Assembly: GCA_030837505.1 (NCBI GenBank)
Contig: JAUPKJ010000264.1
Coordinates: forward strand, 1 to 41,525
From: Actinomycetota bacterium
GTDB lineage: Bacteria > Actinomycetota > Actinomycetes > Actinomycetales > Kineosporiaceae
DNA length: 41,525 nt
Reading direction: 5' to 3'
Below the pieces are notes generated by a model. That model did not search any database, was not told the origin of the DNA, and saw only the letters and a program-made list of their open reading frames with translations. Every line of letters starts with the position of its first letter. The first letter of the stretch is position 1. A program made the position numbers and the translations under genes. Positions 1 to 41,525 of the stretch are shown in pieces.

Positions 1-55
1 GTGGGAAATGGCGGTTATTCGCATCCGAATAACCGCCATTTCCCACTTCACGTGA
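1..55. repeat. Long perfect palindrome, copy 1 (window edge)
   Basis: A 21-bp left arm at 1-21 (beginning GTGGGAAATGGCGG) pairs without mismatch to 26-46 around the 4-nt loop CATC. The right side continues into TTCACGTGA (47-55). Its partner would lie before base 1, so the element is probably cut by the window edge. A second copy is at 2624-2683. It lies 88 bp past the stop of the secreted-protein gene and could also terminate transcription, but recurrence of the same sequence favours a dispersed REP- or MITE-like repeat. Confidence 0.8.
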
Positions 56-133
56 GGGTGGAAGGGGAGGGAAACCTGCGCGGGGACTGTGTTCAGGGGA
101 CGTCGTCTGCGGATTCGGGGCTGTTTGGCTTCG

Positions 134-880
134 TCATGTCGTCAGGTTGCTCGTGCAGGATGCTGTCGATTGTCTGTCTGCGGTGTGACAAACTCTGTAT
201 GTGGCTTTGCTTCTGACTTTGAAGCTCCAGCTCGCGGATCCGCCGGTCGTGTATGCCGTGCTCATCCTCACCCACGTTCTCCCCACGTTTCGTTGGAGAA
301 CGAGAGGATTTTTGAGGGACATCTTGGGGAAGCTGTATCCGTCGAAATAGGTCAGACTGGCTGTGATGCGCAGTGTGGCTTGGGCCGGCGCTTTCTTTGA
401 CCTGATGAAGGATGCTTGAGTACGGGTCAGAGCCTTGATATTGACGACCGCAGCGGTTGTTCTGCCCGTCTCCGAGTCGGTGGCCCTCAGCGTGTGGTCC
501 CCGAATCCCTGCAGCATGAATCCGTAGACGGACAGGCTTCCCGATCCTGTCCCGTCGTCCTCCGGGAACAGGAGAGCGGAATCCACGCTCACAGGGGTGG
601 ACGGATGAACCAGGTCCACGTAGACCGCGTGGCAACTCGTGCTGATGTACCCGTACCCGTAGTCAGTGCTCTCACAGGGAGCCGTGACGGTGAACGGGAG
701 CACGATCGGGCTCTGGTTGTAGATCATGCTGGTGCGCCCCGGGAGGATGCTCAATGATCCGAAGTCGGTGACGGTCTCGGCACGAGCCGGCGCAATACCA
801 CCGAAGATCGCTACGGCCGAAGACACCACCAGGAACGTTCCGAACCTGTTCGGGCGGCGGGACGATCGACACTCAACCAC
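134..880 (-). CDS. Secreted protein of unknown function
   Basis: This 248-residue protein starts with GTG at 880, preceded by AAGGGA about eight bases upstream. Its N-terminus is a classic Sec signal: basic residues to about 12, a hydrophobic core (FLVVSSAVAIFGGIA), and an A-R-A site near residue 35. The mature part is rich in Thr, Ser and Tyr with few charged residues and two separate cysteine pairs, suggesting a disulfide-bonded beta-rich extracellular domain. I do not recognise a family. The coding sequence is less GC-rich than the genes after 2800, consistent with transfer. A perfect 24-bp palindrome lies 43 bp upstream of the start and could be its operator. Confidence 0.75.
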   Translation of the reverse strand: MVECRSSRRPNRFGTFLVVSSAVAIFGGIAPARAETVTDFGSLSILPGRTSMIYNQSPIVLPFTVTAPCESTDYGYGYISTSCHAVYVDLVHPSTPVSVDSALLFPEDDGTGSGSLSVYGFMLQGFGDHTLRATDSETGRTTAAVVNIKALTRTQASFIRSKKAPAQATLRITASLTYFDGYSFPKMSLKNPLVLQRNVGRTWVRMSTAYTTGGSASWSFKVRSKATYRVCHTADRQSTASCTSNLTT

Positions 881-922
881 GGGGAATTCCCTTCATCACT
901 GGGCACCGCAGTGCACGACAGT

Positions 923-946
923 TGCTGCCAGAGATCTCTGGCAGCA
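923..946. promoter_or_regulatory. Perfect 24-bp palindrome, candidate operator
   Basis: TGCTGCCAGAGA is followed directly by its exact reverse complement, with no spacer. It is 43 bp upstream of the secreted-protein start on the minus strand. A zero-loop palindrome of this length suits a dimeric repressor site better than a terminator. No regulator gene is adjacent. Confidence 0.45.
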
Positions 947-1034
947 GCCTCCATAGCCGTGAATCAATTATCAGGGACCTGCAGGAAACTGGAAATCACC
1001 CGACCAGGTCGATCCCAACCACGTCACTATCTCG

Positions 1035-1081
1035 ATGTGGAACGGGAGATGATCATTCGTGTGCGTATAACCCTCACCTCC
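1035..1081. repeat. Degenerate relative of the long palindrome
   Basis: The right half resembles copy 2: TGCGTATAACC here against TGCGAATAACC, about 15 of 20 matching in the best block. The left half shares GGGA and ATGA blocks. Arm pairing is largely lost. It could be an eroded third copy or chance similarity. Confidence 0.3.
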
Positions 1082-1236
1082 GGCCTGATCGAGAACTCGC
1101 TGCTCCCACGGCCGGTCACGCCGTCGTCACGGTGGCCGAATCGCGATCGCCCTGGACCCGGTGTCCCCTCGGCTTCCGACCGGCATGCCCCATTTTGGGG
1201 ATGGCGATGGTGGCGATGTTCGCCCAATATGGTGGG

Positions 1237-1548
1237 ATGAGTGAAGCGGGTTCTCTCCTGTCTGACGATGGCACCACACCCCTGGGTGTGCGTGAGGCCC
1301 GGGACCGGTTCGGTGACCTGGTCATGCGGGCTGCGGCGGCTGGGGACATCACCCGGATCTCACAGGGACGCTCCCACCGGACGGTCGCCGCGATCGTGCC
1401 GATCGAGGTCCTGGAGGAGTACGAGGCACTCCTGGACGCCCAGGATGCTCTGGACGCGCGCGTCGCCGCCGAGCGCCTGGCGGACCTCGATGCTGGACGC
1501 GAGACCGCCCGACCGGCCGCTGAGGTGTTCGCGGACCTCGGTCTGTGA
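1237..1548 (+). CDS. Phd/YefM-type antitoxin
   Basis: This 103-residue protein has the N-terminal Phd/YefM signature: VREARDRFGDLV, then a beta strand with ITRISQGRSHRTVAAIVPIEVLEEYEAL. That is the DNA-binding half of type II antitoxins that repress their own operon. A helical, acidic and alanine-rich tail would clamp the toxin. ATG at 1237 is chosen because the domain begins soon after it; ATGs at 1201 or 1207 are possible, the latter with GGGG in front. Its stop overlaps the next start by four bases (GTGA), the usual coupling in antitoxin-toxin pairs. The family call is good; the exact start is uncertain. Confidence 0.75.
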   Translation: MSEAGSLLSDDGTTPLGVREARDRFGDLVMRAAAAGDITRISQGRSHRTVAAIVPIEVLEEYEALLDAQDALDARVAAERLADLDAGRETARPAAEVFADLGL

Positions 1549-1718
1549 GCGGCTACAGAATCGAGATCAGGGCCTTCACAGAGGCGACAGCCGTGAGCGT
1601 TCACCGGCTGCGCGACACGTGGCAGATCGCCCGGCGCGGCCCTCGGTCGTATCCCGACGAGGTGTGGGGAACGGTGGACCTGAGGACGCGAACGACCACC
1701 GTGCCGCGCCTCACGTGA
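1545..1718 (+). pseudogene. Short RelE-like toxin, probably truncated
   Basis: A 57-codon frame begins at GTG 1545, overlapping the antitoxin stop. Its first residues (SGYRIEIRAFTEA) look like the first beta strand of RelE/ParE-type toxins, which are usually 85-95 residues long. The rest lacks the family's later strands and catalytic Arg/Tyr-rich segment. Position and overlap argue that it is, or was, the toxin partner. Nothing longer is open in another frame before the terminator at 1767-1796. An inactive remnant is my reading; a divergent mini-toxin cannot be excluded. Confidence 0.45.
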
Positions 1719-1766
1719 TGCCGAGGACGTTTCGACCGCCACTGGCCTGGCAAGGTGACGAATTGC

Positions 1767-1796
1767 GACGAGGGTTTCCGTTGGGAAACCCTCGTT
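1767..1796. terminator. Bidirectional terminator between convergent modules
   Basis: CGAGGGTTTCC at 1769-1779 pairs perfectly with 1784-1794 around GTTG, with one further A-T and one G-U pair outside. It sits between the toxin-like frame ending at 1718 and the PIN fragment ending at 1814 on the other strand. Confidence 0.7.
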
Positions 1797-1813
1797 ACCT
1801 TCACTGGACGCTC

Positions 1814-1945
1814 TCAGACAGGTTCGTCTGCGTGATTGGCCAGGTCGAGCAGTACATCGGCGCGGTCTGCAGCGATCGCGTGGTGGAGCGCCGAGGCGTC
1901 CCAGGCGAGCGTTCGGGGGCGTGGGCTCTTCGGACGGCTGGTCAC
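1814..1945 (-). pseudogene. PIN-domain protein, N-terminal fragment
   Basis: GTG at 1945 overlaps the preceding ImmA-like stop by four bases (GTGA) and opens a 43-residue frame. It contains TLAWDASALHHAIAADRADVLLDLA, the first strand and catalytic-Asp region of PIN-domain nucleases found next to ImmA-like genes in actinomycetes. The frame stops there, whereas a full protein would be about 150-200 residues with further acidic residues. The family call rests on this one motif, but the coupled ImmA tail supports it. Probably inactive. Confidence 0.5.
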
Positions 1946-2250
1946 TGGGCCTCGGGGAGGTGTCGGTCCGGAAGGTCGTTCTCGGTGATGGCGCCGTGGA
2001 CCAGTTCCACTGCTCTGGCGGCGGTGATGGTTCCGGTCCGCCAGGCTGTGATGACGGATCGCCGCCAGATCCCGGAGGTCTGTCCGGCGGGCAGGTCCTC
2101 CTCGGGGACGGTGCCGACGACTTCGAGGAATTCCCCCCGGCGGGGCCGGTCCGGGCGAAGCCGCCGGGCCTCGTCCTCGGTGATCAGTTCGCAGCGTTCG
2201 GCTGCGGCCACCACGACCGACCAGGAGACCCGGTACGTGGCACGCTGTCG
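1942..2250 (-). pseudogene. ImmA/IrrE-type metallopeptidase, C-terminal fragment
   Basis: The open frame runs from a stop at 2251-2253 and contains YRVSWSVVVAAAERCELITEDEARRL, later ARAVELVHGAITENDLPDR. I recognise this as the C-terminal region of actinobacterial ImmA/IrrE-family proteins. The N-terminal HTH and the HExxH zinc site are missing and no upstream frame supplies them. GTG at 2214 could start a 90-residue product. A short ATG frame at 2269 (MTEDLRDD) is out of frame. I infer a decayed ImmA-PIN toxin-antitoxin-like pair. Confidence 0.5.
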
Positions 2251-2253
2251 TCA

Positions 2254-2445
2254 CGTAGGTCTTCGGTCATGGCGTGCACGACGCCGGTGGGCTTCGGCTT
2301 GAGGTGAGGTGGGACGGTGCCCGGTCCCCCCGTTCACCGGGGCCGGGGAGTTCTGGTGCCGGATCGAAGGAACCTGCCGCCGTGGCTCAGGGGCATGATC
2401 CGCAGGACTACGGCCCCCCTGGGCGTTACCAGCGCTTCGCCGCGA
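2254..2445. other. Intergenic remnant DNA
   Basis: No feature can be supported here. It lies between the 5' break of the ImmA fragment and the stop of the TPR fragment, and may be eroded sequence from either. Confidence 0.3.
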
Positions 2446-2583
2446 TCAGGAAACAGCTCGAGCCCTGCGAAGGTTGTCCCTGATCTTCGTGATCAGCAGA
2501 TGCCCCTCACTGAGCATCCGCTCAGCTCCGGACAACGCCGCCTCGTACAGGGGCAGGGCCCGTTCCAGGTTCCCCTTGACCTG
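2446..2583 (-). pseudogene. TPR protein, C-terminal fragment
   Basis: Reading towards 2446, the frame gives GNLERALPLYEAALSGAERM, then HLLITKIRDNLRRARAVS and a stop. This is the last tetratricopeptide unit of actinobacterial TPR or NB-ARC-TPR proteins, whose usual form ends in D-H-P-L-T-x-x-x-R-D-N-L. Recognisable homology starts only about 35 bp after the palindrome at 2624-2683; the several hundred upstream residues expected are absent. The repeat therefore sits at or very near the truncation point. Confidence 0.6.
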
Positions 2584-2623
2584 CCTGGCCCTGTCTGCCC
2601 CTTCCCCTCCTGTCGGTACCTCG

Positions 2624-2683
2624 ACGTGAAGTGGGAAATGACGGTTATACGGATGCGAATAACCGCCATTTCCCACTTCACGT
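2624..2683. repeat. Long palindrome, copy 2
   Basis: The arms 2624-2651 and 2656-2683 are 28 bp long with two mismatches around the loop GATG. The right arm is identical to copy 1 from CGAATAACC through CCCACTTCACGTGA. The element stands alone between a truncated TPR gene and the leader of the phosphodiesterase gene. Confidence 0.8.
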
Positions 2684-2814
2684 GATGGGGATGGGGGTGG
2701 GAGAGGGGAGGGGGGAGAGAAGAGGGGGGCAGCGTCTTGCTGGGTGTGGGGTTCGTCTGTCCGGTGGCGGGGGGACGGCGGAGGGGGGAAGGTGGGGAGT
2801 GTCGTGGGGGTGCT

Positions 2815-5271
2815 ATGCGTACGCTGGTCGGGGTGTGGCGGTTCCTGCCGACCTTCCGGGACGTGCGGGACGGCGCCGTCGGCCTTGTGATCACCGCGGT
2901 CAGCCTTGTCGTGGCTGCCCGGATCGTGGACGGGTTCTCCATGGACGGGCCGGGGCCGCCTTTGGCGGCGGCCGGGCTCGTGGGGATCGGTGACCTTCTG
3001 GCGCGGCCCCTGCTGCGTTCGACCGTCAGTCGGCTGGGGGCGGTCTCTGCGCTGCTGATCGGCGTTTTGTGGCAGGTGCTGCTGCTGTGGCTGATCCTGG
3101 ACAAACTTCCCGGGACACACCTGGCCTCCGTGACGACTGTCGTGTGGACCCTGCTCGTGGTCGCCCTGGTCGGGGCGATCAGCCGGTGGGTGACCGGCCA
3201 CAACGACAGCTCCTACCTCGTGGCCGACCTGGTCCGGCGGGGACGGCGCCGCCGCGCCCGCGAAGCCCGCGAGGAACGCCGGGCCCGCGAAACCCGCGAC
3301 CCCCCGCAGGCCGAGCAGAACGAACAGGCCCCGCAGGCCGAGCAGGCCCAACAGACCGAGCAAGCCCCGCAGAACGAGCAAGCCCCGCAGACCGAGCAAG
3401 CCCCGCAGGCCGAGCAAGCCCAACAGACCGAGCAAGCCCCGCAGAACGAACAGGCCCAACAGACCGAGCAAGCCCCGCAGAACGAACAGGCCCAACAGAC
3501 CGAGCAAGCCCAACAGGCCGCGCAAGCCCAACAGAACGAACACGCCCAACAGGCCCAACAGGCCGAACAGGCCGAGCTGACCGAGCTGGCTCGGGAGGCG
3601 GGGCGGGGGAGGGACGTGCCGCCGGGGCTCGTTGTCGTGCAGATCGACGGGCTGTCGTACCCGCTGTTGGAAACGGGGGTGATGTCCGGGAACCTCGGCA
3701 CCCTTGCCCGGTGGGTGCGCGGGGGCAGTCACCGGGCGACCGGGTGGTGGGCCAGGCTGCCCTCCACCACGCCGGCCAGCCAGGCGGGGCTGCTCCACGG
3801 CAACTCCGAGGGTATCTGCGCTTTCCGGTGGTGGGACCGGAGCACGGGTCGGCTCATGGTCATGAGCCGGCCTCGGGACGCAGCCCTCGTCGAGAGCCAG
3901 ATCTCCGACGGTGCGGGGCTCCTCGCCGCCGGGGGCGTCAGCATTTCGAACACTTTTTCCGGGGACGCCGACACGAGCCTGCTCGTCGTGAGCCGGGCCG
4001 GATCGCGCGGGGGCCTGGGGCCGGGAGCCGACTACCTGAGGTTTTTCGCCGGGCCGTTCGTGTTCTTTCGGGCGCTGTTCATGGCCTTCGGGGAGATGGC
4101 CAAGGAGCTGTACCAGGCGTGGCAGCAGCGGGCCCGGCACATCGAGCCGCGGGTGTCGCGTCACGGCGCGTTCGTCCTGCTGCGGGCCATTTCGAACGTC
4201 CTGTTGCGCGACCTGAACGTCGCGCTCGTCGCCGAGCACATGGCGCGCGGGGCTCCGGTGATCTTCGTGGACTTCGTCGACTACGACGAGATCGCCCACC
4301 ACGCCGGGGTTGCGCGCCCCGAGGCCATGGACGCCCTGGCCGGGGTCGACCGCGTGCTGGCGACCCTGGAGAAGGTCGCGGACGCCGTCGAGAGGCCCTA
4401 CCGTTTCGTCGTCCTGTCCGATCACGGGCAGAGCCAGGGCGCGACCTTCCGGCAGATCCACGGGCGCAGCCTGGAGGACGTGGTCCGCGACCTGTGCGGG
4501 ACCGGGGCCGACCGCACGGTCGTGTCGACCGAGGAAGCCGAGGCGTGGACGCCCCTGAACACCCTGCTGTCCGACGTGCTCGGGTCGTCGCCGTCCACGG
4601 CGCGCTGGCGGGACACGCGTCCAGCGGGTCCGGGCGCCGGAGTCGTCCTGGGACCGCAGCGGCCCGCCCGCCAGGACCCGGCCGCGGGCCAGGTGCCGGA
4701 GCTCGTCGTGGCCGGGTCCGGGAACCTGGGCCTGGTCTGGTTCCCGGCCCGCTGCGAGCACGTCACCCTGGAGGACCTGCACCGCGACCACCCGGCGCTC
4801 GTGCCCGGGCTGCTGGACCACGAGGCCATCGGGTTCGTCCTGGCGCGCAGCGCCCGCGGGCCGATCGTCGTGGGAGCCGCCGGGGTCAGGCTCCTGCAGG
4901 ACGGCACGGTGGAGGGCCACGACCCCCTGGAGCCCTTCGGCCCCCGGGCCGCGGCCGACCTCGCGCGCGTCGCCGCCATGCGGACCTGCCCGGACCTGCT
5001 GGTCCACTCCCGCGTCGACCCCTTCAGCGGTGACGTCCACGCGTTCGAGGAACTGGTGGGGTCCCACGGCGGGCTGGGCGGGTGGCAGAACCGGGCAGTC
5101 CTGGTGCACCCCGCCGACTGGGTGATCGACGACGACCTGCTGGATCGTTCCGTACCGACCGACCCCATGCTGGTGGGGGCGGAGTCCGTCCACGAGCAAC
5201 TCGTACGCTGGCTCGAACGCTCCGGGGCTCGCCTCCGGGACCTGCCCCGACGGCCCAAGGAGTGTCGGTGA
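2815..5271 (+). CDS. Membrane-anchored phosphodiesterase with holin-like N-terminus
   Basis: This 818-residue protein starts at ATG 2815 behind GGGGG. Residues 20-123 form four membrane segments like the holin/YvlD four-helix family, then an Arg-rich cytoplasmic turn. Residues 164-255 are a hydrophilic hexapeptide repeat (E-Q-A-P/Q-Q-x). From about 265 there is an alkaline-phosphatase/type I phosphodiesterase fold: VVVQIDGLSY (metal Asp), STTPASQAGLL (nucleophile region), FVDFVDYDEIAHHAG and VVLSDHGQSQG (metal ligands). Related actinobacterial proteins carry the same holin-plus-phosphatase fusion; the substrate is unknown, perhaps a lipid-linked phosphodiester. The MBL-fold gene follows after seven bases, probably in one operon. 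Confidence 0.85.
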   Translation: MRTLVGVWRFLPTFRDVRDGAVGLVITAVSLVVAARIVDGFSMDGPGPPLAAAGLVGIGDLLARPLLRSTVSRLGAVSALLIGVLWQVLLLWLILDKLPGTHLASVTTVVWTLLVVALVGAISRWVTGHNDSSYLVADLVRRGRRRRAREAREERRARETRDPPQAEQNEQAPQAEQAQQTEQAPQNEQAPQTEQAPQAEQAQQTEQAPQNEQAQQTEQAPQNEQAQQTEQAQQAAQAQQNEHAQQAQQAEQAELTELAREAGRGRDVPPGLVVVQIDGLSYPLLETGVMSGNLGTLARWVRGGSHRATGWWARLPSTTPASQAGLLHGNSEGICAFRWWDRSTGRLMVMSRPRDAALVESQISDGAGLLAAGGVSISNTFSGDADTSLLVVSRAGSRGGLGPGADYLRFFAGPFVFFRALFMAFGEMAKELYQAWQQRARHIEPRVSRHGAFVLLRAISNVLLRDLNVALVAEHMARGAPVIFVDFVDYDEIAHHAGVARPEAMDALAGVDRVLATLEKVADAVERPYRFVVLSDHGQSQGATFRQIHGRSLEDVVRDLCGTGADRTVVSTEEAEAWTPLNTLLSDVLGSSPSTARWRDTRPAGPGAGVVLGPQRPARQDPAAGQVPELVVAGSGNLGLVWFPARCEHVTLEDLHRDHPALVPGLLDHEAIGFVLARSARGPIVVGAAGVRLLQDGTVEGHDPLEPFGPRAAADLARVAAMRTCPDLLVHSRVDPFSGDVHAFEELVGSHGGLGGWQNRAVLVHPADWVIDDDLLDRSVPTDPMLVGAESVHEQLVRWLERSGARLRDLPRRPKECR
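3301..3590 (+). repeat. 18-bp coding tandem repeat (hexapeptide linker)
   Basis: About fifteen degenerate 18-bp units (such as GAGCAAGCCCCGCAGAAC) encode E-Q-A-P-Q-N and variants, joining the membrane and phosphatase domains. Adjacent units are nearly identical at the DNA level, so slippage or unequal exchange is likely and the linker length may vary among strains. Confidence 0.85.
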
Positions 5272-5278
5272 CCGATCG

Positions 5279-6181
5279 ATGACGGCCCGGACGACGTCCG
5301 GCGTCCGCGTGACCTGGTGGGGGCACTCGACCGTCCTGGTCGAGCTGGACGGCGCCACCCTGCTGGCCGACCCCCTCCTGCGGCACCGCACCGGGTGGTT
5401 GCGGCGCAGCGTCCCCGTTCCCGATGCCTGCCGGTGGGACCGGAGGACCGACGCCGTCCTCGTCTCCCACCTGCACCACGACCACTGCGACCTGCCGACC
5501 CTGCGCCGGCTGCGGGCCCCCACCGTGCTGGCCCCGGCCGGCGCGGGCGCGTGGCTGCGTTCCCGCGGGGTGGACGGTGTCCTCGAACTGCCCGTGGGAT
5601 CACTGCGCAGCGTGGCCCCCGGGGTGAGGGTGACAGCGGTGCCCGCGTACCACAGCGGCCGCCGGGAGCCCTTCGGGCCCGTGGCCCAGGCCGTGGGCCA
5701 CCTCGTGGAGGGACCCTCCGGCACGGTGTGGATCTGCGGCGACACCGACCTGTACGACGGGATGGCCGAGCTGCGGGCCCTGACCGCCTCCGGCAGGATC
5801 GACCTCGCCCTCGTCCCCGTCTGGGGGTGGGGACCGAAACTCGGCCCCGGCCACCTCGACCCGGAGCGCGCGGCCCGGGCCGTGGCGCTGTCCGGGGCCG
5901 CCCACGCCGTCCCCGTCCACTGGGGGACCCTGCATCCGTGGGGGCTGGGTCGCGCCGTGCGCGTCGCCTCGGCCTCCCCCGGGACCCGGTTCGCAACCGC
6001 CCTGGAAGCCCTGCCGGGCCCCGGACTGGCACATTTGCTGTCCGTGGGCGGAACCCTGGAACTCCCCGTGGCCTCCCGCCGGGTCCGGGACCGCAGACTT
6101 CGGGACCGCCGGTTCCGGAGCCTGCGGGGGAGAGACCTCAAGGGAGGAGACCTCGCGGCCGCTGTACGCCGGTCGCTCTAG
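5279..6181 (+). CDS. MBL-fold metal-dependent hydrolase (UlaG/YtnP-like)
   Basis: This 300-residue protein carries the metallo-beta-lactamase motif SHLHHDHCD (His64, His66, Asp68, His69), then AYHSGR, an ICGDTDLYDG metal-site Asp, and VPVHWGTLHP supplying the last His. This matches the UlaG-like branch (beta-lactamase superfamily 2), which acts on phosphoesters or lactones; the substrate is unknown. It lies seven bases after the phosphodiesterase gene, so they are probably co-transcribed. The tail is rich in Arg (RRVRDRRLRDRRFRSLRGRDLK). The stop TAG at 6179-6181 uses the first bases of the MITE-like element, so the native C-terminus may have been altered by insertion. Confidence 0.85.
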   Translation: MTARTTSGVRVTWWGHSTVLVELDGATLLADPLLRHRTGWLRRSVPVPDACRWDRRTDAVLVSHLHHDHCDLPTLRRLRAPTVLAPAGAGAWLRSRGVDGVLELPVGSLRSVAPGVRVTAVPAYHSGRREPFGPVAQAVGHLVEGPSGTVWICGDTDLYDGMAELRALTASGRIDLALVPVWGWGPKLGPGHLDPERAARAVALSGAAHAVPVHWGTLHPWGLGRAVRVASASPGTRFATALEALPGPGLAHLLSVGGTLELPVASRRVRDRRLRDRRFRSLRGRDLKGGDLAAAVRRSL

Positions 6182-6343
6182 GGTCTGTTTCGGAATTCTG
6201 TCGGTGCTGTGCGTGGTCCGGTTGAGTGCTCTGGAAGGCCGCAGGAGGGGCCGACAGTGGTTCCGATCGGCCCAGACGAGAACACCCCGGAGCGCCGACC
6301 GGGCCGGGCACAGCACCGGGCAGGAGTTGGCGAAACAGACCCT
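6180..6343. mobile_element. MITE-like element with 13-bp terminal inverted repeats
   Basis: AGGGTCTGTTTCG at 6180-6192 is the exact inverse of 6331-6343. A second inverted pair, CGGTGCTGTGC at 6202-6212 against 6308-6318, lies just inside. The 164-bp element has no transposase frame. I see no clear target duplication, and the parent IS family cannot be named from the ends alone. It occupies nearly the whole gap between two convergent genes. Confidence 0.65.
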
Positions 6344-6361
6344 GGGAACGACCGGCACCGG

Positions 6362-6805
6362 TCACCGACGTGTGCGGCGGGACCTGCGCCGGGACTGTCC
6401 GCGCTCGGGGCGTGACGACGGCTCGACCGGGGCCGCGGGCACGGGCCGACCGAACAGGGCCAGGACGGCCTCGCGGTCGTCGCGGCGCGCCAGGCGGTTC
6501 CTGCGCTGGTGGCCGCAGACCTCGCAGCGCTGAACAACGTGCGTGGTGCCGTCCTCGTGCAACGCTGCGATCGGGGGCATGAGTCCGCCGCAGGTCGAAC
6601 TCCTGTCGCCCGGGTTGACGTCGACGTGCCGGGACCACAGGCAGGCGGGGCAGTGGTTGGTGTAACCGTTCCCCCGGACCTGCGCGCCGCAGTGCCCGCA
6701 CGCGAAGTCCTCGACGGTCCGCCGGAACAGCCCACCCCCGGACAGCCCGTCCGACGCATCGCCGGGGCCGTCCGGCGAGTCGGGCCGGGACGGTCGTTCA
6801 CGCAC
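6362..6805 (-). CDS. RNHCP-domain zinc protein
   Basis: This 147-residue protein contains the RNHCP signature FACGHCG...NHCPACLWSRHVDVNPGDR...CGGLMPPI. Cys36/Cys39 and Cys52/Cys55, with the later Cys and His residues, suit one or two zinc sites. RNHCP is a small family known mainly from actinobacteria and has no established function. The first asparagine motif reads T-N-H-C-P rather than R-N-H-C-P. The N-terminal 30 residues and the Arg-rich tail look disordered. It ends just beyond the MITE-like element and starts 15 bp after the DUF3043 stop, so the two may be co-transcribed. Confidence 0.85.
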   Translation of the reverse strand: MRERPSRPDSPDGPGDASDGLSGGGLFRRTVEDFACGHCGAQVRGNGYTNHCPACLWSRHVDVNPGDRSSTCGGLMPPIAALHEDGTTHVVQRCEVCGHQRRNRLARRDDREAVLALFGRPVPAAPVEPSSRPERGQSRRRSRRTRR

Positions 6806-6820
6806 GGCAGGCCCTGTCCC

Positions 6821-9270
<2,450 letters not shown>

Positions 9271-9365
9271 CCGGCTCTGACCGTCCCTGGTCGTCAGGCT
9301 CCCCTTCGCAGGAGCCCGTGGAACCCCTCGAACCCTGACAACCCACACAACCCGAACGGGACACG

Positions 9366-10604
9366 ATGCGCGTCCTCGTCGCCCCCGACTGCTACACCGG
9401 CACCCTGACCGCGCCCGAGGCGGCCGAGGCCCTCGCCGCGGGCTGGCTCGCGGGAGCCCCGGGCGACCAGGTCGAACGCTGCCCCCTGTCCGACGGCGGC
9501 CCGGGGTTCGTCGAGGTCCTCGCCGAGGCGCTCGCAGGCACCATGCACCACGAACGGGTGAGCGGCCCGACCGGCGAAACAGTCCGGGCGCAGATCCTGC
9601 TCCACGTCGGTTCGGACGGCGTCCCGACCGCCTACCTGGAGTCCGCGCACGCCTGCGGCGCGCACCTGGTCCCGCCGGGCCTGCGGGACCCCGGGCGCAC
9701 CGGGACCGGCGGGGTCGGGCAGCTGCTCGTGCGCGCCCGGCGCCTGGGGGCCCGGCGCATCGTCGTGGGACTGGGAGGATCCGGGACGAACGACGCCGGC
9801 GCGGGGATGCTCCTGGCCCTGGCCGCTGCCGACGCCCTGGCCGACACCGATGCCCTGGCCGCTGCCGAGGCCCTGGCCTATACCGAGGCCCTGGCGCCCG
9901 ACGGCCCGCGCGCCGCGCACCGGCTCGGCTCCGGCGGGGCCGGTCTGCGGGGCGTCACCCCCGCAGACCTTCACTTCCTGGCGCCCCTGCGCGAGCGCTG
10001 GCGAGACGTCGAGCTCGTCGCGGCCACCGACGTCGACAGTCCCCTCCTGGGCCCTCGGGGAGCCTCGCTGGGGTACTCGCCCCAGAAGGGGGCCTGCCCG
10101 CAGCGGGCCCGGGAACTCGAGGCGGCCCTGGGCGACTTCGCGCAGGCCGTCGGGGTGCTCCGCCCGGACCTGTCCGCGGACCTGCCGGGGGCCGGGGCCG
10201 CCGGGGGGCTGGGGTTCGCCCTGGCCCTGCTGGGGGCGCGCCGGGCCCGCGGGGCCGACACCGTGATGTCGGCCGTGGGGTTCTCCGGGCGGGTCGCGGG
10301 GCGGGACCTGGTGGTCACGGGGGAGGGCCGGTTCGACTGGCAGTCCCTGCGGGGGAAGGTCGTTTCGGCGGTCGCCGCGCGGGGACTCGCCGCCGGGGTG
10401 CCGGTCGTCGTCGTCCCCGGGCAGGTGGCCCCGGGGCCGGTGCCAGACCTGCCCGGTGTCCGGGCCGTCCACCCGGTGGTCCGGGACGCCGGGGACCCGG
10501 CCTCGGCCCGAGCCCTGGCCAGGGCCCTGTCGGATCCCCGGGCGGCCCTGGCCGGGACAGCCCGGCGGATCGCCCGCGCCACCGCCTCAGGAGAGCGATC
10601 GTGA
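9366..10604 (+). CDS. Glycerate kinase (GlxK/GarK family)
   Basis: This 412-residue protein matches type 2 glycerate kinase, which phosphorylates D-glycerate for entry to glycolysis. Landmarks are VAPDCYTGTLTAPEAAEALAAGW at the N-terminus, CPLSDGGPGFVEVL, the glycine-rich GLGGSGTNDAGAGM, GASLGYSPQKGA and the C-terminal VVTGEGRFDWQSLRGK. The DGGEG motif reads DGGPG here, as in some actinobacterial relatives. A repetitive insertion (ALADTDALAAAEALAYTEALAPDG, residues about 158-182) follows the glycine-rich loop and looks like expansion of an 18-bp unit. The start ATG 9366 has only a weak GGGA upstream. It lies 95 bp after the peptidase, possibly in one transcript. Confidence 0.9.
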   Translation: MRVLVAPDCYTGTLTAPEAAEALAAGWLAGAPGDQVERCPLSDGGPGFVEVLAEALAGTMHHERVSGPTGETVRAQILLHVGSDGVPTAYLESAHACGAHLVPPGLRDPGRTGTGGVGQLLVRARRLGARRIVVGLGGSGTNDAGAGMLLALAAADALADTDALAAAEALAYTEALAPDGPRAAHRLGSGGAGLRGVTPADLHFLAPLRERWRDVELVAATDVDSPLLGPRGASLGYSPQKGACPQRARELEAALGDFAQAVGVLRPDLSADLPGAGAAGGLGFALALLGARRARGADTVMSAVGFSGRVAGRDLVVTGEGRFDWQSLRGKVVSAVAARGLAAGVPVVVVPGQVAPGPVPDLPGVRAVHPVVRDAGDPASARALARALSDPRAALAGTARRIARATASGERS

Positions 10605-10796
10605 GCGTTCGGATTCGAGATGCCGTCGGGCGCAGGAGCCGTACCCTGGAGTCCATCGTTCGGACCTCGCGCAGCCGGCGTCCCGGACGAGGACCGTTCG
10701 GGAAAAATCGCAGAACCGACAAATCCCACCACCACTGACACCTCGGATACCGGCACCTCAGATGCCGGCACCTCGGACCCAGGGGAGAGTTACCGC
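10605..10796. other. Leader of erpA with short tandem repeats
   Basis: This 190-bp gap includes imperfect repeats of CACCTCGGATACCGG type (10738-10780). AGGGGAGAG at 10781-10789 is the erpA ribosome binding site. Confidence 0.4.
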
Positions 10797-11171
10797 ATGA
10801 CCGTCCAGGACGAGACCGCTCAGCAGAACCCGGCCGAAGCCGCCGCCCACGGCGTGATCCTCACCCCTGCGGCGGCCGAGAAGGTCAAGGACCTCCTGTC
10901 GAAGGAGGACCGGGACGACCTGCGGCTGCGGCTCGCGGTCCAGCCCGGCGGCTGTTCGGGGCTGATCTACCAGCTCTTCTTCGACGAACGTGATCTGGAG
11001 GGCGACCTCGTGCGTTCCTTCGGCACGGTGCAGGTCGTCGTCGATCCCAAGAGCGCGCCGTACCTCGACGGCGCCACCGTCGACTTCACCGACACCATCT
11101 CCAAACAGGGGTTCACCATCGACAACCCCAACGCGGCCGGCACCTGCTCCTGCGGCGACAGCTTCCACTGA
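10797..11171 (+). CDS. erpA: HesB/IscA-type Fe-S cluster carrier
   Basis: This 124-residue A-type carrier accepts assembled Fe-S clusters and passes them to apoproteins. The three cluster cysteines are present: Cys53 in GGCSGLIYQL, and Cys117 and Cys119 in GTCSCGDSFH at the C-terminus. ATG 10797 is chosen for AGGGGAGAG seven bases upstream; the in-frame extension upstream is repeat-rich and not protein-like. In many actinobacteria this gene and the next PfkB kinase sit beside ctaC/ctaD. Here they do not. Confidence 0.92.
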   Translation: MTVQDETAQQNPAEAAAHGVILTPAAAEKVKDLLSKEDRDDLRLRLAVQPGGCSGLIYQLFFDERDLEGDLVRSFGTVQVVVDPKSAPYLDGATVDFTDTISKQGFTIDNPNAAGTCSCGDSFH

Positions 11172-11378
11172 TCGCCGAGTGCCACTGACCGCCCGGGTCG
11201 TCCCGCCGGTGCCCCCTCCCCGCGAACGGGTCGGGGCGTCGGCGATGTTCGCCACGGCAGGGACACGACGAGCCGCGCCACGCCGCCGTCCAGCACGCGC
11301 CGCGCCGCGCCACACGACCTGGCGCGGCACGCTGCGTTTCCTGTCTGCGACCGGGGTACGACGGTAGGGTCTGGCAAC
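11172..11378 (+). promoter_or_regulatory. Promoter region of the PfkB kinase
   Basis: TAGGGT at 11365-11370 fits a -10 box. It ends eight bases before GTG 11379, which has no Shine-Dalgarno sequence, so translation is probably leaderless. The rest of the gap has no convincing gene. Confidence 0.45.
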
Positions 11379-12362
11379 GTGCGTATTGCTACCAGCGGTT
11401 CCATCGCGACCGACCACTTGATGACCTTCGATGGCCGCTTCTCCGACAATCTTGTCGTCGAGCAGCTCGACAAAGTCGCCCTGTCCTTCCTCGTGGAGGA
11501 TCTCCAGATCCGTCGTGGAGGGGTGGCCGGGAACATTGCCTTCGGACTGGGCAACCTGGGCCTTCGGCCGTTGCTGGTGGGGGCGGCGGGCGAGGACTTC
11601 GAGGAATACCGGTCCTGGTTGGAGCGCCACGGCGTCGACTGCTCGGGGGTGCGGATCTCCCACCTGCACCGCACGGCGCGGTTCATCTGCACCACCGACC
11701 AGAACCACGCGCAAATCGCATCGTTCTACACCGGGGCCATGGCGGAGGCCCGCGAGATCGAGCTGGGACCGTTGCACGAGACGGAGCGGATCGACCTGGT
11801 CCTCGTCGGGGCCAACGACCCCAAGGCCATGGTCCGTCACACCCAGGAGTGCCGTGAGCGCGGCATTCCCTTCGCGGCCGATCCCTCCCAGCAGTTGTCC
11901 TGGTCGAACGGCGACATGATCCGGGAGCTGATCGACGGCGCCCAGTACCTGTTCTGCAACGACTACGAGGAAGCCCTCATAACCCAGAAGACGGGGTGGA
12001 GCGACGCCGAGGTGCTGGAGCGTGTCCAGATCCGGGTCATAACGCACGGCAAGGACGGCGTCGTCGTGGATTGTCCCGAGGGCGACCGACTCGTCGTGCA
12101 GGTTGCCCCCGAGGAGGTCCGGGTCGACCCGACCGGGGTCGGGGACGCCTTCCGCGCGGGCTTCCTGGCCGGTCAGTCCTGGGATCTCGGGCTGCGTCGG
12201 AGCGCTCAGCTGGGGTGCCTGCTGGCAACGCTCGTGTTGGAGACCGTGGGTACCCAGGAGTACCAGCTGCGCCGCGGCCGCTTCCTGGAGCGCATGGCCC
12301 ATTCCTACGGTGACGACGCGGCTGCGGACATCGAGCCGCATCTGGAAGCCCTGCGCCCCTGA
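11379..12362 (+). CDS. PfkB-family carbohydrate/nucleoside kinase
   Basis: This 327-residue ribokinase-fold enzyme begins MRIATSGSIATDHLMTFDGRF. It has the N-terminal glycine motif RRGGVAGNIAFGLGNLG and the C-terminal VDPTGVGDAFRAGFLAG, which carries the catalytic Asp and anion hole. It is the ortholog-type kinase that follows hesB/erpA in many actinomycetes. Members are variously labelled adenosine kinase or carbohydrate kinase; the substrate is not settled by sequence. The aat start follows the stop by three bases, indicating an operon. Confidence 0.9.
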   Translation: MRIATSGSIATDHLMTFDGRFSDNLVVEQLDKVALSFLVEDLQIRRGGVAGNIAFGLGNLGLRPLLVGAAGEDFEEYRSWLERHGVDCSGVRISHLHRTARFICTTDQNHAQIASFYTGAMAEAREIELGPLHETERIDLVLVGANDPKAMVRHTQECRERGIPFAADPSQQLSWSNGDMIRELIDGAQYLFCNDYEEALITQKTGWSDAEVLERVQIRVITHGKDGVVVDCPEGDRLVVQVAPEEVRVDPTGVGDAFRAGFLAGQSWDLGLRRSAQLGCLLATLVLETVGTQEYQLRRGRFLERMAHSYGDDAAADIEPHLEALRP

Positions 12363-12365
12363 CCG

Positions 12366-13088
12366 GTGGGTGATCCGTCGGCCGGGAGCCGGTTTCCCAC
12401 CGAGCCTGTGCCCAGCAGGTTCGCGTTCGACTTGTCGCAGGCCCCACCGGGGGCCGACCTGGTGGGGGTGGGGGCCGACCTGAAACCCGGAACACTGCTG
12501 GCCGGGTACCGGTCGGGGCTGTTCCCGATGGGGTTGGGGCGTCATGGCCGGGGCGCGCTGGGGTGGTGGTCCCCCGATCCTCGGGGGATCCTCCCGCTGG
12601 ACGGGTTGAGGGTCTCACGGTCCTTGCGGCGTTCGAGGCGACGGTTCCGGATCCGGATCGACACGGCCTTCGGCGAGGTGGTGGCGGCCTGCGGGGCTCC
12701 GGGGCGGCCGGGGCGGTGGATCACGCCGAGGATCGCTGCGGCCTATTACGAGTTGTTCCGCCTGGGCTGGGCCCATTCCGTGGAGTGCTGGTGGGAGGGC
12801 AGGCTCGTCGGAGGGGTCTACGGGGTGGCCGTCGGCGGCCTTTTCTCCGGAGAGTCCATGTTCCACCGTGAACGGGACGCCTCCAAGGTGGCCCTCGCGG
12901 GGCTCGTGGAGATCCTCCGGGCGGACGGAGACGATCGCCGTGTGTTGGATGTGCAGTGGGCCACCCCGCACCTGGCGTCCTTGGGAGCGATCGAGATCCC
13001 CCGCACGGAGTACCTGGACCGTTTGTCCGACGCCCTGACCGCACCTGAATCTGCGGGATTCGACGGGGCCTGGCAGTATCGGTCCTGA
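12366..13088 (+). CDS. aat: Leucyl/phenylalanyl-tRNA-protein transferase
   Basis: This 240-residue protein transfers Leu or Phe from tRNA to N-terminal Arg or Lys, making N-degrons for ClpS/ClpAP-type proteolysis. Diagnostic stretches are GYRSGLFPMG, LGWWSPDPRGILPLD, WITPRIAAAYYELFRLGWAHSVECW, LVGGVYGVAVGGLFSGESMFH, SKVALAGL and DVQWATPHLASLGAIEIPR. GTG 12366 follows the kinase stop by three bases. Its position is notable: in related gene orders, ctaC and ctaD usually lie between the kinase and the L,D-transpeptidase. Without those genes, aat is the only gene between them. Confidence 0.92.
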   Translation: MGDPSAGSRFPTEPVPSRFAFDLSQAPPGADLVGVGADLKPGTLLAGYRSGLFPMGLGRHGRGALGWWSPDPRGILPLDGLRVSRSLRRSRRRFRIRIDTAFGEVVAACGAPGRPGRWITPRIAAAYYELFRLGWAHSVECWWEGRLVGGVYGVAVGGLFSGESMFHRERDASKVALAGLVEILRADGDDRRVLDVQWATPHLASLGAIEIPRTEYLDRLSDALTAPESAGFDGAWQYRS

Positions 13089-13389
13089 CTGCTCGGCTGG
13101 GCTTCCCGACCGCTTGGGGGGTGTTTCCTACGGTGCTGTCACACATGTTCCGAACTGGGCTGTCGGATCATTCCGTCACTGAACGGGACGGTGTCAATCA
13201 TTTGAGTGACCTGCGGAAATGTTGGTTGTCATCCATGAGTGTTCTGTGTCAGGTCCCTCAGGGCACAGGTATCCTGACGACGCCGTACAACTGTGCAACT
13301 CAACGGTGCGCCTGATGCGTCGAAGGTGCATCAGGCAAAGGCAGGATCAGGCAGGAGAGGGCCACAGGGCCCCGGGGAGAAGTGGATTC
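13089..13389 (+). promoter_or_regulatory. Leader of the L,D-transpeptidase
   Basis: TATCCT at 13270-13275 is a plausible -10 box. The transcript would contain a hairpin, GCCTGATGC at 13310-13318 pairing with 13328-13336, 54 nt before the start codon. GGGGAGAAG (13376-13384) is the ribosome binding site. Confidence 0.35.
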
Positions 13390-14577
13390 GTGAGAAGGTA
13401 CTGGCCGGCAGTCGGCCTCATCGCTGCCCTGGCTCTCGCGGGGTGCAGCACCGGCTCGACGAACGCGGCGTCCGTCGCTGCCAACGAGCCGTTGCAGGGC
13501 GGGGCATCTGCTTCACCGGAGGTAACTCCGCCGATGCTCAAGGTGACACCCCCTGCGGGCAAGAGCGATGTTCGGCTCGACAGCCCTGTTCAGGTCAAGG
13601 TCACCGACGGGACCCTCAAGAACGTCGAGGTGGTCTCTGCGGACGGTCACGAGCTCAAGGGCTCGATGAACGCTGAGGTGGGCTATTGGCGTAGCTCGTC
13701 CATCCTGCGTTCCCAGAGCACTTACACCGTGACCGTGACCATGGAGGACGTCTCCGGAGAAACGAGCTCCAAGACCAGCTCCTTCACCACGCTCACCCCC
13801 GACTCCATGGCCACCGCCACCATCACCCCCGGTGACAACTGGACCGTCGGAGTCGGAATGCCGATCGTGGTGGACTTCTCCGACTCGGTCGCCGACGACA
13901 ACCGTCAGGAGGTCGAGAAGGCTCTGACCGTCACCACGGTGCCCAGGACCAAGGGCGCGTGGCGATGGATGTCGAACTCCCAGATCATGTGGCGCCCCGC
14001 CAAGTTCTGGAAGGCCGGCACCAAGGTCAGCGTCGAGACCGATCTGCCGGGGGTCGAGCTTGCCTCGGGCGTCTGGGGCAAGCGCACGACCACCTCTCAG
14101 TTCAGGATCGGTTCTGAGGTGATCAGCACGGTCGATGTCAATGCGCATCATCTGGTGATCCGCAAGAACGGCTCCGTGCTGAGAACCATCCCGGTGACCA
14201 CCGGCATGCCCGGGTATCTCACCAGGAACGGCACCAAAGTCATCATGAGTCGGGACTCGAAGGTCCGCATGGACGCGGCGAGCACCGGGGTCTCCGAGGA
14301 CGATCCGGAGTACTACAACCTCATGGTCGACTGGGCGATGCGGCTCACGAACAGCGGGGAGTTCATCCACGCTGCCCCCTGGTCCGTCGGCTCCCACGGT
14401 GTCGCGAATGTCAGTCACGGCTGCACCGGGATGAGCGACGAGAACGCCCAGTGGCTGTTCAACCAGTCCAAGGTGGGCGATGTCGTGGTCTACAAGAACA
14501 GCCCGCGGGAACTGGAGTTCGGCAACGGCTACACGGTCTGGGACAAGTCCTTCGCGGACTGGTCCTCGGGAGACTGA
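13390..14577 (+). CDS. Lipoprotein L,D-transpeptidase (YkuD) with Ig-like domains
   Basis: This 395-residue enzyme forms 3-3 peptidoglycan cross-links outside the membrane. GTG 13390 follows GGAGAAG. The signal MRRYWPAVGLIAALALAGC has a lipobox with lipidated Cys19. Ig-like domains occupy about residues 50-240, as in mycobacterial Ldt enzymes, then the YkuD domain with SHGVANVSHGCTGMS: His343 and catalytic Cys345. Trp-rich segments at the C-terminus (TVWDKSFADW) pack on the catalytic domain in relatives. A perfect terminator hairpin follows at 14600-14635. Confidence 0.92.
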   Translation: MRRYWPAVGLIAALALAGCSTGSTNAASVAANEPLQGGASASPEVTPPMLKVTPPAGKSDVRLDSPVQVKVTDGTLKNVEVVSADGHELKGSMNAEVGYWRSSSILRSQSTYTVTVTMEDVSGETSSKTSSFTTLTPDSMATATITPGDNWTVGVGMPIVVDFSDSVADDNRQEVEKALTVTTVPRTKGAWRWMSNSQIMWRPAKFWKAGTKVSVETDLPGVELASGVWGKRTTTSQFRIGSEVISTVDVNAHHLVIRKNGSVLRTIPVTTGMPGYLTRNGTKVIMSRDSKVRMDAASTGVSEDDPEYYNLMVDWAMRLTNSGEFIHAAPWSVGSHGVANVSHGCTGMSDENAQWLFNQSKVGDVVVYKNSPRELEFGNGYTVWDKSFADWSSGD

Positions 14578-14599
14578 AGCGTCTCGGTCGAGTTCCTCA

Positions 14600-14635
14600 C
14601 CGGGGTGGGGGGTCCGTCAGGGCCGCCCACCCCGG
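14600..14635 (+). terminator. Terminator of the L,D-transpeptidase gene
   Basis: CCGGGGTGGG at 14600-14609 pairs perfectly with 14626-14635 and is followed by TTTCCTGT. Confidence 0.75.
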
Positions 14636-14696
14636 TTTCCTGTGCAGCCTGTTTTCCTGTGCCCCTCGGGTTCGCCGGGTCTCGCTCACGGCGGAT

Positions 14697-14734
14697 GGTT
14701 CTGAACACACGGCGGGGTTCTGAACACACGGCGG
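14697..14734. repeat. Two exact 19-bp tandem repeats
   Basis: The unit GGTTCTGAACACACGGCGG occurs twice in direct succession between two convergent terminators. Confidence 0.85.
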
Positions 14735-14747
14735 AGGGGCTGAACGC

Positions 14748-14790
14748 CGAAGCGGCGGGTCCGGGAGAGACTCCCGGACCCGCCGCTTCG
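14748..14790 (-). terminator. Terminator of the NlpC/P60 gene
   Basis: Arms 14748-14767 and 14771-14790 are a perfect 20-bp inverted repeat around AGA, 16 bp past the NlpC/P60 stop. With the hairpin at 14600 it insulates two convergent genes. Confidence 0.8.
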
Positions 14791-14806
14791 CGCAGACGGG
14801 CGACCG

Positions 14807-15922
14807 TCAGAAACGGACGGCGTCCGTCAACGTGTTGTAGGTGACCCCCGCCACACGAATGACGTCACCCGTGTGCGGTGCGTGGACCATGAGGCCGTCA
14901 CCGAGGTAGATGCCGACGTGGGTGATGGGGCTGTTGAAGAAGACCAGGTCCCCGGGGAGCAGGTTGCTGGACGAGATGTGCTTCCCGCCGGAGCTGCTGG
15001 CCTGGTCGGCGGCGGTGCGCATGATGCTGACGCCGGCGGCGGACCAGGCCGCCTTGGTCAGGCCGCTGCAGTCGAAAGCGCTCGGGCCGTTCCCGCCCCA
15101 CAGGTAGGGGTCGCCGAGGTGGGCACACGCGAACTTCAGGGCCTTGGCAGCTCTGGCGTTCGGGGGCTCCGCGGCGACGGCCTGACAACTGTTGGCGATG
15201 TTGCCGGCGCCCTGGAGGATCTTGCGCTGTTCGGCCTCGCTGAGGCGGGACAGCTCGGCCTTGGCCTCCGAGAGCTTCTTCTTGACCGTTTTCTCGGACT
15301 GGCGCAGGGTCTTCTCGGTGGCGGCGAGTTTCTGGGTCTGGGCCTTGAGGTCCGTCTCCTGCTGAGTGAGCTTGCGCTCGGCCTCCCGCAGCGTCTCCAG
15401 GGCCGCGGCCTGCCGGTCGGCGATCGTGGAGGTCATGCCGCTCTGGACCCGCAGCGCCTCCTCCTTGCTGCCGAGGAAGACGGTGAGATCGGCGAGATCT
15501 CCCGTGCGGTACATCTGCGCCGCCAGCCGACCCACGTTCGTGCGGGCCTCTGCGACGGTCTTCTTCTCGAGCTTGAGCCGGGTCTGGGCGGCGCTCAGAC
15601 GCTTCTGCAGGCTCAGGCGCTTTTCCTTGGCCCCGTTGTAGGCCTCGGTCGCGGCCTCGGCCTCGTCGTTGAGCTTGTTGACCTTGGCCTTGACATCGGA
15701 GATGCTCGGGGCCGCCCTGTAGGCCACCGCCGGACCGAGGGCCGGAGCCTGAAGCTGGGCCAGGGCCGGACCGCCTGCGAACAGCGCGGAGCCCGCCAGG
15801 GTCAGCGCGCCGAAGGTTCCCAGGACCGCTCTCCAGGATCGGAAGAGCCAGCGTCGTCCTGGGTCGTGCTTCAGAACACATCCGGAGTGGCACCGCGCGG
15901 TGCCCTCCTGGGGGGTTTGCAT
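14807..15922 (-). CDS. RipA-like NlpC/P60 peptidoglycan endopeptidase
   Basis: This 371-residue secreted hydrolase has a signal or anchor around residues 20-55 (SWRAVLGTFGALTLAGSALFAGGPALA) and a long coiled coil (about 70-230). The C40 papain-like domain has catalytic Cys285 in FDCSGL, His335 in THVGIYLG and a third polar residue near His347 (VHAPHTG). The coiled coil probably holds the enzyme inactive until recruited, as in RipA-type division hydrolases. ATG 15922 is the only suitable start: the frame stays open to 16225, but the extra residues are not protein-like. The start has no clear ribosome binding site. It has a long, structured upstream region. Confidence 0.88.
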   Translation of the reverse strand: MQTPQEGTARCHSGCVLKHDPGRRWLFRSWRAVLGTFGALTLAGSALFAGGPALAQLQAPALGPAVAYRAAPSISDVKAKVNKLNDEAEAATEAYNGAKEKRLSLQKRLSAAQTRLKLEKKTVAEARTNVGRLAAQMYRTGDLADLTVFLGSKEEALRVQSGMTSTIADRQAAALETLREAERKLTQQETDLKAQTQKLAATEKTLRQSEKTVKKKLSEAKAELSRLSEAEQRKILQGAGNIANSCQAVAAEPPNARAAKALKFACAHLGDPYLWGGNGPSAFDCSGLTKAAWSAAGVSIMRTAADQASSSGGKHISSSNLLPGDLVFFNSPITHVGIYLGDGLMVHAPHTGDVIRVAGVTYNTLTDAVRF

Positions 15923-16655
15923 CAAGAACTGCCCCGCCGTCTGTCCGACGATCCCGGACTCGCAGTCCGGTGGCTCCGTATGCTCCGACCGTCCGCTTCG
16001 ACTTGTATGGGACACCGTATCTACCGCTCCATTCCTCGGACCCGCCCCGGCGGGACACCTGGACCTGGGCGACCGCTTCGCTCCGCCCTCGGCGGAGACC
16101 CACGGGCTTCCCTTCTGGGCGCCGAACTCCGACGGTCCGTCAGCCCAGCACGAGCCCCGCGGACTTTCGGCGTGTGGCGGTCCTGGGGAAGTGCCGAGCA
16201 CCCAGGTGGTGCCTTGCAGCCCCACGAAGTGCTCGGTGGACCCACCAGGTGCTCTGCACGATCATCAGGATTCGTGCACGCCGAAGATCCGACAAGGGTT
16301 CTCCGCCGAGAGTAGTCGGGTTGCGCAGCGTGGCCAAGCCCGAGGGGAGCCAGATTCACGAAGTATTACTTGAAGTAATTCGACGTGACCTTCTGTGCGT
16401 GATGGGTGGAAAAGTATGCCTGTCGATGGTTTATGTGACTTCTTGAGTTGATCTGAGTCATAGCGAGGGAAGGCCGAATGCGCTACGGAGCGTAGTGGAT
16501 TGTTCGTGCTCGGAGAGGGGGGCTCGCCGACGACGGGGAAACCGGTGAGGGCTGCTGCTGTGCCCCCACCTGTTCCGGACCGTCTGCTACCGCTGTCCCT
16601 CACCCGGCCCGGTGTCCCTCACCCGGCCCGGTGTCCCTCACCCGGCCGCTGCCCC
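15923..16655 (-). promoter_or_regulatory. Long structured leader and promoter region of the NlpC/P60 gene
   Basis: This 733-bp gene-free stretch contains GC-rich hairpins at 16041-16054 and 16081-16097. CCGAGCAC at 16194-16201 pairs with 16229-16236, and TGCACGA at 16255-16261 pairs with 16272-16278. An AT-rich 15-bp palindrome at 16365-16379 (ATTACTTGAAGTAAT) overlaps a possible TAATAC -10 box reading towards the gene. A start there would give a transcript with a leader of more than 400 nt. I compared it from memory with the c-di-AMP (ydaO) riboswitch often found before such genes and did not find its ordered motifs. Confidence 0.4.
16365..16379. promoter_or_regulatory. AT-rich palindrome, candidate operator
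   Basis: ATTACTT-G-AAGTAAT is a perfect 7-1-7 palindrome in the most AT-rich part of this GC-rich window, about 445 bp upstream of the NlpC/P60 start. Confidence 0.4.
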
Positions 16656-16670
16656 TCACCCGGCCAGGGG
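16595..16670. repeat. 19-bp tandem repeat
   Basis: GTCCCTCACCCGGCCCGGT occurs twice exactly (16595-16632), followed by a partial third and a diverged fourth copy. It lies just past the 3' end of the small cysteine protein gene. Confidence 0.8.
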
Positions 16671-17033
16671 CCCGCCCCCCGAACGGGCGCAGGACCGCTC
16701 GTCGATCGAGGACCCGGAGCCTTCGCCCCACGGGGAGGGCCCCGTGGGCCCGGCAGGGGCCAGGAGATCCACGACGACCCGGGTCAGACGCCGAGGCTCG
16801 GGTGCCCTTTCACCCGGCCACTGCTCCTCACCCTGCCACTGCGCCTGCCCGAGAAGATCGGGCAGCGGCAGCAGCCCGGCAGCGGCCTGCACCCGGACGG
16901 CAACCCCCTCGGCCCTCTCCGGGACCGTTCGAAGGGGAGACACGCCCTCCGGGGGCAGGCCGATCAGGGCGGTGACCGGGCAGTCACCGCAGGCAGTGCC
17001 CCTGACCGCGCAGGTGTCGCAATCGATGATCAT
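16656..17033 (-). CDS. Small cysteine-motif protein
   Basis: This 125-residue protein begins MIIDCDTCAVRGTACGDCPVTALIGLPP after a strong GGAGGT four bases upstream of ATG 17033. Cys5, Cys8, Cys15 and Cys18 form a C-x2-C-x6-C-x2-C cluster that could bind zinc or an Fe-S centre. Short proteins with this opening occur beside the NlpC/P60 and NYN genes in other high-GC actinomycetes; their function is unknown. Residues 29-75 resemble the conserved remainder of that family (P-E-R-A-E-G...A-A-G-L-L-P). The last 50 residues are low-complexity, and the stop overlaps the 19-bp tandem repeat, so repeat expansion may have extended the protein. Confidence 0.7.
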   Translation of the reverse strand: MIIDCDTCAVRGTACGDCPVTALIGLPPEGVSPLRTVPERAEGVAVRVQAAAGLLPLPDLLGQAQWQGEEQWPGERAPEPRRLTRVVVDLLAPAGPTGPSPWGEGSGSSIDERSCARSGGGPLAG

Positions 17034-17747
17034 GGTTACCTCCGTGGATCACAGTTGATTTTCGGTCGTTTCCGATACGTGTCGTTCCCCGTGGTCCGGC
17101 CCCGTGGTCCGGCCCACTGGTATTGGCGGACGTCCCGCGAGCAGCCGGTCCCGCGAGCGGCGGCTCCCGTCGCGACCGGCCCACGGCAACCCGAGGGCTC
17201 TGGAAGACCTGCTCCGGTCCCGGGGAACAGCCCCCACGCGGACAGACGACTCCCGAGAGCATGCGGGGCCGTCGACATCCGACATCCGTGGGACGCTCGC
17301 GCTTCGCCCTGCCTCGGGGCTCCAGCGTTCCGTGGGGGAAGGCCCCAACGGTTCCTCGCGCGCCCGACCACTGTCGGTCGCGCCTCCTACGCCGAGCGGA
17401 TACTCGTCCTTTCCGGTTCCGGAACGATCGTTCCGCTCATCTCCGGCGCTCATCTCCGGTGCTTGTTCCCGGCTCTCCGCCCAGGCCCCTCACCGGGGGT
17501 CTCCCGTGAAGAGGCTGGTCCGCCGTGCGGGGACTGGTTCCTGGCGTGGGGCTGCTGTCTTTCTGGCACGGGGTAGTACTCCGGGAAACTGCTCCGGACC
17601 TGTCCAAAACATCATAGGAAGAGGGACCGACAAGCAATAGCCCGATCGTGCGCCCTGTGGACAGAGCACCACCCGGGTCGAACACCCGGGAAACCTGTGG
17701 ACGGCTCAGAGGCCCTGCACGTCACTGCGGGGGCACATCACCGCAGG
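17034..17747. other. Gene-free region between the cysteine protein and NYN genes
   Basis: This 714-bp stretch has only shadow-like frames. It contains a perfect 16-bp palindrome, CGGAACGATCGTTCCG at 17420-17435. Two 13-bp units of GCTCATCTCCGG type follow immediately at 17435-17460. Somewhat AT-richer sequence lies at 17570-17640. It should hold the promoter of the small cysteine protein. I see no gene in it. Confidence 0.4.
17420..17435. promoter_or_regulatory. Perfect 16-bp palindrome
   Basis: CGGAACGA is followed directly by its reverse complement. It is a possible dimeric regulator site about 390 bp upstream of the cysteine protein start. Confidence 0.35.
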
Positions 17748-19082
17748 TCAGTAGCGTTCCAACAACCGGAGCAAGGCCGGAGCGGGCACAGTCCTCGCAC
17801 CGCCCTCCCGGGAGCGCGCCGCCACCTCGGCGTCGGTGGACACCACGACCAGAGGTCGGCCCGGGGGCTCGGCCCGGACCAGCCGGACGATCAGATCGTC
17901 CGCTGTCGTCCCCGGTGCCGAGAAGAGGACCCTGACCCCGCGCACGAGAGCCGCGGACCCCGACTCGACCTCCGCCCCGTCGAAACAGCAGGTGATCTCT
18001 TTGCCCGTGCGCGCAGCCAACGCCGCCAGGCCATCGACCAGTCGCCGCCGCTGCTGCGACAGCGCAAGAGCCGCGAAACCCGTCTTCGTGACGTTGTAAC
18101 CGTCGACCAGCAGATGGGTCTGGGGGACGCCCAACAGTCGGTCCAGCACCACAGGATCGCCGTCCGCGCGGTTCTCCGCCGGGGGCGCTCCCGGCCCGGG
18201 CCCACCCGACAGCCCGGAAACAGTGGGCAGCGCAGCGTCCGCTCCCCCCACCAGGTCGGCCGGACGGATCTCGACGGGCGGCAGAGCCAGCTCCCTGCGC
18301 AGCCCCGACGCCGCCTCCACGATCGTGTCCAACAGCAGCCGGGCCCTGGCCTCGTCCAGGGAACGCCCCAGCCCAGCGGCCCGGCGGCTCTGCTCGGCCC
18401 TCCTCTCCACGTCCTGTGCCCGCTCCGTGGCCTCCTGCCGTATCTCCTCGGCCCGCCTGAGAAGCTCCTCCGCCCGTTGCCTGTCGGCCTGGGCCTCGGC
18501 GGACGTCCTGCGCAGCTGGGCCCGTGCCCGCGAATTGTCCGCCCTCAGCCGACGCGATTCCTTCCTGGCACTCGCCAGCTCCTCCTGCAACTCGGCCACG
18601 TGGGCCCGGACCAGGGACAACTCGGCCCGCACACGCGTGACCTCCCCGAGGGCCGCCGAGCGGGCACCGTCGGCAGCCACCTGGCCGGCCTGCGCGATGT
18701 CCCACTGCGCCCGGCGCTCCAACACCTCGCGCTGCCGCAGGACCTCGGGCTCCCACCCGGGGGGCCGGAGCAGATACAGGCCGGCGAGCAACAGTGCGGG
18801 ATCGGCGGTGGAGGGCGGCGGGCCTGCCGAGATGGCCTCGGCCAACTCCGGCTGGGACCGACGCCAGGCGTCCGCGACGCACTGCCGGAAATCGGGGTCG
18901 CCCTCGAGCGCCACCGCGAGAGGACCCGCCGCCGCTCTCGCTCTGCGGGCCGGGGCGAAATCCCGGATCCGCCGCAGGGACCGCGGGACCTCGCCCTCGG
19001 GCAACTCCCCCAAGGTCTCGGAGGCCAGACGCAGGAGCGGGCGACGGACCTCGTCGGGCAGTTCCCGCTGGGACGAGTTCAC
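17748..19082 (-). CDS. NYN-domain (YacP-like) putative ribonuclease with coiled coil
   Basis: GTG 19082 follows a clear GGAGGT. The 444-residue protein has an N-terminal globular part (VNSSQRELPDEVRRPLLRLASETLGEL...), a long Arg/Glu/Ala coiled coil (about residues 130-240), and a C-terminal NYN domain: HLLVDGYNVTKTGF (first catalytic Asp), RRRLVDGLAALAARTGKEITCCFDGAEVE, SAPGTTADDLIVR and VVVSTDAEVA. The acidic residues expected for PIN/NYN metal binding are present. NYN proteins of the YacP type cleave RNA in other bacteria. This gene typically neighbours the DEDDh nuclease and cytochrome bc1 genes in actinomycetes. Confidence 0.88.
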   Translation of the reverse strand: MNSSQRELPDEVRRPLLRLASETLGELPEGEVPRSLRRIRDFAPARRARAAAGPLAVALEGDPDFRQCVADAWRRSQPELAEAISAGPPPSTADPALLLAGLYLLRPPGWEPEVLRQREVLERRAQWDIAQAGQVAADGARSAALGEVTRVRAELSLVRAHVAELQEELASARKESRRLRADNSRARAQLRRTSAEAQADRQRAEELLRRAEEIRQEATERAQDVERRAEQSRRAAGLGRSLDEARARLLLDTIVEAASGLRRELALPPVEIRPADLVGGADAALPTVSGLSGGPGPGAPPAENRADGDPVVLDRLLGVPQTHLLVDGYNVTKTGFAALALSQQRRRLVDGLAALAARTGKEITCCFDGAEVESGSAALVRGVRVLFSAPGTTADDLIVRLVRAEPPGRPLVVVSTDAEVAARSREGGARTVPAPALLRLLERY

Positions 19083-19443
19083 TGGACCTCCGCGGACGCC
19101 CGTCCCCTGGGACCGGGCAGATTCGTGTCGGGCGGACCCGCTGCCCGGGCGACCCGACGATACGGCCACGAACAGGGGCCCCCCGACGGCGGCGCCCCCG
19201 GAACCCGCCGAGGGGATCGGCCCTCGACGGCCGCCGGGCCCGCGGCGACGACCGTCGTGGCCGACAGGAGCGTCGCCCGGATCGGGGACCGACCGTCGGA
19301 CCTGCACCGACCGTCGGACCTGTCCGGAGACCGAGCCACCTGAGACCTTCCAACTCGATACGGTACCGAATCGAGCCGCAGCCTCCCGCCACCCACCCGG
19401 GTTGGATGATCAGCTGTCGGACCGAGGGCCTACCGTTGCCACC
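19083..19443 (+). promoter_or_regulatory. Divergent promoter region with leaderless -10
   Basis: This gap separates the NYN and nuclease genes. TACCGT at 19431-19436 ends seven bases before ATG 19444. An exact 17-bp core (ACCGACCGTCGGACCTG) occurs twice with 18-bp spacing near 19289-19323. No gene is seen. Confidence 0.45.
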
Positions 19444-21327
19444 ATGACGGCAGGGTTGTCACCAGCAGGCGCACGCGGCGAACCGCGGGGCCGAACGGCC
19501 GACGGACTCCGCCCCGTCCTCCAACCCGCCCTGGACGGACTGGACCCCCGCCCCAGCCCACCGGACGGTCCGCCGCTGCCCCTGCACGACGTCACCTTCG
19601 TGATCGTCGACCTGGAGACCACGGGGGGATCCCCGCACAGCAGCGGCATCACCGAGATCGGTGCGGTGAAGGTCCGTGCGGGCCGCACCCTGGGGGAGTT
19701 CCAGACCCTCGTCAACCCCGGCGGGCCCATTCCGCCCTTCATCGCGGTGCTCACCGGCATCACCGACGCCATGGTCGCCTCGGCCCCACCGGTCTGCCAG
19801 GTCCTGCCGGAGTTCTTGGACTTCGCGGCGGGCACCGTCCTCGTGGCCCACAACGCCCCCTTCGACATCGGCTTCCTCCAAGCGGCCTGCGAGGCCACGG
19901 GCCACCCCTGGCCTGCCCACGACGTCGTGGACACCGTCCGTCTGGCCCGCCAACTCGTGGGCAAACACGAGGCCCGCAACCGCAAACTCGCGACCCTCGC
20001 ACGACTGTTCGGTGCCCGGACCACCCCGGAACACCGCGCGCTCGCCGACGCCAGGGCCACGGTCGACGTCCTGCACGCTCTCCTGGAACGGATCGGCTCG
20101 CACGGCGTGACCACCCTGCCGGAGCTGCTGGCCTTCCGGACCAAGATCTCCCCGGCCGTCCTGCGCAAACGACGGCTCGCCGACGACCTGCCCCACAGTC
20201 CAGGGGTCTACTTGTTCCGCGACGCCGACGGCCGGGTCCTGTACGTCGGCACCTCCGTGGACATCCGCACCAGGGTCAGCACCTACTTCACGGGAGCAGA
20301 ACAGCGCTCCCGGATGGCCAGGATGGTGACCCGCGCCGAAGCGGTCACCTGCGTGGTGTGCACGACCCCCCTGGAGGCCAGGGTCCGGGAACTGCGCCTG
20401 ATCGCCGAACTGACCCCGCACTACAACCGGCGCTCGCGACAGCCGGACCGGGCACCGTGGGTCAAACTGACGGCCGAGCCCTTCCCCCGCCTGTCGGTCG
20501 TGCGCGCCGTGCGCGCGGACGGCGCGGCCCACCTGGGCCCCTTCGGGACGACGGCCCAGGCCGAGCAGGCGATCGCGGCCCTGCAGGACGCCTTCGGACT
20601 GCGGCGCTGCTCGGGTCGGCTCTCGCGCAAACCGGCCCAGGTCCCGTGCGCGCAGGGCGAGATGGGGCGCTGCGGGGCACCGTGCCTGGGCGGCGAACAG
20701 GCCCAGGGCTACGCGGGGACGGTCGAACGGGCGGCCCTGGCGATGACCTCCGACGTCAGCGAGGTCGTCTCGGCCTGTCTGGCACGGGCTGCGGAACTGT
20801 CGCGGCAGGAGAAGTTCGAGCAGGCAGCGGTGCACCGGGACCGGCTGCTGGCCTTCCTGCGGGCTGCCCGGCGCCGGGACCGCACGGCCCCCCTGGCGGC
20901 GCTGCCAGAGCTGCTGGCAGCTCTCCCGAGGCCCGGGGGCGGGTGGGAACTGGTTCTGGTCCGCTACGGGCGGTTCGCCGGGACCACCCTGGTCCCGCCC
21001 GGCGCCGCGGTCGACGAGTACCTGCGGGCGCTGCGCGCCACCGGGGAACACGTGGAGCCCGCGATCCCGCCGTCGCCCGCAGCCCACCCCGAGGAGACCG
21101 AACAGGTGGCGGCCTGGCTCGAACAGGACGGTGTGCGGCTCGTCTCGGTGGAGGGGCGGTGGAGTTGCCCGATCCGGGGCGCCGGCTGGGCCCGGGCACT
21201 GCTCGACCCGGAGCAGGCCGACCCCGACCGCCTCGCGAGCACCTGGGACCCGCCCTTCCACGCCCCGCTCACGGACCCGGACACCCCCGACGTCGTCCTG
21301 GAGATTCCCGAATCCGACAGGTTTTGA
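19444..21327 (+). CDS. DEDDh exonuclease fused to a UvrC-like GIY-YIG domain
   Basis: This 627-residue protein joins a DnaQ-type 3'-5' exonuclease (VDLETTG with Asp-x-Glu, HNAPFDIGFL, HRALADARAT) to a GIY-YIG domain (SPGVYLFRDADGRVLYVGTSVDIRTRVSTYF) and a UvrC-like Cys/UVR region (CAQGEMGRCGAPC). It resembles proteins annotated as DEDDh exonuclease or UvrC/Cho homologues in actinomycetes, presumed to act in DNA repair. ATG 19444 is set by the leaderless promoter; the longer frame upstream is antisense to the NYN gene. A hairpin follows immediately after the stop. Confidence 0.9.
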   Translation: MTAGLSPAGARGEPRGRTADGLRPVLQPALDGLDPRPSPPDGPPLPLHDVTFVIVDLETTGGSPHSSGITEIGAVKVRAGRTLGEFQTLVNPGGPIPPFIAVLTGITDAMVASAPPVCQVLPEFLDFAAGTVLVAHNAPFDIGFLQAACEATGHPWPAHDVVDTVRLARQLVGKHEARNRKLATLARLFGARTTPEHRALADARATVDVLHALLERIGSHGVTTLPELLAFRTKISPAVLRKRRLADDLPHSPGVYLFRDADGRVLYVGTSVDIRTRVSTYFTGAEQRSRMARMVTRAEAVTCVVCTTPLEARVRELRLIAELTPHYNRRSRQPDRAPWVKLTAEPFPRLSVVRAVRADGAAHLGPFGTTAQAEQAIAALQDAFGLRRCSGRLSRKPAQVPCAQGEMGRCGAPCLGGEQAQGYAGTVERAALAMTSDVSEVVSACLARAAELSRQEKFEQAAVHRDRLLAFLRAARRRDRTAPLAALPELLAALPRPGGGWELVLVRYGRFAGTTLVPPGAAVDEYLRALRATGEHVEPAIPPSPAAHPEETEQVAAWLEQDGVRLVSVEGRWSCPIRGAGWARALLDPEQADPDRLASTWDPPFHAPLTDPDTPDVVLEIPESDRF

Positions 21328-21346
21328 CAGAACCCGACGGGTTCTG
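21328..21346 (+). terminator. Terminator of the nuclease gene
   Basis: CAGAACCC pairs perfectly with GGGTTCTG around GAC, starting on the base after the stop codon. Confidence 0.7.
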
Positions 21347-21350
21347 ACAC

Positions 21351-21420
21351 TGAAGCGTCGGCTCTTCCCCTGGTGGTCTCCCGGGGGAAGAGCAAAACGC
21401 CTGTCGGGTCCGACGCTTCA
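21351..21420. terminator. Two-tier hairpin containing the trpD stop codon
   Basis: TGAAGCGTCGG at 21351-21361 pairs perfectly with 21410-21420. Nested inside, GCTCTTCCCC at 21361-21370 pairs with 21384-21393. The outer right arm contains the trpD stop (21418-21420), so the structure begins inside the gene when read from the minus strand. Confidence 0.65.
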
Positions 21421-22578
21421 GGCCCTGGAGGCCGCGATCCAGGATTCCAGGACCAGGGCCGCGCGACCGGAGTCGATGCTCTCGGCCGCGATCTCGAGGC
21501 CCTGCCGCAACCGTTCGGGCAGCGAGCCACCGGACGGAACCGTCTTCGTCCCGTTCTTCGCTGCCGAATCCGCTCCGGGGCGATGAACGGTGTCCACCGC
21601 CACGATTGCGGCAGCGGCATTGAGCAGAACGGCATCCCGCACCGGTCCGGTCCGACCGTCGAGGGTCACTCGGACGATCTCGGCGTTGTGCCGGGGGTCA
21701 CCGCCCACCAGATCGGCCAGGCGCGCTCTCGGCAGGCCCACCTCTGCGGGATCGACCTCGCAGACGGTGATCTCGCCGTCTGCGACCTGCCAGACCTGGT
21801 TCGGCGCCACGGTGGACAATTCGTCCAGGCCGTCCTCGCCGCGGAACACCAGGGCGCTGTCCCCTCGCTCGGCCAGCACTCCGGCGATCAGCGGTGCCAT
21901 GCGCCGGTCGGCGACCCCGATGGCGGACGCCGCGGGCCGGGCCGGGTTGGTCAGAGGACCCAGCACGTTGAAGACCGTGGGGATGCCCAGCTCCCTGCGG
22001 GTCACGGCCGCATGCCGCATGGCGGGGTGGAAGGTCTGCGCGAAACAGAAGGTGATGCCGACCTCGCAGGCCAGGGCCGCGACTCTCTCGGCAGGGAGGT
22101 CCAACCTGACCCCGAGGGCCTCCAGGACGTCCGCGGTCCCGGCGGCGGACGAAGCGGCCCGGTTCCCGTGCTTGACCACTCGACGACCCGCGCCGGCCGT
22201 GACGATCGCAGCCATGGTGGACAGGTTCACGGTGTTCATCCGGTCGCCGCCCGTGCCGACGACGTCGACGGCCGGGCCGGGCACCTCGATCCGGACGGCG
22301 TGCCGCAGCATGACCTCGACGAGTCCGCTCAGCTCCCCGACCGTCTCACCCTTGCCGCGCAGAGCCGTGAGGAAGGCCGCGAGCTGGGCTGGGGTGGCCA
22401 GACCCGACATGACCTGTTCCATGGCCCACCCCGTGCTTTCCGGGGGCAGGTCCTGACCGGACAGCAGACAGGTGAACAGCTCCGGCCAGGTGTGTCCGGG
22501 AGCGGCAGACCGGGAGATCTTCGGGTCCTGCGACACCTCCGGTTGCCGGGAGGGGCCGACAGCACTGGAAGGGATCAT
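21418..22578 (-). CDS. trpD: Anthranilate phosphoribosyltransferase
   Basis: This 386-residue enzyme joins PRPP to anthranilate in tryptophan synthesis. Signature elements are [28 protein letters not shown] (PRPP loop), [59 protein letters not shown] and [14 protein letters not shown] 22578 follows GAGGAG and lies eight bases past the receiver stop, so the two are probably co-transcribed. No other trp gene is nearby. A lone trpD beside qcr/cta genes is common in actinobacteria, but those neighbours are absent here. A 14-residue segment near the C-terminus ([14 protein letters not shown]) looks like an insertion. Confidence 0.93.
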
Positions 22579-22585
22579 CTTGAGG

Positions 22586-23017
22586 TCACTCCTCGCCGGT
22601 GCGTGAGCGCCGACACAGTTCGACGACCGTCTCTGCGAGGGCGACGGGGTCCAGGGGTCGGGGCAGGGCGGCCTCGGCCCGGGACCAGGTGGCCAACCAG
22701 GCGTCCTGCTGTCTGCCCGTGAGGACCAGGACGGTCGGTGGAGTGTCGAGTTCGTCCTTGAGCTGCTTGCACAGGCCGAGCCCTCCTGCGGGGGCGGCCT
22801 CACCGTCCAGGATCATCAGATCGAAACCTCCGCTGTCCGCGGCCTCGATCACTGCGGGGCGGGTGGCGTACTCCTCCCACTCGATCTCGGGCAGGTCCGG
22901 GGCCGGCCTGGACCCGACGGCGAGCCGCACGGCGTCCCGGATGTCGGGGTCGTTGCTGTACAGGAGGATCGACAGGGGGCTCCGGTCCTGCTGGACAGGG
23001 GCAGAGGTGCTCGTCAT
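22586..23017 (-). CDS. Stand-alone, atypical response-regulator receiver
   Basis: This 143-residue receiver has no output domain. The phosphoacceptor Asp71 ([11 protein letters not shown]) and Thr100 (VLVLTGR) are present, but the acidic pocket is reduced (YSNDPD) and the conserved Lys is Arg120 (LPRPLDP). Such a protein may be a phosphorylation-independent or protein-interaction receiver. It sits directly upstream of trpD, an arrangement seen in other actinomycetes. Its start ATG 23017 faces the repeat-rich region at 23018-23516. Confidence 0.8.
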
Positions 23018-23100
23018 CCGTTCGTCTCCGGGTGTGCGCGGGGGAGGCCGGCCGGTCCGGGGACCGGGCGCCGACGGTCACCGGACCGCCGACAGTCGCT

Positions 23101-23249
23101 GGTGCGGTGTCCACCGACGTTCGCCGACGAAGACGTATGCCGAGGAAGACGATCGCCTATGACACAGGCTGACGTTCGCCGATGACACGGGCTGACGATC
23201 GTCGATGACACAGGTCGCGCTGTCGGCGAACGTCGGTGGACACCGCACC
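23101..23249. repeat. 28-bp inverted repeats enclosing three 23-bp tandem repeats
   Basis: The left arm 23101-23128 and right arm 23222-23249 are exact reverse complements over 28 bp. Between them, 23148-23170, 23171-23193 and 23194-23216 are three head-to-tail copies of a 23-bp unit (GACG-T/A-TCG...ATGACAC...G). Two further units of 16 bp sharing GCCGA and GAAGAC precede them. There is no coding frame and no obvious target duplication. It could be a MITE-like element, a multi-site operator or an integration scar. Confidence 0.8.
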
Positions 23250-23503
23250 TGATCCTACTCTGCGGGTCCTGCTCCGCGGGAACTGCGGAACAGCAGGTCG
23301 AGGCTGGGGGAAAGCGAACTCGACCCGTTGCGGTGCCCGCACGGCCGCCCCCCGTGGGAACCGAGGGCCGAAAAGCAGTGGTAAACGGTCTTCACCGGTG
23401 CGAAACAGCAACAAAGCTCCGAGAAGGTGCACAAGCCCATCGGACTCTGCGCCCCATGACACCACGAGTGGGACAGGTGAGGTGACGAACACCCTTCAGC
23501 CCC

Positions 23504-23516
23504 TATGGTGTACAGG
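23504..23516 (+). promoter_or_regulatory. Leaderless -10 for the metalloprotease
   Basis: TATGGT at 23504-23509 ends seven bases before GTG 23517. The identical hexamer precedes the GT87-like gene start at 27631. Confidence 0.4.
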
Positions 23517-24998
23517 GTGCACCCGTCCCGGAACTGTCGGACAGACCGACAGACCAGACCCGGTGCCCACCCGATCCCGGATCCTGCCCTTGCCCCGGGC
23601 CATGGTCGTGTCCCTGCCCGTGCCGCCGGGCGGGCCAGTACCCTGCGCCGCACCCTCCTCGCGGGGGCCTCCTGCCTGCTGCTGGCCACCATGGGCCTGA
23701 CCATCGATCTTTCCCGGACGCCCGTGAACGGCACGGCGCTCGCGGGCGAGCGGCCCTCGTCCATGAGCGTTCCGGGGACGGGTCAGCGGTCCCCGTCGAC
23801 CTCCTCGACGTCGTCGGCCGTGAGCGCACCCGCCCGGACGACGGCCCTGGGCTCGCTGCTGGAGCACCGGGCGGCCGCCGTGTCGGCCGAGGACCGCGAC
23901 GCCTGGCTGTCCCCGGTGGACCCTGCGGCCCGGGCCTTCCGGCAGACGCAGGGCCTGGTCTTCGACCGTTTGCTCCGCCTGCCGATCGTCTCCTGGGAGT
24001 ACCGGGTCGCCGGCGCGGGCGAGCCGCTGCCGGCCGAGCGGTCGGCGCGGCTGGGGGGCGCGGCCTTCCTCATGGAGGTCCAGCTGAGGTACCGGTTGGA
24101 ACCCGACACCCAGGACGTCGTGCGCACCCAGTTCCTGACGGTCGTGCGCCGCGACGGGAACTGGTACGTGTCCTCCGACGCGGACGGGAAAACCGAACGC
24201 GATCCGTGGGACCTGGGTCCCGTCACCGTGGAGACCGGGACGAGGAGCCTGGTCGTTTCGGTGGATCCGGACCGCGGCGCCGCCCAGGACCTCGCCGAGG
24301 ACCTCGACGCCGCGGCGGCCCGGGTCGACCGGGTCTGGGGCAAGGACTGGGCCCGGACCGTCGTGCTCCTGGTCCCGGGGGACCGCGAACACATGGCCGA
24401 GCTGCTGGGCCGGGCCGACACCGACAGCCTGGACCAGGTGGCCGCCGTGACGACCGGTCCGATGTGGAGGGACCCCGCAGGGGTCCTCCCGCCGCGCACG
24501 GCCGACAGGATCGTGGTGAACCCCGAGGTCTTCGAGGACCTGAACGAGATCGGGCGCCGGGTCGTGCTCACCCACGAGACGACCCACGTGGCGACCAGGG
24601 CGACCATGACGGCGGCCCCGCCCCTGTGGCTGGAGGAGGGGTTCGCCGACTACATCGCCTACCTGGGATCGGGGCTGTCGGACCGCGCGGTCGTCCGGGA
24701 CGCCCGCGCGGAGTTCGCCCGGGGGACGGCGCCCGTGGGGCTGCCGGAGGTGGAGGACTTCGAGCCCGAGCGCGGGCCGATCGCCTCTGCCTACGCAGAG
24801 GCCTGGGCCGCCTGCGATCTGATCGCCCGGACCGTCGGGAAGGACGGCCTCCTCCGTTTCTATCGGACGGCCTCGGACCCGACCGTGGCCCGCACCGGTG
24901 ACGAACCCGTCGACGTGGCCTTCCGGGCGGTCCTGGGAACCTCGCAGGACGATTTCGAGGACCGGTGGCGCGAGTACCTCGACAGCCTGGTGAGGTGA
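23517..24998 (+). CDS. Membrane-anchored HExxH metalloprotease-like protein
   Basis: This 493-residue protein has one N-terminal membrane segment (LRRTLLAGASCLLLATMGL, about residues 43-62). A Ser/Thr-rich stretch and an NTF2-like or structural domain follow, then a gluzincin site: LTHETTHVATR (HETTH, residues 353-357) with LWLEEGFADYIAY giving the third zinc ligand 16-17 residues later. It is likely an extracytoplasmic peptidase of the MA clan. GTG 23517 fits the leaderless promoter; ATG 23505 overlaps the -10 box. The mannosyltransferase start overlaps its stop (GTGA), so the two are translationally coupled. Confidence 0.82.
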   Translation: MHPSRNCRTDRQTRPGAHPIPDPALAPGHGRVPARAAGRASTLRRTLLAGASCLLLATMGLTIDLSRTPVNGTALAGERPSSMSVPGTGQRSPSTSSTSSAVSAPARTTALGSLLEHRAAAVSAEDRDAWLSPVDPAARAFRQTQGLVFDRLLRLPIVSWEYRVAGAGEPLPAERSARLGGAAFLMEVQLRYRLEPDTQDVVRTQFLTVVRRDGNWYVSSDADGKTERDPWDLGPVTVETGTRSLVVSVDPDRGAAQDLAEDLDAAAARVDRVWGKDWARTVVLLVPGDREHMAELLGRADTDSLDQVAAVTTGPMWRDPAGVLPPRTADRIVVNPEVFEDLNEIGRRVVLTHETTHVATRATMTAAPPLWLEEGFADYIAYLGSGLSDRAVVRDARAEFARGTAPVGLPEVEDFEPERGPIASAYAEAWAACDLIARTVGKDGLLRFYRTASDPTVARTGDEPVDVAFRAVLGTSQDDFEDRWREYLDSLVR

Positions 24999-26146
24999 CG
25001 GTGCCCGGCGGACGAACCCTGATCGTCACCAACGACTTCCCCCCGCGGACCGGGGGGATCGAGACCTTCGTGCTCGCCATGGCCTCCCGGATGCCGGCGG
25101 ACGACGTGGTCGTGCACACCGCGCGGCAGCGCGGCGACCGGTCGTTCGACGAGAGGCTCCCGTTCGAGGTGGTCCGAGACCCGTCACCGATCATGTTGCC
25201 TTCGCCGGGCATCACCCGCCGGGTCGTGCGGACAGCCCGCCGGACCGGGTGCGACCGGGTCTGGTTCGGTGCGGCCGCCCCGCTGGGGCTCATGGCGCCG
25301 GCCCTCAGATCCGCCGGGGTGCGCCGCACGGTGGCCACGACCCACGGCCACGAGATCTGGTGGTCGCGGGTGCCGGGGGCGCGGGGCCTGATGCGACGCA
25401 TCGGCGAGCGCAACGACGTCGTCACCTACCTGGGCGAGTACTGCCGCAGCAGGATCTTCCCGGCCCTGACCCCGGAGGCGAGGGCCAGGGCCGTCCGGCT
25501 GACCCCCGGGGTCGACGACGAGGTCTTCCGGCCGGGTCCGGGCGGGGACGCCGTCCGGCGGGCGCATGGGCTGGGCGACAGGCCCGTCGTCGTCTGCGTG
25601 TCCCGGATGGTCGCCCGCAAGGGGCAGGACATGCTGGTGCGTGCGTTGCCTCTGATTCGTCGCCGGGTGCCGGAGGCGGCGTTGCTGCTGGTGGGGGACG
25701 GGCCGCACCGGCGGGCTGTCGAGCGTCTGGTGTCGCGGCACGGGCTGGGCGACGACGTCGTGCTGGCCGGCCGGGTGCCGTGGGAGCAGACGCCGGCGTA
25801 CTACGCCGCGGGCGACGTCTTCTGCATGCCGACCCGGACGCGGCGCGGCGGTCTGGAGGCCGAGGCCCTGGGCATCTGCTACCTGGAGGCCGCCGCCGTG
25901 GGGTTGCCCGTGGTCGCGGGGAACTCCGGCGGGGCCCCGGACGCCGTGTTGGAGGGCGAGAACGGGTTCGTCGTCGACGGCCGGGACCCGGAGGCGATAG
26001 CGGACAGGTGTGCGCTGCTGCTGTCGGACCGCGAACTAGCTCGCGCGTTCGGCCGGCGGGGGAGGGCCTGGGTCGGTGAGAGGTGGCGCTGGGACGAGTT
26101 GGCCCTCGGACTGCGCGGTCTGTTGGCCGGCGACCCCCTGCTCTGA
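24995..26146 (+). CDS. GT4 mannosyltransferase (PimB'-like)
   Basis: This 383-residue GT-B enzyme starts at GTG 24995 inside the preceding stop. The N-domain opens TLIVTNDFPPRTGGIETFV; the C-domain has VVCVSRMVARKGQDMLVRALPLI and the nucleotide-sugar motif EALGICYLEAAAVGLPVVAGNSGGAPDAV. These match PimB', which adds the second mannose to phosphatidylinositol mannosides from GDP-mannose at the inner membrane. The last 37 codons are antisense to the 3' end of the next gene. Exact donor and acceptor are inferred from family. Confidence 0.88.
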   Translation: MTVPGGRTLIVTNDFPPRTGGIETFVLAMASRMPADDVVVHTARQRGDRSFDERLPFEVVRDPSPIMLPSPGITRRVVRTARRTGCDRVWFGAAAPLGLMAPALRSAGVRRTVATTHGHEIWWSRVPGARGLMRRIGERNDVVTYLGEYCRSRIFPALTPEARARAVRLTPGVDDEVFRPGPGGDAVRRAHGLGDRPVVVCVSRMVARKGQDMLVRALPLIRRRVPEAALLLVGDGPHRRAVERLVSRHGLGDDVVLAGRVPWEQTPAYYAAGDVFCMPTRTRRGGLEAEALGICYLEAAAVGLPVVAGNSGGAPDAVLEGENGFVVDGRDPEAIADRCALLLSDRELARAFGRRGRAWVGERWRWDELALGLRGLLAGDPLL

Positions 26147-27631
26147 GGCCGTCTGCTCCGAGGTTTTCCGGTCGGGGGTCTTCCGGTCGGGGGTCTTCCG
26201 GACTGTGGGGCAGATCGGGTCCGGCACGGCCCACGACAGCAGCAGCAGGGCTCCGGCCAGCCAGAACTGGTTGTAGAAGGCCTGCTTGTTCACGAGGTTC
26301 GCGAGCAGCAGCATCAGGGAGCACCAGCGCAGGAACTGGGCGGGGCCGGGGTCCCGGCGTCGGACGGCCAGGCCGATCCCCACCAGACAACCGAGCACGA
26401 TCGCGCCGGTGAACCAGAACGGCGGTTGCCACGACAGGTGTTTGACGGCAGCGATGTAGAGGGTGTCCGCGAACTTGATCGGCGGGAAATCGACCAGGTA
26501 CTGGACCGTGTCGTGCCAGAAGGCCGCGGGGTCCATCAGGAACCAGGGCAGGACCAGGGCCCCGGCACCTCCCGCGACGGCGGCGGCCGCCCGGGGACCC
26601 GCCCACCGCCATACCGCCAGCAGGGGCAGCAGGAGAGCCATGTGCTGTTTGGACGCCAGGGACAGGGCGAGGGGGACGAGGGCGAGCCGGCCGTGGCCCC
26701 CGAGGAGGGCTGCGAGGGCGAGGACCACGCAGGCGAGCAGGACCGGCTCTGTCCACGCCTGTTCGAGCTGGGTCGGGGTCCCGGGCAGGAGCAGCAGCAG
26801 CACGGCACAGGCCGCGGCCGCGTCCCGGAGGCGTGCCTGCACTGCGGGGTCTGCGGGGCCGGCGGCGTCGGTGGGCTCTGCGGGGTCGGTGGGCTCTGCG
26901 GGGTCTGTGGGGCCGGCGGATCCGCTCCCGTCGCTGTCCTCGGCCGGTCGGCCGGGGGCAGCGGCTCTCCGGCCCCGGGCCGCTAGAGTGGGCAGCAGGG
27001 CGATCACGACGGCGGTGAGGACGTTGATCGTCAGCAGGGTCCAGCGGACGTCCCCGGCCAACCAGCGTCCCGGGGCGAGCAGGACCGCCGTCCAGGGCAG
27101 GTAGGTGAAGGACCTCATGACGGTCCAGGAGGACGTCCACACCTGGGTGTAGGGGTTCTCGCCCGCCGCGAGGGCGTCGGCGGCACCTTGCAGGGTGTAC
27201 CAGACGTCGATGTGCGGCGTGGGGTCCTCGTGGATGAGCACGATCCCGCCGACGACGTGTCCGACGATTCCCAGGGCCAGGGCAGCAGGGCCCGCGTGGC
27301 GCCAGGGGGTGCAGAAGAGCAACGCGGCTCCGAGGGCCGCGGACGCGAAAAGCGCTCGCACCGTGTCGGCCGATCCCGCGTCGAGGTAGGTGAACGTCGG
27401 GACCCTCATGATGACGACGGCCGTGACGGCCAGGACGACGGCCGCTGCCCGGCGGGTGAGGTCCACCCGTCCGGTCCCTCGGCTCAACCACCAGACCAGC
27501 AGGATCGCCAGGAAGGTGTATCCGGCGACGATCCGGATCCGATAGAGGGGAACGCTGACGGTCGCCAGAAGGAATCCCCAGATCAACAACAGCGGGGGAA
27601 TTATACGTGCCGGAGGGAACCGCGTGGGCAT
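26036..27631 (-). CDS. GT87/DUF2029-type membrane glycosyltransferase
   Basis: This 531-residue protein has about ten to twelve hydrophobic helices and the GT87 features HIDVWYTLQGAADALAAGENPYTQ (catalytic Asp region) and LASKQHMALLLPLLA. Such enzymes use polyprenyl-phosphate-mannose to extend mannolipids, which fits the PimB'-like neighbour. An insertion of P-A-E-P-T-D units (18-bp DNA repeat at 26867-26902) falls in a loop. The hydrophilic tail has R-K-T-P-D units and overlaps the end of the mannosyltransferase gene by 111 bp on the opposite strand. TATGGT at 27638-27643 (minus strand) ends six bases before ATG 27631. Confidence 0.88.
   Translation of the reverse strand: MPTRFPPARIIPPLLLIWGFLLATVSVPLYRIRIVAGYTFLAILLVWWLSRGTGRVDLTRRAAAVVLAVTAVVIMRVPTFTYLDAGSADTVRALFASAALGAALLFCTPWRHAGPAALALGIVGHVVGGIVLIHEDPTPHIDVWYTLQGAADALAAGENPYTQVWTSSWTVMRSFTYLPWTAVLLAPGRWLAGDVRWTLLTINVLTAVVIALLPTLAARGRRAAAPGRPAEDSDGSGSAGPTDPAEPTDPAEPTDAAGPADPAVQARLRDAAAACAVLLLLLPGTPTQLEQAWTEPVLLACVVLALAALLGGHGRLALVPLALSLASKQHMALLLPLLAVWRWAGPRAAAAVAGGAGALVLPWFLMDPAAFWHDTVQYLVDFPPIKFADTLYIAAVKHLSWQPPFWFTGAIVLGCLVGIGLAVRRRDPGPAQFLRWCSLMLLLANLVNKQAFYNQFWLAGALLLLSWAVPDPICPTVRKTPDRKTPDRKTSEQTASEQGVAGQQTAQSEGQLVPAPPLTDPGPPPPAERAS
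26867..26902 (-). repeat. 18-bp coding repeat in the GT87-like gene
   Basis: GTCGGTGGGCTCTGCGGG (plus strand) occurs twice exactly, with partial copies on either side; it encodes P-A-E-P-T-D. Confidence 0.85.
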
Positions 27632-28487
27632 TCGGACACCATAAGGGTCCGACGCCTGTTCCGGTGCATTCCCGGAAGGTTCTCCCGGCGCAAAGGGCTG
27701 TGAATTCCTTTTCGGGTCGGATGCCGGGAACCGTCATGATGCGGATGTTTGGTCCGATCATGGGGCTGAATATGTCATTGCATTTGCTGTCATGTCGTTC
27801 TCGGCACTGATTGTGCCCGTTGGGGGTGCTTGGTCCCCCCTCTCCGGTGAGAGCTTGTGTGAGCAGGGGCGATTCGCCGCAACCGCGTGGGGACGCCTTC
27901 GGCGCGGAAACTCGTGCCGGAACGGAACGGGTGCGCGGGATCGGCGGAACGGGTGCGCGGGATCGGATTGCCTGCGAGGCTGTGCCGGACTGCTGCCGGA
28001 TTGCCCGCGACGCCGTGCCGGACTGAGACAGGACAGGAGTCGGAGACGGGGACGGGATGTCCTGGAAAAAGCGGATCCGTGAACGGGGCGGCAGGGGTCC
28101 GGAGTATTCTTCGTGCGGCGGAACGAGAACTCGATCCGGCTTGTTTCAGGAGGGGCCGGGCGAGGGCTGGACGAAGGTCGGCCCTACGTGTTCGCCCGGG
28201 GCCTGCGAGCGGTGGAACACCGGAACAACAAGAATCCCGGAACAGGCGATCGATCGCCGGGACAACCCGCTTCCGGGCGGCCGGACTTCAGGACGCCGGA
28301 CTTCGGGCGGCCGAACCCCGAGTGGCCGAACCCCGAGTGACCGAACCCCGGCAGCGCGCGTTCTGCGGGCACTACCGGGGCTGGATCGGGTGCGTCCTGG
28401 GCGGTCCGGCCGGGGAAGGCCGTGACCTGTGGGGGACAGCGGGAGGGGCTGGGGGTGGAGGGGGGCTGGGAGGGAGGGGTGCTGTCG
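27632..28487. other. Gene-free region between the GT87-like and Flp genes
   Basis: This 856-bp stretch has patches of lower GC content at 27690-27800 and several repeats: GGAACGGGTGCGCGGGATCGG-like duplications near 27925-27965, TGTGCCGGACTGC-type near 27980-28025, and 15-bp units at 28280-28354. Short frames cross it (for example 28057-28425 and 28113-28340), but none has recognisable composition or motifs. Confidence 0.4.
28280..28354. repeat. Five 15-bp tandem units
   Basis: Five successive 15-bp units vary from GCCGGACTTCAGGAC to GCCGAACCCCGAGTG; the third and fourth are identical. They lie 134 bp past the 3' end of the Flp gene. Confidence 0.8.
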
Positions 28488-28688
28488 TCAGCACCGGGTG
28501 TTCTGGGTGGGCACGCAGGTCGAGGTCTTGTCGAGGGTGTCTTGGACGAGGCCCCCGAGGCCGAAGACGATCCCGACGATCACGGCGGCTATGGCCGCGA
28601 CCATCAGGCCGTATTCGACGGCGGAGGCTCCACGGCCCTCGGCTTGATACTCGGTGTGGCGCCGCGCCGTGCGGAAATGGGCGAGCAT
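28488..28688 (-). CDS. Flp/Fap-type IVb pilin
   Basis: This 66-residue prepilin has a short leader ending in a glycine (AEGRG), then ASAVEYGLMVAAIAAVIVGIVFGLGGLVQ, with the diagnostic Glu-Tyr and hydrophobic helix of Flp pilins. It ends in a short Cys-containing tail (TSTCVPTQNTRC). It would be processed by TadV/CpaA and assembled by the Tad machine. ATG 28688 has GGAAAGGA seven bases upstream. Apart from the fragment at 35779, no tad genes are in the window. Confidence 0.9.
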   Translation of the reverse strand: MLAHFRTARRHTEYQAEGRGASAVEYGLMVAAIAAVIVGIVFGLGGLVQDTLDKTSTCVPTQNTRC

Positions 28689-29312
28689 CAGGCGGTCCTT
28701 TCACGTTCCACATGGTTCGCGCAGGCGATCTCCTGCCGCGGTGATCGGACGGATCCCCTCCGTTCGGTCTCCTCGTGCCAAGAAGCCTGGCAGGTGTTCA
28801 CGGTACGTGTCGATGTCCCCGGAGAGGATCGGACGAACGGCCGATGCGGGTAGGACCGCGGTGGATCCTGTTACGGAGGAGTGATCGTAATCGGCTTCAA
28901 AGGGTTCTTGAAGAATCACTCCGGGTAATTGCTCGGTGGTGGTTGATCTCGCGTCGGCTCGTGATTCTGGGGGAGATGAATCGTGAAGGACACGTCTTGC
29001 GGATGGGATCGTCATCCGGTGAGGGAACTCGGCGATTCCTTCGGTCGGCATAGGGCGTGGTACGGGACAGCCGGACAGCTGCTCCGGCCGACCCCCGGAC
29101 AGCAGGAGCATTCGTCATCCCTGTCGCGGGGGCTCTGTCGCATCCCGGCTCCGCTCACACAGAGTGTCAGTTGTGCCGAGGCGCCAGGTGCGCAGAGCGC
29201 GGCCGGACCGGGAAGGACCGGCGTCGACGAGGCTCGCCGCACGGCCCGGGCAATGATCGGGCAGACAGCGGCCGGGCAGACAGCGGCCGGGCAGGGACGG
29301 GGCCGGTGGGCC
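28689..29312 (-). promoter_or_regulatory. Upstream region of the Flp gene with nested inverted repeat
   Basis: This 624-bp gap carries a nested structure: GGAGTGAT at 28878-28885 pairs with 28915-28922, and inside it CTTCAA at 28895-28900 pairs with 28908-28913. The flanks are AT-rich for this genome. Three GGGCAGACAGCGGCC-type 15-bp units lie at 29259-29300. No gene is supported. Confidence 0.45.
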
Positions 29313-29969
29313 TCAGGGCCGACCGGCCTCGGGGACCAGGCCGAGGCGGACCGCCGCCATGACGGCCTGGGCGCGGTTGCCGGCCCCCACCTTTTCGTAG
29401 ATGTTGGCCACATGGGTCTTGGCCGTGGACTCGCTGATGAAGAGCCGCCGTGCGATCTGGGCGATGGCCAGGCCGTCCACGAGCAGCTCCAGCACCTCTC
29501 GCTCCCGCGGTGAGAGTTTCGGGCCGGCGGGGGCATGCATGCGTCGCTGCATGGCCTCGCCCAGGTCCCGTGCGGTGAAGGCCCGCGGGTTGACGGCGGC
29601 GTGTCGCGCAGCGGCGATGACCTCCTCGGCGGGGGAGTCCTTGCCGACGAAGGCCGAGGCTCCGGCGTCCAGCGCGGCGAACAGTTTCTCGTCCCCGGCG
29701 TACATGGTCAGGACCACGATCCCCAGGTCCGGCCTGTGGGTGCGCGCCCGTTGCGTGAGGGCGATCCCGTCGCCGTCGGGAAGACTTATGTCGGTCACCA
29801 GAACCCGTGGGCTGTATCTCTCAAGGGATTCCAGGGCGCCTTGGTAGGTCCCTGCTTCTCCGACGACCTCCAGCTCACCGGCCCGGTCGAAGGCTCGTCG
29901 GAGCCCCTCCCGGATCAACTGATGGTCGTCCACAAGCAGCACCGAGATCCGCTGTCCGTCCCCCGCCAC
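29313..29969 (-). CDS. NarL/LuxR-type response regulator
   Basis: This 218-residue regulator starts at GTG 29969, six bases after a perfect AGGAGGT. The receiver has Asp14/Asp15 (LLVDDHQL), phosphoacceptor Asp60 (VLVTDISLPDGDG), and the conserved Lys in FVGKDSPAEE. The C-terminal LuxR helix-turn-helix is LSPREREVLELLVDGLAIAQIARRLFISESTAKTHVANIYEKV. It is surely the partner of the HisKA_3 kinase ending at 30513 on the same strand. The pair flanks the pilin gene and may control it. Confidence 0.92.
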   Translation of the reverse strand: MAGDGQRISVLLVDDHQLIREGLRRAFDRAGELEVVGEAGTYQGALESLERYSPRVLVTDISLPDGDGIALTQRARTHRPDLGIVVLTMYAGDEKLFAALDAGASAFVGKDSPAEEVIAAARHAAVNPRAFTARDLGEAMQRRMHAPAGPKLSPREREVLELLVDGLAIAQIARRLFISESTAKTHVANIYEKVGAGNRAQAVMAAVRLGLVPEAGRP

Positions 29970-30512
29970 GGGGTCACCTCCTGCGCTTGTGAACGTCGCA
30001 CATCCCTGCCGGATCCACGACGCGTCTTTCGCCCGAATGCTGTCCGCCACCGACGAACTCCGCCTCACGGATCCCCTGGCGGCAGAGCCGAACCACGACC
30101 CCGCCGAACCACGACACCGCTGAACCATGGCAGAGCTGAACCACAGCAGAGTTGAACCACGACACCGCTGAACCACGACACCGGTCCGCCGTCGGGCATG
30201 CTCGGGTGCTTCTGATGCGAGTCTGCCACGGTTGCGTGACGGCCGGTAGCGGTTAGGGCACCTACTGCCGCGTACACGGGGTTCACCGATGCCGTGTCCC
30301 ATCTGTTGGGACAGCAGGGGGTTTCCCTGCGGTGCCGTGAACGGTCCCCCAGGCCGACGAACTCATGGCGAGCCGTCCCGGGCAGTCCCCGAGACATGAT
30401 CTTAGAGGGTCCGCCCGCCGGTACTTTCGATCAGGGAGCCGCCGCCCGGTCGTCGCGAGCCGAAGCTCCCCTCCGGAGCCTTCGCGGCCCCGGACCGGGC
30501 CCGTCGGTGCTT
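29970..30512. other. Intergenic region with 16-bp tandem array
   Basis: This 543-bp gap between kinase and regulator contains the array at 30087-30182. It also has a 7-bp hairpin (TGTCCCA at 30295-30301 with 30307-30313) and further GC-rich inverted repeats near 30460. No gene is supported. Confidence 0.5.
30087..30182. repeat. Six 16-bp tandem repeats
   Basis: Six contiguous 16-bp units of the form GCTGAACCACGACACC span 30087-30182 without gaps, differing at a few bases each. They lie 118 bp upstream of the response-regulator start. Confidence 0.9.
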
Positions 30513-32093
30513 TCAAGGCGTCGAGCAGGCCGTCCTGTTGGGATCCAGCAGGATCTCGACGGTCGTACCACGGCCGCCCTTGCCCGGGCCGACCTGGAGA
30601 GCTGCGCCGATCCTGCTCGCACGCTCCCGCATACCGGTGATGCCCATGCTGTCCACACGGTTCGGGCCCAGACCGCGGCCGTCGTCCGACACCACGACCT
30701 GGGCCGTCGGCGGCGAGACCGTCACCGTCAACCACAGGTTCTCCGCGTGGGCGTGTCGCCGCACGTTGGTGACGGCCTCCTGCACTATCCGCAGGATCTC
30801 GACCTCCGTGGCCCGCGGGAGCCGGTTGGGCGATTCCTCGAGTGACAAATGCACCCTCAGCCCCGCGCGGGGGGCCACCCTCTGCACGTAGTCGCCGAGA
30901 GCCCCTCCCAGGCCGATCTTCTCGTCGACCCCGGCCCTCAGATCGAAAATGCTCAGCCGCAGCTCCCCGACCATGTCGCCCAGCTGGTCCCGCAGGGCCT
31001 TCAACCGCGCGGCCACCTCGGTGTCGGCGTCCCGGGCGATGTCGTCGAGCAGATAGCCGACCGAGGCCAGGTCCTGCGCTATGCCGTCATGGATCTCCCT
31101 GGCCATCCTCATGCGCTCGTCGACCGTGGCCAGCTGCCGGACGTCGTCGAAGAGCAGGGCGGAGGCCAACCGCGCCCCGGCCCGGGAGAGGACCTTGCGG
31201 GCCTCGGTGACCTGGGTGTCGTCGAGGGGGCCCGAACCCTGCAGGACGACGACCGCGACCACTCGCTCTCCCATGAGCACCGGCAGTGCCACGACCGTGG
31301 AGCGCGCGTCGGACCGTTTGGTCATGTCGGCGACCAGCCAGGCGTCGAGGACGACGGCCTCGGCGAGTTTTCCGGGCTGCTCCCCCAACAGCGGTACGAA
31401 ACGACCTCCCGGGGAACGGACGAGGACCGTGGTTCGCGATCCGTCCACGATCGAGTCCACCTCCTCGACCAGGGCCGCGGCGAGAGTCGTCGGATCCAGG
31501 CCGAGGCTCAGCTGACGGGCCACCACGTGCAGCTCCGACAGCAGCCGGTGGGCGTCGGCGTACGCGGGCTCGGCAGCGGGCCGCCCCGCGCGGGTCACGC
31601 GTCGCGCCCAGGCCGCGACGAGTCCCACGGCCGCCAGCAGCGGCATCCACAGGCCGACCATGGTGGTGGGCCCGTTCCCGACGCGGGCCCCCGTCGAGGT
31701 CTGGAACGCGGCGACCGACAGGACGGCGGCCGCCGTCCCCGTCGTGGTCAGCGCGGCCCTGGGACCGACGGTGAAACCCGCGACCGTCACGGGGACCAGC
31801 AGATAGGGCAGGAACAGGTCGGACTGCCCCTGCAGGGAGCCGATGATCAGAGCAGCTCCGAACGACTCCGCCACGGGGGACAATGCCGCGGGGACGCTGG
31901 CGGGCAGGGGCAAGGACGCCAGGGCAGCGACCATGAGCAGCAACAGCGCCGGTACCACCGCCACACTCGGGCCGAAAGCCGGCACGCTCGCTGTGAGCAG
32001 GGACGAGATGAGCAACAGGGACGCACGGGCCAGGAGGGCCGTGTACTGGTGCTCCCAACGGCGCAAGGGTCTCACCGACCCAATCTGCCACAC
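30513..32093 (-). CDS. HisKA_3 sensor histidine kinase with GAF domain
   Basis: This 526-residue kinase has a MASE1-like hydrophobic region of about five to six helices (residues 18-165), a GAF-like sensor (about 185-315), and the HisKA_3 dimerisation segment with His335 in MRMAREIHDGIAQDLASVG. The ATPase follows: EVEILRIVQEAVTNVRRHAHA (N box), VVSDDGRGLG, and GITGMRERASRIGAAL. NarL-type kinases of this form phosphorylate LuxR-type regulators such as the one ending at 29313. GTG 32093 has only a weak GGGG upstream; GTG at residue 7 is an alternative. Confidence 0.9.
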   Translation of the reverse strand: MWQIGSVRPLRRWEHQYTALLARASLLLISSLLTASVPAFGPSVAVVPALLLLMVAALASLPLPASVPAALSPVAESFGAALIIGSLQGQSDLFLPYLLVPVTVAGFTVGPRAALTTTGTAAAVLSVAAFQTSTGARVGNGPTTMVGLWMPLLAAVGLVAAWARRVTRAGRPAAEPAYADAHRLLSELHVVARQLSLGLDPTTLAAALVEEVDSIVDGSRTTVLVRSPGGRFVPLLGEQPGKLAEAVVLDAWLVADMTKRSDARSTVVALPVLMGERVVAVVVLQGSGPLDDTQVTEARKVLSRAGARLASALLFDDVRQLATVDERMRMAREIHDGIAQDLASVGYLLDDIARDADTEVAARLKALRDQLGDMVGELRLSIFDLRAGVDEKIGLGGALGDYVQRVAPRAGLRVHLSLEESPNRLPRATEVEILRIVQEAVTNVRRHAHAENLWLTVTVSPPTAQVVVSDDGRGLGPNRVDSMGITGMRERASRIGAALQVGPGKGGRGTTVEILLDPNRTACSTP

Positions 32094-32216
32094 GGCACAG
32101 CCCCGACGCCTCCCCCCTGCCGCATCGGTGTCCCCGGAGGTTTCCCCGGGGCGGAGCCCACCGGTTCCCCGGGGCGGAACCCATCGCCTCGGGGGAGAGC
32201 CCGCCGGATCACCCGC

Positions 32217-35200
32217 TCAGCTGTTTCCGGAACCGTCCTGGAACGTGGAGAGTTTGCGTGCGAGGTCCCGTACGTCCATGGCGGTTCGGAACAGCGAGGT
32301 GGCTTCCTCGATCGCCGCGGCCACGGTCCGCACGTCGCTCTCCTCGAACGACGGCGCATCGTGTCCGCGGGCGAGCAGCGCCACGGCGTGGACCGTCGGG
32401 AACGGCACGGCCATCAACCGGTGCCAAGTGGACAGCGGCGCATTGGCCAGACGGCGCCGCACCTGGTCGGTGTCGGCCAGCAGGACGGGCCGACCCTGCG
32501 CGACCGCCTCTGTCACGAGCCAGTGCCCGGACTCCAGGGGCATCCGGCGTTCGGCCGGGCGCAACCCGACCCCGCCGTCGACCCGCCAGACCCCGTTGTC
32601 CGGGACCAGAACGGCCACGGCCTCTGCCTCTGCCCGGTCCCGCAGCTCCTCTGCGAGCACTTGCGCGGCGTCCCGGACCCCGAAGAGATCGGGCACATGC
32701 TCGAGCAGCTCACGGACGAGCGTGGGGAGGTGATCCTCGGCGGCGGTGTCGGCAGCAGCGGCGGCGGCTGTGTCGGCTGTGTCGGCGGTCCGGTTCTCGG
32801 CCCCGGGGGACTGCTGCGCCGCGTCGTGCGCGCTGCCGAGGTCCCGGTCGGTGTGCCCGGAGTCGGTGTGCCCGGAGTCGGAAACAGTGCTGTGCGGTGC
32901 CGCGGCGTCAGGACCGGCCGTTTTCGGACCGGCCAGGTCCGGAGGCGTCGTGTCGGGGAACGGCGCGGCGTCGGGGAACGGCGTCGTGTCGGGGAACGTG
33001 ACCTGTCCGGGGGGACGATCGAGGGCGTCCGCCGCATCGGGGATGTTCCCGGACCCGGCTGACGGGAGGCGGTCGACGGGCCCGCCGAAGGGGTCGAAAG
33101 CGATGGCGGGCAGGGAAATCGCCTCGGTCACCGGCTCGTCGGCCGTCGGTCCGGCCGTCGGCCCGGTGGTCGGTTGCGGCCCCGGAACGCCGGGAACGCC
33201 CGGGCCGCTCCCGGCCGGGGACCTCGCGTCGCCCGAGGACTGCGGGCTCTCGCCGTCGAATTGCCCGACCCGTTCGTGCAGCGCCTTCCGGCGGGCGATC
33301 GCGATCGCAGGGTCCTCGGGGGGGACGTCGGGTCCATTCCGAGGGGACGGTCCCCGAGACATCCCGAGGCCCTGTGCGAGGCCCTGCGTGAGGCCCTGTG
33401 CGGCGGACGCCGTTTCCTCGGCGGAAGAACCGGGCGAGGACGATGAGCGCTCCTCGAACTGCTGGGGTTGTTCCTCGTGCTGGTCGGCCGGTCGCAGGGC
33501 CGGTTCGAAGAGGCTGGGCTCCGCCGCCGCCGCAGGGGTGGGAGAGCCGAAGGACCACGAGGGAGCTCCCGACGCCGGGGCAGTCGAGGGATCGGTGGGA
33601 CGCGGGGGCAGCTCGGAGGAATCCTGCGACTCGACCGGGCCCAGACCCCGCGTGGAGGCGGGACGGGTGTCGATGAAGACCGGTTGCTCCGAGGAAGCGG
33701 GCTCCGGGTCCTGCGGGACCTCCGGGACCTGCGGGATCTGTGGAATCTGCGGTGAAGCTGCCGGCGATGGGCGGGCCTCGGGGCCCGGGATCTGCCCGGG
33801 AGGAGGAATCTTCCGGCGAGGCAGGGGAGGAAGGTCGTCGTCCGGGAAAGCGGTGGGCTCCGGGGAGGGCGCGGATTCCGGGGAGGGCGCGCCGGCCGGT
33901 GGAAGAGAGGCCGAGGGAAGGAGCACCGATGGCACGGGGGAACCGTCGTCGCGACTCTCGGACGAATCCCAACCGGAGGTCCGGGAGGCTTGCGGCGCTG
34001 CCGGGGCGGTCCGTTCGGGGAACGGGTCTGTTCGCCCGGGGAACGGGCCGGGCTGTCCGGGGAAACCGTCCGTGCCCGCGGGCTGCGGGGCCCTGGCCTC
34101 GCCAGAGAGGTCCAGGGCGTTCCCCTGCCCGGGCAGGGGAAACGACGTCCCCTGCAGAGGGATGCCGGACGGCTGCGTGTCGTTCGACGACCCTGCCACC
34201 TCCGCGGACCCTGTGCCCCCCGAGACCTCGGTGGGGATCTGGCCTGCGGTCGGGGCCGATCCGGCGCCCTGTCCGGGCCCGGGGACGAAGCGTCCGTCGG
34301 CCCCCTCGATCAACAGCGGCAGGACGACCGTCGGGGCCTCCGCCGGGGGGATCCGGGCCGCCTGGGGCGCGACCCCAGGGGCGGCAGACCGGAAGTCGTC
34401 CGGCGCGGGCTGCGCGGGTTGCACAGGCGATGCGGGTTGCACGGGCTGTCTCGGCTGCAAGGGCGGTGCGGGCGGTGCGGGCGGAACGAGTGCGGCCTGC
34501 TGCTCCTGCGCGGCGATGATTTCTTCGGGGGAGGGGATCCACCAGTCGAAGTCCTCCCCGCCCGGACCGTAGGGGGCTCTCGGCCTGGCCAGGGACGCCG
34601 TGATCACAGGTCCGTGCGCAGCAGACGCCGAACCCTGTTTCCCGAGGGGGCTCTGCCCGGCGGAGGGCTCGTGTTCCCCGGCCGTCGGACGCGTCGGCAG
34701 CGGGCGCAGCGGCAGGGGTGGGACGGCCTCTGCGCCCCCGTTGCGTGCGTGCCGCGCCTCGGCGGGGAAATCGGGAGGGCCCTGGGTCGGCGCGGCGGCG
34801 TCGGCCTCGTGCTCGTCCTTGCGGGAACGCCGCCACGGGCGGAAACGGTGCCCCTGCTCGGAATCGGAGGGGTGCTCCTGCCGGTCCTGATCGGGGGGCT
34901 GACCCGAGGGGTCCGCCCCGCGGCCGGTGGACACGAAATCCCCGGGCCAGGACGGCTGCTGCCCCGCGGCTCCCGGGCTGCCGAACGGGTGTGCGCCACC
35001 GGGAGGAACAGGCTGTTCCTCCCGCTCGGAGCCCTGGTCGCCCGCTGCGCGGTCGGGCAGCAACCTTCCCGAGGAAGTGCCGCTGATCAGCGATTCCAGG
35101 CGCAGGACGTCCGGGGTCGGCGGAGGGGAAGGGACACCGGGGGCACCCGGGCCCTGCCCCGGCTGCCCCGGCGCGTGCGGGGGCTGCCCCTGCGGGGGCT

Positions 35201-35777
35201 GCTCCGGGAGGGGGAACGACGGCGGTGACTGCGCGGCCTGGGCAGTCTGGGCGGCCTGGGCGGCCTGGGCGGCCTGGGCGGACAGGGCGGACAGGAAGGA
35301 GTCGGACGGGAAGGACTCCGGGGCACGCTGCCGCTCACCGGAGGTGGCGCGGTCGGCGAGCGCGACGACGGGGCCGTCCGGCACGGGCCCCGCGGGCGGG
35401 GCCCCCTGCGCCGAGCGCAGTGCGGTGTCCAGTCCGGAACCCGGGGAGCTGAGCCGTTCGATGCCGTCCAGGAGCGCTGCTCGCGTGATGGGCAGGGGCA
35501 CGACCACGACGTCCTCGCGGTCCAGGGCCATGAGGTCGGCCCATTCGGGCTGGTAGCCGGACACGACGAGGACCGGGGTCGTGCTGCCGCGGGCGCGCAG
35601 CCGTTCGAGAACGCCTGTCGCGACCGACGGGTCCCCGACGTCCAGGACCATCACGTCGATGCCGGGATCGGGGACCAGCTTCTCGACGTCGTCAGCGGGG
35701 TGTTCGCTGACTTCGTGCGCGTCGGCCAGGCGCAGTGCGAGCGCCATCGACCGGGAGACCACCAGCAGGCGTGCCAT
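32217..35777 (-). CDS. Receiver-like/disordered/GAF protein of 1186 residues
   Basis: Residues 1-115 (MARLLVVSRSMALALRLADAHEV...VMVLDVGDPS...VLVVSGYQPEW...VVVPLPITRAALLDGI) look like a degenerate receiver as found at the N-terminus of CpaE/TadZ-type proteins. Residues ~1010-1165 (LVRELLEHVPDLFGVRDAAQVLAEELRDRAEAEAVAVLVPDNGVW...) form a GAF-type domain with a helical end. The ~890 residues between are Pro/Gly/Ser/Gln-rich and surely disordered, with local repeats (A-Q-A units, P-D-T-T-P-F units). No P-loop or catalytic motif is seen. The ATG lies one base after the TadC fragment stop, so translation is coupled. Function unknown. Confidence 0.7.
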   Translation of the reverse strand: MARLLVVSRSMALALRLADAHEVSEHPADDVEKLVPDPGIDVMVLDVGDPSVATGVLERLRARGSTTPVLVVSGYQPEWADLMALDREDVVVVPLPITRAALLDGIERLSSPGSGLDTALRSAQGAPPAGPVPDGPVVALADRATSGERQRAPESFPSDSFLSALSAQAAQAAQAAQTAQAAQSPPSFPLPEQPPQGQPPHAPGQPGQGPGAPGVPSPPPTPDVLRLESLISGTSSGRLLPDRAAGDQGSEREEQPVPPGGAHPFGSPGAAGQQPSWPGDFVSTGRGADPSGQPPDQDRQEHPSDSEQGHRFRPWRRSRKDEHEADAAAPTQGPPDFPAEARHARNGGAEAVPPLPLRPLPTRPTAGEHEPSAGQSPLGKQGSASAAHGPVITASLARPRAPYGPGGEDFDWWIPSPEEIIAAQEQQAALVPPAPPAPPLQPRQPVQPASPVQPAQPAPDDFRSAAPGVAPQAARIPPAEAPTVVLPLLIEGADGRFVPGPGQGAGSAPTAGQIPTEVSGGTGSAEVAGSSNDTQPSGIPLQGTSFPLPGQGNALDLSGEARAPQPAGTDGFPGQPGPFPGRTDPFPERTAPAAPQASRTSGWDSSESRDDGSPVPSVLLPSASLPPAGAPSPESAPSPEPTAFPDDDLPPLPRRKIPPPGQIPGPEARPSPAASPQIPQIPQVPEVPQDPEPASSEQPVFIDTRPASTRGLGPVESQDSSELPPRPTDPSTAPASGAPSWSFGSPTPAAAAEPSLFEPALRPADQHEEQPQQFEERSSSSPGSSAEETASAAQGLTQGLAQGLGMSRGPSPRNGPDVPPEDPAIAIARRKALHERVGQFDGESPQSSGDARSPAGSGPGVPGVPGPQPTTGPTAGPTADEPVTEAISLPAIAFDPFGGPVDRLPSAGSGNIPDAADALDRPPGQVTFPDTTPFPDAAPFPDTTPPDLAGPKTAGPDAAAPHSTVSDSGHTDSGHTDRDLGSAHDAAQQSPGAENRTADTADTAAAAAADTAAEDHLPTLVRELLEHVPDLFGVRDAAQVLAEELRDRAEAEAVAVLVPDNGVWRVDGGVGLRPAERRMPLESGHWLVTEAVAQGRPVLLADTDQVRRRLANAPLSTWHRLMAVPFPTVHAVALLARGHDAPSFEESDVRTVAAAIEEATSLFRTAMDVRDLARKLSTFQDGSGNS

Positions 35778-35778
35778 G

Positions 35779-36123
35779 TCAGGGGACCCTCAAATTCTGG
35801 AGCATGGTGATGCCTGCCGGGCCGATCACGGCGATGAACAAGCACGGCAGGATACAGAACACGAGCGGGAACACCATCGTGGCAGGGACCTTCTGAGCGT
35901 CTTCCTCGGCCCGTCGTCTCCGCCTCACCCGCATCCTCCGGGACTCTACTCGCAGGACGTTCTCCCCCGGCCCGTCGAAGGCACCGGAGAGTACCCGGGG
36001 GCGGACAAAGAACAGCAGTTCGGGCGCGTCTGTGCGGGTGGGCCGCGAAGGCGGCAGATTGCGGACCGTGAACGGTCCCGTCCCCACTGTCGGCAGCAGG
36101 TCCACCGTGTCGTACCTCCGCAT
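35779..36123 (-). pseudogene. TadC (type II secretion F domain) C-terminal remnant
   Basis: The last ~60 residues, VLRVESRRMRVRRRRRAEEDAQKVPATMVFPLVFCILPCLFIAVIGPAGI, match the C-terminal end of TadC-type T2SSF proteins, including the basic helix and final membrane segment. The preceding ~50 residues are not recognisable, and the frame opens only at 36123, while TadC is normally about 300 residues. No frame up to the fadD stop at 36385 restores the missing part. Either the gene is a truncated remnant or the 114-residue form survives because it is coupled to the downstream gene. Confidence 0.6.
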
Positions 36124-36384
36124 CTGGCTACGCCGGTCTCCCGGATCGCGCTCAGGGCCGTCGACGCGATCCCGGGTTCAACGATCCCACGTCCGGTGCG
36201 TTGGCCCGCAGGGGCCGTGGGGAACTCGGGGTCGGTCACAGCCAGGTGCACGATCACGGAAAGGCTATCGAGGATCCACCCCGGGAGCCCTCCTTCGGCG
36301 GACAACACGAACGCCTGTCGTTGTGGTCGTCGCCGTTCCTGGAGCGTTTCGGACATCGTGGCCCCGGCGTCCCGGGGACAGTCC
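36124..36384 (-). other. Probable decayed 5' part of the TadC gene
   Basis: A different minus frame (35946-36356) contains GLPGWILDSLSVIVHLAVT and GIASTALSAIRETGVA. These loosely resemble the hydrophobic and helical segments of T2SSF domains, as if frameshifts had scattered the gene. The similarity is weak. Confidence 0.25.
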
Positions 36385-38175
36385 TCAGGCGCGGTACAGC
36401 TCGTCGATCTGGACGGCGAAGTCCCGCAGCACGGCAGCGCGGCGCAGGCTCTGCTTGGGGGTCAGATGTCCGGCGGCCTCGGTGAGGTCGGTGTCCAGGA
36501 TCGTGAAGCGGCGGATCGACTCCGCCCGGCTGACGGCCGTGTTCGCCTCGTCGATCGAATGTTGGATCTGCTCGCGGACGATCGGGTCCTTCAGCGCGCC
36601 GGCCACGTCGGTCGGGGGGCGACCGTTGTTGCTCAGCCAGGTCCCCAACATTTGTTCGTCGAGGGTGACCAGACAGGCGACATAGGGCCTGCGGTCACCG
36701 ACGACGATGCACTGCGAGATCAGGGGATGGCGACGGATCCGGTCCTCCAGGACCATGGGGCTGACGTTCTTGCCGCCGGCCGTGACGATGATCTCCTTGC
36801 GGCGGCCCGTGATCCGCACGTACCCGTCCTCGTCGATCTCGCCGAGGTCCCCGGTGCGGAACCACCCGTTGTGCAGGGCCTGCGCAGTCTCCTCCGGGCG
36901 GTTGTGGTAGCCGTGCATCACTCCGAGGCCGCGGACCAGCAGCTCCCCGTCGTCGTCCACCGCGACGGACACACCCGGCAGCGGGGGGCCGACCGTGCCC
37001 ATTTTGATCTTTTCCGGGGGGTTCACGCTGATGGGGGCCGTGGTCTCTGTCAGGCCCCACCCCTCCATGACGAGCACCCCGGCGCCGCGGAAGAAATGTC
37101 CGAGGTGCTCGCCCATGGGCGCCCCTCCCGAGACCGCGCAGCGGATCCGTCCGCCCAGGGCCGCCCGCAGCTGTCGGTACACCAGACGGTCGAAGACGGC
37201 GTGCTGCACGCGCAGGGACCAGCCGGGGCCGTCGTCGTCCAGGGATTTGCTCTGCTGGATCGCGACCCGGGCCGCAGCCCGGAAGATCCGGCCCTTGCCC
37301 GAGGAGTCCGCGGAGGCCTCGGCCGAGTTGTAGATCTTTTCGAAGACCCGGGGCACGGCGAGCAGGAAGGTCGGTTGGAACGTGGCCAGGTCCGGCAACA
37401 GGTCCTTGATGTTGGAGCTGTGGCCGCACCGGGCCCGGACGACGACGCACAGGATCTGGATGAACCGCGCGAAGACATGCGCCAGGGGCAGGAACAACAG
37501 GGTGCCGGCGCCCTCGGCGCAGATGATCTCCCCGAGGCGGGCTGCCGTGTTGTCGGCCAGATGCAGGAAGTTGCCGTGGGTCAGTTCGCAGCCCTTGGGA
37601 CGGCCAGAGGTGCCCGAGGTGTAGATCACGGTGGCGAGGCTGGAGGCTTTCAGGGCGTCCCGGCGTTCGGTCACCCGTTCGTCCGCCACGTGCGAGCCCC
37701 GCGAGCACAGGTCCTGGACGGCGCCGCGTTCCAGGACCCAGGTCCGGCGCAGTCCCGGCAGGGACTCGCGGATCGTGTCGATCAGTTCCGAATGTTCCTC
37801 GGTCTCGACCAGACAGGCCACGGCACCGGAGTCCGACAGAATCCAGGACGCTTGTTCTGCCGAGGACGTTTCGTACACCGGCACGGTGACGGCGCCCACG
37901 GTCCAGATCGCGAAGTCGAACAGCGTCCATTCGTACCGGGTCCTGGACATGAGACCGACCCGGTCCCCCGGCTCGATCCCGGCGTCGATCAACCCGCGGG
38001 CCAGGCTCTCCACCTCCTGCCGGAACTGCCGACATGTGATGTCCTCCCACGCGTCGCCGGCCCGCCGTGCGAAGACGACCGCCTCGGGATCAAGGAGTGA
38101 GTTGTGGACGATCAGGTGCGCCAGATTTCCCGCGTCCTGTGACGCGGCCATGGCCGGGACGCTGAACTCACGCAC
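36385..38175 (-). CDS. Long-chain acyl-CoA synthetase (FadD15-like)
   Basis: This 596-residue adenylate-forming enzyme activates fatty acids to acyl-CoA. It has the AMP/P-loop motif YTSGTSGRPKGCELTHGN, the acyl pocket GGAPMGEHLGHFF, GWGLTETTAPIS, and the hinge RTGDLGEIDEDGYVRITGRRKEIIVTAGGKNVSP with its conserved Asp and Lys. GTG 38175 (VREFSVPAMAAS) is chosen for GGAGGA six bases upstream. Length and motif variants match actinobacterial FadD15-like enzymes. It is divergent from the zinc-ribbon gene. Confidence 0.92.
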   Translation of the reverse strand: MREFSVPAMAASQDAGNLAHLIVHNSLLDPEAVVFARRAGDAWEDITCRQFRQEVESLARGLIDAGIEPGDRVGLMSRTRYEWTLFDFAIWTVGAVTVPVYETSSAEQASWILSDSGAVACLVETEEHSELIDTIRESLPGLRRTWVLERGAVQDLCSRGSHVADERVTERRDALKASSLATVIYTSGTSGRPKGCELTHGNFLHLADNTAARLGEIICAEGAGTLLFLPLAHVFARFIQILCVVVRARCGHSSNIKDLLPDLATFQPTFLLAVPRVFEKIYNSAEASADSSGKGRIFRAAARVAIQQSKSLDDDGPGWSLRVQHAVFDRLVYRQLRAALGGRIRCAVSGGAPMGEHLGHFFRGAGVLVMEGWGLTETTAPISVNPPEKIKMGTVGPPLPGVSVAVDDDGELLVRGLGVMHGYHNRPEETAQALHNGWFRTGDLGEIDEDGYVRITGRRKEIIVTAGGKNVSPMVLEDRIRRHPLISQCIVVGDRRPYVACLVTLDEQMLGTWLSNNGRPPTDVAGALKDPIVREQIQHSIDEANTAVSRAESIRRFTILDTDLTEAAGHLTPKQSLRRAAVLRDFAVQIDELYRA

Positions 38176-38384
38176 TGTGTTTCCTCCACGACGGCGGCGG
38201 TTACGGGCCTGGCCTGCGTTGACGGGTCGCACGACCGAGCCGACGGGTCGTTCGACCGTGCCGTTCTGGTCGTTCGACCGTGCTGCACGGATCGCCTGAC
38301 CCTAACGAGGCTCCGGCCTGCCCGGGGAGTCCAGGGGACGTTGCCGTCTCAAGCGCCGGTGCGAACCGACCGACATCGTGCCTG

Positions 38385-39038
38385 ATGGACAGAACAGCCG
38401 GGCCTCGTGACCCGTCACCTTCTCCGCGCGGGGGCAAGTGTCCGGGCTGCGGTGCACGCTACCGCGAGGGCGCCGTCTGGTGCGGCCAGTGCCTGGCGCC
38501 TCTCGGCGCGACGGACCCCGGCCCCCGCCGGCCGCCGGCGGCACCCGCGCCGGCCGGGAGGGCCGCTACCGCGCCGGAGCCCGCCGTGGAGCCGTTCCGG
38601 GGAGGGACACCGGACGCGCCGTGGGACCAGGGCCGGGACTGGGGAGCGGACACCGCGACCTACCCGGCTGTTCCCCCAGCTCCCGCTGTTTCCCCCACAC
38701 CCGCTGCTCGCCCCGCTCCTGATGTTCCGGCTGTTCCCGCTGCGTCCTGGAGCGCCCCGGCCCCCGGGTCCCGGACCCACCCGTTCGGCCCGGTGCCCCC
38801 GGGACAGCTCACGCCGGACGCGGTCTTTCCCCCCGGTCCACGCACGGGGCCGGATCCTGCTCTGGCGGACAGGATGCTGGCGGAACTGGCGGCGGACGAG
38901 CGGGAGAAACCGCTCCTGCCCGAACGCCTGTCCTGGATGAGCAGCCCCTCGGGCCGATCCGCCCGGGCGGTCTACGGCGCCATCCTGATGATCGCGGTGA
39001 TTCTGATGCTCATGGTCGTCATCGGACACTTCCTGTGA
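38385..39038 (+). CDS. Zinc-ribbon, Pro/Ala-rich tail-anchored protein
   Basis: This 217-residue protein has an N-terminal zinc ribbon, CPGCGARYREGAVWCGQCLAPL (two C-x2-C pairs), a disordered Pro/Ala-rich middle with A-P-A-V repeats, and a single C-terminal membrane helix (AVYGAILMIAVILMLMVVIGHFL) with no tail beyond it. Similar zinc-ribbon membrane proteins occur in this actinobacterial neighbourhood. Function unknown. ATG 38385 is chosen because the ribbon follows closely; no clear ribosome binding site is visible. Confidence 0.75.
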   Translation: MDRTAGPRDPSPSPRGGKCPGCGARYREGAVWCGQCLAPLGATDPGPRRPPAAPAPAGRAATAPEPAVEPFRGGTPDAPWDQGRDWGADTATYPAVPPAPAVSPTPAARPAPDVPAVPAASWSAPAPGSRTHPFGPVPPGQLTPDAVFPPGPRTGPDPALADRMLAELAADEREKPLLPERLSWMSSPSGRSARAVYGAILMIAVILMLMVVIGHFL

Positions 39039-39175
39039 CGGCACGGCCCGTCCGGTCGGCGGACGACCGGGCGTCGGGACCGGCCCGGTAACCTGCGCAG
39101 AGCATCGTGCGGGGCTTCGGGCCGCGGGCGTTGCGCAATCCCACGGGAAGCAGAGCCTGGACCAGGGAGGCGACG

Positions 39176-39619
39176 ATGTCCGATCGCACGGAAGCGAGCG
39201 TCGTGATCGAAGCAGCCCCCCACGCCGTCCTCGCAGTGATCGCCGATTTCGGTGCCTATCCCGCCTGGGCGCAGGAGGTCCGCGAGGCCACCGTGCTGGG
39301 CGAGGGCCCAGACCACCGCCCAGAACTCGTCCGTTTCACGCTGGACGCCGGGATCCTCAAGGACACCTACACCCTCCGGTACGTCTGGCAGTTCCCCGAC
39401 GGGGCCGTCGGGGACCTGACCTGGTCACTCGTTGATTCCACCGTTCTGAACACGATGAACGGCGCCTACCGGCTGCGCCCCCACGGCACCGGGACCGAGG
39501 TCACCTACGCCCTCGAGGTGGACCTCAAGGTCCCCCTGCTCGGAATGCTGCGCCGCCGGGCCGAACGATCCGTCGTCGGCACCGCGCTCACCGCCCTGCG
39601 CAAAAGGGTCGAGGGATAG
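39176..39619 (+). CDS. SRPBCC (polyketide cyclase/START-like) protein
   Basis: This 147-residue protein has the SRPBCC opening EASVVIEAAPHAVLAVIADFGAYPAWAQEVREATVLGEG, strand-rich centre, and a C-terminal helix LLGMLRRRAERSVVGTALTALRKRVEG, giving a hydrophobic ligand cavity. The ligand is unknown. ATG 39176 has AGGGAGG upstream. The ArsA-like gene starts three bases after its stop, as in other actinomycetes, so they form an operon, perhaps tied to lipid metabolism through the neighbouring FadD. Confidence 0.88.
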   Translation: MSDRTEASVVIEAAPHAVLAVIADFGAYPAWAQEVREATVLGEGPDHRPELVRFTLDAGILKDTYTLRYVWQFPDGAVGDLTWSLVDSTVLNTMNGAYRLRPHGTGTEVTYALEVDLKVPLLGMLRRRAERSVVGTALTALRKRVEG

Positions 39620-39622
39620 CCG

Positions 39623-40870
39623 TTGCGTCTGCTTCTCCTCACCGGCAAGGGTGGCGCCGGTACCACGACCGTGGCCGCCGCCACAGCCCTCCACGCGGCC
39701 ACCTGCGGGACCAGGACTCTCCTGATCTCCCTGGACCGGCCCGACGGCCTCGGTCGGATCCTGGGCACGCGGATCGGGCCCCGGACCGTCACCCTGAGCA
39801 ACGGCCTGCACGTCCGACAGGCCGGCCCCGGGTACGGTCCGGCGACCTTCCCCCCGCCGGACGACTTCGCCTCGCCGGACGACTCAGCCTCGCCGGACGA
39901 CGACCCCACCCCACGGGACGAACGCCTGGAACGGGTCCTGGCCGACGCCGACCTCGATCCGCTCCCCGCCGCCGACCTCGCCGGCCTCCCCGGGGCACAG
40001 GACATCCTGACCCTGCTCGACCTCTTCCCCCACCTCGAACGCGACGACCTGGACCTCGTCGTCCTCGACTGCCCCCCGCCCGCCACGACCCTGCGGCTGC
40101 TCGCCCTGCCCGAAACACTGCGCGACTGCCTGGACCAGCTCCTCCCCGTGGAACGCCGGGTCCTGCGGGCCATGGCCCGGGGGAAGCACCCGCGCGGGGA
40201 CGGACCGCCCCGGGACCACCTCGCCGACGAGACCGACAGCCTGCGGGAGCGGCTCCTGCGGGTCCGTGACCTCCTCACCGGGCCCGGCGCCTCCGTCCGT
40301 CTCGTGCTGACCCCGCAGTCCGCGGCGATCGAATCGGCCCGTCGGGCCTGGACCGCCCTGAGTCTGCTGGGACACGCCGTGGACGCCCTCGTGGTCAACC
40401 AGGTGATCAACCCTGAGAGCGGCCCGTGGCCGGCGGAACTGCTCGCCGCGCAGAAGGACCTGCTCTGTGGCCTCGCAGCGGATTTCGAACCCCTCCCGGT
40501 GCTGCGTGCGTACCACGCCCTCGCCGAGCCGGTGGGGACGAGCGCGCTGGCCGCTCCGGGCGAGGACCTGTACGGGCCCTGCGGAAAGGGCTCCGCGGGC
40601 GAACTGCTGACGGAACCCGCCGTGGGCAGGTTCCGCGTGGAACGTCGCGGGGAGGAGTATCTGATGGTGCTGCCCCTGCCACTGGTCGACCGTGAGCGGG
40701 TGAGGCTCTCCCGGAGGGGTGACGATCTCGTGATGGAAGTGCCCGGACAGCGAAGGGTGATGTCCCTGCCGAGCGCGTTGCGCCGTTGCCGGGTCACCGT
40801 GGCCTCCCTGCGCGACGCCGAGCTGACCGTGCGGTTCCGTCCGGACCCTGCCCTGTGGCCCACGGCATGA
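39623..40870 (+). CDS. ArsA/MinD-like ATPase with atypical P-loop
   Basis: This 415-residue protein starts with TTG 39623. The deviant Walker A reads GKGGAGTTT (residues 8-16): signature Lys9 is present, but the P-loop Lys normally at position 14 is Thr. A switch II/Walker B-like LDLVVLDCPPPATTLRLLALPETL follows, and a C-terminal beta-rich domain (residues ~345-415) like the chaperone-type tail of ArsA-like proteins. A small repeat (S-P-D-D units) lies at about residues 75-95. ATP binding may be weak or lost. The next gene overlaps its stop (ATGA). Confidence 0.85.
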   Translation: MRLLLLTGKGGAGTTTVAAATALHAATCGTRTLLISLDRPDGLGRILGTRIGPRTVTLSNGLHVRQAGPGYGPATFPPPDDFASPDDSASPDDDPTPRDERLERVLADADLDPLPAADLAGLPGAQDILTLLDLFPHLERDDLDLVVLDCPPPATTLRLLALPETLRDCLDQLLPVERRVLRAMARGKHPRGDGPPRDHLADETDSLRERLLRVRDLLTGPGASVRLVLTPQSAAIESARRAWTALSLLGHAVDALVVNQVINPESGPWPAELLAAQKDLLCGLAADFEPLPVLRAYHALAEPVGTSALAAPGEDLYGPCGKGSAGELLTEPAVGRFRVERRGEEYLMVLPLPLVDRERVRLSRRGDDLVMEVPGQRRVMSLPSALRRCRVTVASLRDAELTVRFRPDPALWPTA

Positions 40871-41271
40871 ATCAGGACAGGACAGGGGCCCGGATCGCGC
40901 AGGAGGCCCTCAGGACGCTCGGTCACCTGGCGGGTGGGCAGGCCGGCACCGAGGACTGCCCACTGTGCCGGGCCAGGGAGCGTCTCGGACAGGTGCGGCC
41001 CGAGACCTGGGACCGCCTGTCGATCGCTGCGGGCGACCTGGTCCAGGCGCTGCTGGAGGTACTCGACCCGGTGCCGGAGGAATCCCCGGGCCCCGGGGGC
41101 CGTTCCCGCCCGCGGGAACCCGGAGACCACGGCGAGCCGGTGGACGTGCGGGAGCCGGGGCCCGTGCGGGAGCCGGGGCCGGCGCGGGAACCGGGGCCGG
41201 TGCGGGAACCGGAGGGCCGACCGCGAGGGCGCAGGCCCCCCCGGGCCCAGGAGATCGACATCACGGACTGA
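40867..41271 (+). CDS. Small CPLC-motif protein coupled to the ArsA-like gene
   Basis: ATG 40867 overlaps the preceding stop by four bases. The 134-residue product has a helical N-terminal half with EDCPLCRARERLG (one C-x2-C) and ALRTLGHLAGG. The tail then contains four to five R-E-P-G-P-V/A repeats (18-bp DNA unit), ending in RAQEIDITD. Its conserved-neighbour position suggests an accessory to the SRPBCC/ArsA pair. I think it may belong to the DUF5304-like group but cannot confirm this. Confidence 0.72.
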   Translation: MNQDRTGARIAQEALRTLGHLAGGQAGTEDCPLCRARERLGQVRPETWDRLSIAAGDLVQALLEVLDPVPEESPGPGGRSRPREPGDHGEPVDVREPGPVREPGPAREPGPVREPEGRPRGRRPPRAQEIDITD

Positions 41272-41392
41272 GACCCTGTGGGGAGGAGGGGGCCTGCGGG
41301 GCGGATCCTCGGGGAAGCGGTACGGGGCCGGAGAAACCGAACCTCAGGACGTTCGGATCACGGGATCGAAAAGGCCGGGCAGAGCACTGCGG

Positions 41393-41452
41393 GGACTGAC
41401 ACTGCGGGGACGAGCACTGCGGGGAGAAGCACTGCGGGGACGCAAGGATTCC
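41393..41452. repeat. Four 15-bp tandem units upstream of the last gene
   Basis: Four contiguous 15-bp units of AGCACTGCGGGGACG type, the second differing by its first bases, end 52 bp before the probable glucokinase start. Confidence 0.85.
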
Positions 41453-41504
41453 GGCCCGGGCCCTGCCGGGCAGGCTGCAGGACACTGACGAGGAGCGCGG
41501 ACTG

Positions 41505-41525
41505 GTGGAACTCACGATCGGAATA
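41505..41525 (+). CDS. Start of a probable ROK-family glucokinase (cut by window end)
   Basis: GTG 41505 follows GAGGAG and opens V-E-L-T-I-G-I. ROK glucokinases open in the same way, before D-x-G-G-T-K. In other actinomycetes a glkA gene lies close to this SRPBCC/ArsA/FadD cluster, which supports the call. Only seven codons are visible. Confidence 0.45.

Follow-up and report, generated by a model that had tools for sequence, protein, structure and literature searches.

Most likely, the 149-bp element found in the window (the whole stretch of DNA analysed, 41,525 nt) belongs to a scattered family of small mobile elements that lack a transposase, and has inserted immediately behind a response-regulator promoter. 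More specifically, we consider it probable that it represents a degenerate, non-autonomous IS630-type MITE of Kineosporia-like actinobacteria, with its 28-bp arm as the terminal inverted repeat. As a target duplication was looked for and was not found in the window copy, the element is classified as MITE-like, i.e. as working like or derived from a MITE and not as a fully proven member.

Anatomy of the 149-bp element

As the initial annotation had described, two perfect arms (28 of 28 bases complementary, with 93 nt between them) enclose three head-to-tail 23-bp units and two 16-bp relatives of these (Table 1). Analysis of the tandem core with TRF yielded a period of 23 bp and 2.9 copies (23148-23214), the mutual likeness of units 3 to 5 being 86-90%. 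No other perfect inverted repeat in the window is as long, the runners-up measuring 21, 20 and 17 bp, and perfect arms did not exceed 15 bp in any of 20 first-order Markov copies of the window; arms of 28 bp are thus far beyond chance. A 21-bp perfect inverted repeat, located at the very start of the contig (window 1-46) with a loop of 4 nt, probably reflects a fold-back introduced in assembly or a repeat that caused the assembly to break.

From left to right, the element is composed of the outer part of the arm (15 bp), the boxes GACGTTCGCCGACGAA, GACGTATGCCGAGGAA, GACGATCGCCTATGACACAGGCT, GACGTTCGCCGATGACACGGGCT and GACGATCGTCGATGACACAGGTC, a 5-bp spacer and the right arm, which gives five head-to-tail boxes of the GACGTTCGCC type and one inverted box within the right arm. 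The first box straddles the point at which the left arm ends internally, so that what the array repeats is the arm's own inner portion; the box centres vary between units (TT, TA and AT). When folded and compared with shuffled sequences, both strands of the element were far more stable (z −7.2 and −7.5). No plausible gene was found inside the 149 bp, so that the element, like MITEs in general, is short, non-coding and bounded by terminal inverted repeats. An Rfam scan of the element gave no match, and a scan of the element region for terminator and promoter consensus sequences gave nothing. The borders read CTG...CTG and not TA...TA, indicating that a TA target duplication is absent from the window copy or has decayed.

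Table 1. Coordinates of the element, its flanking features and the related insertion sequence (window positions unless a genome is named)
Feature	Position	Strand	Remarks
Response regulator, Rv3143 type, receiver domain only	22586..23017	-	NF050825, 173.9 bits, just under the 200-bit cut-off
Conserved leader segment beside the element	23073..23092	-	18/18 bases TCGGCGGTCCGGTGACCG shared with the leader of the orthologue in G011 / Kineosporia sp. R_H_3
Left border CTG	23099..23101	+	family consensus CTA
Left terminal inverted repeat GGTGCGGTGTCCACCGACGTTCGCCGAC	23101..23128	+	R1 profile 25.4 bits, E 5.2e-5
Unit 1 (16 bp)	23116..23131	+	starts inside the left arm
Unit 2 (16 bp)	23132..23147	+	
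Unit 3 (23 bp)	23148..23170	+	
Unit 4 (23 bp)	23171..23193	+	holds the exact 12-bp GACGTTCGCCGA of the arm
Unit 5 (23 bp)	23194..23216	+	
Right terminal inverted repeat (left arm on the opposite strand)	23222..23249	-	R1 profile 23.9 bits, E 1.5e-4
Right border CTG	23249..23251	+	family consensus TAG; CAG in two relatives with a CTG left border
Putative -10 box TAGGAT of the response-regulator promoter	23252..23257	-	GTANNATC conserved before the orthologue in most relatives
IS630-family insertion sequence	G006:C11 ~124,595-125,900		~1.3 kb, 385-aa transposase, end GTGCGTTGGCCACGAACGTTGCC with CTAG border

The arm family and its link to IS630

A second full copy of the 149 bp was absent from the source genome, a 4.5-Mb assembly whose fragmentation into 434 contigs means that repeats may be lost; only the element itself and short, weak matches were returned. 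Whole-element searches across the family and the order likewise revealed no second full copy. Core matches in two other genomes (G011 and G012; L095, L096) were dismissed, being near-identical long stretches common to both that look like a conserved coding region. Several of the weak matches in the source genome fell on the arm, and those at C108:15889 and C334:11535 have GCGGTGTCCACGAACGTTCRCC beside CTAG. Using an arm pattern with up to two mismatches on 13 family genomes, 32 sites were detected in G008, 12 in G004, nine in G006 and seven in the source genome, with zero for the reversed control in each. A profile (R1) made from 38 arms, all from genomes other than the source genome, found four arms in the latter (on C334, on C108 and both window arms; E 1.4e-5 to 1.5e-4), those besides the window being two confident solo arms with CTAG at the edge. 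In G008 the profile revealed 18 confident arms, and several complete elements are present there. Among 396 genomes of the order, R1 matches at E ≤ 5e-4 were present in six of the 13 family genomes versus one of the 383 others, the latter figure being close to the chance expectation of ~0.2. Alignment of 39 arms of relatives displayed a sharp outer border with CTA before GTGCGG (C at −3 in 30, T at −2 in 22 and A at −1 in 22 of the 39), and conservation extended past the search pattern as C and C, in 31 of the 39 arms each. Many arm sites are single arms and not complete elements, and in one ~26-kb stretch (G008:C1:250000-276000) many arms are clustered around a disrupted IS630 copy. Judged from its distribution and alignment, the arm alone is a dispersed, bounded repeat restricted to the family.

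The earlier statement that the architecture matches no element thus holds for the whole 149 bp and fails for the ends, which match the arm family and an IS630 insertion sequence. The copy search that had been proposed for the same genome and relatives had a similarly divided outcome, as the whole element is single-copy and its ends are a repeat family. The accompanying rule, by which no other copy and no conservation would reduce the element to a local accident, would have misled in the case of a single-copy element with dispersed ends: with no second full copy to find, the element would look unique in a simple BLASTN search.

In G008 and G004, inverted arm pairs are located 117-151 bp apart (outer edges), mostly 146-151 bp, in intergenic regions, the corresponding length of the window element being 147-149 bp. 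A 29-nt stretch of the window element is 97% identical to the end of a G008 element of similar length, and at the right arm the homology with the G008 element at C6:150534 extends a few bases past the arm (GACAG). The cores differ, the G008 elements carrying an inner hairpin (TTCGTGATCATGCAAA...) and the window copy the box array. Very short palindromic versions of ~37-61 bp, in which two arms nearly abut, were also observed in these two genomes (L136, L143, L144, L152), and suggest repeated internal deletion down to the ends.

IS630 elements use CTAG-type targets and generate a TA duplication. In G006, G007 and G008 an insertion sequence of ~1.3 kb was found whose ends read GTGCG...ACGTTG after CTA, with a CTAG border. 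Its transposase matches the IS630 model NF033545 (134 bits, cut-off 100) as well as Pfam DDE_3 and HTH models, and the spacing from the D of LDN to the E of NPIE, presumed to be the last two catalytic residues, is 34 when read by eye from the translation. Comparison of the window arm with the G008 small elements gave a strong likeness (0 of 500 shuffles as good; L129), and that with the right end of the insertion sequence a moderate one (4 of 500 shuffles scoring as well); the IS630 link thus runs via the repeat family. On the basis of these alignments, the end GTGCGGTGNCCACSRACGTTSGCC preceded by CTA is a bounded repeat common to small elements and an IS630-family insertion sequence, so that ends held in common with IS630, as expected for an IS630-derived element, are found in relatives and are modest for the window arm by itself. 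The proposal of a non-autonomous element in the initial annotation is supported by this result, as within this bacterial family the arm recurs as a bounded end both in small elements and in an IS630 insertion sequence.

No close relative of the IS630 transposase with GTGCGGTGTCCAC ends was found in the 434 contigs of the source assembly, and the IS630-like genes of this genome were rejected as parents, as their ends do not match. Derivation of the core from the body of the insertion sequence by internal deletion was rejected as well, the similarity not being above that of shuffles, and the resemblance of the unit's TGACAC to the left end of the insertion sequence was not significant. In the L130, L244, L245 and L251 flanks, the three bases immediately beyond the arms differ from copy to copy as complementary pairs (CCA/TGG, CTG/CAG and CTA/TAG), as though the structure were preserved, or corrected on a hairpin template, past the formal end. 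Compared with the window copy, two relatives have CTG/CAG borders and the others CCA/TGG or CTA/TAG; the outer bases have drifted, perhaps as pairs, so that no target duplication can be claimed.

Position in the predicted response-regulator leader

The GTANNATC segment before the response-regulator gene looks like a -10 box and would mark a predicted promoter, and the element starts 2 nt downstream of it. The distance from this box to the ATG is 241 in the source genome and 71-131 in the other family genomes in which the box was found; without the element it would be 92 (241-149). Judged from the usual -10 spacing, the transcription start of the regulator is expected within the initial bases of the right arm, and RNA folding predicts a very stable hairpin of ~145 nt (about −100 kcal/mol) in the leader of the regulator mRNA. 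The response-regulator orthologue is present as one copy in each of the 13 family genomes, and the element is absent from this locus in the 12 others, all of which belong to other genera. No DNA-binding domain was found in the adjacent regulator, which matches receiver-type models only.

The 18/18 match in the leader lies 8 nt from the element, and within the compared stretch the G011 sequence is the same as that of the Kineosporia sp. R_H_3 locus. Across the rest of the junction the alignment is weak, which is unsurprising for a comparison between genera, and the adjacent flanks can be aligned only partly. In Kineosporia (loci L014, L015), ctaE lies divergently to the response-regulator gene; it is missing from the locus analysed here (window 23018-23505 and beyond). 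A ctaE protein query of the source genome, run without a positive control, returned nothing at E ≤ 1e-5, and the lineage may have lost or moved its bc1-aa3 respiratory genes. The deletion scar that had previously been suggested, which would mark the lost ctaE junction, is not supported: the element is located between the -10 box and the start codon, and its removal restores a normal leader length. The difference on the ctaE side lies beyond the promoter, and the element on the regulator side of the -10 box.

Interpretation and comparison with known elements

In the scenario that we favour, an IS630 transposase of the type described above, acting in trans, would have recognized the ends and cut the element out or copied it, and the element would have joined at the TA within CTAG or a similar site, the insertion falling just downstream of the regulator's -10 box. 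The inner arm box (GACGTTCGCC) may have been multiplied by replication slippage into the 16/16/23/23/23 array, either after insertion or during amplification, and the arms could have stayed or become identical via hairpin-templated correction. Transcripts of the regulator would then carry the stable hairpin in their leader. Evidence against the MITE reading comprises the single full copy in the source genome, a core unlike both the body of the insertion sequence and the hairpin core of G008, the CTG...CTG borders, a source genome without a close transposase relative and with IS630-like genes that lack this end, the modest likeness of the arm to the end of the insertion sequence, and the many sites that are single arms.

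The regular head-to-tail boxes, the site just downstream of a conserved -10 box and the very stable fold could also indicate a multi-copy operator or a leader attenuator regulating the response regulator or the divergent gene, either through a protein bound to the six GACGTTCGCC boxes or through control of the mRNA by the leader hairpin. Modulation of expression is known for a Correia element immediately downstream of the mtrCDE promoter (PMC10969869). However, the array occurs at the orthologous promoter in none of the 12 other family genomes and is thus not conserved, the arms recur at unrelated loci, the neighbouring regulator matches receiver-type models only, and the box centres differ; we regard this reading as unlikely, and the multi-copy operator proposed initially received no positive evidence. 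Decidedly unlikely is a domesticated MITE whose iterated inner box, presumably the transposase-binding site, became a multi-site protein-binding array and, together with the leader hairpin, controls the regulator, selection keeping the arms perfect.

A palindrome and a slippage array that arose in place and resemble other sequences by chance would account for the single full copy and for an interior unlike anything else, slippage and template switching being common. Such a local accident is nevertheless very improbable, given that a profile excluding the source genome finds the arm four times there, that the arm is restricted to the family and that the 29-nt stretch recurs at 97% identity in the G008 element. 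Least probable is a dispersed palindromic repeat of the REP/BIME type (or a terminator-like repeat) not tied to an IS630 transposase: the many single arms, some of them folded into palindromes of ~60 bp or less, and the absence of the complete insertion sequence from the source genome would agree with it, but three genomes have an IS630 insertion sequence delimited by this same end with its CTAG border, the outer three bases follow the IS630-type CTAG target and no terminator signal was found. A REP/BIME with RAYT (Y1 tyrosine transposase) is less likely because of the IS630 end match.

Read as MITE-like, the element is most likely a genomic parasite of an ordinary type, distinguished by its unusual tandem-repeat core, and adds modestly to a class already known. 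It would represent an IS630-type MITE family, as yet without a name, of Kineosporia-like actinobacteria, a group for which targeted literature searches found no MITE description. Located in a conserved regulator's leader, the element appears to have a core built by iteration of its terminal sequence. Should the array bind transposase, it would offer a simple system to ask how iteration of an end sequence affects mobility or local expression.

With the IS630 insertion sequence of G006, which is absent from the source genome, the window element has the end and the CTAG border in common, unlike the length of ~1.3 kb and the 385-aa transposase. By analogy, the best functional parallel is RUP of Streptococcus pneumoniae, a 107-bp MITE for which IS630-Spn1 is the proposed mover (PMC2229807, PMC3049150): both are small, non-coding, tightly folded and intergenic, with ends like those of an IS630 insertion sequence and a TA-containing target. 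In contrast, RUP has ~108 highly conserved copies together with its insertion sequence in one genome, whereas the window element is GC-rich and diverged, with the insertion sequence absent from the assembly; an internal tandem array, as present here, is not described for RUP (PMC2229807, PMC3049150). The Correia/NEMIS elements of Neisseria (~107 and 155 bp; PMC2229807, PMC10969869) resemble the window element in size, long terminal inverted repeats (24 bp), TA ends, a long RNA hairpin (predicted here) and a case located just downstream of a promoter, where the insertion can influence expression and serve as an RNase III substrate (PMC10969869). Their sequence is, however, unrelated, the copy number of the window family is far lower, and the IHF site and RNase III data concern Correia. 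BrickBuilt of Porphyromonas gingivalis, a MITE with a 23-nt tandem minisatellite (PMC4596501), has a core that is likewise a spacer-free tandem array of the same 23-nt period, but it carries IS5-type 12-bp ends, is present in 19 copies and has repeats that are not said to copy the end sequence (PMC4596501), whereas those of the window element iterate the inner part of the arm. Taken by analogy, the window element thus combines features of RUP, Correia and BrickBuilt.
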